Below, one piece after another: positions 1-64,000 of a stretch of 64,000 bases of DNA (its first letter is position 1; each line of letters opens with the position of its first letter). The notes under the pieces were generated by a model that made no database searches, was not told the origin of the DNA, and worked only from the letters and a program-made list of their open reading frames with translations. Origin of the DNA: Woeseiaceae bacterium. GTDB lineage: Bacteria; Pseudomonadota; Gammaproteobacteria; Steroidobacterales; Woeseiaceae. Made by a program: the position numbers and the translations under genes. Location of the stretch: the NCBI GenBank assembly GCA_013042375.1, contig JABDQH010000116.1:1-64000 (forward strand), read 5' to 3'.

Positions 1-974
1 TCGAGGACGCCGAAGAAGAAAATGTCGAGATCATGGTCAACCATTCGCCGAAGGAGTTCGTCATCGAGGACGGCCGGGTCGTCGGCATGAAGTTCGACCT
101 CATGGAATACAACGTCGACGAGCAGGGTCGCATTGATCGTGGCACCGTCACCGGCGAGAAGGTTATCCCCTGCGATGATGTGATTCTTGCGATTGGACAG
201 GACAACGCTTTTCCGTGGATCGAGCGCGATCTTGGTATCGAATTCGACCAGTGGGAATGCCCGGTCGTCGATGAAACGACGATGATGTGCTCGCGCGAGG
301 GCGTGTTCTTCGGCGGCGATTCGGCCTTCGGGCCCAAGAACATCATCTGGGCCGTCGAGCATGGTCACCAGGCAGCGGTTTCGATTCACAAGTATTGCCA
401 CGGAGAAGATCTTCGCGATCGCCTGCCGTACGGTCTGAACCTGTACACGCAGAAGATGGGCATGCACGAATGGAGTTATTCGAACGACTACGACACGTCG
501 GCGCGCCGGCTCATGCCGCACGTGGACCTCAAGAAGCGTTTCCAGAAGCTTGATATCGAAGTCGAGCTCGGTTTCTCGGCCGAGCAGGCCGCGGAAGAAG
601 TCGAGCGCTGTCTCAACTGCGATATCCAGACCGTATTTGCGGCGAAGCTCTGTATCGAGTGCGACGCGTGCCTCGACATCTGCCCGGTCAGCTGTCTGAC
701 GATCACGCAGAATGGCGACGAGGACGACCTGCGCACACGCCTCAAGGTGCCGGCGCAGAATCTCGAACAGGCGCTGTACGTATCCGACGACCTGCCGCAG
801 ACGGGTCGCGTCATGGTCAAGGACGAAGATCTGTGCGTCCACTGCGGCCTGTGTGCCGAACGTTGCCCGACCGGGGCGTGGGACATGCAGAAGTCGAAGC
901 TGCTCATCCCGTATGCCGTCGACGAAGCCGCCGGCGAAGTGCTGCAGACCGCGACTGCCGGATCAACCAGTTAA
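1..974 (+). CDS. GltD-like FAD oxidoreductase fused to a C-terminal 2x[4Fe-4S] ferredoxin domain (5' truncated)
   Basis: The reading frame is open to the left window edge, so the N-terminus is missing. The visible part starts in the second half of a glutamate-synthase-small-chain-type pyridine nucleotide oxidoreductase: VILAIGQDN and FFGGDSAFGPKNIIWAVEHGHQAA are the NAD(P)/FAD closing motifs of that family. The last about 120 residues carry cysteine clusters CLNC, CIECDACLDICP and CVHCGLCAERCP, which fit a bacterial two-[4Fe-4S] ferredoxin. It ends 9 bases before korA. I infer that it passes electrons between reduced ferredoxin made by KorAB and NAD(P). The cofactor preference cannot be read here. 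Confidence 0.85.
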   Translation, partial: EDAEEENVEIMVNHSPKEFVIEDGRVVGMKFDLMEYNVDEQGRIDRGTVTGEKVIPCDDVILAIGQDNAFPWIERDLGIEFDQWECPVVDETTMMCSREGVFFGGDSAFGPKNIIWAVEHGHQAAVSIHKYCHGEDLRDRLPYGLNLYTQKMGMHEWSYSNDYDTSARRLMPHVDLKKRFQKLDIEVELGFSAEQAAEEVERCLNCDIQTVFAAKLCIECDACLDICPVSCLTITQNGDEDDLRTRLKVPAQNLEQALYVSDDLPQTGRVMVKDEDLCVHCGLCAERCPTGAWDMQKSKLLIPYAVDEAAGEVLQTATAGSTS

Positions 975-983
975 GGAACTCCC

Positions 984-2786
984 GTGGCCGCAATCAACGA
1001 CGTCGTCATCAAGATAGCCACGGTGAACGGCACCGGCTCGGCGAGTGCAAACGGCTTGTTGCGCAAGGCGATCTTCCGCATGGGCGTGCCCGTCGTCGGC
1101 AAGAACTACTTCCCTTCGAACATCCAGGGCCTGCCGACGTGGTACGAGATTCGCGTGACCGGCGATGACTACCACTGTCGCTCGGATCGCGTCGACATCA
1201 TGGTGGCGATGAACGCCCAGACCTATGCGCGGGACATGGCCGAGGTCGAGCCCGGTGGCTGCCTGATCTATGATTCGACCTGGCCCCGCAGCAGCCTGCT
1301 GGACCGAGAGGACATCACGATCATCGGCGTGCCGCTGTCGAAAATGTGCAACGAGAACTTCGACGGCGTCCGGGCACGCATCCTGATGAAGAACATCGCC
1401 TATGTCGGCGTGATAGCGGCCCTGGTTGCGGTCGATCTCGACGTCATCAAGGACCTGCTCGAAGAGACCTTCGCCGACAAGGCGCACCTGATCGCCTCGA
1501 ATATGGAGGCGATTCACTTAGGATTCGATTACGCGGCCGCAAAATTCTCGTGCCCGCTGCCGGCGCGTGTCGAGAAGATGGACAAGACCAAAGGCCATAT
1601 CGTCGTCGATGGCAATACAGCCGCCGGCCTTGGCTGCATGTACGCCGGCGCGACGGTCGGCGCCTGGTACCCGATCACGCCGTCGACCTCGCTCATGGAC
1701 GCGTTTCGCAACTTCTGTTCGCGCTACCGAGTCGATCCCGAGACGGGCAAGCGCACCTACTGCATCATCCAGGCCGAGGATGAGCTCGCGGCCATCGGCA
1801 TGGTGCTCGGCGCGAGCTGGAGCGGCGCGCGCTCGTTCACGCCGACGAGTGGACCGGGCATCTCCCTGATGAGCGAGTTCATCGGCTTTGCCTACTACGC
1901 CGAGATCCCGGCCGTCATATTCAACGTGCAGCGCGTGGGCCCGTCGACCGGCATGCCGACGCGCACCCAGCAGTGCGACCTGATTTCCTGTGCCTATGCG
2001 TCGCACGGCGACACGAAGCACGTGTTGCTGTTCCCGGCCGACCCGGCCGAGTGCTTCTACATGTCGCCCGAGGCCTTCGATCTCGCCGAGCGCCTGCAGA
2101 CGCCGGTCATGGTCCTGACCGACCTCGACATCGGCATGAACGACTGGATGGTGCCCGAGCTCGAATGGGATGACGACTACGTTCCCGACCGCGGCAAGGT
2201 GTACACGGCCGAGGATCTCGAGAAGATGGAGAAATTCCACCGCTACCTCGATGTCGACGGTGACGGCATTCCTTACCGGACCCTGCCCGGTGTGCACCCC
2301 AGGGGCGCCTATTTCACGCGCGGGTCGGGCCATTCCAAGTACGGGGGCTACACGGAAGACTCGGACGAATATCAGGAAGTGATCGACCGCCTGCTGGTCA
2401 AGTGGGAGACGGCTCGCACGCTCGTGCCCGAAGCCGAAATCCGCTACTCGAAATTCAACAAGGCGGCCATCCTTACCCTCGGCAGCGGTGACGGCGCCTG
2501 CAAGGAGGCCCTCGACCGGCTCGAGGCACAAAGCGTCGGGCTCAACTATTGCCGTGTCAAGGCATTCCCCTTCACCGACGCCGTACGCGATTTCATCGAC
2601 GCACACGACCTCGTTTATGTCGTCGAACAAAATCGGGACGCGCAGCTGCGCACGCTGCTGATCAATGATATCGAGGCTGACCAGGGCAAACTCGTGCCCT
2701 TGCTGCATTACAACGGCATGCCGATCAATGCGGGCTTTGTCGTCGAGGGTGTGCTCGCCGAAATCAAGAAAGGACGCGCCGCATGA
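984..2786 (+). CDS. korA: 2-oxoacid:ferredoxin oxidoreductase, fused gamma-alpha subunit (KorA type)
   Basis: 600 residues. Residues about 8-185 are the gamma (catalytic-domain) module of the pyruvate/2-oxoglutarate ferredoxin oxidoreductase family, and residues from about 205 are the alpha N-terminal thiamine-binding module, with the typical YPITPSTS at 229-236. This fused gamma-alpha order is the one found in KorA-type two-subunit enzymes. The family oxidises a 2-oxoacid and CoA to acyl-CoA, CO2 and reduced ferredoxin, or the reverse. The start is GTG, with AAGGA 7 bases upstream. The stop overlaps the korB start (ATGA). Substrate (2-oxoglutarate or another 2-oxoacid) is inferred from overall family resemblance only. 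Confidence 0.9.
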   Translation: MAAINDVVIKIATVNGTGSASANGLLRKAIFRMGVPVVGKNYFPSNIQGLPTWYEIRVTGDDYHCRSDRVDIMVAMNAQTYARDMAEVEPGGCLIYDSTWPRSSLLDREDITIIGVPLSKMCNENFDGVRARILMKNIAYVGVIAALVAVDLDVIKDLLEETFADKAHLIASNMEAIHLGFDYAAAKFSCPLPARVEKMDKTKGHIVVDGNTAAGLGCMYAGATVGAWYPITPSTSLMDAFRNFCSRYRVDPETGKRTYCIIQAEDELAAIGMVLGASWSGARSFTPTSGPGISLMSEFIGFAYYAEIPAVIFNVQRVGPSTGMPTRTQQCDLISCAYASHGDTKHVLLFPADPAECFYMSPEAFDLAERLQTPVMVLTDLDIGMNDWMVPELEWDDDYVPDRGKVYTAEDLEKMEKFHRYLDVDGDGIPYRTLPGVHPRGAYFTRGSGHSKYGGYTEDSDEYQEVIDRLLVKWETARTLVPEAEIRYSKFNKAAILTLGSGDGACKEALDRLEAQSVGLNYCRVKAFPFTDAVRDFIDAHDLVYVVEQNRDAQLRTLLINDIEADQGKLVPLLHYNGMPINAGFVVEGVLAEIKKGRAA

Positions 2787-3838
2787 CCTATATTGCCAAG
2801 CCCAGGGTTGCCCACCCGAGCCTGCCGAAAAACGAGCTCGGATTGACGACGCGTGACTACGAGGGCGTCGTTTCAACGCTCTGCGCGGGCTGCGGGCACG
2901 ACTCGGTAACGGCGGCGCTGATCCAGGCCGTGTTCGAGCTCGATATCGAACCGCACATGCTCGCCAAGATGTCGGGCATCGGCTGTTCGTCGAAAACGCC
3001 GGCGTATTTTGCCAGCCAGGCGCATGGCTTTAACTCGGTACATGGGCGCATGCCATCGGTGACGACCGGGGCGAACGCGGCCAACCGGGACATGACCTAC
3101 GTCGGCGTATCGGGTGACGGCGACTCCCTGTCGATCGGCGTTGGCCAGTTCGTTCACGCGATCCGGCGCAATCTCAATGTCTGCTACCTCATCGAGAACA
3201 ACGGCGTCTACGGTCTGACCAAGGGCCAGTTCTCGGCTTCTGCCGACATCGGTTCCAAGCCGAAGAAGGGCCTGCCGAACCAGCAGGAGCCGATCGACCC
3301 GGCGAGCGCGGCGCTCGCACTCGGTGCGACCTATATCGCGCGCAGCTTCTCGGGCGACAAGGAACAGCTCGTGCCGCTGATCAAGGGCGCGATTATGCAT
3401 TCAGGCTTTTCGCTCGTCGACGTCATCAGCCCCTGCGTGACGTTTAACGATCACGAAGGTTCGACCAAGAGCTATGCGCATACGCGCCAGTTCTATCATC
3501 ATGTTGCCAACATCGATTACATCCATCCGTCGGAAGAGATCAAGGCCTCCTACGACGAAGGAGAAGCAATGTCGGTGCACCTGCATGGCGGCGACTCTAT
3601 AGTCTTGCGCAAGATCAGCCGCGAGTACGACCCGACGAGCCGCGCCGAGGCCTTCAAATACCTGCGCGATCGTTTCAACGAGGGCGAAATCACGACGGGT
3701 CTCCTGTACGTGAACGAAGAGCGTGCCGAGATGCACGAACTCATGGGCAACTCCGATACGCCGCTGGCACAGCTGCCTTACGAGGGCCTGCACCCCGGCG
3801 ACGACGAACTGCAGGAGATTCAGCGACGCTACCGCTAG
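2783..3838 (+). CDS. korB: 2-oxoacid:ferredoxin oxidoreductase, beta subunit (KorB type)
   Basis: 351 residues. CAGCGHD near residue 34 and the thiamine diphosphate motif GDGD (111-114) followed by ENNGVYGLTKGQ are diagnostic of the beta subunit. It binds thiamine diphosphate and, in the family, one [4Fe-4S] cluster. It overlaps korA by 4 bases, so the two are translationally coupled. Together with the ferredoxin-containing protein before korA this makes a complete enzyme plus electron-carrier operon. No further gene follows on this strand for 150 bases. Confidence 0.92.
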   Translation: MTYIAKPRVAHPSLPKNELGLTTRDYEGVVSTLCAGCGHDSVTAALIQAVFELDIEPHMLAKMSGIGCSSKTPAYFASQAHGFNSVHGRMPSVTTGANAANRDMTYVGVSGDGDSLSIGVGQFVHAIRRNLNVCYLIENNGVYGLTKGQFSASADIGSKPKKGLPNQQEPIDPASAALALGATYIARSFSGDKEQLVPLIKGAIMHSGFSLVDVISPCVTFNDHEGSTKSYAHTRQFYHHVANIDYIHPSEEIKASYDEGEAMSVHLHGGDSIVLRKISREYDPTSRAEAFKYLRDRFNEGEITTGLLYVNEERAEMHELMGNSDTPLAQLPYEGLHPGDDELQEIQRRYR

Positions 3839-3992
3839 CTCGGCGTCCGCGGTTCACCCGGTTGCTATTTGACATTGCCATTATTAGACGCGTGTCTCAT
3901 TCTTCGCGCGCGCGCTCGAGCGCCGCGCAATCTGACTGAACCTGGTCCTCGAGTATCGTGTTTGTAACTGGTACACGGACAAGGAAAGTCAT
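3839..3992. other. intergenic region after korB
   Basis: 154 bases with no ORF. It contains a TTGACA hexamer at 3869-3874 but no convincing -10 at the usual spacing, so I do not call a promoter. AAGGAAAG just before the next ATG (3993) is a good ribosome binding site. Confidence 0.4.
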
Positions 3993-4202
3993 ATGGATCC
4001 CCGCGAAAAAAGGCACGAGTTCCTCCCGACACTATGCTTCGCGATGGGCGTGATATTCGTCCTCGGCGCCGCCTACATCGGCATCGGTCATGCTTTCACG
4101 CTCGGCTACGCAGTAATCGGCATTACCTGCATGATGGCAGGCACCTTCATGGGCGCCGTCCGGCACGTGGCGCGCGCGCAGGTAGTACGATCGCACCATT
4201 GA
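3993..4202 (+). CDS. small two-helix membrane protein, unknown function
   Basis: 69 residues. It has a charged N-terminus, two hydrophobic stretches (about 14-32 and 36-55) and a basic tail, so probably a small inner-membrane protein with both ends in the cytoplasm. A good Shine-Dalgarno (AAGGAAAG) supports the ATG start. I do not recognise the family. It sits alone between the kor genes and the diguanylate cyclase, with 84 bases before the latter. Confidence 0.6.
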   Translation: MDPREKRHEFLPTLCFAMGVIFVLGAAYIGIGHAFTLGYAVIGITCMMAGTFMGAVRHVARAQVVRSHH

Positions 4203-4286
4203 GTTTGCGGGGCCCGGTCGGCAGTCCGGCGCCATACTGTGACGTAGGCACGACGTAGCCAAGGTCGCGCCGGATACGATACGCGG

Positions 4287-5594
4287 ATGACCGCCGATGC
4301 CCTCACACAGTCGTTCCTGCTGACGGCGCAAGCCGTGGCTGTGTGCGGCCTGTTGCTCGCCTTTTTCAGCCTGCGCCATCGTTTCGGCTATGCGCCGCTG
4401 TATGTGACGCTCGGCGGTTTCCAGCACCTGCAGACGCTGCTGGCGAAGACCCTGTATATCGAGGTGTTCCCAGGCATCGTCGTTTCGCCGGGATCGGTCG
4501 TCTTGTTCACGGCGACGCTGTTCGCCGTACTGCTCGTCTATATTCGCGAGGATACGGCGCAGACCCGGTCGTTGATCGTCGGGATCGTCGCCGCCAACCT
4601 GACGCTCAGTCTCGTCGTCTGGATGACGACGTTCCACCTGGGCAGCGACCTGCTCGTCCAGACCGGTTTCGCAAGCGAGCACCTGCTGCAATGGAGCCTG
4701 CAGGCGTTCGTCGTCGGTACCGTGACCCTGATTGTCGACGCCTTCCTGATCGTCGTGCTGTACGAGTACTTCTATCGGCTGTTTCCGCGCCTGCTGTTCG
4801 CGCGCATCTTCGCCGCCATGTTTGTCGTCGTTGTCATCGATACCCTGCTTTTCGTTACGGCGTCTTTTTACGGCAGCACGGACTTCACGGGCATCCTCGC
4901 GTCCGGAGTTATCGGCAAGGCGTCGGCAGCGCTGATTTACACGTTCTTGCTGAGTTCTTACCTGCGATGGGCGCGATCCCGTGCGGCAGGGGGTCATGGA
5001 TTTTCAGGCCATGCCGACGACATTTTCCATATTCTTACCTACAAACAGCGCTTCGAGCTATTGGAAGAGGAAATCAAGCGAGATGGTTTGACCGGGCTCT
5101 TCAATCGGCGCTTCTTCGACGAGAACCTGCGCCGGGAAATGGGGCGCGCCGACCGGCTCGCACACGAGCTCAACCTCGCACTGATCGATATCGATCACTT
5201 CAAGTCCATCAACGACAGCTACGGGCACCAGGTCGGCGACCAGTTCATTCAGGCGCTCGCGGACAGCATGCAGGCGGCATTCCGTGCCGCAGACATTCCG
5301 TGCCGCTACGGCGGCGAAGAATTCGCGATCATCATGCCGGACTGCCCTGTCGAGGGCGCGTCGAGGGCAACGGAGCGCCTGCAGGCCGAGTTCTCGGCCT
5401 TGTGCAAGGCTCGCGGACTGCCGGGTGCCGACGGCGTCACGTTTACGGCAGGTATCGCGAACTACCCGGCCGACGCGGATACTGCGGTCGACCTGATCGA
5501 ACGGGCTGATCAGCGTCTCTACAAGGGCAAGCGGCACGGGCGCAACCGCGTGATGCTGGATACGGTCAGAATGAGTAAGCTGGCGATGAGCTGA
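4287..5594 (+). CDS. membrane-bound GGDEF diguanylate cyclase
   Basis: 435 residues. The N-terminal about 235 residues are hydrophobic with about six to seven membrane helices and form an uncharacterised sensor. The C-terminal GGDEF domain has an intact active-site GGEEF (342-346), so it should make c-di-GMP from two GTP. RAAD at 333-336, five residues before the active-site motif, matches the RxxD allosteric inhibitory site. There is no EAL domain. It converges on the DUF1501 gene. No clear Shine-Dalgarno precedes the ATG. Confidence 0.9.
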   Translation: MTADALTQSFLLTAQAVAVCGLLLAFFSLRHRFGYAPLYVTLGGFQHLQTLLAKTLYIEVFPGIVVSPGSVVLFTATLFAVLLVYIREDTAQTRSLIVGIVAANLTLSLVVWMTTFHLGSDLLVQTGFASEHLLQWSLQAFVVGTVTLIVDAFLIVVLYEYFYRLFPRLLFARIFAAMFVVVVIDTLLFVTASFYGSTDFTGILASGVIGKASAALIYTFLLSSYLRWARSRAAGGHGFSGHADDIFHILTYKQRFELLEEEIKRDGLTGLFNRRFFDENLRREMGRADRLAHELNLALIDIDHFKSINDSYGHQVGDQFIQALADSMQAAFRAADIPCRYGGEEFAIIMPDCPVEGASRATERLQAEFSALCKARGLPGADGVTFTAGIANYPADADTAVDLIERADQRLYKGKRHGRNRVMLDTVRMSKLAMS

Positions 5595-5610
5595 ACCCGG
5601 CTCCCGGGTT
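5594..5610. terminator. short hairpin between convergent genes
   Basis: AACCCGG CTC CCGGGTT is a perfect 7-base stem with a 3-base loop. It overlaps the end of the diguanylate cyclase gene and the stop of the DUF1501 gene. There is no T run on either side, so it may only weakly terminate. Confidence 0.35.
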
Positions 5611-6787
5611 AACTGCGGACCAGGTCCTCGAGCGGCGGCGCCGCGGCGCTGTTGGGGAACACCGTGCGGTCGATGAAGCCCGCCGACAGGCCGAGGTGCT
5701 GTTCGAGCAGGCCCTTGAAGAGGCTGCGAACGTCGGTCGTCGGCCGCAGGTCCCTTGCTTCGTAGAGGTCGGCATTGCCGAGCCCGGGCCAGTCCGAGAT
5801 GATCCTGCCGCCGTTGACGGCGCCGCCGACGAGCACGGCCGCGGTACCCGTGCCGTGGTCCGTACCGCGGGTGCCGTTCACCCGCACGGTACGGCCGAAT
5901 TCCGTGACGATGGCAACCACCGTATCGGACCAGGCATCGCCAAGACCGTCGCGCAGCTTGTCGAGACCGCGGTCGAGTGCGGCAAAGCGATTCGCGAGGG
6001 CACCGTTCGTCGTTCCCTGGTTCGCGTGTGTGTCCCAGCCGCCGAGTTCGACGACGGCGATACGCGGCCCGTCGGGGGCAACAAGAAAGCGTGCTGCCGA
6101 CGTCATGAGTTCACCGAACTGTTGCGCCTCGTTGCCTCTGCGCCCGCTCATGCTGTCCATGCCCGTGGCGATGTCCTGCGACCTGAGCGCCTGGCTCAGG
6201 CGCGTCGCAAAAAACTCGTCGCCGGCATACAGGCGTTGCAGGCGTCCGAGCGTGCTGTCGTCGGCATCCGGCAATCTCGACGGCGCCCAGCTCGTGGTCG
6301 AATTGTCGCCACGCAGCACGAGCGGCGTGTTCTGTGCGAGCGCAATCGCGATTTCGCTGCTGCCCGAGAGAGGGGCAAGCGCACGGTTGAGCCAACCGTC
6401 GCGCAGGCGACCGACGGAGGTCCCGCCGCTTTCGAGCACATCCTGTCCGTCGAAATGCGAACGCTCACGGTACGGGCTTGCGACGGCGTGGACGACGATA
6501 GCCTCATCGTCCCTGAAGCGCGCGTGCACGCCGGGCAACCCGGGGTGCAGGCCGAACAGGCCGTCCAGCTTGAGCAAGTCAGACCTCTGCAGCGCAAGTT
6601 CGCCACGCAAGTTGCGGTAGTTACCGTCGCCATAAGGCGCGGCCAGCGCGAGGCCGTCGACGGCACCGCGCAGTACGACGAGTACAAGACGCGCTTCGCT
6701 GGTGCCGCCGGCAAGGGCCAGGCCTGGCAGCGAGTTCGCGGCGGCGGTCAGCCCGAGCGCCTGCAGGAGCTTTCTGCGGGTCAGCAT
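5609..6787 (-). CDS. DUF1501 family secreted protein
   Basis: 392 residues from this start. The N-terminus TRRKLLQALGL followed by a hydrophobic stretch and an AxA-like site looks like a twin-arginine signal. The body matches the DUF1501 (sulfatase-like) family: LVLVVLRGAVDGL near the start, GGWDTHANQG and VIVTEFGRT later. The ATG at 6787 has AGAGGAG six bases upstream. An ATG at 6793 overlaps the DUF1800 stop (ATGA) but touches the Shine-Dalgarno. DUF1501 genes are typically found with DUF1800, as here. The reaction is unknown. The ORF track's longer version starts inside the upstream gene. Confidence 0.88.
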   Translation of the reverse strand: MLTRRKLLQALGLTAAANSLPGLALAGGTSEARLVLVVLRGAVDGLALAAPYGDGNYRNLRGELALQRSDLLKLDGLFGLHPGLPGVHARFRDDEAIVVHAVASPYRERSHFDGQDVLESGGTSVGRLRDGWLNRALAPLSGSSEIAIALAQNTPLVLRGDNSTTSWAPSRLPDADDSTLGRLQRLYAGDEFFATRLSQALRSQDIATGMDSMSGRRGNEAQQFGELMTSAARFLVAPDGPRIAVVELGGWDTHANQGTTNGALANRFAALDRGLDKLRDGLGDAWSDTVVAIVTEFGRTVRVNGTRGTDHGTGTAAVLVGGAVNGGRIISDWPGLGNADLYEARDLRPTTDVRSLFKGLLEQHLGLSAGFIDRTVFPNSAAAPPLEDLVRS

Positions 6788-6789
6788 TT

Positions 6790-8175
6790 TCATCTCCTCT
6801 GAAAATCCGGCGACGCCAGCAACAGCGTCATGCCCTGGATGCGGCTCTCCGCCCGTGAAATCGCCCGGCGCGTGTCGGGGTCGAAACGCGTCCCGAGGAC
6901 CGCAGCGCCGAGCTCGACCGGGTCGACGCCCGAGCCGATGAGGCGCGCGGCCTGGTTGGAAAACTCGATGCGCTTGTAGAGTGCGTCGGCGCCTCCCCAT
7001 TGCTCGGCCGTATCGGGCCAGCCTGCGGGCGAGCCCGGTCGGAACGGCGTCTGTCCGAGGAGGTCGAGGGCGCCGACAATGAACTGCGGCCTCTCCGGCA
7101 CATGATTGAAGGCGCGCAGGGTCGAAACGACAAAATCGTGCGGCGACTTGTACTTGCGTTGTCCGTCATCCCAGGCCTCGTCCGAGGTCAGCATCGCCTC
7201 GTAGACGGTGGGCAGATCGCCGCCGCTCTCGAGCCAGGCACGGGCCATCTCGTCGACGAGCCCCGGGGGCGGGTCGTCGGCGACGAAATGACGCGCCAGC
7301 TTGGTCGAGACGAAGCGCGCCGTCGATGCGTGCGTCGCCAGGTCGCGCAACACCGCCTCGCCCTGCGCCACGCCGGCCTGGGCGTAGCGCCTGCCGAGTA
7401 GCTGCCTGGCGCCGGGCTCGTGAATCGCTTCGCGAAACTCGAACCTGCCCGGCTCGCCATCGGCGAAGCGCCCGCGGTCACCTGCGCCGCCGATCGACCA
7501 GCCCGTGATCACCTGGGCAAAGGTCGTCACGTCGCGCTGCGTGTAGCCGCCGTCGACGCCGAGCGTATGCAGTTCGAGGATCTCGCGAGCGAGGTTTTCG
7601 TTGAGGCCGACCTGCTGGTCGGGGCGCCGTCGCCCGGCGCGTTTCCCGAGCGGCGAGTTCGGCCCGATCGAGCGCTGGTTGTCGAGATAGATGATCATCG
7701 CCGCGTGCTTCTCGACGGCGAGGAGCAGGTCCGCAAACCTGCCGCCGACGTGCGGACGGATAGCCTCGTTCTCCATGAGGCCGGCGATGGCCGGCAACGG
7801 CTGTTTGTCGGCCGATACCGCGAAATGATTGCTCCAGAAATGCACGAGGCGATCGTGAAAAGGCCCGTCGGTTTCGACCGCGTGCCGGTATCGTGCCGCC
7901 GTCTGTGCGACGTAGTTGCGGCGGGCCCAGCGGCCGTATTTCCTGACGACGTCTTCATCATTGCGCTTCGCCTCACGTTGCTCGCGGCGCAGGTCGCGTG
8001 CTTCGGTCAGCACGCGTGCAGAGTCGGGCAGGTCGCGAAACACGGCGGGCTCCCGCGCCGGTCCCTGCAACTGGTCGAGCAGCCAGGCCGCGGGGCGCTG
8101 CACGCGGTCGAGTTCGCCCGGCCGGGCACCGAGCCCGAAGCGGTTGACGGCGATGACGATCTTCGATGCGTTCAC
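6790..8175 (-). CDS. DUF1800 domain protein
   Basis: 461 residues. NRFGLGARPGELDRV near the start, an LVHFWSNHF segment and REILELHTLGVDGGYTQRDV in the middle are hallmark DUF1800 sequences. It has no clear signal peptide, although partners in this family are usually exported. The GTG start has AAGGAG six bases upstream. It is the first gene of a two-gene operon with DUF1501 (8-residue gap or overlap at most). Function is unknown in this family. Confidence 0.88.
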   Translation of the reverse strand: MNASKIVIAVNRFGLGARPGELDRVQRPAAWLLDQLQGPAREPAVFRDLPDSARVLTEARDLRREQREAKRNDEDVVRKYGRWARRNYVAQTAARYRHAVETDGPFHDRLVHFWSNHFAVSADKQPLPAIAGLMENEAIRPHVGGRFADLLLAVEKHAAMIIYLDNQRSIGPNSPLGKRAGRRRPDQQVGLNENLAREILELHTLGVDGGYTQRDVTTFAQVITGWSIGGAGDRGRFADGEPGRFEFREAIHEPGARQLLGRRYAQAGVAQGEAVLRDLATHASTARFVSTKLARHFVADDPPPGLVDEMARAWLESGGDLPTVYEAMLTSDEAWDDGQRKYKSPHDFVVSTLRAFNHVPERPQFIVGALDLLGQTPFRPGSPAGWPDTAEQWGGADALYKRIEFSNQAARLIGSGVDPVELGAAVLGTRFDPDTRRAISRAESRIQGMTLLLASPDFQRR

Positions 8176-8382
8176 TGGTGCTCCTTGCAGGGTCGCTGCG
8201 CGCAGTCCATAACATTACAACGTGAACGGCGCCTGTTCGTTGACCACTGTCGCGCGCGGCCGGGAACGGTGCTATAACTAATTGATAGTTAATAAAATAA
8301 TTATTGCATCCAATCCACCTGCGGCGCGCATCTAAGGGATGACAGTTCGAAACGCAGATATTCTGCGAAAGGAGAAACGATC
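8176..8382. other. divergent intergenic region between DUF1800 and the DUF6249/ECF cluster
   Basis: About 200 bases. A very A/T-rich stretch at 8270-8310 contrasts with the surroundings and probably holds the promoter of the ECF cluster. GGGAAC at 8262-8267 resembles the -35 element used by many ECF sigma factors, but I cannot place a convincing -10, so autoregulation is only a guess. Confidence 0.35.
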
Positions 8383-8742
8383 GTGACAGGTGAATGGATA
8401 GGATTTACGTCCGTTGTCGGACCACTGATTTTGCTGTGCGTATTTTTCTGGCTGCGATTCAGGGCACGCCGCGAAATGCAGGAGACAATCCGAGCGGCGC
8501 TGGACAAGGGTCAGGAGCTGAGCCCCGAGCTTATTGATCGCCTCGGCCACCCGAAGGCGCCGAAAGACCGCGACTTCCGCCTGGGCGTCATCTGGATCGC
8601 GGTTGCAGTGGGTATCGCGATTCTCAGTTTTGCCATCCCCGAGGAAGAGGCGACGGGACCTCTGCTTGGAGTCGCTGGCTTCCCATTCGTGATCGGTGCT
8701 GCGTACCTGATCCTCAACAAGTTCGCGAAGCGGGAAGACTGA
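8383..8742 (+). CDS. small membrane protein resembling DUF6249
   Basis: 119 residues. One hydrophobic helix near the N-terminus (about 9-24), a charged linker with a KGQELSPELI segment, then two helices (about 66-85 and 92-110). This layout and the linker match small DUF6249-type proteins that are often next to ECF sigma factor genes. The GTG start has AAAGGAG upstream. It ends 12 bases before the sigma factor gene, so it is probably cotranscribed with it. The biochemical role is unknown. Confidence 0.7.
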   Translation: MTGEWIGFTSVVGPLILLCVFFWLRFRARREMQETIRAALDKGQELSPELIDRLGHPKAPKDRDFRLGVIWIAVAVGIAILSFAIPEEEATGPLLGVAGFPFVIGAAYLILNKFAKRED

Positions 8743-8754
8743 GGAAACGGAGTC

Positions 8755-9306
8755 TTGACTTGGGGCGAGGACAAGCAGCTCGTTGCACGTGCGCTCGCGT
8801 CGCCGGATACGGCCGCCTTCGGCGAGCTCGTCCGTCGCCACCAGTCGCACGTACGCAACTTCCTGAGAAAGCTCGCCGGCGATTACACGCTGGCGGACGA
8901 CCTCGCCCAGGAGTGTTTCATGCACGCATGGGACAAGCTGCATACGTATTCGGGCAAAGGTACGTTTATCGGCTGGCTCTTGAAAGTGGCTTATACGACG
9001 TTCCTGCAATCGAAACGCAAGTCGAGGCGTTACGCGGAGATTCTCGAGCAGGTCGGACACGTGTCGGTCGCCGAGGAACGCATGAGTACGCCGGCATCCG
9101 AGGACATCGGCGACCTGGATCGCTTCCTCGCGGTGCTGAACGAGGAAGAGCGCGCGATCATGGTCATGTCCTACGCTTTAGGGATGTCGCATCGCGAGAT
9201 CTCCGAGTCCCTGGGCATGCCGGCTGGTACCGTGAAATCCGTGATTCATCGTGCTAAACAGAGAATCAGGACGAGTTTTGACATCAAAGATCATCAACAT
9301 GGCTGA
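8755..9306 (+). CDS. ECF-family RNA polymerase sigma factor
   Basis: 183 residues. Region 2 is seen as DDLAQECFMHAWDKL with GTFIGWLLKVAYTTF, and region 4 as MSHREISESLGMPAGTVKSVIHRAKQRIR with a helix-turn-helix. It directs RNA polymerase to a small regulon, probably in response to an envelope or redox signal. The TTG start is supported by GAGGAAACGGAG just upstream. It overlaps the next gene by 8 bases, as sigma/anti-sigma pairs often do. Confidence 0.92.
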   Translation: MTWGEDKQLVARALASPDTAAFGELVRRHQSHVRNFLRKLAGDYTLADDLAQECFMHAWDKLHTYSGKGTFIGWLLKVAYTTFLQSKRKSRRYAEILEQVGHVSVAEERMSTPASEDIGDLDRFLAVLNEEERAIMVMSYALGMSHREISESLGMPAGTVKSVIHRAKQRIRTSFDIKDHQHG

Positions 9307-9637
9307 ACGAATCAGAGACGAAGACGATCGGCTGCTGGAGACGATGTTCGCAGCAAGCCCGATCGCGGACGATGGTTTCAGTGCGCTGGTGGTTCGGCGC
9401 ATCCGTCGCAAGGTAATGCTGCGCAGGCTGAGCCTGCCACTCGCCGCACTGATCGGTGGCGCCATCGCGTTCAAGCCGCTCGTCGCTCTCGCAGGATTCG
9501 CGCAACAACTCTTTCTGCAGCTGCCCGACGAACTCGTCGCGAGCGCGACCGAGAGTCTGCCGGCATTGCAGTTCGTGGTAACCGGCGGACTGCTGTTGCT
9601 CGTCGCCGTGATGGCGCTGAACATGATCGAGGACTGA
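9299..9637 (+). CDS. probable membrane anti-sigma partner of the ECF factor
   Basis: 112 residues from the ATG at 9299, overlapping the sigma gene. An N-terminal cytoplasmic part of about 45 residues (AERIRDEDDRLLETMF) is followed by a hydrophobic segment (about 52-72) and a second one near the C-terminus (about 88-105). Position, overlap and topology suggest it sequesters the sigma factor. I see no recognisable zinc-binding anti-sigma motif (HxxxCxxC), so the role is inferred from context. The ORF track starts upstream inside the sigma gene. Confidence 0.6.
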   Translation: MAERIRDEDDRLLETMFAASPIADDGFSALVVRRIRRKVMLRRLSLPLAALIGGAIAFKPLVALAGFAQQLFLQLPDELVASATESLPALQFVVTGGLLLLVAVMALNMIED

Positions 9638-9686
9638 CGAGACCTACGTCATTGTCTTGCCGTAAATGCTCGGTTACCCTGCGCTC

Positions 9687-9893
9687 ATGAGCCTGAGGGA
9701 CAAAGTCGAAGCATTATTGCCCAACTGGGAGCGCTGGTATCCCAGCCTGTTCGACGCTGCCAGCGATCTCGGCATCATCAAGGCCGAGGTATGCGATCCG
9801 GGCTCTCTTCTCCTGACTTCACGTCACCGCAAAGTCCGGCAACGCGCCGAGGATGCGCATCGCGAGAAGTGGGGCGGCAAGGCGCAGGATTAG
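9687..9893 (+). CDS. small hypothetical protein
   Basis: 68 residues from the ATG at 9687 (MSLRDKVEALLPNW). It is soluble, charged and helical. It ends 12 bases before the aminotransferase gene, so it may be cotranscribed. No family recognised, no clear ribosome binding site. It is the least certain gene in this stretch. Confidence 0.45.
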   Translation: MSLRDKVEALLPNWERWYPSLFDAASDLGIIKAEVCDPGSLLLTSRHRKVRQRAEDAHREKWGGKAQD

Positions 9894-9905
9894 AAGGACC
9901 TGGTT

Positions 9906-11153
9906 TTGACTTACGATCTTGCCGCTGTTCGCGCGCAGTTTCCGGCTCTCGCAATCGAAGACGGCGGCAGACGCCGTATCTATCTCGACAACCCGGCGGG
10001 TACGCAGGTGCCCTCGCGCGTCGCCGAGGCGATGTCCGAATGCCTGCTTGCGACCAATGCGAACGCGGGCGGCTACTTCGCGACGTCGCGAGCGGCCGCA
10101 GAGCTTGTCGCCGAAGCCCGCCGCGCGATGGCGGATCTCCTGAACGCGGCATCCGCGAGCGAGATCATCCTCGGACAGAACATGACGTCGATTACGCTGC
10201 ACATGTCGCGGTCGATCGGGCGCCTGTTCAGGCCGGGCGACGAGATCGTCCTGTCGCGCATGGACCACGATGCCAACGTCTGGCCCTGGGTCATGATGGC
10301 GCGCGAGCATGAGCTCGAGGTCAAATGGCTGCCGTTCGATACGGCAAGCTTCGAATTCGAGCTCGAGGTACTCGACGAGCTGCTCACCGAGCGTACGCGG
10401 CTGGTTTGCGTCGGCGCCGCGAGCAATCTGACGGGTACGGTGAACGATGTTGCGACGATTTGCGCGAAGGCACGCACGGCGGGTGCGCTCACCTTTATCG
10501 ATGGCGTGCAGTCGGTTCCCCACGTAGCGACTGACGTGCAGTCTATCGGGTGTGACTTTCTCGCCTGTTCGCCGTACAAGTTCTTCGGTCCGCACCAGGG
10601 CGTGCTGTACGGCCGGCATGAAGTACTGGAGCAACTCGAGGCGTACAAAGTCCGTCCCGCACCCGCAGAGGTGCCGGGCCGTTTCGAGCCCGGTACCCAG
10701 AGCCACGAGGGTGCCGCCGGCATCACTGCCGCGGTCGATTACCTGGCCTGGATCGGTGCAACGATGGCCGGTACAAGCGGGCGCCCCGCAGCCTTACGGG
10801 CTGCGATGCGTACGCTGTTCGATTACGAGAAAGCGCTCGCGGCGCGCCTCATAGCGGGACTGCGTGAACTCGACGGCGTGACGGTGCAGGGGATCACCGC
10901 GCCCGACGCGCTCGAGCGGCGCGTGCCGACCGTGTCGTTTACGCATGAGCGCCTCGCACCGGACGCGATCGCGAGGGCCTTGGCGGACGAGAACATCTTT
11001 GTCTGGAGCGGCCACAACTACGCCATCGAGGTTGCGCGCGCCCTGGACCTGCTCGAGTCCGGCGGTGTCGTGCGAATCGGGCTCGTGCACTACAACAGCG
11101 CCGAAGAGGTCGATATGACGCTCGAGGCGCTGCGCGAAATCATCGAAGCCTGA
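9906..11153 (+). CDS. cysteine desulfurase-like class V aminotransferase
   Basis: 415 residues, PLP-dependent. The expected PLP lysine lies in CSPYKFFGPHQGVLYG (about K225). TFIDGVQSVPH upstream gives the aspartate that contacts the PLP nitrogen, and ASNLTGTVND is a substrate-side motif. It resembles the cysteine-desulfurase-like group (TIGR01976 type) more than IscS or SufS. It lacks the mobile cysteine loop in the place expected for IscS, so sulfur transfer is not assured. The TTG start follows AAGGACC. A strong hairpin follows the stop. Confidence 0.85.
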   Translation: MTYDLAAVRAQFPALAIEDGGRRRIYLDNPAGTQVPSRVAEAMSECLLATNANAGGYFATSRAAAELVAEARRAMADLLNAASASEIILGQNMTSITLHMSRSIGRLFRPGDEIVLSRMDHDANVWPWVMMAREHELEVKWLPFDTASFEFELEVLDELLTERTRLVCVGAASNLTGTVNDVATICAKARTAGALTFIDGVQSVPHVATDVQSIGCDFLACSPYKFFGPHQGVLYGRHEVLEQLEAYKVRPAPAEVPGRFEPGTQSHEGAAGITAAVDYLAWIGATMAGTSGRPAALRAAMRTLFDYEKALAARLIAGLRELDGVTVQGITAPDALERRVPTVSFTHERLAPDAIARALADENIFVWSGHNYAIEVARALDLLESGGVVRIGLVHYNSAEEVDMTLEALREIIEA

Positions 11154-11162
11154 GCAAAGAAA

Positions 11163-11178
11163 GCCGCCCAAGGGCGGC
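11163..11178. repeat. first copy of a GCCGCCC/GGGCGGC hairpin
   Basis: GCCGCCCAAGGGCGGC, preceded by AAGAAA. The same AAGAAAGCCGCCC string recurs 28 bases later as the terminator hairpin, so this is a partial duplicate. The loop is very tight. Confidence 0.5.
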
Positions 11179-11190
11179 ACTCGCAAATAA

Positions 11191-11214
11191 GAAAGCCGCC
11201 CGAGGGCGGCTTTC
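11191..11214. terminator. bidirectional intrinsic terminator
   Basis: GAAAGCCGCCC GA GGGCGGCTTTC is a perfect 11-base inverted repeat. Read on the plus strand it ends the aminotransferase gene with TTT. On the minus strand it is followed by CTTATTT and ends the small transcript starting near 11352. Confidence 0.8.
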
Positions 11215-11244
11215 CGTGGAACGGTTCAGTATCGAAAACTCAGG

Positions 11245-11325
11245 TCAGCGAAGTGAGTCGTGGTGCTCCATCTTTCGCGTCGAAGCCTTAAGGTTTTCAG
11301 ATACCCCAGTTATCCCACGAGACAT
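11245..11325 (-). CDS. 26-residue ORF with an ideal Shine-Dalgarno, unknown function
   Basis: Too short for the ORF track. The peptide begins MSRGITGVSENL, is hydrophilic and basic in the middle, and ends HHDSLR. The start codon is preceded directly by AAAGGAGGTGATCC, a full complement of the 16S rRNA 3' end. A promoter-like pair at 11359-11387 and the terminator at 11191-11214 frame it as its own unit of about 165 nt. A second reading in another frame from a GTG inside the Shine-Dalgarno gives an 11-residue peptide ending SWDNWGI. No family recognised. It could also be a small regulatory RNA rather than an mRNA. Confidence 0.5.
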   Translation of the reverse strand: MSRGITGVSENLKASTRKMEHHDSLR

Positions 11326-11326
11326 G

Positions 11327-11340
11327 GATCACCTCCTTTC
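11327..11340 (-). promoter_or_regulatory. perfect extended Shine-Dalgarno of the 26-residue ORF
   Basis: AAAGGAGGTGATCC on the minus strand, touching the ATG at 11325. It pairs with 13 bases of the 16S 3' tail. No other gene in this window has a comparable site. Confidence 0.7.
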
Positions 11341-11358
11341 GTTTGTTAGCCCGCGTTG

Positions 11359-11387
11359 AGTATGTCTTTGAAATCAAGGAATTCCAA
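11359..11387 (-). promoter_or_regulatory. sigma-70-like promoter for the 26-residue ORF
   Basis: On the minus strand TTGGAA (11387-11382), a 17-base spacer and CATACT (11364-11359). Expected transcription start is near 11352, giving a leader of about 26 nt. The region 11380-11440 is A/T-rich compared with neighbours. Confidence 0.55.
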
Positions 11388-11496
11388 GCGTTTTCTTAAG
11401 TAACAAATATGCCTTCTGTTTTTCGCATTTTGTGGGTTATCATTAACGGCCGGCCCGGGAATGCGGCCCGATAAGAATCACAACAGAGAGTAGATC

Positions 11497-11940
11497 ATGG
11501 CAATCTCAGATCTCGCGAATGTGCTGAATGTCTTCGGCGGTTCAGAAGTCAGCGCAGAAAAACAGCAGCAATTATTCGAAGAAACACTGCTCATGACGCT
11601 CGCGCGAGCCGCGAATGCCGACGTCAGCATCCAGCGTGTCGAAGTGGAGCGCGTCCAGGCGATTCTAAAGAAGCACACGGGCAAGGACTTCAGCGTGGCC
11701 GACGTTCGAGTCGCGGCGCGCGAGGAACTCTATGCCGAGGCGACGCTCGTAAGGTACCTGCGCGGCGTCGAGAAAAAACTTTCCCAGACGCAATGTTCGG
11801 AAATCGTCGTGGCGTTGACCGAGGTATTCCGCAGCGATGACAACGTGAGCGCGCTGGAGGTCGATTTCTTCAACAATGTCGTCAATGCGCTCAACGTCAC
11901 GCCGGCCCAGATCGCAGGGCTTACCGCGGGCGACGTCTAG
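11497..11940 (+). CDS. TerB-like (tellurite resistance TerB fold) protein
   Basis: 147 residues, all-alpha. LFEETLLMTLARAANADVSIQRVEVERVQAIL and LTEVFRSDDNVSALEVDFFNNVVNALNVT show the two repeated metal-site-like helical segments of TerB/DjlA-type domains, with acidic residues at the usual places. No other ter genes are near. Role is therefore not tellurite resistance by default; in many bacteria such single TerB proteins are of unknown function. A weak GAGAG is upstream of the ATG. Confidence 0.7.
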   Translation: MAISDLANVLNVFGGSEVSAEKQQQLFEETLLMTLARAANADVSIQRVEVERVQAILKKHTGKDFSVADVRVAAREELYAEATLVRYLRGVEKKLSQTQCSEIVVALTEVFRSDDNVSALEVDFFNNVVNALNVTPAQIAGLTAGDV

Positions 11941-11945
11941 CAGCC

Positions 11946-12995
11946 CTAGTCTTTCGAGATATTCTCTTCTCTGCGGGCGATCAGGGCGCTGAGCCGCTCG
12001 ATGCGGTTCTCGAGCCGTTCCTTTTCCGTCTTTGCGGCCTCGGCTGCCAGTTCATTCGCCGGGTTGGCGATGACCTCGGCGCAGGCCCTGAGGCGCGTCT
12101 CGGCTTCTGCGAGTGACTCGCGGAGTTTCGAGACGGACGCCGCCTTTTCCGCCTTGTCGAACACCATTGCGTCGGGCGATCCGCCCGTCGCCGTTGCGTC
12201 GTCGCCTTCATCGACCTCCGGAATGAACGGCTGGCCTTTCTCGATCGCACGCGTATTCATGAACGATGGCGAAACGATCTCGATACCCGCGCCGTGCAGC
12301 ACGTCCATGGTCCTGGCCCGCAGTTCACGGCGCTTTTCGATGATCCGATTGATCTCCTTGAGCAAACCCGATACCTGGTAGGTAACCGAAAAGTCGCCGA
12401 GTTCGCGAATCTGTACGTACGGACTTTCGAGTTCGGAATCGGTGGCGGCCTTTAGCAGGAGATCTTCGATGACGCGGCGCGAAACGTCGTAGCCGAGCGA
12501 AACCTCGACCGACAGCAGCGTCCCCGACGCGCGCATCACGCGCACGGGATGTGTGACCAGGTAGGTGTTGGGCAGCGTTGTGAGGTCACGCTCTTCTGTC
12601 TGGATCTCGATGTGCAACAGGTCCACCTCCGAAATCCGTCCGAAATAATCGCCAACCGTGATGTAGTTGCCGGGGCGACAGTTGCCGATCGCCTTGAGCA
12701 TGAGGCCAGCCATGATGTTGCCGACGAGGGTCGTCGACGACAGGGCGATCGTGGCGCTGAAGATTAGTCCAAAGAGCCTCAGGAGCTGCCCTCGTAACTC
12801 GCCGCCGACCGGAAGCAGCAGGATGAGAAACAGGATTGCGACGAGTACCGCTGCGATCTGGATGAGTTGGTGACGAAACTTCAGGTGTGGCCGGCTCTCG
12901 AAGTAGTGATTCAGGCGTCTGCGGCCAAACCAGAGCACGCCGCCCAGTACGAGCACGGCCGCGAGCCCCTGGATAAACAGACCTATAGTTTCCAT
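11946..12995 (-). CDS. MscS-family mechanosensitive channel
   Basis: 349 residues from the ATG at 12995. Three membrane helices lie in the first about 115 residues; the pore-lining third helix is followed by LVGNIMAGLMLKAIGNCRPGNYITVGDYFGRISEVDLLHIEIQT, the MscS beta domain. A long charged coiled-coil tail (about 270-349) is added, with a DEGDDATATGG linker. It probably opens under membrane tension to release solutes on osmotic downshift. The ORF track's 37 extra N-terminal residues are arginine-rich and unlike this family. Confidence 0.88.
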   Translation of the reverse strand: METIGLFIQGLAAVLVLGGVLWFGRRRLNHYFESRPHLKFRHQLIQIAAVLVAILFLILLLPVGGELRGQLLRLFGLIFSATIALSSTTLVGNIMAGLMLKAIGNCRPGNYITVGDYFGRISEVDLLHIEIQTEERDLTTLPNTYLVTHPVRVMRASGTLLSVEVSLGYDVSRRVIEDLLLKAATDSELESPYVQIRELGDFSVTYQVSGLLKEINRIIEKRRELRARTMDVLHGAGIEIVSPSFMNTRAIEKGQPFIPEVDEGDDATATGGSPDAMVFDKAEKAASVSKLRESLAEAETRLRACAEVIANPANELAAEAAKTEKERLENRIERLSALIARREENISKD

Positions 12996-13201
12996 TGCTT
13001 CTCGGCTTCTCCGGATAAAGAAAGCGACTGTCGCTTCAGAAGGACGAAAGAATACCACTCGCCGCGGAGGTCTCTTCGGTACTTTTTCTGAACGCGGGCT
13101 GAACATGTTCGCACAGCATTGTCTGCATGCCCACGGGGTTCAGCACGGATTCAGCGTGCCGCGTGCCTAATCGAATCACAGGAACACGAGAGGGCACTGC
13201 A

Positions 13202-13966
13202 ATGAGGCACTTTATTCGCACCGTTACACTTATCTTGCTGTCGCTGCTTGGGGCCGTCGGTATGGCCGACACGGGTGAAGAGCCGCGCCAGAGCTTTACC
13301 TCGCAAGGCCAGGGCATCGAACGCGGTAGCGTCGGCGACGGCATTATCTCCTTCGACGAACACGCGCCCCTGAGGCTGAAACATGCAGGGCAGCCGGGCG
13401 AGCCGAACAAAAGTCTCGCGTCCGGGGCGCGCACGGCCGAAATGGGCGTTTCGGCCGACTCGAACTTCTGGTTCTACGACGTAGACGTAATCCTGTTCGC
13501 CGATCATGATCGCGACGGCTATTACTACGGTATCGATCTGCTGTTCGACGCCGATACGACATACTTCAGCGCCGAGGTCTACGCGGTCATCTACCTGAGC
13601 TACGAATTCGGTCCGTGGAACGAATACGCCGCGACGGAGGATTTCACGTTGCTTGGCGCCACCAGCGAAGACGAGTACACGATCGAAACGGAACTCGTAT
13701 CGGGCTACCCGGCGGGCAGCTACGACATCCTGATCGAGTTGTTCGATGCCTACGACGGAACTTTCCTCGTGAGCATCGGCCCCGAAGATACGTCCGAACT
13801 GTCGTACCTCTCGCTCGAGGACTCGACGCGCGACGCCACGCAGGGCGGGACGACTCAGGTGGTCGTCAGTTCGGGCGGTGGCGGCTCGCTCGGCTGGCTC
13901 GTTCTTCTGACGCTCCTCGCCGTGCGCATGACCTTGCGGCCCCAGCCAGCGAGGTTGTCGAAGTAA
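13202..13966 (+). CDS. choice-of-anchor H-like secreted protein with GlyGly-CTERM tail
   Basis: 254 residues from the ATG at 13202. A signal peptide (RHFIRTVTLILLSLLGAVGMA) is followed by a beta-rich domain with FWFYDVDVILFADHDRDGYYYGIDLLFD, as in choice-of-anchor H family proteins. The C-terminus SSGGGGSLGWLVLLTLLAVR is a GlyGly-CTERM sorting signal (glycine run, hydrophobic helix, basic residue). Family knowledge: such signals are cut by rhombosortase after export, usually with type II secretion. Its last 112 bases overlap the 3' end of the convergent RND gene, and about 10 residues follow the basic cluster. Confidence 0.75.
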   Translation: MRHFIRTVTLILLSLLGAVGMADTGEEPRQSFTSQGQGIERGSVGDGIISFDEHAPLRLKHAGQPGEPNKSLASGARTAEMGVSADSNFWFYDVDVILFADHDRDGYYYGIDLLFDADTTYFSAEVYAVIYLSYEFGPWNEYAATEDFTLLGATSEDEYTIETELVSGYPAGSYDILIELFDAYDGTFLVSIGPEDTSELSYLSLEDSTRDATQGGTTQVVVSSGGGGSLGWLVLLTLLAVRMTLRPQPARLSK

Positions 13967-16953
13967 ACATACAGGGCCGGCACGACGAGCAGTGATACCA
14001 CCGTCGAAAATGCCAGCCCGCCAATGATTGCCCTCGCCATTGGGTAGTACGGAGGACCGTCTCCACCCACCTGCGTAGTACCCACGGCGAGCGGCGTCAG
14101 CCCGACGATGGTCGTCGCGACCGTCATGAGAATAGGCCGCAATCGATCCCTGCCCGCAACGACAATGGCCTCGTTGCGCGGCATACCGGAGACACGCAGA
14201 TTGTTGATGTGATCGACGAGCACGATGCCGTTATTTACCACGACGCCGATCAGGATCATGATGCCGATGGTCGCCATGAAGGAGAACGTCGTGTCGGTCG
14301 CCGCAAAGAACAGGAAGACGCCGAAGATCGAGAACACGATCGAACCCAGGATGATCGAGAAGGGCAGCAGCAGCGACTCGAACAGTGCGGCCATGACCAG
14401 GAAGATGCAGGCGACGCCGAGAATGATGTTCTGCTGCATGAGTTCGGCCGTTTCGTCACGGCGATCGAAGCCCTGACCTTCTTTCCAGGAGTAGCCCGGC
14501 GGCAGGTTGATCTGCTCCATGAGACTGTTGACGCGCGGGCGTACGTCCTCGACGCTCACGTCCTCTTCGAGATTGGCGCTGATGATGACGGCGGTCTGCC
14601 GATCTGATCTGCGGATCGTGTCGGGCGATCGGCCGAGGCGCAACGACGCAACTGTGCCGAGCGTGATGCGCTCGCCATCGGGTGTATAAAGCGGCAGGGC
14701 GGCAAGTTGTTCCATACTCTGACGATCATTTTCGCGGAACGCGATGCGCATGGCGATTTCGCCGTCGGGATCGCGGAACTCGCGCAGGTTCTCCCCGCGC
14801 ATTGCGACGGCGACCATCTGCCCGATCTGGGCCGTCGTCAAACCGACGTTCGCCGCACGTGTGCGGTCGATGATGACGCGGACCTCGCGAGCGCCGGCCT
14901 CGGCGTCGCTCGTGACGTCCTTGAGACCCTCAACGCTGTCGAGGACACGCGCAAGGTCGAGGCTCAGTTCGTTGAGCGTCTCGGTCGAGTCGCCGCTGAC
15001 CTGGATCGAGAAACCCTCGCCGCCACCCTGTTGTTCGAACTCGAAACTGGGTAAGCCGATCGCGATCTTCGGCAGGCCTTCCTCGATGCGCCTGATGATT
15101 TCCTTGGTTGACAGCGTTGCGTCGTCCTCGTCGGTCAGCAGGATCGTCGACTCCGCCCGTCCCTGGTCGAAGTAGCTGTAGATCGAGCGGATGTTCAGTT
15201 CTTCCTGGCGCGAGAACAGGTATTCCTCGATCTTGTCGACGGCCTCTTCGACACGCTCGACCGGGTATTCGCCCTCGACGTGATAGGGCATGAACAGACG
15301 ACGCCCGGACTCCTGCGGGAACATGTCGAACTTGACGGCCTCGGTGATCAGCGGCGTCACGCCGATGATGCAGATCGTCACGATGCCCCCGAACGTCCAC
15401 CAGAGATGCGACGTCGTCCACTCGAGCGCACGCTCGTAGCGATTTGTCAGCCGCGTGATCAGCGCGCCTTCTTTCGGTCGTGGCGGCGCCGCAATGCGTG
15501 CTGCCAGCATCGGCACGAGCGTCTGTGCGATGACGAGTGAGGCACCGAGCGCCACGAATATCGTGATCGCCACGTGCGTCAGGAAGATCGTGATGTCGAC
15601 CTTGGCACCGAAGACGATCGGCGCGAAAACAATGATCGTCGTCATCGTGCCGGCCACGACCGCGAGGCCGACCTCCCGTACGCCGCGGATCGTCGACGTG
15701 TACGGATGTTCCTTGTCGTCGGCGCGGTGCCGGAAGATGCTTTCGGTGACGACGACCGCGTTATCGACGAGCATGCCGACGGCGAGCATCAGGCCCATCA
15801 TCGTCAGGATATTCAACGACAGCCCAGCGAAGTACAACGCGCCGAGCGTGATCAGCAGCGAGAACGGTATCGACGCGATGACGATCAGCGTGGTCGTTAC
15901 GTGGCGCAGGAACAGGTAGAGAACGATTACCGCGAGCAGGCCGCCGTAGAGGCCGGCCCGGAGCAGGTCGCCGAGCGAGCTGCGCACGCTGTCTCCCTGG
16001 TTGTCCAGCGGGAAGATATTGATGCCGCGCATCTGCGGCAAGTCGCCGATCTTCTCGACCTCGGCGATGACGCGGTCCGTGACCTCGACAAGGTTAGACC
16101 CCGTCGTCTTGTTGACGACGAGGCCGATGGCGTACTCGCGATCGAGGTGGCGGCCGTAGTTCCGGTCGGGCGAGCGCAGGTCGACCTCGGCAACGTCGCG
16201 CAGCCGCAGGCCGCGCTCGTTGACGGCGAGATTGCGGACTTCCTCGACCGAGGAGAACTCGCCGCTCGGTCGCACGCTGAAGCGCTGCCCGCCTGCCGTG
16301 ATGCGGCCGGCGCTGACCGAGAAGTTGCTGCGCATGAGCAGGTCGCGGATCTCCGCGATGTCGACGCCATAAGCGGCAAGCATGTCGGGCTTCAGGAGGA
16401 TGCGAATCTCGCGCGGCTCGACGCCCTGCAATTCAACGCGCGAGACGCCCTCGATTCGCTCGATGCGTCGCTTGAGGACCCGGTCGAGCATGTCGTAGCT
16501 GCCCGACAGGTCGCGCTCGCTCGCGATGCGCAGCTGCAGCACCGGCTGGTCGCCCAGCGAGCCTGTGAAGACGAATACGCGCCGCACGTCGTCGGGAAGC
16601 TGGTGGCGAATCGCATCGATCTTGGCTCGTGCCTCGATGCCCTTGGCGCCCATGTTCTCGTCCCAGCCAAAACGCATGAAGACCTGCGCCTGGTTATCGC
16701 TCGAAGTCGAGAACATCCGCTCCACGCCCGACAGTGTGGCGAGCGCCTCTTCCATGGGGCGTGTGATGAGGCGCTCGACCTCCTCGGGCGTGGAGCCGTC
16801 GTAGGGGATCTGGACGAAGATGCCCGGGAATTCGATGTCCGGGAACTGCTCGAGCGGCAGCAGGCGCGAGGCGATCAGGCCCATGAGCGCCAGCGCCACG
16901 AACACGACGATGGTCGTAACAGGGCGGTGCAGCGCGGCCTCGGTGTGTTTCAT
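13855..16953 (-). CDS. RND efflux permease subunit (fourth gene of the double-adaptor operon)
   Basis: 1032 residues, full AcrB/MdtB-type length with about 12 membrane helices and two large periplasmic loops. LEQFPDIEFPGIFVQIPYDG after helix 1 and MLAVGMLVDNAVVVTESIF in helix 4 (proton-relay aspartate) are family hallmarks. It overlaps the preceding RND gene by 4 bases (ATGA). With that second, different permease and two adaptors it may form a heteromeric pump, as MdtBC does. Substrate is unknown, and no outer-membrane channel gene is in the window. Confidence 0.92.
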   Translation of the reverse strand: MKHTEAALHRPVTTIVVFVALALMGLIASRLLPLEQFPDIEFPGIFVQIPYDGSTPEEVERLITRPMEEALATLSGVERMFSTSSDNQAQVFMRFGWDENMGAKGIEARAKIDAIRHQLPDDVRRVFVFTGSLGDQPVLQLRIASERDLSGSYDMLDRVLKRRIERIEGVSRVELQGVEPREIRILLKPDMLAAYGVDIAEIRDLLMRSNFSVSAGRITAGGQRFSVRPSGEFSSVEEVRNLAVNERGLRLRDVAEVDLRSPDRNYGRHLDREYAIGLVVNKTTGSNLVEVTDRVIAEVEKIGDLPQMRGINIFPLDNQGDSVRSSLGDLLRAGLYGGLLAVIVLYLFLRHVTTTLIVIASIPFSLLITLGALYFAGLSLNILTMMGLMLAVGMLVDNAVVVTESIFRHRADDKEHPYTSTIRGVREVGLAVVAGTMTTIIVFAPIVFGAKVDITIFLTHVAITIFVALGASLVIAQTLVPMLAARIAAPPRPKEGALITRLTNRYERALEWTTSHLWWTFGGIVTICIIGVTPLITEAVKFDMFPQESGRRLFMPYHVEGEYPVERVEEAVDKIEEYLFSRQEELNIRSIYSYFDQGRAESTILLTDEDDATLSTKEIIRRIEEGLPKIAIGLPSFEFEQQGGGEGFSIQVSGDSTETLNELSLDLARVLDSVEGLKDVTSDAEAGAREVRVIIDRTRAANVGLTTAQIGQMVAVAMRGENLREFRDPDGEIAMRIAFRENDRQSMEQLAALPLYTPDGERITLGTVASLRLGRSPDTIRRSDRQTAVIISANLEEDVSVEDVRPRVNSLMEQINLPPGYSWKEGQGFDRRDETAELMQQNIILGVACIFLVMAALFESLLLPFSIILGSIVFSIFGVFLFFAATDTTFSFMATIGIMILIGVVVNNGIVLVDHINNLRVSGMPRNEAIVVAGRDRLRPILMTVATTIVGLTPLAVGTTQVGGDGPPYYPMARAIIGGLAFSTVVSLLVVPALYVYFDNLAGWGRKVMRTARSVRRTSQPSEPPPPELTTT

Positions 16954-19900
16954 TGCGCCGCCCGCATCTGTTTGCGATCCATGAGCGAGTACACGACCGG
17001 AATGACGATGAGGGTCAACAGTGTCGACACCGTAAGCCCACCGATTACTGTGATCGCCATCGGCGTGCGCACCTCGGCGCCCTCGCCGAAGCCCATCGCC
17101 ATTGGTAACAGCCCGAGTGCCGTCGTCAGAGAGGTCATCAGGATCGGCCGCAGGCGCGCCGTGCCAGCCTCCATGATCGCATCGAGGCGTTCGCTGCCCT
17201 TCGCCCGCAGCTGGTTGATCAGGTCGACGAGTACGATCGCGTTGTTGACGACGATACCGGCGAGCATGATCACGCCGATCAGCGCGACGATGTTGACGGT
17301 CGTCCCCGTAACGAACAGCGCGAGCACGGCGCCGACCAGTGCGAGCGGGATCGTGAACAGGATCACGAGGGGATGAATCAGCGACTCGAACTGCGACGCC
17401 ATGACGAGGTAGACGAGGAACACGGCGAGAGCCAGTGCGAAGACCATCGAGTTGAACGAGGCCTCCATCTCCTCACTCTGGCCCGCGACGATCGCCGTGA
17501 CGTCGTCGGGCATCGGGATGCGCGCGAGAATGGCGCCGGCTTCGGCCGTCGCCGCGCCGAGGTCGCCGTAGGCGAGGTTGGCCGTGATGATTGCGACACG
17601 CTCCTGCGCGATGCGCCGTATTTCGGCGGGTCCGTGCGAGACGCCCACATTGGCGACGGCGTCGAGCGTGACGGGTCGCGCCGAGTCCGGATTGACAATC
17701 AGGCGGCGAATTTCGTCGATGCTCGAAGCGCGGGGATCGATGCTGCGCACGAGTACGTCGATCTTCCTGTCGCGCAGCGTGTAGCGCGTCGCGAGTTCGC
17801 CGCGCACGTTGGCGACGACGCGATCGGCGATGTCGCGGACGGCAAGACCGAGCTTGGCAGCGCGCTCCTGGTCGAAGACGATCTGGATCTCGGGGTTGCC
17901 CCGTTCCACGGTAGTGCGAATGTCGGTGAAACGGTCCGCGTCGGTCATGGCCTGGACGACCGAGCCACTGATGCGATCGAGCGCGTCGAGATCGTAGCCG
18001 GCGATCTCTATCTGCAGGGGGCTCGCAAAAGTGAACAGCGCCGGGCGGCTGAATTCGAACTGCACGCCGGGGAGCCGCGCGAGTTCGTCGCGCATCGCAT
18101 TTATCGCAGCGTTTTCGGCGAGGCGTCCCGAGCCTGGGGCCATGCGCACGCTCAGCGTGCCAGCGTGATCGCCGGCGTCGACCGGATTTGCATCGAGGCG
18201 ATTGCCGGTGCCGGCGACCGAGTAGTCGAGCTCGATCGCGTCGATATCCGTAGCCGCACGTTGCGCAGCCTGGATCGCGCGGTCCGTCTCCGACAGCGGT
18301 GCACCCGGCGCGAGCCGCAGATCGACATTGAACTCGCCCTGCGAGAATTGCGGGATTAACTCGGTGCCGAGGCGCGGCAGCAGAGACATCGTCGCGACGA
18401 ATATCAGCACGGCCGTGGCGACTACGGCGCCTTGATGACGCAGCGACCAGTCGAGCAGGCCCGGGTACACGGCCGCAATGGCCCGGTACAGGCGCTGCAG
18501 CAGCCAGGTCGGCACCCACAGCAGGACCCACAGTATCCAGCCCAGCACCTTCTTCAGGAACCCGAAGACGATCACGAATATCGCCGCGACCCACGTGACG
18601 ACGAAGACGATGAAGGCCACGACGCGCCTGAGGAATCGGCCGATTGCGGCGAAAATCCGGCCGATGCGGGTCGTGGGTTCCCTGGCGGGCAACGGCTCCG
18701 TCGTGCTCGGACTCCCGGCGTAGCGGCCTTGTGCACCGAGTGCCGCGAGCATCGGGATCAGCGTCAGCGCCACGACCAGGGAGAAGATCAACGCGAACGT
18801 CACGGTCAGCGCCTGGTCCCTGAACAGCTCACCCGCGATTCCCTGGATGAAGATCATCGGGAAGAAGACCGCGATCGTCGTCAGCGTTGCGGCGACGACG
18901 GCCGAGCCGACTTCGGTCGTACCGTTCTGTGCCGCGTCGAGGATGCCCTGGCCCTGTTCCTTCTTGCGCACAATGTTCTCGAGCACGACGATCGAGTTGT
19001 CGACGAGCATGCCGACTGCGAGTGCGATGCCGCCGAGTGACATGATATTCAGCGACAGGTCGTTCGCGTACATGAGCAAGAAGGCGCCGATGACCGACAC
19101 GGGAATTGCGATGCCGACGATCGTGGTCGAGCGCGCATCGCGCAGGAATCCGTAGAGGACCACGATGGCGATGAGGCCGCCGAGGAGCGCCGCCATGCGG
19201 ACGTCGTTGACAGCCGAGGAGATGAAGGTCGACTGGTCGTATATCTTGACGAGTTCGATACCGTCTTCGGCGAGTTCCTCGGTCATCGTTGCGACGCGGC
19301 GCGCGACGCGGTTCGCGACCTGGACCGTGTTGGCATCGCCTTCCTTGTACACGGCCAGTTCGACCGACTCGCGCCCGCGCACGCGCGTGATGGCCTCGCG
19401 TTCCTTGAAGCCGCGCACGACCGTGGCGACGTCGCGCAGGTAGACGGGGCGGTCGGCGACATAGGCGACGATGGCGTCACGGAACTCCTCGACGCTCTGG
19501 AATTCGTTCAGCGTGCGCACGAGGAAGCGTTGGCTGCCTTCCTCGAGTCTGCCGCCCGAGAGATTGACGTTCTCGGCGCGAATGCGTGCGGCTATCTCGT
19601 TGATACTGAGACCGAGCTGGGACAGCTTCTGCTGATCGACGTCGATCTGGATCTCGTCCTCGAGGCCGCCGCTGACCTTGACCGCGGCGGTGCCTTCCTC
19701 GGCCTCGAGTTCGGTCTTGATATTCTCCTCGGCGATGCGCCGCAGCTCCTTGAGGGAGGCTTCCGCATCGACCGTTTCCGCCGTTTCCTCGCTGCGCAGC
19801 ATGCCGAGGCGCACGATGGGCTCGGACGACGGGTCGAAACGCAGCAACATCGGCCGTTCGGCCTCCAGCGGCAGCTGCAGGATATCGAGTTTCTCCCGCA

Positions 19901-20228
19901 CATCGACGCCGGCGAGATCCATGTCGGTACCCCACAGGAACTCGATCGTGACGTCCGACTGGCCCGAGCGGGATACCGAGCGCACCACGCGTGCGTTGCG
20001 CACCACGCCGACGGTCTCTTCGATCGGTTTCGTCAGGAGGTTTTCGATCTCGGCCGGGGCCGCGCCTGTCAGCTCGGTGCGCACGGTCAGCGTGGGATAT
20101 GAGATATCGGGGAGCAGGTTCAGTTTGAGTCGTGCCAGCGACACCATGCCGAACAGGACGATCGCGACCATGAACATCGCGATCGTCACGCGCCGCTGCG
20201 TCGCGATCTCGATCAGGCGACGCATCAA
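16950..20228 (-). CDS. RND efflux permease subunit with an extra hydrophobic insertion
   Basis: 1092 residues, about 50 longer than usual. LLPDISYPTLTVRTELTGAAP after helix 1 and GIALAVGMLVDNSIVVLENIV in helix 4 identify the family. Between helix 6 (ends about 497) and helix 7 (starts about 600) lies an insertion of about 100 residues with two added hydrophobic segments, about 536-557 and 560-580. It overlaps the adaptor gene upstream and the second RND gene downstream by 4 bases each, so all are translationally coupled. Confidence 0.92.
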   Translation of the reverse strand: MMRRLIEIATQRRVTIAMFMVAIVLFGMVSLARLKLNLLPDISYPTLTVRTELTGAAPAEIENLLTKPIEETVGVVRNARVVRSVSRSGQSDVTIEFLWGTDMDLAGVDVREKLDILQLPLEAERPMLLRFDPSSEPIVRLGMLRSEETAETVDAEASLKELRRIAEENIKTELEAEEGTAAVKVSGGLEDEIQIDVDQQKLSQLGLSINEIAARIRAENVNLSGGRLEEGSQRFLVRTLNEFQSVEEFRDAIVAYVADRPVYLRDVATVVRGFKEREAITRVRGRESVELAVYKEGDANTVQVANRVARRVATMTEELAEDGIELVKIYDQSTFISSAVNDVRMAALLGGLIAIVVLYGFLRDARSTTIVGIAIPVSVIGAFLLMYANDLSLNIMSLGGIALAVGMLVDNSIVVLENIVRKKEQGQGILDAAQNGTTEVGSAVVAATLTTIAVFFPMIFIQGIAGELFRDQALTVTFALIFSLVVALTLIPMLAALGAQGRYAGSPSTTEPLPAREPTTRIGRIFAAIGRFLRRVVAFIVFVVTWVAAIFVIVFGFLKKVLGWILWVLLWVPTWLLQRLYRAIAAVYPGLLDWSLRHQGAVVATAVLIFVATMSLLPRLGTELIPQFSQGEFNVDLRLAPGAPLSETDRAIQAAQRAATDIDAIELDYSVAGTGNRLDANPVDAGDHAGTLSVRMAPGSGRLAENAAINAMRDELARLPGVQFEFSRPALFTFASPLQIEIAGYDLDALDRISGSVVQAMTDADRFTDIRTTVERGNPEIQIVFDQERAAKLGLAVRDIADRVVANVRGELATRYTLRDRKIDVLVRSIDPRASSIDEIRRLIVNPDSARPVTLDAVANVGVSHGPAEIRRIAQERVAIITANLAYGDLGAATAEAGAILARIPMPDDVTAIVAGQSEEMEASFNSMVFALALAVFLVYLVMASQFESLIHPLVILFTIPLALVGAVLALFVTGTTVNIVALIGVIMLAGIVVNNAIVLVDLINQLRAKGSERLDAIMEAGTARLRPILMTSLTTALGLLPMAMGFGEGAEVRTPMAITVIGGLTVSTLLTLIVIPVVYSLMDRKQMRAAQ

Positions 20229-21355
20229 GTATCGCCTTCTGCGGCGGCTTGCTCGTCGGTGTCCCCAGCGGGGGCGGCTTCTTCTTCGGCCTCGGCGTTG
20301 ATCACGATCACAGTCGCTTCGTTCTTGAGACCGACGTGCCCGACCGTGACGACGGCGTCAGCGTCGGCGAGGCCCGCGGTTATTTCGACCATGCCATTCT
20401 GGCCGAATCCGGTCTGGACCGGACGCCTGATGGCCTTGTCGTCCTCGATGACGTACACGGATTCCTCGCCGCGCTCGTCGAAGATCGCGGCCCGGGGAAT
20501 CTGCAGGACATTCTCATGGCGGTCATAGATGATATTCATCCGGCCGAACATGCCGGGCTTGATGCGGCGCTGTTCGTCGCGCATTTCGATCGTGGTCTTG
20601 AACGTGCCCGTCACCGGGTCGACCACCGGGCTCACTCGCGTCACGGTTGCCATGAACGGCTCGCCTGGCAGGGCATCGATCTCGATTGCGACGGGCTGGC
20701 CGGGTGCGATGCGCTGGAACTCGCGCTCGGGAATGTGGAGGTACGTGACCAGCGGATCGAGGCTCGTCACGCGATAGGCGGGATCGCCGACGCGGATCGT
20801 GTTGCCGAGCTTGATGTAGCGTTCGGAAACGACGCCGTCGATCGGTGCGCGGATCCGCGTGTAGTCGAGCTCGAGGCGCGCGAGGTTGTAGGACGCCTCG
20901 AACGCTTCGAGATCGTAGCGCAGTTTCTCGAACTCGCCTTCGGACAGCAGTCCTTTCTCGCGCAGTTCCTTGTTGCGCTCGAAGTCACGCTGCAACTTGG
21001 CGAGATTGGCACGGGACTGGTTGAGTTCGAGGCGCAGTCGGTCGCCGTCGAGACGTGCGAGCACCTGGCCGGCGTCGACCTCGTCGCCTTCCTCGGCCAG
21101 GAGTGCCCGGACCTCGCCTTCGACCTTGGCGATGACGTCCGCCTCGGCGTACGCCTCGATAGGCGCCGTGCCAGAGTACATGGCATAGACGTCGCCACGT
21201 ACGGGCATCGTGGTCTCGACCGGAACCGGCGCGCTTTCTTCTTCCTCTTCTCCCGCCACGGATTCATCGTTATCGTCGCTGCCGACCTGTACCTGGCAGG
21301 CTGCGAGCAGCGGGATGCACGCGAGCGCGGCCCAGCCAATGCGAAACAGCTTCAT
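20225..21355 (-). CDS. RND efflux periplasmic adaptor, lipoprotein
   Basis: 376 residues from the ATG at 21355, with GGGGAG upstream. LACIPLLAACQ is a lipobox, so the protein is anchored to a membrane by a lipid on that cysteine. Biotinyl-lipoyl-like halves flank a helical hairpin (ANLAKLQRDFERNKELREKGLLSEGEFEKL), and the beta-barrel domain carries AIEIDALPGEPFMATVTRVSP. The C-terminal tail is rich in Glu and Ala. It is the second adaptor of the operon, 48 bases after the first. Confidence 0.9.
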   Translation of the reverse strand: MKLFRIGWAALACIPLLAACQVQVGSDDNDESVAGEEEEESAPVPVETTMPVRGDVYAMYSGTAPIEAYAEADVIAKVEGEVRALLAEEGDEVDAGQVLARLDGDRLRLELNQSRANLAKLQRDFERNKELREKGLLSEGEFEKLRYDLEAFEASYNLARLELDYTRIRAPIDGVVSERYIKLGNTIRVGDPAYRVTSLDPLVTYLHIPEREFQRIAPGQPVAIEIDALPGEPFMATVTRVSPVVDPVTGTFKTTIEMRDEQRRIKPGMFGRMNIIYDRHENVLQIPRAAIFDERGEESVYVIEDDKAIRRPVQTGFGQNGMVEITAGLADADAVVTVGHVGLKNEATVIVINAEAEEEAAPAGDTDEQAAAEGDT

Positions 21356-21403
21356 GAAATCTCCCCAAAGTCCGCCTGCGTCCGGCATGGCGCCGTGCTT
21401 GCG

Positions 21404-22483
21404 TCAGCCCGTGAAGCTCCCGGGAACGTCATTGCTTGCGAGCACCTTGCTGCCGTCACGCAGGCCCGAGTGCCCGACGACGACAACGATATCCTGTTCG
21501 TCGAGTCCGCCGAGAATCTCGACCATGCCGTCGGTCTCGATGCCGACCTCGACGGTACGGCGCTCGACCTGCTCGTTATTGACGACGTATACGGCGCTTT
21601 CTTCGTCTTCGCCGATGAGCGCGGCGGCCGAAATCACGAGCGCACGCTCGTGCTCTTCCCAGGCGATCGTGAAGCGGCCGAACATACCCGGTGCGAGTTC
21701 GCCCGAGGCGTTATCGATGATGGCCGTGGCGCGGAAGGTGCCGTTGCGCGTGTCGATCGTCGGGCTTATTCGCTCGATTCTGGCGGGAAACCCCTGTCCC
21801 GGCATGGCGGCGACCTCGACAGCAGCCTTTTGCCCGGCAGCAAACTTGGCCAGCTCCGCCTGCGGAACCTGCAAATGGGCAATCAGCTCGCTCGGGTCGG
21901 TGATGCGAAACGCTATGTCATTGACCGCGAGATGTTGCCCTGGTTTGATCTCGCGCACGGCGACAATACCCGCAATCGGAGCGCGGATCTTCGAGTAGCC
22001 GTACATCAGCCGCCTGAGTTCGTACGTTGCCTCGAGCGCCTCGAGATCGTAGTGGAGGTTGTCGAACGCCGCGGCGCTGATCAGGCCGCGTGCGGCGAGG
22101 TCGACATTGCGCTCGTACTCGGCCTGCGCCTGCCGCAGGTTGGCGAGGGCCGCCAGCATCTCGAGCCGCAGGCGCTCGCCGTCCAGCGTCGCCAGCACAT
22201 CGCCTTCATTGACGACTGCGCCTTCTTCGACGTGGATCTTGACGACTTCGCCGGCAGCGCGTGCCACCACGGGCGCATCGGCGTCCGTCGTGATCGTGGC
22301 CGTGGCCTGGTAGGTGGCGTGGATGTCGGCCCGGTAGGGCCGGGCAACCTCGACCGGGACGGCCGCCACCGGTTCGGCACCGGCCGCATCCGCGGCGACA
22401 CTCGCCTCTCCGACACCGCAACCCGCTAAATGGGCGGCAGCGGCGAGGGCCAGAACGCTCGTTGTTGCTGTTGCTGCTCTCAT
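21404..22483 (-). CDS. RND efflux periplasmic adaptor, lipoprotein (first gene of the operon)
   Basis: 359 residues. AAAHLAGCGVGE is a lipobox. VVARAAGEVVKIHVEEGAVVNEGDVLATLDG is the lipoyl-like half, followed by a coiled hairpin (ALANLRQAQAEYERNVDLAARGLIS) and the barrel domain. It is related to, but clearly distinct from, the second adaptor. The operon promoter and a perfect dyad lie directly upstream. Having two adaptors recalls TriABC-type pumps, where both are needed. Confidence 0.9.
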   Translation of the reverse strand: MRAATATTSVLALAAAAHLAGCGVGEASVAADAAGAEPVAAVPVEVARPYRADIHATYQATATITTDADAPVVARAAGEVVKIHVEEGAVVNEGDVLATLDGERLRLEMLAALANLRQAQAEYERNVDLAARGLISAAAFDNLHYDLEALEATYELRRLMYGYSKIRAPIAGIVAVREIKPGQHLAVNDIAFRITDPSELIAHLQVPQAELAKFAAGQKAAVEVAAMPGQGFPARIERISPTIDTRNGTFRATAIIDNASGELAPGMFGRFTIAWEEHERALVISAAALIGEDEESAVYVVNNEQVERRTVEVGIETDGMVEILGGLDEQDIVVVVGHSGLRDGSKVLASNDVPGSFTG

Positions 22484-22503
22484 GACCGGACGACCGTCTA
22501 CTT

Positions 22504-22529
22504 TAGTGTTATAGTGGAGTATAACACTA
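22504..22529. promoter_or_regulatory. perfect 10-base dyad, operator of the double-adaptor RND operon
   Basis: TAGTGTTATA GTGGAG TATAACACTA. The upstream half overlaps the predicted -10 of the minus-strand promoter, so a bound repressor would block it. Size and symmetry fit a TetR- or MarR-type dimer. No such regulator gene is in the window. Confidence 0.7.
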
Positions 22530-22547
22530 GTTCGCTATAACGCAAGT
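22520..22547 (-). promoter_or_regulatory. promoter of the double-adaptor RND operon
   Basis: On the minus strand TTGCGT, a 16-base spacer and TATACT, about 40 bases upstream of the first adaptor's ATG. The -10 hexamer lies inside the dyad. Confidence 0.6.
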
Positions 22548-22657
22548 GGCAAATTCAAGGGACGCGAGCCAACAGCTCCCGTCCTACCCTATTAGATGCA
22601 CGAGCAGGGCATTTGGATTGCCGCAAGCCGAGAAAGTTTCGGCGCCCGCGCCGCGTC

Positions 22658-25600
22658 TCAGGATACGGTCGAGCCCCTGCGCACCGCCTGCGCCGTGCGG
22701 CGCTCGTTCCAGCGCTTCACGGCATTCGCCTGGATCATGAGCAGGCTCGGCGTCAGCAACAGCGTCAGCAGGGTTGCGAAAGCGAGGCCACCGGCCACGG
22801 ACGAGGCGAGCTGCGTCCACCATTGCGAACTCGGGGCGCCGACGGAGATGTCGCGATCGATGAGGTTGATATTGACACCGAGGACCATCGGCATCAGGCC
22901 GACGATCGTTGTGACCGTGGTGAGTAGCACGGGACGCAGGCGCACGGCACAGGTCCTGAGGACCGCATCGAACGGCGCCTCGCCGCGGCTGCGCAGCACA
23001 TTGTAGGTATCGATGAACACGATGTTGTTGTTGACGACGATACCCGCGAGCGTGATCACGCCGACGCTCGACATGATGACGCCGAAGGGTTTTGCGAGCA
23101 GCAGGTGTCCGAGCAGGACGCCGCCGGTCGAGAACAGCACGGCCGTCAGTATCAGCAGGGCCTGGTAGATGCTGTTGAACTGCGTCACGAGGATGATCGC
23201 CATGATCGCGAGCGCCATGAGCATCGCGCGGCCCAGGAAGTCCATGTCCTCCTGCTGGTCTTCGGTACTGCCGCGGAACGACAAGGACACGCGCGCATCG
23301 ACGCCGAGCTCTGGCACTTCGAGCTTGAGCCTGCGCACGACGTCGTCAACGAGCACGCCCGGCGCGACGTCGGCGTCGATCGCCAGCGTGCGGCGCATGT
23401 CCGTCCTGCGAATTGTGCCGACTTTCTGCGCCGGTACACGCTCGATGAAGGTGCTGATCGGCACGAGACCGCTATCGCTCGGAATACGCAGCTCGTCGAT
23501 CTGCGCAAGGCTGCGGCTCTGTTCCGGATAACGGACGCGAATGTCGATCTCGTCGTCGCTGTCGTCGGGACGGTATTCACCGATCTTGATGCCGTTGGTC
23601 ACGAGCTGCACCATCGCCCCGACCAGCGAAATATCGGCCCCGAAACGGGCGGCCTCGGCGCGATCCACCTTGATCTGCCACTCGATTCCGGGCAGCGGCC
23701 GGCTGTCTTCGATGTTGACGACGTCATCCTGCATTTCGAGGTGCGCGCGAACGCGCTCGACCGCCCGGTCGAGCTGCTCGTAGTCGCGCGACGAGAACTC
23801 GATGCGTATCGGCTTGCCGATCGGCGGCCCCGGGTCGGGCTTGCGAGTCTCGATGCGAATACCGACGAGGTCGCTGGTGCGCTCGCGGATTTCGGCGAGG
23901 ATCTCGTCGGCGCGCCGCCTCTCCTGCCAGTCGACGTAGTTCAGCGTGAGCGTGCCGATCTGGTCTTCCGCGCCCTGGTCATTCGCGCCGGTCTTCGCAT
24001 ACAGGAACTCGATCTCGGGCATGTCGAGTACGCGCGCCTCGACCTCGCGGACCAGCCGGTCGCGTTCCTCGGTCGACATGTCGCCGCGCGCGCGAATGTC
24101 GACCATGCCGAACGGTTGTTCGACGTCGGGGAAGTACTCGATACCCTTGCCGAACAGGAAGAACGCGGCGTAGACGGTAACGAGCAGTGCGGATACGCCC
24201 GCGACGCCGAGCCACGGCCGCCGCAGGGTCGCGCGCAGGAAGCGAATGTACTTGCCCGTGAAGCCGGTCACCTCGTCGAGGTTGCCGGTCTCGGCATTGG
24301 CGAGGTTGCGCCGCGCCTCTTCGGTGTTGGCGCCGGTGCGGCCGAAGATTGCGCCGAGTGTCGGGACGAACAGCAGCGCCATGAACAGTGACGCCGCGAG
24401 AACGGCAATCAGCGTAATCGGCAGGTACTTCATGAACTCGCCCGACGTGCCCGGCCACAGTGCCAGGGGGACGAACGCGGCGAGCGTCGTGCAGGTGGAG
24501 GCGATGATCGGCCACGACATGCGCACGGCGGCGCGCGCATAGGCGTCGTGCCGGGCATCGCCTTCGGCGAGGCGGCGATCCGCCATTTCGGTCACGACGA
24601 TCGCGCCGTCGACGAGCAGGCCGACGGCCATGATCAGCGCGAACAGCACCATCATGTTGATCGTGACGCCGAACGAGCCGATTAGAAGGATGCCAAGCAG
24701 GAAGCTGCCCGGGATGGCGACGCCGACGAGCAGCGCGGAGCGGATGCCAAGAATGCCGATGATCACGATGAATACGAGCAGCACGGCGGCAAGCACGCTG
24801 TTTTGCAGCTCGGTCAGCATGTCGTGGATGTCTTTCGACTTGTCACGCGAGGCGACGATGTCCATTCCGGGTGGCCAGTACTGCCGCTCCTGATCGATGA
24901 TCGCGTTCACTTCGTCAATCGTGTCGATGACGTTTGCGCGCGAGCGCTGGATGACCTCGATTGCGAGGGCCGGCTTGCCGTTGAGGCGCGCGACGCTTTC
25001 CGCATCCTTGTAGGTGCGACGCACCTCGGCGATGTCGCGAAAATGCACGACACGATCGCCAACCGCCTTGATCGGCATGTCGAGCACGTCCGCCGAGGTT
25101 TCGAACACGCCCGGCACCTTGACCGGGAACCGGCCTTCGCTGGCGTGCAGCGCACCGGCGGCGACCAGCCGGTTGTTGCGGCTGACGAACTGGATGATCT
25201 GTGCCTGGTCCAGCCCGTAGCTTTCCATGGCGAGCGGGTCGACGACGACTTCCATGAGTTCCTCGCGCGTGCCGACGAGGTTCACTTCGAGCACGCCGGG
25301 CAGCGCCTCGAGCTTTTCTTCGAGGTCTTTCGCAACGTTGGTCAGCGTGCGTTCGGGAACGTCGCCCGCGAGATTGAGCACGAGCATCGGGTCGAAGCGC
25401 GACATCTTGACCTCGTTGACGGTCGGCTCGTCCGTTTCGCCGGGCAGTTTCGCCTGTGCGAGGTCGACTTTCTCACGGACATCCTGGAGCGCGCGCTTGG
25501 TGTCGATGCCGGCGTCGAATTCGAGCTGCACGTTCGCGCCGCCCTCATAGGCGTTCGCGGTCATCTCCTTGACGCCCTCGATCGAGCGCAGCTCCTGTTC

Positions 25601-25801
25601 CATCGGCCGCACCAGCAGGCGTTCGGAGTCCTCGGGCGAGATACCGTCGTGCTCGATACTGACGTAGACGATCGGAATCTCGATGTCCGGTTCGGCCTCC
25701 TTCGGGATGGTCAGGTACGCGACGACGCCGCTGACCAGGATGACAAGCAGCGACAGGACAACGGTTCGCGATCGCCGCATGGCGAGCTCGATGACGTCCA
25801 T
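22658..25801 (-). CDS. RND efflux permease subunit (PadR-linked operon)
   Basis: 1047 residues, AcrB-like. IPKEAEPDIEIPIVYVSIEHDG after helix 1 and IMAVGLLVDGAIVVTEMADRR in helix 4 are family hallmarks. A linker of about 30 hydrophilic residues with NTEEARRNLANAETGN follows helix 6. The start overlaps the adaptor stop (ATGA). It is the last gene of the padR-adaptor-RND operon. It is more distant from the other two permeases here than they are from each other by eye. Confidence 0.92.
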   Translation of the reverse strand: MDVIELAMRRSRTVVLSLLVILVSGVVAYLTIPKEAEPDIEIPIVYVSIEHDGISPEDSERLLVRPMEQELRSIEGVKEMTANAYEGGANVQLEFDAGIDTKRALQDVREKVDLAQAKLPGETDEPTVNEVKMSRFDPMLVLNLAGDVPERTLTNVAKDLEEKLEALPGVLEVNLVGTREELMEVVVDPLAMESYGLDQAQIIQFVSRNNRLVAAGALHASEGRFPVKVPGVFETSADVLDMPIKAVGDRVVHFRDIAEVRRTYKDAESVARLNGKPALAIEVIQRSRANVIDTIDEVNAIIDQERQYWPPGMDIVASRDKSKDIHDMLTELQNSVLAAVLLVFIVIIGILGIRSALLVGVAIPGSFLLGILLIGSFGVTINMMVLFALIMAVGLLVDGAIVVTEMADRRLAEGDARHDAYARAAVRMSWPIIASTCTTLAAFVPLALWPGTSGEFMKYLPITLIAVLAASLFMALLFVPTLGAIFGRTGANTEEARRNLANAETGNLDEVTGFTGKYIRFLRATLRRPWLGVAGVSALLVTVYAAFFLFGKGIEYFPDVEQPFGMVDIRARGDMSTEERDRLVREVEARVLDMPEIEFLYAKTGANDQGAEDQIGTLTLNYVDWQERRRADEILAEIRERTSDLVGIRIETRKPDPGPPIGKPIRIEFSSRDYEQLDRAVERVRAHLEMQDDVVNIEDSRPLPGIEWQIKVDRAEAARFGADISLVGAMVQLVTNGIKIGEYRPDDSDDEIDIRVRYPEQSRSLAQIDELRIPSDSGLVPISTFIERVPAQKVGTIRRTDMRRTLAIDADVAPGVLVDDVVRRLKLEVPELGVDARVSLSFRGSTEDQQEDMDFLGRAMLMALAIMAIILVTQFNSIYQALLILTAVLFSTGGVLLGHLLLAKPFGVIMSSVGVITLAGIVVNNNIVFIDTYNVLRSRGEAPFDAVLRTCAVRLRPVLLTTVTTIVGLMPMVLGVNINLIDRDISVGAPSSQWWTQLASSVAGGLAFATLLTLLLTPSLLMIQANAVKRWNERRTAQAVRRGSTVS

Positions 25802-26928
25802 CAGTCGGCGTCCTGCTCGTCCTTGATTGCCACGGCCGTCGGAATGTCGCTTTCCGCAACGGCATCGACGACCGTACCGCTGGCCACGTAGCCCTGTCCG
25901 ACCGTGATAATGGTCGCGGTTTCGGGCAGCCCGGTCAGCCAGACGCCGTCGTTGGTCGACAGTGCGATGTCCGCGACGACGAAGCTCACGCGACCTTCAT
26001 TGTTGACGATCTTGACGCCGACGTTGCCCGCGTCGTCGAGGGTGAGCAGGGAAGGAGAGACGCGATGCGCGAGGACTGTCTCCGCTGGAATACGCAATTC
26101 GGCCGTTCCGCCGATGCGCAATGCGCCGTCGCTGTTATCGACTTCGAGTTCCACCCTGAACGTCCGCGTCGCTTCTTCCGCCACCGGGGCAACATAGCGG
26201 ATGCGACCCTGCACGGTTTCGCCCGTGGCGAGAAAGGCGGCGGCCTCGTCGCCGACGTCGACGAAGCGGGCGTCGAACTCCGACAGGTCGGCGCTGACGA
26301 TGATCGTGCGATTGTCGACGTAGCTCGCGATGGGGTCGCCGCGGGAAACGAAGTCACCGAATTCGACCACGCGCTCCTGCAGCGCGCCCGCGAACGGGGC
26401 GCGGATCGTCATGTAGCCAAGGTCGAGCCTGGCCCGCGTCAGTTCGGCCCGCGCCGACTCGAGCAGCGCGACGGCTTCCTGCAGCTGTGCTTCCGATACG
26501 TAGCTCTCGGACTCGAGGCGCTTGCGCGCCTCGTACTCGACTTCGCGCTGCCGCACAAGCGCTTCGGCCTGCGCAAGACGTGCCGAGCGATCGCGTTCGT
26601 CAAGGCGTAACAGCACGTCGCCGCGTTCGAGCGCGGCGCCGCGCTCGGCGCCGATGTAAACGACGCGCCCGTCGGTTTCGGCGGACAGTTGTGCAAGCCG
26701 CGCCGGCGCCGTGTTGCCGTTGACGATAATAAGGCGCTCGATTTCCTCGGCCGATTGCGTGCGTACGCGCACGGCGTTCTTTGCCGTTGCCACGTCAGCG
26801 ACAGGCATGGCAACAACATCGCCAGACGCGTCGTCGAGCTGGCCGGAAGCAAGCCACAGCGCAATCACGACGACGATGCCGGCCGATACCAGCCAGGACT
26901 TGTGGCGCACCACCTGTTCGATGTTCAT
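25801..26928 (-). CDS. RND efflux periplasmic adaptor (PadR-linked operon)
   Basis: 375 residues. It has an uncleaved-looking N-terminal membrane helix (about 13-28) and no lipobox, unlike the other two adaptors. LSAETDGRVVYIGAERGAALERGDVLLRLD is the lipoyl-like half. A long hairpin (RLAQAEALVRQREVEYEARKRL) and the barrel domain follow. It sits 13 bases after the PadR gene and overlaps the RND gene by a few bases. Confidence 0.9.
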   Translation of the reverse strand: MNIEQVVRHKSWLVSAGIVVVIALWLASGQLDDASGDVVAMPVADVATAKNAVRVRTQSAEEIERLIIVNGNTAPARLAQLSAETDGRVVYIGAERGAALERGDVLLRLDERDRSARLAQAEALVRQREVEYEARKRLESESYVSEAQLQEAVALLESARAELTRARLDLGYMTIRAPFAGALQERVVEFGDFVSRGDPIASYVDNRTIIVSADLSEFDARFVDVGDEAAAFLATGETVQGRIRYVAPVAEEATRTFRVELEVDNSDGALRIGGTAELRIPAETVLAHRVSPSLLTLDDAGNVGVKIVNNEGRVSFVVADIALSTNDGVWLTGLPETATIITVGQGYVASGTVVDAVAESDIPTAVAIKDEQDAD

Positions 26929-26941
26929 CGTTTCCGTTTCC

Positions 26942-27481
26942 TCAGCCGGTCGCGGCCTTCGCGTCCCATTCTTCCGTCAGCAGATGACGGTTTTCTTTAA
27001 TGTAGGCTTCCTTTGCCTCGGTGATCGCCTTGCCGAAGCCCAGCACGAATTTCATCCCGGCCGGCCAGTCGCCCATGCAGTCCGAGAGTTCGGCGAAAAG
27101 TTCCTGGTAGCGTCCGATCTCGTCGAGGCGATGTTCGACGACGGCCTCGACATCTGCGGGCCGCATCAGGTGCGCGAAACACAGCATCGCCAGGAACTCC
27201 GAGCGTATCTTGTGGCAGGGCGTCGTATTGCGCAGGGCTTCCAGCAGGTGCTGCCGGCCGGCGTCACTGATGCAATAGACCTTGCGGTCGGGCTTCCCCT
27301 CCTGCGGGATTTCCTCGCAGTCGACAAGGCCCTGCTCGGCCAGCGATGCGAGGGCCGGATAGATCGAGCCGTAACCGGCCGCGAAGAAATGGGCAAAACT
27401 CGACTCGAACTGTTTCTTGAGGTCGTAGCCCGAGGCCGGGCCCTCGGTCAGCATCCCGAGACAAACGGTCTTTACATCCAT
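26942..27481 (-). CDS. PadR-family transcriptional regulator
   Basis: 179 residues from the ATG at 27481; a GTG at 27490 is an alternative. DVKTVCLGMLTEGPASGYDLKKQFE is the winged-helix N-terminus, SIYPALASLAEQGLVDCEEI the recognition helix and wing, and the C-terminal helical half is the dimerisation domain. PadR proteins repress neighbouring efflux or detoxification genes and release DNA on ligand binding. It is the first gene of the efflux operon, so autoregulation is likely. No Shine-Dalgarno is visible at either start. Confidence 0.9.
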   Translation of the reverse strand: MDVKTVCLGMLTEGPASGYDLKKQFESSFAHFFAAGYGSIYPALASLAEQGLVDCEEIPQEGKPDRKVYCISDAGRQHLLEALRNTTPCHKIRSEFLAMLCFAHLMRPADVEAVVEHRLDEIGRYQELFAELSDCMGDWPAGMKFVLGFGKAITEAKEAYIKENRHLLTEEWDAKAATG

Positions 27482-27511
27482 AAGGCACACGCAACGCGGC
27501 AGACGCCGCCC

Positions 27512-27548
27512 ATATATCGATGCGATGCATAATATCAGTTCGATATAT
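27512..27548. promoter_or_regulatory. inverted repeat upstream of padR, probable PadR operator
   Basis: ATATATCGA, 19 bases, TCGATATAT: two perfect 9-base arms, 28 bases centre to centre. It lies 31-67 bases upstream of the padR ATG in an A/T-rich promoter region and ends 29 bases after the stop of the next gene. Confidence 0.65.
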
Positions 27549-27577
27549 AAATGCGAGCTTTTTCTAGCGGCGCGCGC

Positions 27578-28927
27578 TTATTCGAAACATTGCGACAGGA
27601 ACGGGTTGAGGAGGCGCCCGTGCGGGTCGAGCTGGCTGCGGATCTTGCGGAAAAAGGCCAGGCGGTTGCTGTACAGGTCCCGGGCGTACTCGGCGCGCAG
27701 CGCTCTCGAATGGCTGAACAGCGGCACGCCACCCCAGTGCTCGGCGAACTGGTCGAGGTCGATCACGAAATCCTCCCAGCCCTTGCGCTGCGTCGACACG
27801 ACGTTGAGGGCAACCATGGGTTCGTCGAACGACGGTGACATCATGGCCGCCGTGTCCTGCGCAACGCCGAAGCCCACGGCCGGCAGATCGGTGCGATAGC
27901 CCGACTCTGCGAGCGTCTTGCGGCAGAACTCCCGGTAGGCCTTGACGACGACGGCGAAATCGCACGCCGGGAAGCACCAGGTCGAGTGCAGCAAGTCGCG
28001 TGGCTCGCGCCGGCGGCGACCGCTCGCCATCACGTTGGTCCCGTTGGTCACGAAACGCGAATTGACGAGGTCGTGTGTCGCGGTACTGAGCCTGTCCATG
28101 AGGCGGTAGCGCACCGAGGGGATCGGCACGATGCGATTGAGCGACTTGAAGACGTGCGGCAGGACCGTGCTCTCGCCCCAGTCCTTGAGCTTCCACGGCA
28201 CGCGATGCGCGTTACCGGGCGATGCCTCGTAGCGCCGCAGATCGAGATAGACGCGATCCTTGTGCGGCAGCAGGTAGAATTTCAGGCCGACATCACGCGT
28301 CGCGAGGCGATCGACGACGTCGGCGAACGTGTCGAGGTCGATGCTGCGATGGCTGGCCGAAAACGTGCTGATCAGGCACACGCGCAGCGTCACTTCGTAG
28401 ATTGCACCGAGCATGCCGTAGCTCAGGCGTAAGGCATTGAGCAGGTGCTTCTGCTGCTGCGACACTTTCATCAGCCTGCCGTCGGGTGTGACGAGCCTGA
28501 TGCTGATCGCCTCGCTGGAGAGAAATGACGAACGGTCGCCGATGCCGGGCGCCATGCAGGGCGATGCGATCGCACCGCCCACGGTACGTTCGGGCTGGTC
28601 GTAATTCGCGGCGAGCTCGAGCCCGTGCGGTGCCAGCGCCTCGACCAGCGTGCCGAGGCGAACGCCGGCCTGTACGGTAACCGTCAGGCGGTGAGTGTCG
28701 ATCGTCCCGATGCGATCGAGCGCAGTCATGTCGACAATCGTGCCCGAGTCGTTGGTATTGCAGTCCGTCGATGCCGTGCCGGCACCGCGAATGCGGATCG
28801 GTGTCGCCGCCCGGCTCTCGGGATCGAGATAGCGCATCAGGTCGGCGAGATTGCCGGGCCTCAGTATCTTTGCAGTAGCAGGCCGTCGGACGTAGCGGCC
28901 CGTATCACGAAATCTCGGTGAAGGCAT
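27578..28927 (-). CDS. FAD-binding oxidoreductase of the aldonolactone oxidase type
   Basis: 449 residues from the ATG at 28927 (GGGAGCAAGG upstream). The N-terminal FAD domain has PIRIRGAGTASTDCN and LAANYDQPERTVGGAIASP as in PF01565 proteins. The C-terminus LDPHGRLLNPFLSQCF matches the end of D-arabinono-1,4-lactone oxidase-like enzymes. It should oxidise a sugar lactone or alcohol using FAD. I see no HxxC-type covalent flavin histidine at the usual GSGHS position, so FAD may be non-covalent. Substrate unknown. Confidence 0.82.
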   Translation of the reverse strand: MPSPRFRDTGRYVRRPATAKILRPGNLADLMRYLDPESRAATPIRIRGAGTASTDCNTNDSGTIVDMTALDRIGTIDTHRLTVTVQAGVRLGTLVEALAPHGLELAANYDQPERTVGGAIASPCMAPGIGDRSSFLSSEAISIRLVTPDGRLMKVSQQQKHLLNALRLSYGMLGAIYEVTLRVCLISTFSASHRSIDLDTFADVVDRLATRDVGLKFYLLPHKDRVYLDLRRYEASPGNAHRVPWKLKDWGESTVLPHVFKSLNRIVPIPSVRYRLMDRLSTATHDLVNSRFVTNGTNVMASGRRRREPRDLLHSTWCFPACDFAVVVKAYREFCRKTLAESGYRTDLPAVGFGVAQDTAAMMSPSFDEPMVALNVVSTQRKGWEDFVIDLDQFAEHWGGVPLFSHSRALRAEYARDLYSNRLAFFRKIRSQLDPHGRLLNPFLSQCFE

Positions 28928-29051
28928 CCTTGCTCCCGGCACATCCCCCACGTGATCCTGACACAAGCGGACAGGAAGCTGCTGTGACGCAGTTCCACCC
29001 GGCCTGTTTTGTCAAATTGCCATCGCGACGCGAGACCTCCAAACTGGACGC
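28928..29051. other. divergent intergenic region
   Basis: 124 bases between the FAD oxidase and the phospholipase D gene. It must hold promoters for both. I see no convincing -35/-10 pair or repeat. Confidence 0.3.
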
Positions 29052-30557
29052 ATGGGGATGTTTTCGACACTCGTCGGCAGCCGTTTGCCGCCCAGGTACC
29101 AGCGATTCTTCAAGCTGCCGGAGCGCGTGGAGTCCTACAAGGTGACGGACACGGCGTCGACGGCACTGGGTCGATCGGTCCGCGCGTGGTTTGCCGGTCG
29201 CGATGCGACGGCCGCCGTGTATCGGCTGGACTCGGGCATCGACGCGCTCAGTGCGCGCGTCGGCCTGATCGATCGTGCCGAACGCACGATCGATATGCAG
29301 AGCTTCCTGCTCAAGGACGACGTCAGTGGCAACCTCGTGGCGTTGCACCTGGCGAAGGCCGCCGATCGCGGCGTGCGTGTGAGGCTGCTCATGGACGACG
29401 CGCTGACCGAGCTCGTCGACCCCGGACTATTGTCGCTGGACGAGCACGAAAATATCGAAGTGCGCGTTTTCAACCCGTTTCCGCGGCGACGGTCGCGCTT
29501 CATCAGCCTGCTCGCCAACTACAACATCCTCAATCGCCGCATGCACAACAAGTCGCTCACGGTCGACAACGAGGCGACGATCGTGGGCGGTCGCAACATC
29601 GCCGACGAGTACTACCAGACCGGCGGCGAAAGCGAGTTCATCGACGAAGACCTGCTCGCCATCGGGTCACCCGTCGACGTCGTGTCCGACGGTTTCGACG
29701 AGTACTGGAACTCGCCCGAAGCCATCCCCATGGGGGCTTTTGACAATCTTGTCGCGCACGGCGGCGTCGTGGAGTCGGTCGCCGAGGCGCGCAAGCTCAT
29801 CGACGCGCATCGCGGCGGACCGTTTCTCGATGGCGTCGATGGGCGCCTTGTCGATCGGCTGGTCGCCGGCACCCTGCAACTGGTTCCGGCCGAGGTCGAG
29901 GTCGTGCTGGATCGCCCCGACAAGGTGCGCTATTTCAAGCTCAGCCGGACAAGCGTGACGAGCGATTACCTGCAGCGGCTGGCCACCGCCGCAGTGCGCG
30001 AACTCATCGTCATCTCGCCGTACTTTGTTCCGCGCAAGGAAGGCGTCGACTTCTTCGCGGCGCTCGTGAAGAGGGGCGTCAACGTCATCATCATTACCAA
30101 TTCGCTCGCTTCGACCAATCACGCCAGCGTACACGCGGTTTACGCACGCTATCGCAAACCGCTGTTGCAGCACGGCGTGCAGTTGTTCGAACTGCGCGCG
30201 CGCTCGGAGTCGGCGGAAGCACGCACCAAGTTGACCTTGCATTCAAAGGTCGCGACCGTGGACCGGCAACGCCTGTTCGTCGGTTCGTTCAACCTGGATC
30301 CGCGCTCACTCTACCTGAACACCGAGATGGGCATGATGGTCGAGTCATCGGAGCTCGCCGAATCGATGGCGACGAGCATCCTGGTCTCGCTCCCGGAATC
30401 GTCCTATCGACTGCGCCTCTCGGAGCGCGGCAAGCTGCAATGGGTGTTGCAGACGACGGACGTCGAGGAAGTCATCACGACCGAACCCCAGAGCGGGGCC
30501 TGGCTGCGATTCAGGACGTGGCTGCTGGGTCTCCTGCCCATCGAGGAACAGATGTAG
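29052..30557 (+). CDS. phospholipase D family protein (cardiolipin synthase-like)
   Basis: 501 residues. Two HKD motifs are intact: HNKSLTVD (about H165), then GGRNIADEY, and HSKVATVD (about H397), then GSFNLDPRS. The two halves form one active site that transfers phosphatidyl groups or cleaves phosphodiesters. There are no N-terminal membrane helices, unlike ClsA. This resembles the soluble YmdC/ClsC group. Start could also be the ATG at 29058. Confidence 0.88.
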   Translation: MGMFSTLVGSRLPPRYQRFFKLPERVESYKVTDTASTALGRSVRAWFAGRDATAAVYRLDSGIDALSARVGLIDRAERTIDMQSFLLKDDVSGNLVALHLAKAADRGVRVRLLMDDALTELVDPGLLSLDEHENIEVRVFNPFPRRRSRFISLLANYNILNRRMHNKSLTVDNEATIVGGRNIADEYYQTGGESEFIDEDLLAIGSPVDVVSDGFDEYWNSPEAIPMGAFDNLVAHGGVVESVAEARKLIDAHRGGPFLDGVDGRLVDRLVAGTLQLVPAEVEVVLDRPDKVRYFKLSRTSVTSDYLQRLATAAVRELIVISPYFVPRKEGVDFFAALVKRGVNVIIITNSLASTNHASVHAVYARYRKPLLQHGVQLFELRARSESAEARTKLTLHSKVATVDRQRLFVGSFNLDPRSLYLNTEMGMMVESSELAESMATSILVSLPESSYRLRLSERGKLQWVLQTTDVEEVITTEPQSGAWLRFRTWLLGLLPIEEQM

Positions 30558-30586
30558 AATGAGCGGCCACTACACGAGGATCGGCG

Positions 30587-31444
30587 ATGCGTTGGCGAGG
30601 CAGAAGGCGTAGCAGCAATATCGAAGACCGGCGCGGCTCCCGCGCGCCGAAGCTGGTCGGCGGCGGCATCGGCACGATCGCTCTGGTGCTCGTGGCGATG
30701 TACTTCGGCGTGGACCCGGCGCCGCTGCTGCAGGGCATGCAAGGCACGGGCGGTAGCGCGTCGTCGAGCGGCACGCGCCCGACCACGGCAGACCTGGAAA
30801 ACGATCCCCTGGCCGACATGATCTCGGTGGTCGTCGCCGATACCGAGGATGTCTGGACCGAGCTGTTCGCGGCGCAGGGCAGGCGTTACAAGGCACCGTC
30901 GCTCGTGATGTTCAGCGGCGCGACGCAATCGGCGTGTGGCCTCGGCCAGGCCGCCATGGGTCCTTTTTATTGCCCGGCCGACCAGAAGGCCTACATCGAT
31001 CTGGCCTTTTACGACCAGATGCGCACGAAATTCCGGGCGCCCGGTGACTTTGCGCAGGCCTACGTCATTGCGCACGAGGTCGGCCACCACGTGCAGAACC
31101 TGCTGGGGATATCGGGACAGGTCCACCAGATGAAGCAGCGCGTCAGCCAGGGCGAGGCCAACGCGCTGTCGGTGCGGCTCGAGCTGCAGGCCGACTGCCT
31201 CGCCGGCGTCTGGGCGAATCGTACGCAAAAGGCGCACAACTTCCTCGAGCGCGGCGATGTCGAGGAGGCGCTCAAAGCCGCGAGCGCCATCGGCGACGAT
31301 ACGCTGCAACGCCAGGGTCGCGGCACCGTCGTTCCCGAGTCGTTTACGCACGGCACCTCGGCGCAACGGCAGCGCTGGTTCATGGTCGGCCTCGACAGCG
31401 GCGACCCGGACAGATGCGACACGTTCAGCGCCGATCGCCTGTGA
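30587..31444 (+). CDS. neutral zinc metallopeptidase, YpfJ/KPN_02809 family
   Basis: 285 residues. An arginine-rich N-terminus is followed by one membrane anchor (about 28-42) and the catalytic domain. HEVGHHVQ (from about H163) is the zinc-binding HExxH, with the glutamate ELQADCLAGVWA downstream as third ligand. The C-terminus ends SGDPDRCDTFSADRL, typical of the family. The physiological substrate is unknown. Its stop overlaps the next start (TGATG). Confidence 0.92.
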   Translation: MRWRGRRRSSNIEDRRGSRAPKLVGGGIGTIALVLVAMYFGVDPAPLLQGMQGTGGSASSSGTRPTTADLENDPLADMISVVVADTEDVWTELFAAQGRRYKAPSLVMFSGATQSACGLGQAAMGPFYCPADQKAYIDLAFYDQMRTKFRAPGDFAQAYVIAHEVGHHVQNLLGISGQVHQMKQRVSQGEANALSVRLELQADCLAGVWANRTQKAHNFLERGDVEEALKAASAIGDDTLQRQGRGTVVPESFTHGTSAQRQRWFMVGLDSGDPDRCDTFSADRL

Positions 31445-32781
31445 TGCGTCGATTCTGGCCGCTTGTCGCTTTACTGGCGGGCGCGCCGGCCGTCGCCGCG
31501 GACACGACGGCCTTCATCAACGTCAACGTCGTGCCGATGGACACGGAACGCGTCATCGCACAGCAGACCCTGATCGTGCGCGACGGACTCATCGATGCGA
31601 TCGGGAGCGTCGACGACGTACCGATCCCCGAGGGGGCTACCGTCGTGGATGGCACGGACCGCTACCTGATGCCGGGCCTCGCGGAGATGCACGCACACGT
31701 TGCGGCTGCCGACTCACCGTTGCTGGCGCGCTATTTCGACCTGTACGTTGCGAACGGCGTGACGACGATTCGCGGCATGCTCGGGCGCGAGTCGCACCTC
31801 GGGCTGCGCGACGACCTCGAGACAGGCAGCCGGTTCGGCCCGCGGCTCGTGACCTCCGGGCCGTCGCTAAACGGCCGGACCGTCGGCGGCGTACAGCAGG
31901 CACGGGACATGGTCGCGGCGCAGCATGCGGCGGGTTACGACTTCATCAAGATTCACCCGGGGTTGACGGCTGACGAGTTCGACGCCGCCGCAAACACGGC
32001 CAACGCACTCGGCATGCCGTTCGCGGGGCATGTCCCGGTTGCGGCCGGCGTCAGCCGCGCGCTCGAACTCGACATGGCGTCGATCGACCACCTGGACGGC
32101 TATTTCGCGGCATTACTGCCGCCGGACAGCCACGGCCGGGGAGGGTTCGGGGGCTTTTTCGACGTGTTCCTCGCCGACGAGATCGACGCCGACCGCATCG
32201 CCGATATCGCAGCGGCGACGGCGGAGGCCGGTACCTGGAACGTACCGACCGAGGTGCTGATCGAGCAGCTCGTCGACGCGACACCGGTGAACGAATTGCG
32301 CAATCGACCCGAAATGCACTACATGCCGGCGGCCACCGTGGCCGATTGGGTGCGCGCCAAGGAATCGCAGCTCGCAGATCGCGACTACGACGCGGAAGTC
32401 GCCGCACTGGCCGTCGAGCTGCGCCGCAAGCTGATTCTCGAGTTGCAGCGCGCCGGCGCCGGGTTGCTTCTCGGTTCGGATTCGCCACAGATATTCAATG
32501 TGCCGGGTTTCTCGCTGCACCGGGAGCTGGACACGCTCGTGGCGGCCGGCCTGACTCCCTGGGAAGCCCTGTACTCGGGCACCGTTGCCGTCGCCGCGTA
32601 CCTCGGGAGCAACACGGGCATCGTCGCCGTTGGGCGTGCCGCCGACCTCGTGTTGCTGGACGCCAATCCTCTTGACGATATCCGCAACAGCCGCCGCATC
32701 CACGGCGTCGTGCTGCGCGGCGCCTGGTTGCCGGCCGCAACGCTCGAGAACCGCATGGAGCGCTGGCGCGACGACCGGTAA
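31444..32781 (+). CDS. secreted amidohydrolase family protein
   Basis: 445 residues with a signal peptide (RRFWPLVALLAGAPAVAA). MPGLAEMHAHVAAADSP carries the HxH metal ligands (about H83 and H85); AGHVPVA and SIDHLDGYFAA give later histidines, and LLLGSDSPQIF gives the final aspartate. The C-terminal VGRAADLVLLDANPL closes the composite domain. It probably hydrolyses an amide or cyclic imide in the periplasm; substrate unknown. Tightly coupled to the upstream peptidase gene. Confidence 0.88.
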   Translation: MRRFWPLVALLAGAPAVAADTTAFINVNVVPMDTERVIAQQTLIVRDGLIDAIGSVDDVPIPEGATVVDGTDRYLMPGLAEMHAHVAAADSPLLARYFDLYVANGVTTIRGMLGRESHLGLRDDLETGSRFGPRLVTSGPSLNGRTVGGVQQARDMVAAQHAAGYDFIKIHPGLTADEFDAAANTANALGMPFAGHVPVAAGVSRALELDMASIDHLDGYFAALLPPDSHGRGGFGGFFDVFLADEIDADRIADIAAATAEAGTWNVPTEVLIEQLVDATPVNELRNRPEMHYMPAATVADWVRAKESQLADRDYDAEVAALAVELRRKLILELQRAGAGLLLGSDSPQIFNVPGFSLHRELDTLVAAGLTPWEALYSGTVAVAAYLGSNTGIVAVGRAADLVLLDANPLDDIRNSRRIHGVVLRGAWLPAATLENRMERWRDDR

Positions 32782-32794
32782 CCTCGCCCTCGTC

Positions 32795-32803
32795 TGCTAG
32801 AAT
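32795..32803 (+). promoter_or_regulatory. extended -10 element before the CBS gene
   Basis: TGCTAGAAT, an extended -10 (TGnTAGAAT). No good -35 is seen. The same GCTAGAAT is found upstream of the genes at 37024 and 45632. Confidence 0.4.
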
Positions 32804-32844
32804 CAAGGTAAGACCTTAGCCGTCGCCGATAATGGGGTAGCCGC

Positions 32845-33273
32845 ATGAAGCTCGTTCAGCATTTGCTCGATATGAAGGGCAGGGACCTTATCTCGACTCA
32901 CCGCGATGCGTCGGTGTTCGACGCGATCAAGCTCATGGCCGATCATGCCGTGGGCTCGCTGCTCGTCATGGACGGTGATGCGCTGATCGGGATCGTTACC
33001 GAGCGCGACTACGCGCGCAAGGTGATCCTCAAAGGGCGGTCTTCGGACGAAACGCCGGTCGGCGACATCATGACGAAGAAGGTCATCACATCGCGACCGG
33101 AGCAGTCCGTGAAGCAGTGCATGGAGCTCATGTCGGAGCGACGTATGCGGCACTTGCCCATTGTCGTGGACGACAAGGTCGTCGGGATTATCTCGATCGG
33201 CGATCTCGTGCAGGCCATCATCGCGGACCAGCAGGAGGAGATCGAGCAGCTGGAGCAATACATCAGTGGCTGA
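32845..33273 (+). CDS. tandem CBS domain protein
   Basis: 142 residues, almost entirely two CBS domains (about 10-62 and 75-130). GSLLVMDGDALIGIVTERDYARKV and MRHLPIVVDDKVVGIISIGDLVQ are the paired signatures that bind adenine nucleotides. No catalytic domain is attached. It may regulate a partner enzyme or sense energy state. Stand-alone unit. Confidence 0.9.
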   Translation: MKLVQHLLDMKGRDLISTHRDASVFDAIKLMADHAVGSLLVMDGDALIGIVTERDYARKVILKGRSSDETPVGDIMTKKVITSRPEQSVKQCMELMSERRMRHLPIVVDDKVVGIISIGDLVQAIIADQQEEIEQLEQYISG

Positions 33274-33350
33274 CCGCCTCCGATAAGCGGAACTTGCGGC
33301 GTCGGCAGCGATCTATTCGTGATGAAAGTGTAAATCCGACGGGGTCTGGA

Positions 33351-33905
33351 ATGAATAGCAGAATGCTGGCTGTCCTGAGCATCCTGGCCGGCGCGGGGCT
33401 GCTATGGTCGCCTGTTGTTGCGGCACAGAAGAGCGCTGTGCAGGGCCCGACGACCGTCATCGGGCCACGTAACCCGTGGCTGGCGTCAGGGGCCCGTGCG
33501 ATCGAAGACGGCAATCCCCAGCGAGGTGTCGAGCTCACGGAAATCGGGCTTGCCAACGCGCAGGGTAGTTACGAGCGCAAGGCCGCCCTGTCGAATCTCT
33601 GCGCGGGCTATCTCCTGATCGATAAACCCGAGCATGCGCTCGATTACTGCAACCGCGTGATCGCAATGGACACCAATTTCTGGCGTGCGTACAACAATCG
33701 TGCGCTGGTTTACCTCGCGCTGGGCCGCTATGCGGAATCCGAGGCCGACATCAAGACGGGCCAGGCCCTGCGCCCCGGATCGTCGAAGCTCAAGGACACC
33801 AAGGCGATGTTCCTCGACACGGTCGCGCCGGTTGAACCAATCGTCGAGATCGACGAGCGTCGGGCGCACGTCGAGGACAAGCGCGGCGATGACGAATCGA
33901 AGTGA
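33351..33905 (+). CDS. secreted tetratricopeptide-repeat protein
   Basis: 184 residues from the ATG at 33351. A signal peptide (MLAVLSILAGAGLLWSPVVAA) is followed by TPR-like helices; KPEHALDYCNRVIAMDTNFWRAYNNRALVYLALGRYAESEADI spans two repeats. The tail is acidic. It overlaps the TonB-like gene by 17 bases. TPRs bind proteins; a role in an envelope complex with the next gene product is inferred from coupling. Confidence 0.8.
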   Translation: MNSRMLAVLSILAGAGLLWSPVVAAQKSAVQGPTTVIGPRNPWLASGARAIEDGNPQRGVELTEIGLANAQGSYERKAALSNLCAGYLLIDKPEHALDYCNRVIAMDTNFWRAYNNRALVYLALGRYAESEADIKTGQALRPGSSKLKDTKAMFLDTVAPVEPIVEIDERRAHVEDKRGDDESK

Positions 33906-34281
33906 GGCAACGCTGATCGTCGCCCTCCTGGCGCTGGCAATCCCGGCGCTGGCTCAGCAAGACGACGATCCGGTCGACGCGATGGATTCGAAGACCGAGC
34001 GCATGCCGGTCAACACGATCGTGCCCGAGTATCCCGAGGCGGCGCGGCGCGAGCGTATCGAAGGCGAGGTCCAGGTCTGTTTCGACATCACGCGCTCGGG
34101 GATGCCGCGCCGCATCGCCGTGCGGCGCAGCTCGCATCGCTATTTCGAGAAGCCGGCGCGCGATGCCGTACGGCGCTCTACCTGGCGGGCCGTTCCGCCC
34201 GGTGAGAAAGCGCCCAATATCAAGGCCTGCAGGACGTTTCGTTTCAGGCTGGAGCGGATTCCGCTCGACGAGCGAGACTGA
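33889..34281 (+). CDS. TonB C-terminal domain protein with a signal peptide
   Basis: 130 residues from the ATG at 33889. A short hydrophobic N-terminus with ALAQQ is probably a cleaved signal. The rest is a TonB C-terminal fold: VPEYPEAARRERIEGEVQVCFDI, then AVPPGEKAPNIKACRTFRFRL. It lacks the proline-rich spacer of energy-coupling TonB, so it is unlikely to span the periplasm. Possibly a periplasmic binding module paired with the TPR protein. Confidence 0.75.
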   Translation: MTNRSEATLIVALLALAIPALAQQDDDPVDAMDSKTERMPVNTIVPEYPEAARRERIEGEVQVCFDITRSGMPRRIAVRRSSHRYFEKPARDAVRRSTWRAVPPGEKAPNIKACRTFRFRLERIPLDERD

Positions 34282-34287
34282 CGCGGA

Positions 34288-34890
34288 CTAATACTCAAGC
34301 AGGTCGAGCATCCGTGTCGCCGCCTCTTCGAGCGTCGTGCCGAAACTGACCAGGCCGTCTTCGTGGCCGCCCATCACGGCGACGCCGGCCTCCTTTAGCC
34401 CGCCCATGCGGTAAAGGCGATCGAATTCACGCGCCATCTCGGGCGTACCGTAGGGGACGTCCGGGTCGGTCGTTGGCAGGTCACCTTGCCGATCGCGCCA
34501 CAATTCCCGGCTGTGTACGTGCACGACGGCACCGATCGCGTCACCGAGATTGTAGATTGCCGCATGCGTCAACGCTTCGGATGAGGCCTGGATCGGCCCA
34601 CTGCAGCGGACGATGCCGCTGCGAATGTCGCAATCCGTGACCAGCGAATAGTGGCGCTCATCCGTCGCAGCAAGGTGTCCTGTCTGCGTGCCGCTGATCA
34701 GGAACAAGCCGCTCGAGCCGCGGCTCACGCTGATGTTCCCGTAGCCTACGCCGATGTCTTCGTACTCACCGATGAGGCCGGCTTCGTACAATGGTCTTCG
34801 CCAGGATTCGAGCAGCCGCGTCGCTTCGACGTGCGTTGCCGGGCCCGGCGTCCAGTGGCTCTCATACTTGATGTAGCCTTCGTCGATCAC
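34288..34890 (-). CDS. class II aldolase/adducin family protein
   Basis: 200 residues. GAVVHVHSRELW gives two zinc-binding histidines (H124, H126), and GNISVSRG and the final H of VMGGHEDG complete the site. It follows mtnA with a 4-base overlap. Family members near mtnA either dehydrate 5-methylthioribulose-1-phosphate (MtnB) or cleave 5-methylthioribulose/5-deoxyribulose-1-phosphate (the DHAP shunt aldolase). Sequence alone does not tell which. Confidence 0.85.
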   Translation of the reverse strand: MIDEGYIKYESHWTPGPATHVEATRLLESWRRPLYEAGLIGEYEDIGVGYGNISVSRGSSGLFLISGTQTGHLAATDERHYSLVTDCDIRSGIVRCSGPIQASSEALTHAAIYNLGDAIGAVVHVHSRELWRDRQGDLPTTDPDVPYGTPEMAREFDRLYRMGGLKEAGVAVMGGHEDGLVSFGTTLEEAATRMLDLLEY

Positions 34891-35981
34891 GAGCGGTCCC
34901 GCATCTCCGGAAACAACCCGAGCAGGCCATCCTCTGAGGCAGCGCAGATGCCACGTTCCGTGATCAGTCCCGTGACGAGGCGGGCGGGAGTGACGTCGAA
35001 CGCGTAGTTGCTGATCGGCGTACCTGGTGCCGTCGTCCTGACCATGGTTGGCGCACCCTCGCGCATGCCGTGGACATGACTTACCTCTTCGGCATCGCGT
35101 TCCTCAATGGGGATCTCGGCGACGCCGTCGCAGCTGCGCCAGTCGATTGTCGTGGATGGCAACCCGACATAGAACGGGATGTCGTTGTCGAAAGCCGCCA
35201 GCGCTTTGAGATACGTGCCGATCTTGTTGGCGACGTCTCCACAGCGCGTCGTGCGGTCGGTGCCGACGATCACGATGTCGACGAGCCCATGCTGCATCAG
35301 GTGGCCGCCGGCGTTGTCGACGATGAGGGTGTGTGGCACGCCGCTTTGGGCGAGTTCCCATGCCGTCAGCTGCGAGCCCTGGTTGCGCGGCCGGGTCTCG
35401 TCCACCCACACGTGCACGTCGATACCGCGCTGTTGCGCGATGTAGACGGGCGCCGTCGCCGTGCCGTAGTTGATGGTCGCGAGGGCACCCGCATTGCAGT
35501 GCGTGAGCACGTTGACGGGTTCACCCGGCTTGCGTGCCGCAATCGCCTCGAGCAGCGCGACGCCATGTTCGCCGATGCCGCGGCTGATCTCGACATCCTC
35601 GTCGCAGATCGCCTGCGCATCCCGGCGGATCTCGTCGGCAAGCTCGCCGCCGGCGTGCGCATCGACGACGCGCATGATGCGCTCGATCGCCCAGCGCAGG
35701 TTGACGGCTGTCGGCCGCGCGGCCAGCAAACGGTCCGCGACGGCGTGCATCGCAACGGACTCGGGGCTCTCGAGCGCCGCGAGGTAGAGACCCCAGGCCG
35801 CAGTCGCACCGATCAATGGCGCGCCGCGCACGTACATGTCGGCGATGGCGGTCTCGGCGTCCTGCCAGCTGCCAAGGTCGTGCAGCTTGAATTCGTGGGG
35901 CAGCAGGCGCTGGTCGATGATCTTTACGACCGACGGATCGTCGGCGTCCAGCCAGATGGTCCTGAAGGTCTCAGCCGTCAC
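34887..35981 (-). CDS. mtnA: S-methyl-5-thioribose-1-phosphate isomerase
   Basis: 364 residues. [37 protein letters not shown] (catalytic cysteine) and [20 protein letters not shown] (catalytic aspartate) are MtnA hallmarks. It isomerises 5-methylthioribose-1-phosphate, and in some bacteria 5-deoxyribose-1-phosphate. It overlaps folD and the class II aldolase by 4 bases each. No mtnK or mtnP is in the window. Confidence 0.93.
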
Positions 35982-36883
35982 GCGGTCGCCTGGTCCTCTA
36001 ACCCGGCGGACAGGCGCGCCGAGCGCAGCGTGTTGAACATGAGCATCGTGATCGTCATCGGTCCGACGCCGCCCGGCACCGGTGTGACCGCGCCGGCCGT
36101 CTCGATGACGTCGTCGTAGTCGACGTCGCCGGTCAGTTTGGTCTTCATCTCGCCGTCGACTTGCCTATCGACGCGGTTGATGCCGACGTCGATGATGACG
36201 GCACCCGGCTTGATCCAGTCGGCCTTGACCATGTCGGGCCGGCCGACTGCCGCGATGACGATATCGGCATTGCGCACGACGCCGGGCAGGTCTTTGGTCC
36301 TGCTATGCGTCATCGTGACCGTTGCATTGCGCTGCAGCAGCAGCGCGGCCATGGGTTTACCGACTATATTGGAGCGCCCGATGACGACCGCGTTGAGGCC
36401 CGACAGATCGCTGCCGAGTTCGTCCTCGATCATGAGCATGCAGCCCGCCGGCGTGCACGGCACGAACGCATCGTCGGTGTGGCCCGCCGTCAGCTTGCCG
36501 ATATTGACGAAGTGAAAGCCGTCGACGTCTTTCTGCGGCGAGATCGACTGCGTGATGGACTGCTCGTCGAGATGGCCGGGCAGGGGCAGCTGCACGAGGA
36601 TGCCGTGAATTGCATCGTCGTGGTTGAGCTTGTCGACGAGCGCGAGCACCTCCTGTTGCGCCACGTCATCGGGCAGCGAGTGCTGTACCGAGTGGAAGCC
36701 GCAGGCTTCGGCACGGCGTCCCTTGTTGCGCACGTACACCTGGCTGGCCGGGTCCTCGCCGATGATGACGACGGCGAGCCCGGGCTTGATGCCGTGCTCT
36801 TCGAGCAGCGCGGCAGTCTGTTGCGTAATGGACGTGGCGAGTTGTTCGGCTTTCGCCTTACCGTCGATTCGTTTGGCGGTCAT
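35978..36883 (-). CDS. folD: methylenetetrahydrofolate dehydrogenase/cyclohydrolase
   Basis: 301 residues from the ATG at 36883. [17 protein letters not shown] contains the conserved tyrosine and lysine; [20 protein letters not shown] and the closing [14 protein letters not shown] are typical. It interconverts methylene- and formyl-tetrahydrofolate with NADP. It heads the folD-mtnA-aldolase operon, which is an unusual partner for a housekeeping folate gene. The ORF track's extra 12 residues lack support. Confidence 0.95.
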
Positions 36884-36989
36884 CGGTGCATTCCGTCGGT
36901 GGATGGGAGCGGGCCGCATGGTAACGCCTGCCCAAACCGGAATCTACTCGGGACATTCCGTAACGGACGACCGGCCCGGCACTTCAGGC

Positions 36990-36995
36990 TAGAAT
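36990..36995 (+). promoter_or_regulatory. -10 element before the acyltransferase gene
   Basis: TAGAAT within GCTAGAAT, 29 bases upstream of the ATG at 37024. No good -35. Confidence 0.35.
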
Positions 36996-37023
36996 GTGGG
37001 GTCTTTGCGTTGAGCCTTAGTCA

Positions 37024-37956
37024 ATGAGCACGCTTCTTCGGACCATTCGCGGCATTCTCGTGTTCGGCGTCATAGCCCTGAACACGCTGTTCTGGTTCGT
37101 GCCGCTCATGATCCTGGCCGTCGTCAAGGTATTGCTGCCTTTCAAGCTCGTCCGCAAGCCGCTTACGCAGGCCCTGACGGCGATCGGCGAGAGCTGGGTC
37201 GGCGTCAACACGGCGCTGTTTCGTACCGCGTGTTCGATCGACTGGCGCCTCGAAGGCGATACGGATCTGCGCCGGGACGAGTGGTACCTCGTCATGGCCA
37301 ACCACCTGACGTCGATCGACATACTTGCCATGCAGGCCCTGCTCAACCGGCGCATCCCGTTCCTGAAGTTCTTCATCAAGCAGCAGCTGATCTGGGTGCC
37401 GTTCATCGGCCTCGGCTGGTGGGCGCTGGACATGCCGTTCATGAAGCGCTACTCGGCGTCCTACCTGGCGCGTAAGCCGCACATGAAAGGCAAGGACTTC
37501 GAGACGACGCGACGCGCCTGCCAGAAATTCCGCGACATGCCGACGTCGGTCATGAACTTTGTCGAAGGTACGCGCTTCACGGTCGAGAAGCGTGACCGTC
37601 ACAAGGATCCGTATCGCCACGTGCTGAGACCCAGGGGCGGCGGATTCGCCGTCGCCATGTCGTCGATGGGCGATATGTTCGGTGCCATCCTCGACGTGAC
37701 GCTCGTGTACCCGAACGGCCCTGCGAGTCTCTGGGCGCTTTGCTGTGGGGAGCACGTCGAGACCGTGGTGCACATACGGCAACGCGCCGTAGAACCCTGG
37801 CTCATCGACGGGGACTACGAGAACGATCGTGCCTGGCGGCGCCGGGTGCAGGAGTATCTGGGCGATATTTGGCACGAGAAGGACGAACTGATACAACAGT
37901 ACTCACGGTCTGTTAACGTCACTGGAACGGGTCCTGAACAATCGAGCATCCCATGA
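37024..37956 (+). CDS. membrane acyltransferase (PlsC-like, YihG type)
   Basis: 310 residues. A membrane helix spans about 10-32. NHLTSID is the catalytic NHx4D and FVEGTR the phosphate-binding EGTR motif of glycerolipid acyltransferases. Overall length and the basic N-terminus recall YihG. It probably acylates lysophosphatidic acid or a similar lysolipid. Its stop overlaps the next start (ATGA). Confidence 0.88.
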   Translation: MSTLLRTIRGILVFGVIALNTLFWFVPLMILAVVKVLLPFKLVRKPLTQALTAIGESWVGVNTALFRTACSIDWRLEGDTDLRRDEWYLVMANHLTSIDILAMQALLNRRIPFLKFFIKQQLIWVPFIGLGWWALDMPFMKRYSASYLARKPHMKGKDFETTRRACQKFRDMPTSVMNFVEGTRFTVEKRDRHKDPYRHVLRPRGGGFAVAMSSMGDMFGAILDVTLVYPNGPASLWALCCGEHVETVVHIRQRAVEPWLIDGDYENDRAWRRRVQEYLGDIWHEKDELIQQYSRSVNVTGTGPEQSSIP

Positions 37957-38324
37957 TCGGTAGCCGCCAGTACGACACGGTCGCATTCGACGTCCGCGAC
38001 AATGCGACGATGCTGTTCTTCGCGAAGACGACGGACACGGGCGATATTCTCGATTACCTGCTGCTCATGCGAACTGTCGAAGAAGACTTCGATGAATCGA
38101 TCTATATCGAGGTCAACGAGCAACAGTTCGGCGGCCACAACCTGATCAGCGAAGCGAGCCTGACCGGTAATGTGTTGACGCTGCGCCTCCACGAAGCTGC
38201 CGAGCAACTCGGCGGCGCGACCGAGATCGTCCTGACCTGGTCGGAGACTACCGAGAATCTCGACAGCATCGAGGCCGGCGTATTCCGCGTTCTCGGCGAC
38301 ACGCTGACGGGCGGCCATGCCTGA
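37953..38324 (+). CDS. hypothetical protein, faint resemblance to Imm10-type immunity proteins
   Basis: 123 residues, acidic, predicted soluble beta-rich fold. YLLLMRTVEEDFDESIYIEVNEQQFGGHN recalls the middle of the Imm10 family, but this is pattern resemblance by eye only. No toxin gene is near. Overlaps the acyltransferase by 4 bases and the GIY-YIG gene by 8, so all three are cotranscribed. Confidence 0.55.
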   Translation: MIGSRQYDTVAFDVRDNATMLFFAKTTDTGDILDYLLLMRTVEEDFDESIYIEVNEQQFGGHNLISEASLTGNVLTLRLHEAAEQLGGATEIVLTWSETTENLDSIEAGVFRVLGDTLTGGHA

Positions 38325-38640
38325 CGCGGCGCGGACGCGCCCTGAATACAGCCTGTACATTGTGCGCTGCGCGGACGGCAGCCTGTACACAGGCATCGCC
38401 ACCGACGTGGACAGGCGATTCGATGAGCATGTATCAGGTGTGCGCGGGGCCCGCTTCCTGCGCGGCAAGGGGCCGCTCGAGATCGTCTTCTGTGCAAGAG
38501 CCGGTGATCGGGCAGCCGCTTCGCGGCTCGAGTATCGGGTCAAGCGCCTGAACCGCGCGCAGAAACTGGCCCTCGTCGCCGGCAGGTTCCGCCTCACCGA
38601 CCTCGTCGATGATCAGGTGGTCGAGGACGGCGGAACGTAA
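38317..38640 (+). CDS. GIY-YIG nuclease-domain protein (UPF0213/YhbQ type)
   Basis: 107 residues. YSLYIVRCADGSLYTGIATDVDRR is the GIY-YIG signature, and RLEYRVKRLNRAQK the helical end with the glutamate. Members are small stand-alone nuclease-like proteins with unclear substrate. Overlaps the 3' end of the MBL hydrolase gene by 28 bases, tail to tail. Confidence 0.9.
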   Translation: MPDAARTRPEYSLYIVRCADGSLYTGIATDVDRRFDEHVSGVRGARFLRGKGPLEIVFCARAGDRAAASRLEYRVKRLNRAQKLALVAGRFRLTDLVDDQVVEDGGT

Positions 38641-39629
38641 ACGGCGATGCGCCGGCCGAAAGCCGGTTTGTACAGCCGCGTGTCGAGATCCCATGTATCG
38701 CGGAACGATTCGAACCATGCCGCCGCCTGTTCGATGTCGTCGAGCACGCGCGGGAACGGCACGACCTCGCCGAAGGGACGCGTGAAATCATCGAAGTGCA
38801 TTGGCATCACGGCGCTCGCACCGGTCGTTGTGACCATTTCCTGCCAGTAGTCTTGCGCGTAGTCGCGGCCGAGCGACGACAGGCCGTAGCTGCACAAGAG
38901 GACGAGATCCGCCTGCACGCCCTCCAGCGCGCCCGCAACGAATCCGGAGCTGCCCTGCACGAGAATCGTGCCCTGCGGGTGCTCTATGACGATCGACAGC
39001 GCGGCGCCGAGGCGCATGGACTGCAGCGGCGCAGGCAGCGTCAACGGCTCATCGATGGTGCCGTCGAGTGGCACGCTACCGCGCCAGCCTATCGGACCGT
39101 GCCGTGTCGGCACGAGGCGCACGCTGAATTGGCCGAACTCGTAGGTCTCGCCGTCCGCGACGATGACCTGGTCCTCGGGAACGCCGGCACCCCGCGCGAT
39201 GTTGGCCGTCGACTCGGTGCCAAGCACGGATGCTTTGCTGCGCCTGGCGACGGCGCCGATGTCCATGGCGTGGTCGAAATGCGAATGCACGGGGATGATG
39301 GCCGCCAGTCGTCGTATGCCGTACTCGTGCAACGCATAGTTGATCGTGGCGGCATCGTTGTCGACGGGGCGGCGCAGCAGACCCTCGGCGAGTGACGGCC
39401 GCGAGAAGAAACCGTCGATCAGGATCTGCGTTTCGCCATCGTCGACCAGCACCGTGGTAACGCCGAGCCACGTCGCGGCGAGTCCGCCGTCGACGGCCTC
39501 GGGCCCCGGAGCCCAGGCCAGGCTGGCGAGGCTGGGCCGGTCGTGCCACAACAGCGCGACGACGAGCGCGGCGGCAGCCACTGCGATGGCCGCGACGATT
39601 ACGACCCGTCTTGCCCGCCGCTTCCACAT
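38613..39629 (-). CDS. membrane-anchored MBL-fold metallo-hydrolase
   Basis: 338 residues with an N-terminal helix (about 8-26). HSHFDHAMD is the metal-binding HxHxDH; later SSLGRDYAQDYW and MPMHFDDFTRPFG give other ligands. The layout resembles UlaG-like or NAPE-PLD-like hydrolases of the superfamily. The active site probably faces the periplasm. Substrate unknown. It starts 3 bases after the end of the DUF819 gene. Confidence 0.85.
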   Translation of the reverse strand: MWKRRARRVVIVAAIAVAAAALVVALLWHDRPSLASLAWAPGPEAVDGGLAATWLGVTTVLVDDGETQILIDGFFSRPSLAEGLLRRPVDNDAATINYALHEYGIRRLAAIIPVHSHFDHAMDIGAVARRSKASVLGTESTANIARGAGVPEDQVIVADGETYEFGQFSVRLVPTRHGPIGWRGSVPLDGTIDEPLTLPAPLQSMRLGAALSIVIEHPQGTILVQGSSGFVAGALEGVQADLVLLCSYGLSSLGRDYAQDYWQEMVTTTGASAVMPMHFDDFTRPFGEVVPFPRVLDDIEQAAAWFESFRDTWDLDTRLYKPAFGRRIAVYVPPSSTT

Positions 39630-39631
39630 AT

Positions 39632-40843
39632 TTACTGCCCGACGGCCATCCTGGCCAGGTGGCCCGTCAGCGGCGCCAGGTAGTTACCGAGAGCGTAGCC
39701 GAGCAAGGCCAGCAGGATCGACGCAGGGACGAGGTTCGGCCGATGGTGCGCTGCGACGATCGGTGCCGATGCGGCGGCCCCGATGTTGGCGGCGGACGCA
39801 ATAGCGACGCTATGCACGTCGACGCGGAAGATCCACGCCCCGGCCAGCATGAACAGGCCGTGGATGAATATCCAGATGAAGGCGCCGAGCACGAAGGCGG
39901 GCGCATCGGCGAGCCCCGCGACGTCGGCGCGCGCGCCCATACCCGCGACGAAGATGTAAATGAGCGCGGTGCCCATGGCGGTCGAGTTCGGCAGCTCGGA
40001 GACGCGCGTCGCGGACAGCAACAGCGCGATCGTCGTGATGAGCAGGATGCGCACCGTGGTCTCGGAAAAGACGCCGGTCAGTGCGGGAAGCGATTCCCTG
40101 ATCCAGTTCGCGATGCCGGGCGCGAGTGTGTGGCCGATCGCCGCGACGCCGAGGACGACGGCGGCGAGGAAAAGGTACTGCGGCATCGTCGGTGGGTGAT
40201 CTTCCTCGGCGTGTATCTCGGCCGCTGCATCCATCGCCGCAAGCCGGTCGGCCGGGACGCGTGCCCAGGCGTTGAACTTGTCCGCGAAATCGCGGGACAT
40301 CAGGAGCAGCGGCAGCCAGACGATATAGACGAGGTTGTCGGCGACGACGGCGAGTCCGAGCTGCGCGTCCGAGGCCTCGAGCATTTCCTTGGTCGCGAGC
40401 ATGTTGGCCGTGCCGCCGATCCAGCTGCCGGCGAGCGCGCCGAAGCCGCGCCACGAATCCTCGGGCAGCCACCGGTGCACGATAAAGTATGCGACGACGC
40501 CGCCCACCATGACGCCGGCCGTGCCCATGAGCATGACGAGCACGCCCTTGCCCATGACCTTGACGACCGCAGGCACGTTGACCTTGATCAACATCAGGAC
40601 GATGAAGACGGGCAGGACGTATTTGCTGAGCCCCGAATAGATGATCGAGGAATTGGGCAGGACCGTCTGGCCGCCGAATTTCAGGTTGCTGAGGAAAACG
40701 GGCGTTGCGTAGATGAACAACAGCGGTGGCACGTACTGGAACAGCCGGGCCTTGGTGCCCTCGGCCACCAGGAAGAAAAACGCGGCCACGATGCACAGTA
40801 CGGCGAGTACACCTATTGGTGCGGTGATCATTACGTTTTCCAT
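39632..40843 (-). CDS. DUF819 family membrane protein
   Basis: 403 residues from the ATG at 40843 (GGGGGAAC upstream), about ten membrane helices. GSWIGGTANMLATKEM and ADNLVYIVWLPLLLM match the YjcL/DUF819 family of putative transporters. A histidine/acid-rich cytoplasmic loop (about 220-235) is visible. First gene of a two-gene unit with the MBL hydrolase. The ORF track's 73 extra N-terminal residues run through non-coding sequence. Confidence 0.88.
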   Translation of the reverse strand: MENVMITAPIGVLAVLCIVAAFFFLVAEGTKARLFQYVPPLLFIYATPVFLSNLKFGGQTVLPNSSIIYSGLSKYVLPVFIVLMLIKVNVPAVVKVMGKGVLVMLMGTAGVMVGGVVAYFIVHRWLPEDSWRGFGALAGSWIGGTANMLATKEMLEASDAQLGLAVVADNLVYIVWLPLLLMSRDFADKFNAWARVPADRLAAMDAAAEIHAEEDHPPTMPQYLFLAAVVLGVAAIGHTLAPGIANWIRESLPALTGVFSETTVRILLITTIALLLSATRVSELPNSTAMGTALIYIFVAGMGARADVAGLADAPAFVLGAFIWIFIHGLFMLAGAWIFRVDVHSVAIASAANIGAAASAPIVAAHHRPNLVPASILLALLGYALGNYLAPLTGHLARMAVGQ

Positions 40844-40901
40844 GCGTTCCCCCGGAGCCCCTGGACTGGCGCCCGAGTATAAAGCATGGGGAAAGCGGCG
40901 T

Positions 40902-41657
40902 TCAGCCGAAACTGATTTGCGCGTCGAAGTCCTTGCGCGCCGCCTCGTCGCGCAGGATTGCCGAGCGCACACTGAGCCACACGGCGTCCCAATCCTCGAT
41001 CCGGCTCGGGCCGAACACATGCCTGGCGACATAGCTCTCGAGCTGATCGACGCGAATGACATTTTGCGCAGGCGGCGCCGGAAATTCGACCGCGCCTGTG
41101 AAAATGACGAGATTGTCGACCGGCACGCCGGGAACGATCCGGCGCAAGGCGCGCGCGCGTCCTTCGTTACGAATCAGCGGATTGAGGAAGCGTCGCCGAT
41201 GCACGCCGTCGACGTTGGTCCACTGGGCTTCGTCCTTGCCGCCGAAAACCATGCCGTTGCAATGTTTGCTCTCGATGCAGAGGATGCCACCTGCAGTGAA
41301 GATGGCGTGATCGATTTTCGCGAGGCCGCCGTGGGCACCCGGGATGATGAAGTCGTGCAGGACGTGCTTGCTGTGCTGTGCAAGTGCCCGGCGGATGCGG
41401 AACACGCCGATCCGGCTCGTTACCCAGGTGACAATGCGATTGGCAGCGGAGCGAAACACGAGCACCAGTAACAGCGCGCTCGCGATCGTGAACAGGAACA
41501 TGGCCGGTCCCACACTCGTGATACCGGTTTGCGTGCCGGGATCGGCCGCTATTGCCGGCACGGCGACGAGCGGCGTGCCCGTGATGAATCTGCGGATCGG
41601 CCTCAACATAACGTTAGGGTACGCCTTCCCCTTGAGGATGGGCGAGTAACGCGTCAC
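40902..41657 (-). CDS. NERD (nuclease-related) domain protein
   Basis: 251 residues. A membrane segment (about 47-67) precedes the NERD domain with KIDHAIFTAGGILCIESKHCNG, which has the D...ExK metal-site pattern of restriction-like nucleases. No helicase is fused. The GTG start overlaps the ABC gene stop (GTGA) and has AGGA upstream; an ATG at 41609 is the alternative. Substrate unknown. Confidence 0.8.
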   Translation of the reverse strand: MTRYSPILKGKAYPNVMLRPIRRFITGTPLVAVPAIAADPGTQTGITSVGPAMFLFTIASALLLVLVFRSAANRIVTWVTSRIGVFRIRRALAQHSKHVLHDFIIPGAHGGLAKIDHAIFTAGGILCIESKHCNGMVFGGKDEAQWTNVDGVHRRRFLNPLIRNEGRARALRRIVPGVPVDNLVIFTGAVEFPAPPAQNVIRVDQLESYVARHVFGPSRIEDWDAVWLSVRSAILRDEAARKDFDAQISFG

Positions 41658-42466
41658 GTTTCCTGGTGCGGGTCCGGGTAGGCGAAAAAGTACCCGTCGA
41701 TTTCCCGGACGCGCACGCTTACCCCATAGGCGCGGCTCAGGTGTTCGTCCGTGAGGATGTCGCGCTTGTTGCCGTCCCCGACAATGCGGCCTTCCTGCAG
41801 CAGGATGATGCGTTCCACCTCGGGCGGAATCTCGTTGAGGTGATGCGTCACGATGACGATGTTGTGTCCCGATGCCGACAGGGCTCGGATACGCGCGAGA
41901 TAGTCGAAGCTCGCCGCGAAGTCGAGGCCCGCGGTGGGCTCGTCGAGGATCAGCGTCTGCGGCCGATGCACGAGCGCGCGCGCCAGGATGCAGCGTCGCT
42001 GCTGTCCCGTAGACATTGATTTGAGCGGCGTGGCGGCGAGTTCGCCGATGCCGACGTCGGTGAGCGTGGCACGGGCGGCGCCGACCTGTTCTTCGCTCAC
42101 GCGATCCGCGAGGATACCGTGAACGCCAATACTCGAATGGAAGCCCGAGACGACGACTTCGAGTGCCGTCGTCGTCGGCGTGTAGCGTTGCTGCAGGTCC
42201 TGCGACACGACACCTACGCGTTTCCTGAGCTCCCAGACATTCCAGCGCTCGCGTCCGAGAATGCGAAAGGTCGTGCCGGGATCGACGACAGGGTACAACT
42301 CGCGGTTAAAGGTCTTGAGCAGCGTTGTCTTGCCCGAGCCGTTGGGGCCGACGATCGCGACACGCTCATGCTGTTCGATCACGAGATCGAGGTTGTCGAA
42401 TACGAGTGTCGATCCCCGCCAGATGGTCGCGCCGCCAATCTCGACGAGCGGTGGCTCAGGCCTCAT
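41654..42466 (-). CDS. ABC transporter ATP-binding protein
   Basis: 270 residues from the ATG at 42466. Walker A is GPNGSGKTT, the signature is MSTGQQ instead of LSGGQ, and Walker B LILDEPTAGLD is followed by the H-loop in IVTHH. No permease gene is adjacent, so it may work with a distant membrane partner or be a soluble ABC protein. It overlaps the MATE gene by 11 bases. The TTG start in the ORF track adds 11 residues with no ribosome site. Confidence 0.88.
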   Translation of the reverse strand: MRPEPPLVEIGGATIWRGSTLVFDNLDLVIEQHERVAIVGPNGSGKTTLLKTFNRELYPVVDPGTTFRILGRERWNVWELRKRVGVVSQDLQQRYTPTTTALEVVVSGFHSSIGVHGILADRVSEEQVGAARATLTDVGIGELAATPLKSMSTGQQRRCILARALVHRPQTLILDEPTAGLDFAASFDYLARIRALSASGHNIVIVTHHLNEIPPEVERIILLQEGRIVGDGNKRDILTDEHLSRAYGVSVRVREIDGYFFAYPDPHQET

Positions 42467-43895
42467 GGGTCTTCCAGCCGCCGCGACGGAATACGACAAC
42501 GCTGAGGACAGTCAACAGCGATTCGGACAGGACGATAGCGATGAACGCGCCCTCGGGGCCGAGCGCGGTGCGCGTCGCCAGCATGAATGCCAGGGGGATC
42601 TGCACCAGCCAGAAGCTCACGAGGTTGAGGGTCATCGGTGTCTCCGTATCGCCGGCGCCGTTCATCGCCTGTACGACGACCATGCCGACAGCATACAACG
42701 GAAAGCCGAGCGCGAGGATCCGCATGCAGTGTGTGCCGATGCGTAATACCTCTGCGTCGTTCGTAAACCAGCCCGTGATGACGGCCGCGAAGACAATCAG
42801 GAAGACTGCCGTCACGCCCATGAAGATGGCGTTGTACTTCGAGGCTTGCCACGCCGAACGCTCCGCCCGGTCAGGCCGTCCGGCTCCGAGGTTCTGGCCG
42901 ACGAGTGTCGCGGCCGCATTGCCCAGGCCCCAGGCGGGAAGGTAGATGAACTCCATGGCGCGCAGCGCGATCGTGAACGCCGCGATAGCCGGGCTGCCGA
43001 ACATTGCGACGATCCGCATCACGCCGATCCAGCTCGCAGTCGCGATCAGGAACTGGCCGATGCCGCCCAGCGAAATGCGCAGCAGGCGCCACGCGAGCGA
43101 GGGAATGAAACGCAGGTGCCGGGTAGCAAACGCGAGTCGGCCGCTGCCTCGCAGCAGGTACCAGAGCTGGTAGGCCACGCCGATGCCGCGGCCGATGGTC
43201 GTTGCCACCGCGGCGCCCGTCACGCCCATCTCGGGGAACGGTCCGAGGCCGAATATGAAACACGGGTCGAGGACGATGTTGCAGCCGTTTGCGATCCACA
43301 GCGAACGCAAAGCGACGGTCGCATCGCCCGCGCCGCGAAACGCCGCATTCAGCAGGAACAGGAAGATGATGCTGAAGCTGCCGCCGAGCAGCACGGTCGT
43401 GAAGCCCGTGCCCTGCTCGATCACGCTGTCGGACGCGCCCATGAGGACCAGCAGGTCGCGTGCGAACATCACGCCAAGTACGCCGACGCCGACCGACATG
43501 AGTACCCCGATCCAGATCGACTGCCCCGTGACCTCGGCCGCACCCTGGGCGTCCCCGGCACCGATACGGCGTGACACCATTGCCGTGATACCCATGCCGA
43601 GCCCGATAGCGGCCGCGTACAGTACCGTGATCAACGCCTCGGTGATCCCGACCGCGGCGACGGCGTCGGTTCCCAGGCGCGACACGAAGGCGATGTCGAC
43701 GACGGCGAAGATCGACTCCATCGCCATTTCCAGCATCATCGGAATAGCAAGCAATCCGAGCGCCCGGCCGATAGGCCCCGATGTGAAGTCCTCGTCGTTG
43801 TCGCGCAGCGCTTCGGCGAGAAACAGCCGCGCGCGCCGCAGCGCCGTGGTTCGTTCGCTCACGCGCGGCCCGCCGGTGCTATGCTCATCGAACAT
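42456..43895 (-). CDS. MATE family efflux transporter
   Basis: About 480 residues and 12 membrane helices. GPIGRALGLLAIPMMLEMAMES and DIAFVSRLGTDAVAAVGITEA are typical of the NorM/DinF MATE N-terminus. It exports cationic or other drugs in exchange for H+ or Na+. The start is uncertain: ATGs at 43910 and 43895 and a GTG at 43862 are possible, none with a good Shine-Dalgarno. The ABC gene follows. Confidence 0.88.
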   Translation of the reverse strand: MFDEHSTGGPRVSERTTALRRARLFLAEALRDNDEDFTSGPIGRALGLLAIPMMLEMAMESIFAVVDIAFVSRLGTDAVAAVGITEALITVLYAAAIGLGMGITAMVSRRIGAGDAQGAAEVTGQSIWIGVLMSVGVGVLGVMFARDLLVLMGASDSVIEQGTGFTTVLLGGSFSIIFLFLLNAAFRGAGDATVALRSLWIANGCNIVLDPCFIFGLGPFPEMGVTGAAVATTIGRGIGVAYQLWYLLRGSGRLAFATRHLRFIPSLAWRLLRISLGGIGQFLIATASWIGVMRIVAMFGSPAIAAFTIALRAMEFIYLPAWGLGNAAATLVGQNLGAGRPDRAERSAWQASKYNAIFMGVTAVFLIVFAAVITGWFTNDAEVLRIGTHCMRILALGFPLYAVGMVVVQAMNGAGDTETPMTLNLVSFWLVQIPLAFMLATRTALGPEGAFIAIVLSESLLTVLSVVVFRRGGWKTHEA

Positions 43896-43916
43896 CCGCA
43901 CTGGAGGCATCGCGCA

Positions 43917-44075
43917 ATGCCCAAAGGCCTGCTCGTCCTGCTCGTTCTCATTGCTGTCGTCATCGTTTATACGATCGCGAGGGTCGTGAGCCTGAACCGC
44001 CTAAGTCAACAGCAATGGGAGGAGGTAGACAAGAGCAAGCTCAAGGAATGGGACGACGACGACACATGGGACTAG
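43917..44075 (+). CDS. small single-helix membrane protein
   Basis: 52 residues from the ATG at 43917, with GGAGG ten bases upstream. A membrane helix (GLLVLLVLIAVVIVYTIARVV) is followed by a polar tail ending KEWDDDDTWD, very acidic. No family recognised. It is divergent from the MATE gene; the two 5' ends nearly touch. Confidence 0.6.
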   Translation: MPKGLLVLLVLIAVVIVYTIARVVSLNRLSQQQWEEVDKSKLKEWDDDDTWD

Positions 44076-44121
44076 TCGCCCGTGTTTGGACTACACTATG
44101 GCGGCCAATACTGAGCTGGTC

Positions 44122-45045
44122 ATGCACATGATGATTGCGAACAAACGAATTCCAATGGGGCTCGCCGCGCTGCTTGCAGTAGTTCTGCTGGTCGGAGGCT
44201 GCGGTAAAGACGGTGCGTCTCCCGCCGATGGCGAGACGGCGGCAGCGCGGGACAACGTCGATGCCATGTCGCGCGAGCATGCAGACGACACGACCGACCC
44301 GAGCCCGGCTGCCTGGCTGGCCCCCAGGCGCGCAGTCGAATCGGACCCGCGCATGCCGTATGCCGAGTTGGGTGACGACCTGGTGTACGGTTACTTCGCG
44401 GCGCCGGCGGACGTCGTCGAACCCCTGCCGGCCCTGATCCTGATCCACGAGTGGTGGGGACTCAACGACAACATCCGTGCCGTGGCTGACCGGCTTGCCG
44501 GTGAGGGCTACATGGTGCTGGCTGTGGACATGTACGGCGGCAGGACTGCCAGCAATGCCAGCGAGGCCAGGCAGTTGATGCTCGAGGTGGTCGAGGAGCC
44601 CGAGCTTGCGAACGAAAATATTCGCTCTGCATACCAGTTCCTCGAGGAGGTGGCCGGTGCGCCGAAGATCGGCTCGCTCGGCTGGTGTTTCGGTGGCGGC
44701 TGGTCATTGAATACGGCGCGGCTGTTTCCCGCCGATCTCGATGCCAGCGTGATCTACTACGGGCGCGTAACGGCTGACGAAGAGATTCTGCGCCCGGTTA
44801 ATGCACCGATACTTGGCCTGTTCGGCGCCGAGGACACGGGCATTCCGGTTGCCTCGGTCGAGGCTTTCGGTGATTCGCTGGAGCGCTTGCGCAAGGATTA
44901 CGAAATTTACATCTACCCCGATGTCGGGCATGCGTTCGCCAATCCCTCCGGGAGGAACTACGACGAGGACGCGGCGACCGACGCGTGGAACAAGACCCTC
45001 GAATTTCTCGCGCGTCACCTGTCCGGTTCGCCGGGTTCTTCCTGA
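44122..45045 (+). CDS. dienelactone hydrolase family lipoprotein
   Basis: 307 residues from the ATG at 44122. VLLVGGCGKDG is a lipobox. The alpha/beta-hydrolase domain has HEWWGLNDNIR, GWCFGGGW with a nucleophilic cysteine as in dienelactone hydrolase, FGAEDTGI (aspartate) and DVGHAF (histidine). It should hydrolyse a lactone or ester in the periplasm. Its stop lies in the first copy of a 21-base tandem repeat. Start is ambiguous among three near ATGs. Confidence 0.85.
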   Translation: MHMMIANKRIPMGLAALLAVVLLVGGCGKDGASPADGETAAARDNVDAMSREHADDTTDPSPAAWLAPRRAVESDPRMPYAELGDDLVYGYFAAPADVVEPLPALILIHEWWGLNDNIRAVADRLAGEGYMVLAVDMYGGRTASNASEARQLMLEVVEEPELANENIRSAYQFLEEVAGAPKIGSLGWCFGGGWSLNTARLFPADLDASVIYYGRVTADEEILRPVNAPILGLFGAEDTGIPVASVEAFGDSLERLRKDYEIYIYPDVGHAFANPSGRNYDEDAATDAWNKTLEFLARHLSGSPGSS

Positions 45046-45572
45046 GGTGCATCGGGTTCTTCCTGAGGTGCATCGGGCTCGCGTGCGCAGCTCAGCCTGA
45101 GTTGCAGCGGCGCGCTGGCAAAATGCAGCGACTCGACGTCGCCGTTCATACAGCGCAGCGACGCATGCGCGGTCGTGAATCCCGGTAGCAACAGCTCGTC
45201 AGACGTAGCCCTGTCCTCTGCGATGCAGAAGCCGTCGTGGGCGGCGAGTGCCAGCTGACCCGCCGCAACCTCGACCGTGGCCTCGGCGGCGCGTTTGTCC
45301 AGCAACGCATCACGCCCGATCGTCGTGAACGTGTCGGCGATGCTCAACGTAACTGACACGGGTTCCCCCTTACACTGGATTGCGGCGCGCAGGGCGAACC
45401 CGACAGCGGGCAGGTTGACGACGTCGAGGCCCGCGGCGCGGGGCGCAACCGCCACCGAGGTCTCCCTGGCGGCCACGACGATATTGTCGTCTGCCCTGGC
45501 CGGGGAAAAGATGCCCGTCGTGACTACTATTGCCGCAATCGGCGCTAGAATAGGGAGTCTTTGCCGCCTCAT
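45015..45572 (-). CDS. hypothetical secreted protein with a repeated APQEEPD tail
   Basis: 185 residues from the ATG at 45572. A signal peptide (ILAPIAAIVVTTGIFSPARA) is followed by an all-beta-looking domain with cysteines (IQCKG, GFCIAED, SLRCMN, RLSCARE), so disulfides are likely. The tail is APQEEPD twice, encoded by the 21-base tandem repeat. No family recognised. It overlaps the hydrolase gene by 31 bases, tail to tail. Confidence 0.6.
   Translation of the reverse strand: MRRQRLPILAPIAAIVVTTGIFSPARADDNIVVAARETSVAVAPRAAGLDVVNLPAVGFALRAAIQCKGEPVSVTLSIADTFTTIGRDALLDKRAAEATVEVAAGQLALAAHDGFCIAEDRATSDELLLPGFTTAHASLRCMNGDVESLHFASAPLQLRLSCAREPDAPQEEPDAPQEEPGEPDR
45032..45077. repeat. 21-base tandem repeat, two copies plus 4 bases
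   Basis: Unit CGGGTTCTTCCTGAGGTGCA plus T, at 45032-45052 and 45053-45073, then CGGG. It covers the stop of the plus-strand hydrolase and encodes the APQEEPD tail of the minus-strand gene. Confidence 0.85.
45546..45551 (+). promoter_or_regulatory. -10 element before the PGPGW gene
   Basis: TAGAAT within GCTAGAAT, third occurrence of this string upstream of a plus-strand gene. No good -35. Confidence 0.3.
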
Positions 45573-45631
45573 CGGGTCCAAGGCTACGGCAAGGCGGAGC
45601 AAAAGCGAAGGGTCAGGGCCCGGACACACTC

Positions 45632-45880
45632 ATGATCAGGCGAGCAGTACATTTCACTTACAAGGCGGCGCGGCGCATCGTTATCGGCGTCGTCGGCGCA
45701 ACGGTGCTGATCATTGGCGTCATCATGCTCGTAACGCCCGGCCCGGCGCTCGTGGTCATCCCGGTGGGCCTCGCCATTCTCAGCATCGAGTTTACGTGGG
45801 CGCGGCACTGGCTGCGTCGACTGCGCGAGTCGATCTCGAACAACAGCTTCAACAGCCGGCAAAAAAAAGGCGCCGGATGA
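45632..45880 (+). CDS. PGPGW-type small membrane protein
   Basis: 82 residues, two membrane helices joined near TPGPALVVIP, then a basic amphipathic tail (ARHWLRRLRE). Matches the PGPGW (putative transmembrane) family by the motif and length. Function unknown. Its TGA stop lies in the loop of the terminator that follows. Confidence 0.85.
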   Translation: MIRRAVHFTYKAARRIVIGVVGATVLIIGVIMLVTPGPALVVIPVGLAILSIEFTWARHWLRRLRESISNNSFNSRQKKGAG

Positions 45881-45890
45881 CCGGCGCCTT
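45861..45890 (-). terminator. strong intrinsic terminator with eight U on the minus strand
   Basis: AAGGCGCCGG TCAT CCGGCGCC followed by eight T on the minus strand: a perfect 10-base stem, 4-base loop. It ends the small secreted protein transcript. On the plus strand it lacks a long T run (TTATAGTTT) but can also end the PGPGW gene. Confidence 0.85.
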
Positions 45891-46046
45891 ATAGTTTACG
45901 GCAAGGGGGAATGCCGCCGGACCTTCCTGGTCCGTTTACGCCGGACTCCGCCCGGCGTTGTGTCCGGTGGTGTCGGCCGGGAGTTCAGGGGGGAGAGATT
46001 CCCGACCAAGCGGCCACCGGAAGGGGGTCTGTTGCGGGTACCGCCC
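45891..46046 (-). ncRNA. structured 3' untranslated region, candidate small RNA
   Basis: 156 bases between the stop of the small secreted protein and the terminator, on the minus strand. Stems visible: CGGACC AGGAA GGTCCG; CCGGAC...GTCCGG; CCGGTGG...CCACCGG. Several GGA motifs occur, one in a hairpin loop. The plus-strand ORF at 45911-46183 over this stretch has no supporting features. Whether it is released as an RNA is unknown. Confidence 0.4.
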
Positions 46047-46334
46047 TCAGGGCTGACCCGCTATCAATTGAGATCTGCGGTCTTCCAGGCGAATTTCAAG
46101 CTCCACCCAGTTCTGGCGGGCCAGCGACTGTGCCGCCCGTTGAGCGGCTTCTGCATTCGCCGCGGCCGCGATCTCGAGCGTAGCGTCGGGCACCGTGTGA
46201 ATCGCGACAGCTGTCGCGTTTATTGTTGGGCTTTCCTGAGCGAAAGCGTCCCCGGCGGCCGACGACACGCCGATAAGCACGACCAGCGCCGCGAGAAGCG
46301 CGAGGCGTTCCTCGGTAATCCTGGTTTTCATCAT
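46047..46334 (-). CDS. small secreted protein under a sigma-54 promoter
   Basis: 95 residues from ATG at 46334, with AAAGGA 5 bases upstream. A signal peptide (about 1-33, SAAGDAFAQ) leaves a mature protein of about 62 residues with an alanine-rich helix AEAAQRAAQSLARQ. No cysteine and no known family. It is divergent from the sigma-54 activator gene and has its own near-consensus sigma-54 promoter, so it is the likely target of that activator. Confidence 0.7.
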   Translation of the reverse strand: MMKTRITEERLALLAALVVLIGVSSAAGDAFAQESPTINATAVAIHTVPDATLEIAAAANAEAAQRAAQSLARQNWVELEIRLEDRRSQLIAGQP

Positions 46335-46373
46335 CGTGTCCTTTGTAAAGAAAGTTAAAGCTGCCACAGTAAA

Positions 46374-46390
46374 TGCACAACTCGTGCCAA
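46374..46390 (-). promoter_or_regulatory. sigma-54 (-24/-12) promoter
   Basis: TTGGCACGAGTTGTGCA on the minus strand. Consensus YTGGCACG-N4-TTGCW with one mismatch; GG and GC are exactly 10 bases apart. Expected start near 46363, giving a leader of about 29 nt before the ATG at 46334. Confidence 0.8.
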
Positions 46391-46437
46391 CTTGACAAAT
46401 TCATAAGAATCAACGGGTTGTGCAATATCAGGCGATA

Positions 46438-46489
46438 ACGGAAATCCGTGAATAACGAATTATCGTAGGCGGAATTACGAAATTTCGTA
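46438..46489. promoter_or_regulatory. cluster of three palindromes, candidate activator sites
   Basis: ACGGAAATCCGT (46438-46449), an imperfect ATAACGAATTATCGT (46452-46466) and the perfect TACGAAATTTCGTA (46476-46489). They lie 50-115 bases upstream of the sigma-54 promoter and just before the activator's own start. Two share the ACGAA/TTCGT core. Confidence 0.6.
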
Positions 46490-46501
46490 TATAGTCCGCC
46501 G
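46490..46501 (+). promoter_or_regulatory. -10 element implying a leaderless mRNA for the activator
   Basis: TATAGT at 46490-46495, then CCGCCG and ATG at 46502. A start 7 bases after the -10 would be the A of ATG. No Shine-Dalgarno is present. Confidence 0.4.
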
Positions 46502-48301
46502 ATGATTACGCAGCAAGACTATGAATGGCTGTTCCGGCGCCTGCCGGTGATGTCGACCCTGATCGCGGCGGACGGCGCCTGCCTCGACGTCAACGACACG
46601 ATGCTCGAGCGGCTGGGCTATACGCGCGAGGACATGGTCGGGCACCGGCCCGAGGAGTTCATGACGCCCGAGTCGGCGGCGCGCGTGACGAGCGAGCTGC
46701 GCCCGGCGCTGCGGCGTCGCGGCAAACTGGAGGACAAGTACATCAGCTTCGTCACGGCCGGTGGCGACGTCGTCGACTGCATCACCAATGCGCTCGTCGA
46801 GTACGATCGCTCGGGCGAGTTCCTGCGGACCGTGGGCATGTACATGGAGGTGTCGGACCAGGCGCGTGCCAACTTCAAGTATCGCACTCTGTATCGCTCG
46901 ACCCCGGCCATGCTGCATACCGTCGACGGTGACGGCCTGCTCGTTACCGTGACCGATCACTGGCTGGCCAAGCTCGGGTACCGACGCAAGGACGTGCTCG
47001 GCCGGCCGGTTACGGATTTCATGAGCGAGGCCGACCAGAAGAAGTACGCCGACGGACGTCTCCAGGAACTGATCGCCGCGGGCGATTTCAACAACGTCGA
47101 GCGCCAGATGGTGCGCAAGGATGGCACAACGATCGACCTCGTCATGTCCGCTATCGCAAACCGGGACGAATCCGGCGAGGTCGACCGCATGCTGGTCGCA
47201 TCCAAGGATGTGACGGAGCGCAATCGCGCGGAGCGCGAGTTACGCCGCGCGCTCGCAGAGAACGCGAAGTTGCGCAAAGAACTCGAACGCGAACGTGACT
47301 ACCTGCGCGAAGAAGTCAACGTGGCGCTCAACTTCGGGCCAATTGTCGGCACTAGCACGGCGCTCAAGCGAATGCTCAAGCGTGTCGAGGCCGTGGCCGA
47401 GACGCCTGCAAGCGTCCTGCTGCTCGGCGAATCCGGCGTGGGCAAGGAACTCGTGGCGCGCGCCATCCACGCGCGCAGCCCGCGGGCCGATGGACCGCTG
47501 GTCAAGGTGAACTGCGCCTCGATACCCAAGGAGTTGTTCGAGAGCGAGTTCTTTGGACACGTCAAGGGCGCCTTCACCGGCGCGCACCGGGATCGCGTGG
47601 GGCGGTTCCAGCTGGCCGACGGCGGCACGATCTTCCTCGACGAGGTCGGGGAGATCCCGATGGAATTACAGGGAAAGCTGCTGCGTGTCCTGCAGGAAAG
47701 CGAGTTCGAGCGCGTCGGTGATGACGTGACCCGCTACGTCGACGTGCGCATCGTCGCGGCAACCAACCGCAATCTCGAAAAGCTCATGGTCGAGGGCAAT
47801 TTCCGGGAGGACCTGTTCTACCGACTCAGCGTGTTCCCGATCGACGTTCCGCCATTGCGGCAACGCGGCGGGGACATCGTCCAGTTGGCGCAGCACTTCC
47901 TCGAGCAGACCTGCAAGGACTTCGGCCGCGAGCCGATGACGCTGACCCGGTCGCAGGCCGCGGATCTCAAGGCCTACGACTGGCCGGGTAACGTACGCGA
48001 ACTGAAGAACGTCATCGAACGCGCCGTGATCCTGTCGCCTGGCCAGGTGCTGCGCCTGGACCTGTCGATGCCGGGCGCACGGCCCGAACCGGTGATAGTC
48101 GCGTCATCCGAGCCCGTGCGGACTGACATACTGACGGACAATGAGATGCGCGCATTCCAAAAAGGCAATATTGTAAAAGCGCTCGAGCGAGCCGCGTGGA
48201 AAGTCTCCGGCAAGGGGGGCGCGGCCGAGTTGCTCGGAGTCCGGCCGACGACGCTGGCAGACCGCATCAGGACCCACGGGATCAAGCGACCGACACGATG
48301 A
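46502..48301 (+). CDS. PAS-PAS sigma-54-dependent transcriptional activator
   Basis: 599 residues. Two PAS domains (about 8-120 and 125-245), a short coiled coil (about 246-275), a sigma-54 AAA+ domain (about 280-515) and a Fis-type HTH at the end. Walker [15 protein letters not shown] (sigma-54 contact), Walker [12 protein letters not shown] and the arginine finger region are all intact. The PAS domains probably sense a small molecule or redox signal. It is divergent from a sigma-54-promoter gene and coupled (ATGA) to dacB. No receiver domain, so not a standard two-component regulator. Confidence 0.93.
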
Positions 48302-49722
48302 AACCGACAATCACGTTCCTGTTCATACTGCTCCTTTTCGCGGCGTGGGCCGACGCGGCGGCGGAGATTCCCGCCGGCGTGCGCGGTGTGTTGCAGACGC
48401 GGCAGGTCCCTGACTCTTCACTGAGCATCTATGTCGAAGACCTCGATTCGGGCGAGGTTGTTTTGGACTGGCTGGGCGACGTCCCGAGGAACCCGGCGTC
48501 GACGATGAAGCTGCTGACGACCCTCGTCGCGCTCGATGTCCTCGGGCCGGCATACCGCTGGAGAACCGACGTGTACGCGCTCGGCGAAATCGCGGACGGC
48601 AAGCTCGACGGTGATCTCCTTGTCAAAGGTCACGGCGATCCATTCCTCGTCGCCGAACGCGTCTGGCGGCTGTTGCGGCAAATCCGGTACAAGGGCATCG
48701 ACGAGATCACGGGCGACCTGCTCATCGATGACAGCTGGTTCGACGTCGGGGACTATGACCCCGCCGCTTTCGACAACCAGCCACTTCGGGCCTACAACGT
48801 CGCGCCCAACGCCCTGCTCACGAATTTCAAGGTCGTCCGTTACTGGTTCGAGCCCGACGGCGAGCGCGTGCGCGTGCGCATGGATCCCGAACTCGACAAC
48901 CTGCGCATCGATAACCGCCTTAGTGTTCGGCAAGGCTACTGTCGCGGGTTCCAGCGCGGCATCGCGGTCAACGTGAACGGCAACAATGACGAGGTCATCT
49001 TCTCGGGCCGCTTCCCGAGCGGCTGCGAGCGCTACGCGATGGATCGTACGGCCTTGTCGCACAATGCGTTCACCTACGGGCTGTTTCGATCGCTGTGGGA
49101 GGAGTCGGGTGGAGTGCTCGAGGGTTCGTGGAGCAACGTGCTCAAGGACGATCTGGTCAAGGACGAGGAAACCGAGCCGCTTGTTTCCTTCCGGTCTCCG
49201 CCGCTCGTCGAGATGATCGCGCGCGTTAACAAGCACAGCAATAACGTCATGGCGCGGCAGGTCCTGTACACGCTTTCCGCCGAGGTCAATGGGCCGCCAG
49301 GCACAGAGACGGGCGGGCGCGAAGTCATCGAGACCTGGCTCCAGCAAAACAAACTCGGCTCGTGCAAGATGGCGCTCGAGAACGGCGCCGGGCTGTCGCG
49401 GGAGACGCGCATCTGCGCATCGGGCATGGCCGCGATGCTGCGCTTTGCGTGGCATCAGCCATACATGCCGGAATACCTTGCCTCGATGTCGCTGAGCGGC
49501 CTTGACGGCACTCTGCGGCGCAGGTTCACCGGCAGCGAACTCGTGGGTACAGCGCACCTGAAAACGGGCTCGCTGGATCATGTCGCGGCAATCGCGGGCT
49601 ACCTGCAGGCGCGCTCGGGCAGGCGCTTCGCAGTCGTCGCACTGCACAACCACGACGACATTCATCGCGGCTATGGCGAAGAAGTCCAGGAAGCGCTGCT
49701 GCGCTGGCTCTATGATCAGTAG
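48298..49722 (+). CDS. dacB: D-alanyl-D-alanine carboxypeptidase/endopeptidase (PBP4)
   Basis: 474 residues from the ATG at 48298. A signal peptide, then NPASTMK (serine about 68, SxxK), KHSNN (SxN) and LKTGSLDH (KTG) are the three penicillin-binding motifs. It trims or cuts peptidoglycan cross-links in the periplasm. It overlaps the activator stop by 4 bases, which is an unusual partner for a PBP4 gene. The ORF track begins 34 codons upstream inside the activator. Confidence 0.95.
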
Positions 49723-49752
49723 TACACTCCCGGCGGGCACCGGAGTTCGATT

Positions 49753-50340
49753 ATGCGTCTGATCATTGCAGTTCTTCTTTTTGCGCCGCTGCTGGCGGCT
49801 GCCGAAACGGCGTACGTGACCGACAACCTCAGGCTGGGACTGCATCGGTCCGCGGACACGAGCGACAGGGCGTTTCGTTTCCTCGATAGTGGGCAGGCAA
49901 TGGAAATCCTGACGCGCGATCGACTCTACGCCAATGTGCGCCTGCCCGACGGCGCGCAAGGCTGGGTGAAGTCCGCCTATCTCGTCGACGAGAAGCCGGC
50001 GAAACTGATCGTTGCCGAGACGATGGCCGAACGTGACGCACTCGCGACCGAGCTCGAGGAGGCCAGAGCCGCGTTCGCGGAACCGGCCGCGACGATCGAG
50101 CAGCTGCGCAACGAGGCGTCGGACCTGACGGCGCGGCTCGAGACGGCGCAGGCGGAAATAGCCGCGCTGCGCGAAGAGGGCGCTTCCGTGCAAAGGCTAA
50201 AGGAGCAATACCGCGGCAGCGTGCCGATCGCCTGGGTCGGCGGCGTGATACTCGTATGCCTGGTCCTCGGCTTTCTCGCGGCTCAGTGGTGGGTCGACTA
50301 CCGGAGCCGCAAGCGCCACGGCGGCATACGCGTCTACTGA
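49753..50340 (+). CDS. TIGR04211-type SH3 domain membrane protein
   Basis: 195 residues. Signal peptide, bacterial SH3 domain (about 20-80, YVTDNLRLGLHRS and LPDGAQGWVKSAYL), a coiled coil (about 95-150) and a C-terminal membrane helix (VAWVGGVILVCLVLGFLAAQWW region) with a basic end. This architecture matches the TIGR04211 family found in many gammaproteobacteria. Role unknown, probably in the periplasm near the wall. Confidence 0.9.
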   Translation: MRLIIAVLLFAPLLAAAETAYVTDNLRLGLHRSADTSDRAFRFLDSGQAMEILTRDRLYANVRLPDGAQGWVKSAYLVDEKPAKLIVAETMAERDALATELEEARAAFAEPAATIEQLRNEASDLTARLETAQAEIAALREEGASVQRLKEQYRGSVPIAWVGGVILVCLVLGFLAAQWWVDYRSRKRHGGIRVY

Positions 50341-50374
50341 GGCTCGCAAGGCAATGCGACGGGTAGCGGAGGCG

Positions 50375-51385
50375 TCAGGCGGCAACCGTTACCTGTTCGC
50401 CACACGCGCCGCGCAGCGGTAGTTCGGACTTGTCGAACAGCGCGTCGATATCGGCCTGATTGCCGGCGCGGCGCAGTTGGTCGAGCTGTCGCGATGTAAT
50501 GTGCGGCGCGAATCGCTGAATGAACTCGATCATGTAACGGCGCAGGACCGAGTCCTTGCGGTAGCCGATCCAGGTCGTGACGCGCGGAAAAAGTCCCTCC
50601 GCATCGAGGACCCGCAGGTCATTATCGTCAGAGCAATCCGCGGCCATGCTCGCGACAATGCCGACTCCGAGCCCCATGCGCACATAGGTCTTGATGACGT
50701 CGGCATCGCGCGCCGTGAAGCCGACATTGGGTTCGAGCCCTTCTGCGGCGAATGCGCGCTTGAGCGACGACTCACCGCTGAGACTGAAAACATAAGTGAC
50801 GAGCGGATACTCGACGAGATCGTGCAGCGTTATCTTGCGATCGAGCCGGGCCAGCGCGTGCCCCTTCGGCACGATGATGGAACGATCCCAGCGATAGCTC
50901 GGCACGAGCAGCAGGTCGGCAAAGAGATCCTGTGCGCCCGTTGCGATCGCAAAATCGATCTGGTTTGCGGCCACCATGTCGGCGATCTGCTCCGAGGTAC
51001 CCTGGTGCAGGTCCAGCGTGATGTTCGGATAGCGTTCGCGAAATCCCGTGATCACCTCGGGCAGCACGTAGCGGGCCTGTGTGTGTGTCGTTGCGATTGA
51101 CAGCGATCCTCTCTGCTCCTCGAAGTACTCGGCTGCATGGCTGCGGATATTGTCTACCTCCCGCATGATGATGCGAGCCCGCTCGATCACCATCTCGCCG
51201 GCCGGCGTGATACCGCCCAGGCTCTTGCCCTTGCGCGTGAACAGCTGCATACCGAGCTCCTCCTCGAGCAACTTCAGCTGCTTGCTGACGCCGGGTTGCG
51301 ACGTGTACAGGCGCTCGGCCGCGGCCGTGATGTTCAGGCCGTTGTCGACGATCGCGATCAGGTACTTGAGTTGCTGGAGTTTCAT
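50375..51385 (-). CDS. cysB: CysB-type LysR transcriptional regulator
   Basis: 336 residues from the ATG at 51385. MKLQQLKYLIAIVDNGLNITAAAERLYTSQPGVSKQLK is the CysB winged helix. SIATTHTQARYVLP and the GTSEQ segment make the inducer pocket that binds N-acetylserine or sulfate in CysB/Cbl. Divergent from cysK. It probably controls sulfur assimilation including cysK. Symbol by resemblance to CysB; Cbl is an alternative. Confidence 0.9.
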   Translation of the reverse strand: MKLQQLKYLIAIVDNGLNITAAAERLYTSQPGVSKQLKLLEEELGMQLFTRKGKSLGGITPAGEMVIERARIIMREVDNIRSHAAEYFEEQRGSLSIATTHTQARYVLPEVITGFRERYPNITLDLHQGTSEQIADMVAANQIDFAIATGAQDLFADLLLVPSYRWDRSIIVPKGHALARLDRKITLHDLVEYPLVTYVFSLSGESSLKRAFAAEGLEPNVGFTARDADVIKTYVRMGLGVGIVASMAADCSDDNDLRVLDAEGLFPRVTTWIGYRKDSVLRRYMIEFIQRFAPHITSRQLDQLRRAGNQADIDALFDKSELPLRGACGEQVTVAA

Positions 51386-51408
51386 CGCTTCCCGTTGGAG
51401 CAATCCAC

Positions 51409-51428
51409 GCGGTCATTAATCAGACCGC
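51409..51428. promoter_or_regulatory. dyad in the cysB-cysK intergenic region
   Basis: GCGGTC ATTAATCA GACCGC, two perfect 6-base arms, 24 bases upstream of cysB. Could be an autoregulatory CysB site. The direct repeat ATCGCCAGT occurs twice nearer cysK. Confidence 0.5.
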
Positions 51429-51599
51429 ACAGATTCGAATCAGTTTCAGGCTGCCCCGCATCATAGCGCCCACGGGTACGGATCCGGAAATCGCCAGTCG
51501 CCGCCGCGGACTCTCGCGTGCGCCACGGGCGGGATCATTGGGCAATCGCCAGTATTGTGCCAATATGCCCCGATCAGCGCTCAGCAGGGGGATAAGACA

Positions 51600-52553
51600 A
51601 TGATCTACAATAATATCCTGGAAACAATCGGTAACACGCCCGTGGTGCGACTCAATCGCATGGGCCCCGACCATGTCGAGATGTACGTCAAGGTCGAATC
51701 GTTCAACCCGATGGCCTCGGTCAAGGACCGCCTCGCTCTGGCCATCATAAAAGACGCGACGCAAAAAGGCGCGCTGCAGCCGGGACAGACGGTCATCGAG
51801 GCGACCTCGGGCAATACCGGCATTGCTCTGGCGATGGTGTGCGCGGCGACAGGTCATCCGTTTGTCGCGACCATGGCGGACTCGTTTTCGGTCGAGCGCC
51901 GCAAGATCATGCGCGGCCTCGGTGCCAGGGTCATACTGACGCCCGCCGCCGAGCGCGGCTCGGGCATGGTCCGCAAAGCCGCAGAACTGGCCGAGGAGCA
52001 TGGCTGGTTTCTTGCCCGGCAGTTCGAGAACCCGGCGAATCCCGCGTACCACCGCAGCACGACGGGCCCCGAAATCCTCATTGATTTCGCGGGGCGGCGC
52101 CTCGACTACTGGGTCACGGGATATGGAACGGGTGGGACGATGACGGGTGCCGGGCAGGTGCTCAAGGCCGCTCGCCCCGATGTCAGGATCGTTGCAACCG
52201 AACCCGAGGCGGCGAAATTGCTGGCCGGCGACGACTGGCAGCCGCACAAGATCCAGGGCTGGACGCCGGACTTCGTTCCCGACGTGCTCGATCGCGACGT
52301 GTTCGATGAACTGCGAGCGGTTTCCGACGGCCGTGCCATCGAGGTCTCACGCGAGCTCGCACACAAGGAAGGCATATTCACGGGCATCTCAGCGGGCGCG
52401 ACACTCGCCACGGCGCTCGACGTCGCCGAGGATGCGCCCGAAGGGGCGGTCGTTCTCGCGATGCTTCCCGATACGGGTGAGCGTTACCTGAGCACGCCGC
52501 TGTTCGAGGGCGTGAACGAAGGATCCGACGACGAGTGGCTCGGAGGGCTCTGA
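51600..52553 (+). CDS. cysK: cysteine synthase (O-acetylserine sulfhydrylase)
   Basis: 317 residues from the ATG at 51600. SVKDR gives the PLP lysine (about K42); EATSGNTGIALA and TGYGTGGTMTG bind PLP phosphate, and GISAGATLA the base. It makes cysteine from O-acetylserine and sulfide. NPMASVKDR differs from the usual NPGGSVKDR, so CysM is possible. Divergent cysB supports a sulfur-assimilation role. Confidence 0.9.
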   Translation: MIYNNILETIGNTPVVRLNRMGPDHVEMYVKVESFNPMASVKDRLALAIIKDATQKGALQPGQTVIEATSGNTGIALAMVCAATGHPFVATMADSFSVERRKIMRGLGARVILTPAAERGSGMVRKAAELAEEHGWFLARQFENPANPAYHRSTTGPEILIDFAGRRLDYWVTGYGTGGTMTGAGQVLKAARPDVRIVATEPEAAKLLAGDDWQPHKIQGWTPDFVPDVLDRDVFDELRAVSDGRAIEVSRELAHKEGIFTGISAGATLATALDVAEDAPEGAVVLAMLPDTGERYLSTPLFEGVNEGSDDEWLGGL

Positions 52554-52559
52554 TTTAGC

Positions 52560-52591
52560 GACGAAACCGCTCGTTTCGGCCGAGTCGCTGC
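52560..52591. terminator. extended hairpin after cysK
   Basis: GCGAC GAAAC CGCTC GTTTC ...GTCGC: inner 5-base stem GAAAC/GTTTC and outer GCGAC/GTCGC with a bulge. No T run, so weak as a terminator. The rest of the gap to 52688 holds nothing obvious. Confidence 0.35.
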
Positions 52592-52687
52592 GTCAGAATA
52601 TCGGAGCTGAGACCTGAGTCACATCGCAGTCGCACCGGGGCTGGCAAGGTTTGCAGGTAGCGCGTTAAGTCGTGAACCGGAGCCCGT

Positions 52688-54904
52688 GTGGCCGCAAACC
52701 CGCAATCGCTGGAGGTCAAGAACAATGTCAGCAAGGCGCAGGCCTTGCTGCACTCGCTCGTGCCACGAGCGCAATGCTTCTGCTATTACGACAATGCCCG
52801 CGACTGCGGCTGGAGCTCCGACGGCGTGCAGGATCACGAGCTTCACGATTTCATCACGGAGCTGCCCGATGAATTAATCGAGGGGCTCGCCGATGCAGAC
52901 GAACCGCTGCGCAGGTCGCTGCCGTCGGGTCGTATCGTCATTATACTGCCCGTGGATGGCCGGCAAGGCGAGCGCCTCGGCATGCTTGTTGCCCTGTTCT
53001 CGAAGGATGCCGGCAAGTCGGCATCGTTCAACCCGGGACTGATTCGCAACATACTCGTGCCCGCGATCGATGTTATTGCCGAGAGTCTCCATATCGCGAG
53101 CAGGCTCGGGTTGATGGAGCGCGAGGTTGCGAGGGCCAGGGCGGAACTCGATATCGTCTACGATATCGACGAGAAGATACATGGTGCCAGGACACGCCAG
53201 TCCAGCCTCGGGCAGCTCGTCGGGCAAAGCGGGCGTTTTCTCGGCATCGGCTACAGCGTGCTTATGATTCCCTCGAAACGCATTCGCATAAGTGCCACGC
53301 ATTCGAGCTGGAAAAACGTCAACCGTAAGGTGCTCAACCGGTATCTCGTCGAACAGCTCTTCGCGCAGGTCGAAGGTGAGCGCGCACCGGTCATCTTCCA
53401 GATTCCGTCGGTCGAAGGATCCGACGTCGCAGCCGCACATGGCTACGAGGCGTTGCTGAGCCCATTGCTGGACAGCCAGGACAACGTCGAGGGCGTGCTC
53501 GCGCAGATCGGCCGCGTCGAGCAGCAGCCGTTCAAAAAATCAGACATCCGCTTTATGGCGAATGTCGTCCGCAAGGTTACGCATGTCATCGACGAGTCCT
53601 TCGATACGATGACCGGCTTCATGAACCGGTCCGGCTTCGAAGATCAACTCAACGAAGTCAGCGAGGAGCTGGAACCGGGCGACGAGGCGCACCAGCTGAT
53701 TTATTTCGATCTCGATAATCTGCAGCTCGTCAACGATACCTTCGGGCGTGAGGCGGGTGACGAAGTCATCATGCGCGTCGCGCGCCTGCTCGAGCAAGAC
53801 CTGCCTAAGACCGGTGTCGTTTCGCGACTCGCGGGTGACGAATTCTGCATGCTGCTGACGCGCACGGACCTGACGATGGCGCTCGATCGCGCCAATAAGA
53901 TTCGGGAACAAAGCGGCAGCCTGCGATATCTCGAGGGTGACAAGTCCCTGCAGGTAACGATGAGCATCGGCGTTGCCGAATTGAATTACGAGACGAACGC
54001 GAGGGGCAGCGCATTGACCCACGCCCGCATGGCATGCCAGGCGGCAAAGGACCGCGGACGCGACAGGGTCGAGGTGTACGACGAAGACGACCAGAGCATC
54101 CTGCGTCGCTACGACGACATGCAGCTCGTATCCGAGATTCAGAGGGCGATCGACGGGCAGGGTCTCGAGCTCATGGCACAGCCCATCAAGTGCCTGACCT
54201 CCAAAAACCACAATCCCCGATGCGAGGTCCTGCTGAGGATGGTGGACTCTCACGGCGAGCGAGTGGACACGGGCGCCCTGTTCTCCGCGGCGGAGCGGTA
54301 TCGCCTGATGCCGCAGATCGACCGCTGGGTCGTGTCGTCGACGATCGCGACGCTGGTCGCGGCTCGCGAACAGCTCGAGGAACAGTCGGCCGTAATCTCG
54401 ATCAACCTGTCGGGCCAGTCGCTCGGTGACAAAGAAATTCTCGAATTCATCGAAGGGGAGATCAAGCAGAGTGGCCTGTCGCCCGGGCGCCTGTGCTTCG
54501 AAATCACCGAGTCGGCGGCCGTGGCGAAACTCGACAGGGCACAGGTCTTCATTGACCGGCTGCGCCAACTCGGCTGTGGCTTCTCGCTCGACGATTTCGG
54601 CGCGGGCCTGAGTTCCTTCGCGTATCTGAAGAATTTCAAGGTCGATATGCTCAAGATCGACGGTGGTTTTGTCCACGACATCACGACCAATCGAATCTCG
54701 GAATCGATGGTTGCGGCGATCACGCAGGTGGCCAAGGTCATGGAGCTCGAAACTGTCGCCGAGTACGTCGAAGACGAGGCGACGCGCGAGCTTGTCGCAA
54801 GTCTCGGCGTCGATTATGCGCAGGGCCACAGCATCGGCAGACCGGTCCCGATTCGGGAAGCACTGGCATCGATGTCGGAGACGTCGGAGTCTCGCTCGGA
54901 CTGA
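52688..54904 (+). CDS. GGDEF-EAL protein with variant motifs
   Basis: 738 residues. An N-terminal about 310 residues contain a GAF-like sensor; then GGDEF (about 310-475) and EAL (about 490-730) domains. The GGDEF core is AGDEF and no RxxD I-site is seen. The EAL motif is EVL, but the other catalytic residues are present: INLSGQS, CFEITES, LDDFGAG, KIDGGF and DYAQGH. So it may be a phosphodiesterase with a regulatory GGDEF. No membrane helices. GTG start after GGAG. Confidence 0.88.
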   Translation: MAANPQSLEVKNNVSKAQALLHSLVPRAQCFCYYDNARDCGWSSDGVQDHELHDFITELPDELIEGLADADEPLRRSLPSGRIVIILPVDGRQGERLGMLVALFSKDAGKSASFNPGLIRNILVPAIDVIAESLHIASRLGLMEREVARARAELDIVYDIDEKIHGARTRQSSLGQLVGQSGRFLGIGYSVLMIPSKRIRISATHSSWKNVNRKVLNRYLVEQLFAQVEGERAPVIFQIPSVEGSDVAAAHGYEALLSPLLDSQDNVEGVLAQIGRVEQQPFKKSDIRFMANVVRKVTHVIDESFDTMTGFMNRSGFEDQLNEVSEELEPGDEAHQLIYFDLDNLQLVNDTFGREAGDEVIMRVARLLEQDLPKTGVVSRLAGDEFCMLLTRTDLTMALDRANKIREQSGSLRYLEGDKSLQVTMSIGVAELNYETNARGSALTHARMACQAAKDRGRDRVEVYDEDDQSILRRYDDMQLVSEIQRAIDGQGLELMAQPIKCLTSKNHNPRCEVLLRMVDSHGERVDTGALFSAAERYRLMPQIDRWVVSSTIATLVAAREQLEEQSAVISINLSGQSLGDKEILEFIEGEIKQSGLSPGRLCFEITESAAVAKLDRAQVFIDRLRQLGCGFSLDDFGAGLSSFAYLKNFKVDMLKIDGGFVHDITTNRISESMVAAITQVAKVMELETVAEYVEDEATRELVASLGVDYAQGHSIGRPVPIREALASMSETSESRSD

Positions 54905-54972
54905 GGCCCGGCCGGGGGCTGTGTGCCTGATTTGTGCCGGAGCCGCCGCATTTTTTCGATAGACTGCGGGCC

Positions 54973-57798
54973 ATGGATTCCGATCCCTCGTCGCTGCCCG
55001 ACGCGCTCCGTGAGCCGGTCGGGAACTGGCTCGAACGATACGGCGAGCAGCCTCATGCCGATACGTTGCAGCGGCTCGCTGCCTGCAGCGAGTTCGCCGG
55101 CGCCCTCGTGCTGCGCGATATCGCATGGTTCCTCGAAAACGTCGGGAGTTTCGATCAGCCGCCGGATGCGGCTGGGCTCGAGTCGCTCGTCGACGACGCC
55201 GGCGATGTCGAGTCCGTCAAGCGAACCCTGAGGCGTTATCGCAATCGCTTCATGCTGCATATCCTGTGGCGCGAGGTCTTTGGCCTGGCGAGCCTGGATG
55301 AGACGCTGCAGTCTCTTTCGTCGCTTGCGGACCGTATGCTCGACGTCGCGACGCGCCGCGCGGAGCGCGCCCTCGAACCGCGCTACGGCAGCCTGCGCGA
55401 TCGTGACGGACGCAGGGTGCCGCTCGTCATCCTGGGCATGGGTAAGCTCGGCGGGCGTGAACTCAATTTCTCATCGGACGTCGACCTGATATTCCTGTAT
55501 CCCGATGACGGCGAGACCGACGGCGCCAAGTGCATCACAGCCCAGGAGTATTTCGGCCGCCTGACGCGCCAGGTTATCGCGTTACTCGACGAGACCACGG
55601 TCGATGGCTTCGTATTTCGCATCGACACGCGCCTGCGACCGTTCGGCGACAGCGGGCCGCCCGTTGTCAGCTTCGGCGCGCTCGAGTCCTACCTGCTGCA
55701 ACACGGGCGCGATTGGGAACGATACGCCTACGTCAAGGCACGCATCGTCGGACCGTGGCCGGGCGACGATGTTGCCGAAGACCTGTACGGCAACCTGATC
55801 CGGCCGTTCGTCTATCGTCGGTACATCGACTACGGCGTTTTCGAGTCGCTGCGGGAGATGCACGCGATGATTGCCGAAGAAGTACGCAGGCGCGAGCTGC
55901 AGGACAACGTCAAGCTCGGCCCGGGCGGCATTCGCGAGGCCGAGTTCGTGGTGCAATCCCTGCAACTCGTCCGCGGTGGCAGTGACGCTACGTTGCAGAC
56001 ACAGGCGCTGCAGGACGCACTCCCGAGCCTGGTCAACAGTCGCGGACTCACCGCTGCCGAAGCCGATCGGTTGCGGGAAGCGTATCGATTTCTGCGTCGC
56101 GTCGAAAATTTCATCCAGGCAATGCAGGACAGGCAAACGCACGACTTGCCGCGAGACGCGGTGGGCCGGAGCCGCCTGTGCGTGGCTATGCGCTACCCGG
56201 ACTGGGAGACGCTGGCCGCCGAGATCGATGTGCAGCGTGGCGCAATTGCGGCGCAATTCGACCGCGTGGCGTTTCGCGACACCGACCAGGATGCGCCGCT
56301 GCTCGAGCGCCTCGAGCGCGCCTGGGAGACCGGTCTTGCCCGCGAGTCCTGGAACGAACTCCTCGACAACGAAGGATTCAGAGATGCGCCCCGGCTTGCG
56401 GCCACGCTGGCCGCGTTTGCTGGCGCGGCCGGGACCCGGCAGCTCGATGCGACCTCACGCGCGCGGCTCGCCCGCTTCCTGCCGCGCCTGCTGGTCGAGG
56501 TCGGTGCATCGGACACGCCCGGCACGGCGCTGACGAGATCGCTCGGCGTCGTCGAGCGCATCCTGCGCCGCAGCGCCTACCTGTCGTTGCTCAACGAGAA
56601 CCAGGGCGCGCTGGCGCGTCTCGTCGGCATGTGCGCGCGCAGCAGCTATGTCGCGGATCAGCTGGCGCGGTTCCCGGTGCTGCTTGACGAACTGCTCGAC
56701 CCGCATTCGTGGACGGCGTCGGTCACGCGCGAGGATATCGTCAGGGACCTCGACGCGCGCCTTGCCGACGAGGATGACGACAGTGAAGGCCGCATGCAGG
56801 CGATCGGCCAGTTCCAGCGTGCCTCCATGTTCCGTATCGCGGTCGCCGATTTCAGCGGCAACCTGCCGATCATGAAGGTCAGCGACGGGCTGACGTGGCT
56901 GGCCGAAGCGGTCCTCGCCGAAGCGCTGCGCGTCGCGTGGCAAGATCTGACCTCCCGGCATGGCGTGCCGTGTTATCTCCTCGACGGCGTGGAACACGAG
57001 GCGGGCTTCGGCATCATTGCCTACGGCAAGCTCGGCGGTCTCGAGCTGTCCTACGGGTCCGACCTCGACATCGTGTTCCTGCACGATTCGCGCGGCAGCA
57101 GGCAAAACACCGACGGCGGCAAGTCGCTCGATAACGGTCTTTTCTTCGGCCGGCTGGTGCGCCGCCTGGTCCATTTCCTGACGATGCAGACGGGCTCGGG
57201 GCAGCTCTACGAAATCGATACACGCCTGCGGCCGGACGGGCGCTCCGGCCTGCTCGTCACCAGCACCGAGGCGTTCGAACGCTACCAGGTAGACAACGCG
57301 TGGACCTGGGAGCACCAGGCGCTGCTGCGGGCGCGACCGGTCGCGGGCAGCGCGGCGATCGCGGACGACTTCACACGCATACGGCGCGAAACGCTGGTCG
57401 GGCGTGTGCGGCGCGACACGCTGCGCGACGATGTCAACTCGATGCGGCAGCGCATGCGCAAGAATCTGGACCGCAGCGACGCGCAGCTGTTCGATCTCAA
57501 GAACGGCCGGGGCGGAATCGGTGACATCGAGTTTCTCGTGCAGTTTCTCGTGCTCGAGAATGCCCGTGAGCAACCCGACGTTATCTTCTGGTCGGACAAC
57601 ATCCGTCAGCTCGACGCGCTGGTTGCCGCCGGCTGCATCGAAAAGCGCGACGGTGACGCGCTCCAGGATGCGTACCGGGCGTACCGCCGGCGCGCGCATC
57701 ACCTCGTGCTCGACGAACGCCCGCCGCTTGTTCCCCTGGCCGAGTTCGCGTCGTCGCGCGACTTCGTCGCCCAAAAATGGGACGAGTGGCTGGGTTGA
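54973..57798 (+). CDS. glnE: glutamine synthetase adenylyltransferase/deadenylylase
   Basis: 941 residues from the ATG at 54973, full GlnE length. Both nucleotidyltransferase halves are intact: NFSSDVDLIFLYPD (N-terminal, deadenylylation) and YGSDLDIVFLHDS (C-terminal, adenylylation). RGGIGDIEFLVQ is also typical. It switches glutamine synthetase activity with nitrogen status via PII. The ORF track's extra 13 residues run into the upstream gap. Confidence 0.95.
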   Translation: MDSDPSSLPDALREPVGNWLERYGEQPHADTLQRLAACSEFAGALVLRDIAWFLENVGSFDQPPDAAGLESLVDDAGDVESVKRTLRRYRNRFMLHILWREVFGLASLDETLQSLSSLADRMLDVATRRAERALEPRYGSLRDRDGRRVPLVILGMGKLGGRELNFSSDVDLIFLYPDDGETDGAKCITAQEYFGRLTRQVIALLDETTVDGFVFRIDTRLRPFGDSGPPVVSFGALESYLLQHGRDWERYAYVKARIVGPWPGDDVAEDLYGNLIRPFVYRRYIDYGVFESLREMHAMIAEEVRRRELQDNVKLGPGGIREAEFVVQSLQLVRGGSDATLQTQALQDALPSLVNSRGLTAAEADRLREAYRFLRRVENFIQAMQDRQTHDLPRDAVGRSRLCVAMRYPDWETLAAEIDVQRGAIAAQFDRVAFRDTDQDAPLLERLERAWETGLARESWNELLDNEGFRDAPRLAATLAAFAGAAGTRQLDATSRARLARFLPRLLVEVGASDTPGTALTRSLGVVERILRRSAYLSLLNENQGALARLVGMCARSSYVADQLARFPVLLDELLDPHSWTASVTREDIVRDLDARLADEDDDSEGRMQAIGQFQRASMFRIAVADFSGNLPIMKVSDGLTWLAEAVLAEALRVAWQDLTSRHGVPCYLLDGVEHEAGFGIIAYGKLGGLELSYGSDLDIVFLHDSRGSRQNTDGGKSLDNGLFFGRLVRRLVHFLTMQTGSGQLYEIDTRLRPDGRSGLLVTSTEAFERYQVDNAWTWEHQALLRARPVAGSAAIADDFTRIRRETLVGRVRRDTLRDDVNSMRQRMRKNLDRSDAQLFDLKNGRGGIGDIEFLVQFLVLENAREQPDVIFWSDNIRQLDALVAAGCIEKRDGDALQDAYRAYRRRAHHLVLDERPPLVPLAEFASSRDFVAQKWDEWLG

Positions 57799-57801
57799 GC
57801 A

Positions 57802-57807
57802 TATAAT
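57802..57807 (+). promoter_or_regulatory. perfect -10 before the zinc-finger gene
   Basis: TATAAT, directly after the glnE stop and 33 bases before the GTG at 57841. No clear -35 lies 17 bases upstream, which would be inside glnE. Confidence 0.45.
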
Positions 57808-57840
57808 TCGCGACCACGGCACGACGACGAGAGGAATCAC

Positions 57841-58071
57841 GTGAGCCCCAGAACTGGAACCGTCGACCAGGACCTGATCCCGGCCAACGCGCAGAACCGT
57901 TACGGCGTCCGGAAATCCGACCTGCCCCTGAGCTGCCCCATGCCCGGCATGTACCTGTGGAATTCGCACCCCAAGGTGTTCATCCCGGTTGCCGCGACGG
58001 GCGAGGCCAAGTGTCCCTATTGCGGCGCGCAGTACTACATGCTGGATGACGCTGGCGGCAGTGCTTCCTGA
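57841..58071 (+). CDS. small CHCC-type zinc-finger protein
   Basis: 76 residues. [21 protein letters not shown] and [13 protein letters not shown] give the Cys-His-Cys-Cys zinc site of the NDUFS6-like/zf-CHCC family. GTG start with GAGAGG upstream. It overlaps hldD by 2 bases. Often found between LPS and amino-acid genes in proteobacteria; function unknown. Confidence 0.85.
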
Positions 58072-59024
58072 TGTACGTCGTTACCGGGGGCGCCGGCTTC
58101 ATCGGAAGTAACCTGGTTCATGCGCTCGCGGAGCGTGGGCACGATGTCGTTGTCGTCGATGATCTCGAGGACGGGCACAAGTTCGTCAACATCTCGGATC
58201 TGCCGATTGCCGACTATCTCGATAAAGACGATTTCCTGAATCGTCTCGAGACGGACAGGGCGTTCGCGAAGCACCTCACGGCCGTGTTCCACCAGGGCGC
58301 CTGCTCGGCGACGACCGAATGGGACGGTCGCTTCATGATGCGCAACAACTACGGCTATTCACAGACGTTGCTGCATCACTGCCTCGAACACCATACGCCT
58401 TACATTTACGCATCCTCGGCCGCCGTTTACGGGGGCTCGCAGAAATTCGTCGAGGACCCGCGCTACGAAAATCCGCTCAATGTATACGGATACTCGAAAC
58501 TGCAGTTCGATCGTTACGTGCGGCGCGTCGCGGCAAATCCAGACAGCCAGGTCGTCGGTCTGCGTTATTTCAACGTGTACGGCCCGCGCGAGCAGCACAA
58601 AGGCTCGATGGCGAGCGTCGCATTTCACTTCAGCAACCAGGTGCTCGTGGACGGCGAGGCACGGCTCTTCGAGGGCTCGGGCGGTTACGACGATGGCGGC
58701 CAGCTGCGTGACTTCGTCTATATCGATGACGTCTGCGAAGTGAATCTCTGGTTCCTCGATCACCCCGAGGTCTCCGGTATCTACAATACGGGCACGGGCC
58801 GCGCGCAGAGTTTCAACGACGTTGCCAATGCCGTGATTGCGTGGCACGGCAAGGGCAATATTCGCTACGTGCCGTTCCCCGAACACCTCGAAGGCGCATA
58901 CCAGAGTTATACGCAGGCCGACCTGACGGCCTTGCGCGCATGCGGTTGCGACGTCGACTTCCGACCGGTTGAACAGGGCGTGCCGGCGTACCTGGACGAA
59001 CTTTGCGGACCACGGCAACGCTAG
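58071..59024 (+). CDS. hldD: ADP-L-glycero-D-manno-heptose 6-epimerase
   Basis: 317 residues. [15 protein letters not shown] binds [15 protein letters not shown] carries the Tyr-Lys pair; the [23 protein letters not shown] segment is typical of HldD. It makes the ADP-heptose that builds the LPS inner core. First of the LPS genes here, coupled to waaF by a 22-base overlap. Confidence 0.95.
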
Positions 59025-60004
59025 TCGTCGGGCCGTCATGGGTCGGCGACATGGTCATGGCCCAGTCGCTGCTGCGGCTCCTCAAAGCGCGCGACCCGGA
59101 GCGGGCGCTCGACGTGCTGGCCCCGGCATGGTCGCTGCCGATCGTTTCCCGCATGCCCGAAGTACGCCGGGGCATCGCATCCGAAACCGCGCACGGCGAG
59201 ATCGGATTCGCGAAACGTCGGCGCATTGCCGCCGGCCTGCGTGGCGACTACGACACCGCCATCGTTATGCCACGCTCCTTCAAGGCGGCGTTGATCCCCT
59301 GGTTCGCCCGCATACCGCGGCGCATCGGCTTTCGTGGCGAATCGCGGTTCTTCCTGATCAACGAGGTGCGTCCGTTCGACCCGATCGTCCTCGACCAGAC
59401 CGTGAAACGCTTCGTTGCGCTCGGGCTCGATGCGGGGGAGGAGCTGCCGGGCGCAGTGCCCCTGCCGTCACTCAAGGTCAACGATGAAAACCGCGAGCGC
59501 GCACTGCGCGCGCTCGGCCTGTCTGTCGATCGACCCGTTGTCGCAATGATGCCCGGCGCCGAGTACGGGCCGGCCAAGTGCTGGCCGCTCGAGTACTTCG
59601 CCGCACTGGCGCGGCGGCTCGACGACGCGGGATACGCCGTGTGGATCCTCGGGTCGGACAAGGATCGCCCGGCCGGCGACGCCATCGCCGCTGCCGCCAC
59701 GGCTGTAAATCTCTGCGGACGGACCTCCCTCGAGGACGTTATCGACCTCCTCTCTGCCTGCGAGCGGGCCGTGTCGAACGATTCGGGCCTCATGCACATC
59801 GCGGCGGCCGTCGGTACGCACGTTCACGGCATTTATGGCTCATCTTCGCCGAAATTCACGCCACCGCTCACGAAAAGTCGCGATATTCACGAAATTCACC
59901 TGGATTGCCGGCCTTGCTTCGAACGCGAGTGCCCGCTGGGCCACACGAAGTGCCTTCGCGACCTCTACCCCGACGCTATTTACGATAAAATAGCGGAAAA
60001 ATAA
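59003..60004 (+). CDS. waaF: LPS heptosyltransferase II
   Basis: 333 residues, GT9 family. [18 protein letters not shown] at the start, [18 protein letters not shown] and [13 protein letters not shown] are WaaF hallmarks. It adds the second heptose to the inner core. The TTG start overlaps hldD. Converges on the next GT9 gene with only 2 bases between stops. Confidence 0.93.
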
Positions 60005-60006
60005 CG

Positions 60007-61071
60007 CTAATTGCCGCGATCGTCGAAGAAAAGGTCGATCTTTTCAACGACGTCGGCGACCGTGATCAGGTCCATTGCATCGGCATGACGGACCCTTTGG
60101 CCCCAACGAAGATCGGCGACGTTCTTACCAAGATAGCGGGATATCGCGTCCGGATAGCGATTTATCGTGTACTTTTGCGACAAATAAGGGCCGGTCCGTG
60201 ACGGATTCGATGTGGCGTACAGGCCGACAACGCCGGTTCCGAGGGCTGTCGCGATATGGGCAGGACCGGAGTCCGGGCAAATGACGAGGTCGGCCTCGGC
60301 GATCAGCGCCGCCAGCCGCTTGAGAGTCGTCGCGCCGACGAGGTTGTCGACGCCCTCGGCCGAGGCCAGTCGACTGCCGTATTCGATCTCGAGATCCGAC
60401 GGTCCGCCCGTGATCACGACGCGGGCGCCGTAACGGCGCGAGAGGTGGTCGATGATCGCGGCGAAATTGGCGGCGCCCCAGTTGCGGTAGTTGCGCGCGC
60501 GCTGGCTGGTGCAGGGGCTGATCACGACCAGCGGCCTGCCACTGGCCCGGTAGCCTGCGGCGAACGCGCGGTCGGCCTCCGGTAGCGGGATGTCCCAGCG
60601 CAAGGCGTGCTCCCCGGCGCCGATGGCCGTCGCGAATCCCATCATGGCCTCCATCGCGTGCTCGCCCCGGGCGGGCGCAATGCGGCGGCTCGTGAGCAGC
60701 CACTGGAAGTCCCTGGCCCGTCGACGATCGAAGCCGAGGCGAACGTCGGCAGGCAACAGGCGAATGAGGAAATTGGCGCGCATCGAGGCATGCATGCACA
60801 GCGCGACGTCGAAGTGCCTGCCGGCGAGCGCCGCCCGGACGTCGTGGTAGGCGGCGCGGCCACGGGACTTGTCGAACACGACAAAATCGATATCCGGAAT
60901 ATCCGACATCAGCCCGGCCTCGGTCCGGCCGATAATCCAGGTTATGTCACTGTCGGGCCAGGTGTCCTGCAGCCGCCGGATGACGGCAAGTGCGTGGCAA
61001 GTATCGCCAATGGCCGACAGGCGCAATACGCAGATGCTACGAGGCTTCGATTGCAGGTCCAAATCAGGCAA
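60007..61071 (-). CDS. GT9 heptosyltransferase, probably WaaC-like
   Basis: 354 residues. VLRLSAIGDTCHALAVIRRLQ and CPDSGPAHIATALG are GT9 signatures as in heptosyltransferase I or a lipid A core glycosyltransferase. By eye it is closer to WaaC-like enzymes than to WaaF. Which sugar it transfers is not certain. It is divergent from the Kdo kinase gene. Confidence 0.85.
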   Translation of the reverse strand: MPDLDLQSKPRSICVLRLSAIGDTCHALAVIRRLQDTWPDSDITWIIGRTEAGLMSDIPDIDFVVFDKSRGRAAYHDVRAALAGRHFDVALCMHASMRANFLIRLLPADVRLGFDRRRARDFQWLLTSRRIAPARGEHAMEAMMGFATAIGAGEHALRWDIPLPEADRAFAAGYRASGRPLVVISPCTSQRARNYRNWGAANFAAIIDHLSRRYGARVVITGGPSDLEIEYGSRLASAEGVDNLVGATTLKRLAALIAEADLVICPDSGPAHIATALGTGVVGLYATSNPSRTGPYLSQKYTINRYPDAISRYLGKNVADLRWGQRVRHADAMDLITVADVVEKIDLFFDDRGN

Positions 61072-61106
61072 TATCCGGGCACGTGATGCTGTAAGGAAAA
61101 GGTCCG

Positions 61107-61838
61107 TTGACCGAAACCGTCGAGACGACCGCGACCGGCGCCATCCTATACGATAAGGCCATTATCAATCATATAACGGAAGCGCACTTCGCGACCGGGG
61201 GGTGGCCGCACGCCGAGGTCCTGACCGGTTCGCTGCGGTCGAGCGGCCGCGGCAATACGCTGTATGTTGGCAATGTCCCGCGTCAGTTCGTGCTGCGTCA
61301 TTACGTGCGCGGTGGCCTGATCGGCAAACTGATCCGCGACACCTACGTGTTTTCGGGTGCGGACAAGACGCGTTCGTTCATGGAATGGCGCCTGCTCGAC
61401 AAGCTCGCTGCGAACAACATGCGTGTGCCGCGCCCGGCCGCGGCGCGCTACGTTCGCCGCGGCACGCTCTACACGGCCGATCTGATCACGGTGCGCGTCC
61501 CCGGTATCGTGCCGCTGTCGCAGTACATCGCCGACAATGATCCTGACGAGTCGTTCTGGCGGGATTGCGGCGCGGCCATCTACGAGTTCCACGCGGCCGG
61601 CGTCTATCACGCCGACATGAATGCCTATAACGTCCAGATCGATAGCGATGGTACGTTGTGGCTCCTTGATTTCGACAAGGGGGCGCTGCGGTCTCCGGGT
61701 CCCTGGCAACAGGAAACGCTGGGTCGTCTGCACCGTTCTCTGCTAAAGATCGTCGGGCTCGAACCGCGGCTCAGCTTCCGTTCGCCGAACTGGAGGCAGC
61801 TGCTCGACGGCTACTTCGACGCGTCGAGATCGGCGTAG
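61107..61838 (+). CDS. kdkA: 3-deoxy-D-manno-octulosonic acid (Kdo) kinase
   Basis: 243 residues. VLRHYVRGGLIGKLIRDTYVF at the nucleotide site, YHADMNAYNVQID (catalytic loop, HxDxxxxN) and LLDFDKG (metal aspartate) are KdkA hallmarks. It phosphorylates Kdo on lipid A. TTG start after AAGGAAAAGG. Its last 28 bases overlap the lpxL gene, tail to tail. Kinases of this type occur where a single Kdo is used. Confidence 0.92.
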   Translation: MTETVETTATGAILYDKAIINHITEAHFATGGWPHAEVLTGSLRSSGRGNTLYVGNVPRQFVLRHYVRGGLIGKLIRDTYVFSGADKTRSFMEWRLLDKLAANNMRVPRPAAARYVRRGTLYTADLITVRVPGIVPLSQYIADNDPDESFWRDCGAAIYEFHAAGVYHADMNAYNVQIDSDGTLWLLDFDKGALRSPGPWQQETLGRLHRSLLKIVGLEPRLSFRSPNWRQLLDGYFDASRSA

Positions 61839-62746
61839 TAGTCGGGATAGCCCGCCGGCAGGTCCTTGAACTTGCGGTGAATCCAGAAGTACTGCTCAGT
61901 CGCCTTGCGGATGTGCTCCTCCAGCAACGCCACGTAGCGCTTCGTATCGGCAACCGGGTCATCGCTCGGGAAGTTCTCGAGCGGCGGCAGCAGGGTCATC
62001 TCGTAGGTACCGTCTCTCTTGCGCAACGGGAAGAACGGTATGGTGACCGCATTGCCGAGGCGCGCCAGCGTTGATGTCGCGGTCGTGTGCAAGGCCGGGA
62101 TACCAAAGAACTCGATAACTTCCGAACCCTTGCGGTTGTAACTCTGGTCCGGCGCGTACCAGACGGCGCGCCCGTTGCGCAGGCTGCGCACCATCTTCTT
62201 GATGTCACGTTTCTCGATCGTGGATTCGGCCGAGACTTCGCGGCCGCTGCGCTGCAGCTCCGTCATGAACTCGCTGCGGTTCTTGCGAAACACGGCATCG
62301 AAGGGCGGGATCTCGGTGGCCAGAACCCGACCCATGATTTCGAGCGTCGTGAAGTGAGCGCTCAACAGGATGACGCCTTGTCCGGACTCGAGCGCATCGT
62401 TGACGTGTTCAACGCCGGTTAGCGTCGTAATGGACCGCAAGCGCCGGTCGCTGGCCCAGCGACCGAGACCCGTTTCGATCAACATCATGCCAAGCGCCTC
62501 GAAATGCTCGCGCGTCAGGTCGTCAAGCTGATTCTCCGGCATGGCGCGAAAACAAAGCGCGAGGTTTCGCCGGACGACCTCGCGCCGAGACCCGGCAAAC
62601 CTGTATGCGAGACGACCGATGACCCGGCCGATCCACAGCGCGACGCGGTGTGGCAGCAAGCAGACCAGCCTGAGCAGGCCCATGCCGATCCACACGGGCC
62701 AGGTGCCCGGCGACCGGTAACTGGACAGGGGTTTGCGCATGCTCAT
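61811..62746 (-). CDS. LpxL/LpxM-type lipid A late acyltransferase
   Basis: 311 residues. An N-terminal membrane anchor, then HFTTLE, the catalytic Hx4E, and YAPDQSYNRKGS are typical of the LpxL/HtrB family. It adds a secondary acyl chain to Kdo-lipid A. The chain preference is not clear from sequence. Twelve bases after the peptidase gene. Confidence 0.9.
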   Translation of the reverse strand: MSMRKPLSSYRSPGTWPVWIGMGLLRLVCLLPHRVALWIGRVIGRLAYRFAGSRREVVRRNLALCFRAMPENQLDDLTREHFEALGMMLIETGLGRWASDRRLRSITTLTGVEHVNDALESGQGVILLSAHFTTLEIMGRVLATEIPPFDAVFRKNRSEFMTELQRSGREVSAESTIEKRDIKKMVRSLRNGRAVWYAPDQSYNRKGSEVIEFFGIPALHTTATSTLARLGNAVTIPFFPLRKRDGTYEMTLLPPLENFPSDDPVADTKRYVALLEEHIRKATEQYFWIHRKFKDLPAGYPDYYADLDASK

Positions 62747-62758
62747 GCGAGCAGGATT

Positions 62759-63952
62759 CTACTCGGACATGCCGTCCACGTAACCACCGCGCTCGCGCTG
62801 CGGCGCGACGTCGGCGGCCGCTTCGTCTTCGACCTCGAAATCGTCGGCCTGGATAGCGATGTGGAACGCCGCGTTTCCCGGCATCACGACCTGGTTGCGC
62901 GCCATGCCGATGACGCGGCCCGACCAGGGCGAGCGCACCTCGGTGCGGGCATTGTTCATCGGGTCCGTAATCGTGCCGAGGAGGTCGCCCTTGCGCACGG
63001 TGGTGCCAAGGCCGACGTCGGCAAGCAAGATGCCGCCGTTGTCGGCGCGCACCCAGGACGAGCGGTAGTAGACTGGTTCGGGATCGCTCCAGCGACGCCG
63101 TTTCTTGACCATGTCGAGCGCAGCGAGCAGCGTATCGATGCCCTCGACGCCACGCTTGACCTCGGCGAGCTCGAGTTCGGACGGCCCGCCCGCTTCGACG
63201 GTCACGGCAGGAATTCCCGCGAGCGTCGCCGCATGACGCAGCGTGCCCGCGGTCGGTTTGCTGTGCAGTACGACCATCGCGCCGAAGCCCAGCGTCAGCG
63301 TCACGACGTCCGGATTCCTGAGGTCGGCGCGAATCTGGGGCAGGTTGGCGCGTTCGAACGAGCCGGTGTGCAGGTCGACGAGCGCATCGCAATGCGCGAT
63401 CACCTGCGTGAACAGCGAGTGGGCAATGCGCGCCGCCGCGCTGCCATTCGGGTTGCCCGGAAAATAGCGATTCAGGTCGCGTCGATCGGGCAGGTAGCGC
63501 GAACCGCGGCGAAAGCCCTGGACATTGACAATGGGTACGCCGATCACGGCACCGGACAGTCGCTCGGGATTGATGTCGTGCAGCACACGGCGCACGATTT
63601 CGATGCCGTTGAGTTCGTCGCCGTGGACGGCCGCGGTAAGGCACAGCGTCGGTCCGGGCAGCGCACCGTTGACCGCGAGCACCGGCGTGGATACAGGCAC
63701 GCCCTCGAAAAGCTGGGTCGCCGACCACGACAGCCGGGCGGCGGAACCCGGCTCGACGCCGGTGCCGAGAATCCGCAGAGGCTCGGCCCGTCCGTCGGCC
63801 GTGGTCACGGCATCGGCGAGCGGCACATCGTGTTCGTGTTCGGCCACGGCATCGACCAGTTCTTCGGCGACGGCTGAAGTCTCGCTGGAACGCGCGTCAC
63901 CCTCATCGGTCGAATCCTGCATGAGGTCGACGCCGCCGTCCGAGCGCTCCAC
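62759..63952 (-). CDS. succinylglutamate desuccinylase/aspartoacylase-like protein (possibly extends past the window)
   Basis: 397 residues as given, but the frame is open to the right window edge, so the true start may lie outside; an ATG at 63922 is an inside option. AAVHGDELNGIEIVRR gives the zinc ligands, VDLHTG the third, and VTVEAGGP the catalytic glutamate of the M14 AstE/AspA group. The C-terminal beta domain is intact. An acidic N-terminal stretch of about 55 residues is unusual. Substrate unknown. Confidence 0.85.
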   Translation of the reverse strand: MERSDGGVDLMQDSTDEGDARSSETSAVAEELVDAVAEHEHDVPLADAVTTADGRAEPLRILGTGVEPGSAARLSWSATQLFEGVPVSTPVLAVNGALPGPTLCLTAAVHGDELNGIEIVRRVLHDINPERLSGAVIGVPIVNVQGFRRGSRYLPDRRDLNRYFPGNPNGSAAARIAHSLFTQVIAHCDALVDLHTGSFERANLPQIRADLRNPDVVTLTLGFGAMVVLHSKPTAGTLRHAATLAGIPAVTVEAGGPSELELAEVKRGVEGIDTLLAALDMVKKRRRWSDPEPVYYRSSWVRADNGGILLADVGLGTTVRKGDLLGTITDPMNNARTEVRSPWSGRVIGMARNQVVMPGNAAFHIAIQADDFEVEDEAAADVAPQRERGGYVDGMSE

Positions 63953-64000
63953 GGACGTCTCACCGGCCAGTGCGGCACCAGGCAGTCCGGAGATGCACCA

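Follow-up and report, generated by a model that had tools for sequence, protein, structure and literature searches.

A putative enhancer and neighbouring sigma-54 activator for a transcript joining a small exported protein to a predicted C-rich-loop RNA in Woeseiaceae

What binds three clustered palindromes that lie between the gene for a sigma-54 activator (bEBP) and an opposing sigma-54 promoter, and what would be switched on from them? The question is raised by a 64,000-nucleotide stretch of a Woeseiaceae genome (hereafter the window), in which three candidate UAS sites, with no strand assigned, are found within 52 bp. Site 1 (ACGGAAATCCGT, 46438–46449) and site 2 (ACGAATTATCGT, 46455–46466) are imperfect palindromes with mismatched centres, while site 3 (TACGAAATTTCGTA, 46476–46489) is a perfect 14-mer palindrome. 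All three palindromes of the original prediction are thus present, but the core that they share is ACGRA rather than ACGAA throughout, with ACGGA in site 1 and ACGAA in sites 2 and 3. The pattern ACGRWWWWYCGT has three matches in the 64-kb window, all of them within these 52 bp, whereas 100 shuffled windows averaged 0.15 matches and none reached three. Genome-wide (2.76 Mb), it occurs in six places, three of them at this locus. The remaining three single matches were considered as further targets and rejected, as all lie within ORFs, and no second tandem pair of ACGRWWWWYCGT-type sites (3–12 bp apart) was found elsewhere in the genome. A literature search on the letters of the palindromes returned no paper.

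The activator gene (46502–48301, plus strand) encodes a 599-residue protein with a PAS-PAS-AAA+ (GAFTGA)-Fis-type HTH architecture. Its AAA+ domain was recognized by Pfam with E = 9e-71 and contains GAFTGA; the C-terminal HTH_8 domain (E = 0.0006) narrowly misses Pfam's cut-off. The AAA+ domain with GAFTGA and the C-terminal Fis-type HTH place the protein among the bEBPs. We rejected the possibility that it is a NorR orthologue, since it scored 361.9 bits against a curated cut-off of 476 and the match was confined to residues 252–516, the AAA+ part.

On the minus strand, a −24/−12 promoter (TTGGCACGAGTTGTGCA, 46374–46390) is the sole match in the window to the sigma-54 consensus with a single mismatch, and is kept in all orthologues. 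The genome also has rpoN. Relative to a transcription start near 46363, as inferred from the −24/−12 match, the sites are centred at about −80, −97 and −120, in agreement with the distance expected of sigma-54 enhancers, here taken as a conserved UAS ≈80–150 bp upstream. The IHF consensus is WATCAANNNNTTR, and an IHF-like site that fits it, by sequence match only, is found at 46408–46420 (AATCAACGGGTTG, no strand assigned). An 8-bp inverted repeat, TGCACAAC..GTTGTGCA, lies within 46374–46424 and spans the −12 region and the IHF-like site; it is absent from the orthologues and apparently specific to this genome, and was set aside. The palindromes had been proposed as enhancer sites for the sigma-54 activator. 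Comparison supports this at the adjacent promoter; the sites are local and are not shared with the other sigma-54 genes of this genome.

The layout was compared with that beside the activator's orthologues in other records. Every one of the 42 keeps all three sites, so that the observation named in advance as refuting, absence of the palindromes from orthologous regions, was not made. The spacings between the sites are nearly fixed, at 16–19 and 22–24 bp, and the distance from the −24 element to the centre of site 1 varies only from 52 to 56 bp. Sites 1 and 3 never vary in the CG dinucleotides of either half-site (for site 1, in 43 of 43 alignment rows), and site 2 scarcely varies there. All 42 orthologues also keep the opposing sigma-54 promoter, TGGCACGAGTTGTGCA, and most have an IHF-like site resembling AAACAANNNNTTA between the sites and the promoter. 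Comparison thus establishes the sites, their geometry and the promoter as conserved sequence features. Genomes of the same genus nearly always have the tandem site at a single locus. The full three-site pattern occurred in four of 369 genomes of a class sample (reversed control, none); two of these four belong to other families and have a different divergent gene.

Activators outside the orthologue set, in Bradyrhizobium, L114 and L116, have the same array and spacing beside a different divergent gene, which argues that the site belongs to the activator. This divergent gene we take, by eye, to encode a putative substrate-binding protein of the NrtA/CmpA kind. Three-site ACGR..YCGT arrays were seen in L115 and L118 (2449–2498), L114 and L116 (2361–2411), and L189 and L190; the divergent gene in these is likewise a putative NrtA/CmpA-like binding protein, except in L190, where it resembles, by eye, a putative formate/nitrite transporter. 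The signal of the activator family may concern such anions. The site type also covaries with the recognition helix: activators with xPTTLxDR have ACGR..YCGT sites, and those with KPSTLxYR have CACA..TGTG arrays, the latter in the more distant relatives L097, L099, L100–L103 and L107. One position of the helix is Tyr in the CACA type and Asp in the ACG type (Ser in Bradyrhizobium and L114), and this Asp/Tyr position is a possible specificity code of the family. The arrays of the relatives and the helix-linked site type together tie the site to the activator. The palindromes might instead bind another regulator, such as a dimeric repressor of the activator gene, given that many dimeric HTH proteins could bind such palindromes and that site 3 touches a −10. 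We consider this very improbable: the array stays with the activator gene in lineages whose divergent genes differ, its half-site changes along with the recognition helix of the activator, and its distance and three-site layout fit a bEBP enhancer. The three palindromes are thus very probably docking sites of the neighbouring activator, and comparison supports the enhancer reading through the sites in 42/42 orthologues, the conserved opposing promoter, the usual IHF-like site and the helix-tracking site type.

The same array may also act on the activator gene itself. As predicted, a palindrome touches the activator's −10: site 3 directly abuts TATAGT (46490–46495, plus strand), the likely −10 of the gene. 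Scanning the region for the sigma-70 consensus gave no match, and no −35. The TATA after site 3 is kept in the orthologues, and the gap from the −10 to the ATG is 6 bp here and in most of them, so the activator mRNA is probably leaderless. Because site 3 abuts this conserved −10, autoregulation is plausible and would proceed by repression through site 3.

Downstream of the sigma-54 promoter, an ORF (46047–46334, minus strand) encodes a small protein of 95 residues with a signal peptide, recognized by eye, and no match in Pfam or NCBIfam. It is retained in the genomes of most orthologues, and a dN/dS of 0.2–0.6 indicates a coding sequence under purifying selection. The exported protein evolves fast, and the ORF is reduced to about 30–50 codons in several lineages. 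Behind the ORF lies a structured RNA element (45895–46031, minus strand), recognized by covariation, a predicted fold and C-rich segments, and after it an intrinsic terminator, GGCGCCGGTCATCCGGCGCC and then TTTTTTTT (45861–45888, minus strand). The C-rich segments, on the same strand, are at 46023–46027, 45988–45993 and 45905–45909, the latter two in hairpin loops. In all orthologues, the region after the promoter was read, and the order is a variable ORF, then hairpins with C-rich loops, then the intrinsic terminator. The RNA has a promoter and a terminator of its own, although the ORF uses the same promoter everywhere but in L072 and L075. In these two distant lineages, no ORF could be recognized, and the promoter, C-rich hairpins and terminator all lie within about 200 nt.

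The consensus fold and a covariance model, R1, were derived from an alignment of 20 sequences (A1) that was not model-fitted to structure. In A1, pairing holds in 86.5% of cells, with a covariation score of 0.357, compared to 0.177 for shuffled and 0.06–0.12 for slid alignments. Among 36 distinct model-aligned sequences, an alignment biased towards structure by construction, 89.9% of cells pair, double changes occur in 18 of 24 pairs, and the score is 0.362, compared to 0.151 shuffled and 0.04–0.10 slid. The folding z-score of the window RNA is −5.6. In the helices, G-U pairs are far commoner than A-C cells, an excess that speaks for the minus strand as the RNA strand. The 33 transcripts contain 57 runs of at least five C, where dinucleotide shuffles have 25 ± 4. 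In the predicted fold, 94% of the bases in these runs are unpaired, compared to 44% in shuffles. The C-rich loop sequences persist while the stems change by compensation. By these comparisons, the fold and the C-rich loops are conserved sequence features as well, and the element shows one of the features looked for in a C-rich-loop regulatory sRNA, C-rich motifs left single-stranded in the loops of a fold that is itself conserved.

It remains to consider whether the folded part does anything of its own. The enhancer could drive an ordinary mRNA for the small exported protein, with a 3′ part that serves as a stabilizing 3′ UTR and terminator and has no role in trans. The retention of a selected ORF in most orthologues, with the RNA directly behind it, would fit such an mRNA, and since most genomes keep the ORF, the protein may be the main product. 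We consider this unlikely, since the C-rich loops outlast changes in their stems, the C runs are twice as numerous as in shuffles, the ORF shrinks in several lineages, and L072 and L075 keep promoter, C-rich hairpins and terminator with no recognizable ORF. Quite improbable, in our view, is that the C-rich 3′ part does not act by base pairing but loads Rho or serves as a sponge for a protein (e.g., CsrA/RsmA). C-rich segments can load Rho, and one hairpin has an AGGAA loop that resembles a CsrA/RsmA site in sequence; however, Rho sites are unstructured, whereas most of the C runs fall in the loops of hairpins ahead of a strong intrinsic terminator, and the AGGA loop is not constant, being GTAA or GAAA in several orthologues. 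The conserved output of the promoter appears to comprise both the small exported protein and a structured C-rich-loop RNA.

No match to a catalogued RNA family was found. A scan against Rfam 15 (4227 families, with sX13 covered if it is among them) gave no match at curated thresholds; the best sub-threshold matches were ncS54 (23.8 vs 43 bits) and suhB (21.8 vs 41 bits), and assignment to such a family was rejected. The scan of eight orthologous loci likewise gave no relevant match. The genome has hfq. The mRNA-target pattern GGGGGAGA shortly before an ATG had three matches, compared to three in the control, and was dropped for want of enrichment.

R1 matched 34 of 37 same-genus genomes, some of which had supplied its training sequences, and in nearly all of them the RNA lies beside the tandem sites, so that its linkage to them is a matter of comparison as well. 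Each matched genome has the RNA in one place, except for one genome with two. The second copy (G023 C108:7-136, L171) lies at the start of a small contig and could reflect contamination or duplication during assembly. Most Woeseiaceae genomes encountered were metagenome-assembled, and the nearest relatives of the activator indicate that the genome of the window is a Woeseiaceae genome of this type too. R1 found no match in 23 genomes from other families and did not recognize the distant members L066–L078, so their RNAs, which have in common only C-rich hairpins and a terminator, are claimed only as analogous C-rich hairpins. At the level of the order, L122–L124 have the same anatomy with a diverged RNA. 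A possible remote member, L079 (about 2450–2870, minus strand), has an activator 47% identical, degenerate sites, a sigma-54 promoter and a small exported ORF, with two hairpin-like CUUCCCCCU/CUCCCCCU segments before a terminator. A literature search on Woeseiaceae with small RNA or sigma-54 found no paper naming the family.

Taken together, we suggest, with a probability of about two in three, that the palindromes are the UAS of the adjacent bEBP and drive a sigma-54 transcript for a small exported protein and an mRNA-pairing C-rich-loop RNA, with site 3 limiting the bEBP. In the proposed mechanism, the PAS domains of the bEBP would sense a signal, and the protein would assemble its AAA+ ring on the three sites. 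Bending of the DNA by IHF would then allow the ring to reach sigma-54 RNA polymerase at the divergent −24/−12 promoter. The resulting transcript of ≈500 nt would carry the small exported protein, then the structured RNA with its three C-rich single-stranded segments, and the intrinsic terminator; the RNA might be processed from it. The C-rich loops would most likely act by pairing with mRNAs at G-rich translation-initiation regions, as for sX13, and site 3, when occupied, would also limit transcription of the bEBP gene. More tentatively, this could be a new family of bifunctional transcripts, joining a small exported protein to a C-rich-loop trans-acting RNA, with a PAS-type sigma-54 activator dedicated to it. 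The family would be conserved throughout Woeseiaceae, and more loosely in other gammaproteobacterial lineages, with the RNA as its indispensable part. If so, Woeseiaceae would gain a regulatory RNA with a defined switch and the activator family a DNA code in which Asp in the recognition helix goes with ACGR..YCGT and Tyr with CACA..TGTG, and the locus would be a case of an RNA that has outlived the ORF of its transcript.

Parts of this arrangement have counterparts in known systems. In Pseudomonas, the bEBP CbrB activates the sigma-54-dependent small RNA CrcZ, which acts on Hfq/Crc by CA-rich motifs, whereas the transcript described here has C-rich hairpin loops and a small ORF. In the E. coli norR-norVW intergenic region, three NorR enhancer sites scaffold the oligomer (PMC2941729). 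As there, the activator gene is divergent from its target, with three enhancer sites and a sigma-54 promoter (PMC2941729), but the input domains are PAS-PAS rather than GAF, the site sequence differs, and the output is a small-protein and RNA transcript rather than norVW. In Vibrio fischeri, the bEBPs LuxO and SypG, with sigma-54, drive the regulatory RNA Qrr1 via palindromic UAS sites (PMC10162802). The promoter logic is alike, with a bEBP and sigma-54, palindromic UAS and an RNA output, here predicted (PMC10162802); the UAS and the RNA differ, Qrr1 has two sites compared to three here, and the RNA here is preceded by an ORF, whereas none is described before Qrr1. In kind, the RNA resembles Xanthomonas sX13, which is strongly structured with several C-rich loops and represses mRNAs with GGGG motifs (PMC3771888). 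The present RNA is likewise predicted to be strongly structured with several C-rich loops, but it has no Rfam match, its C runs are longer, it is placed under a sigma-54 promoter, and in most genomes it is joined to a protein-coding ORF.
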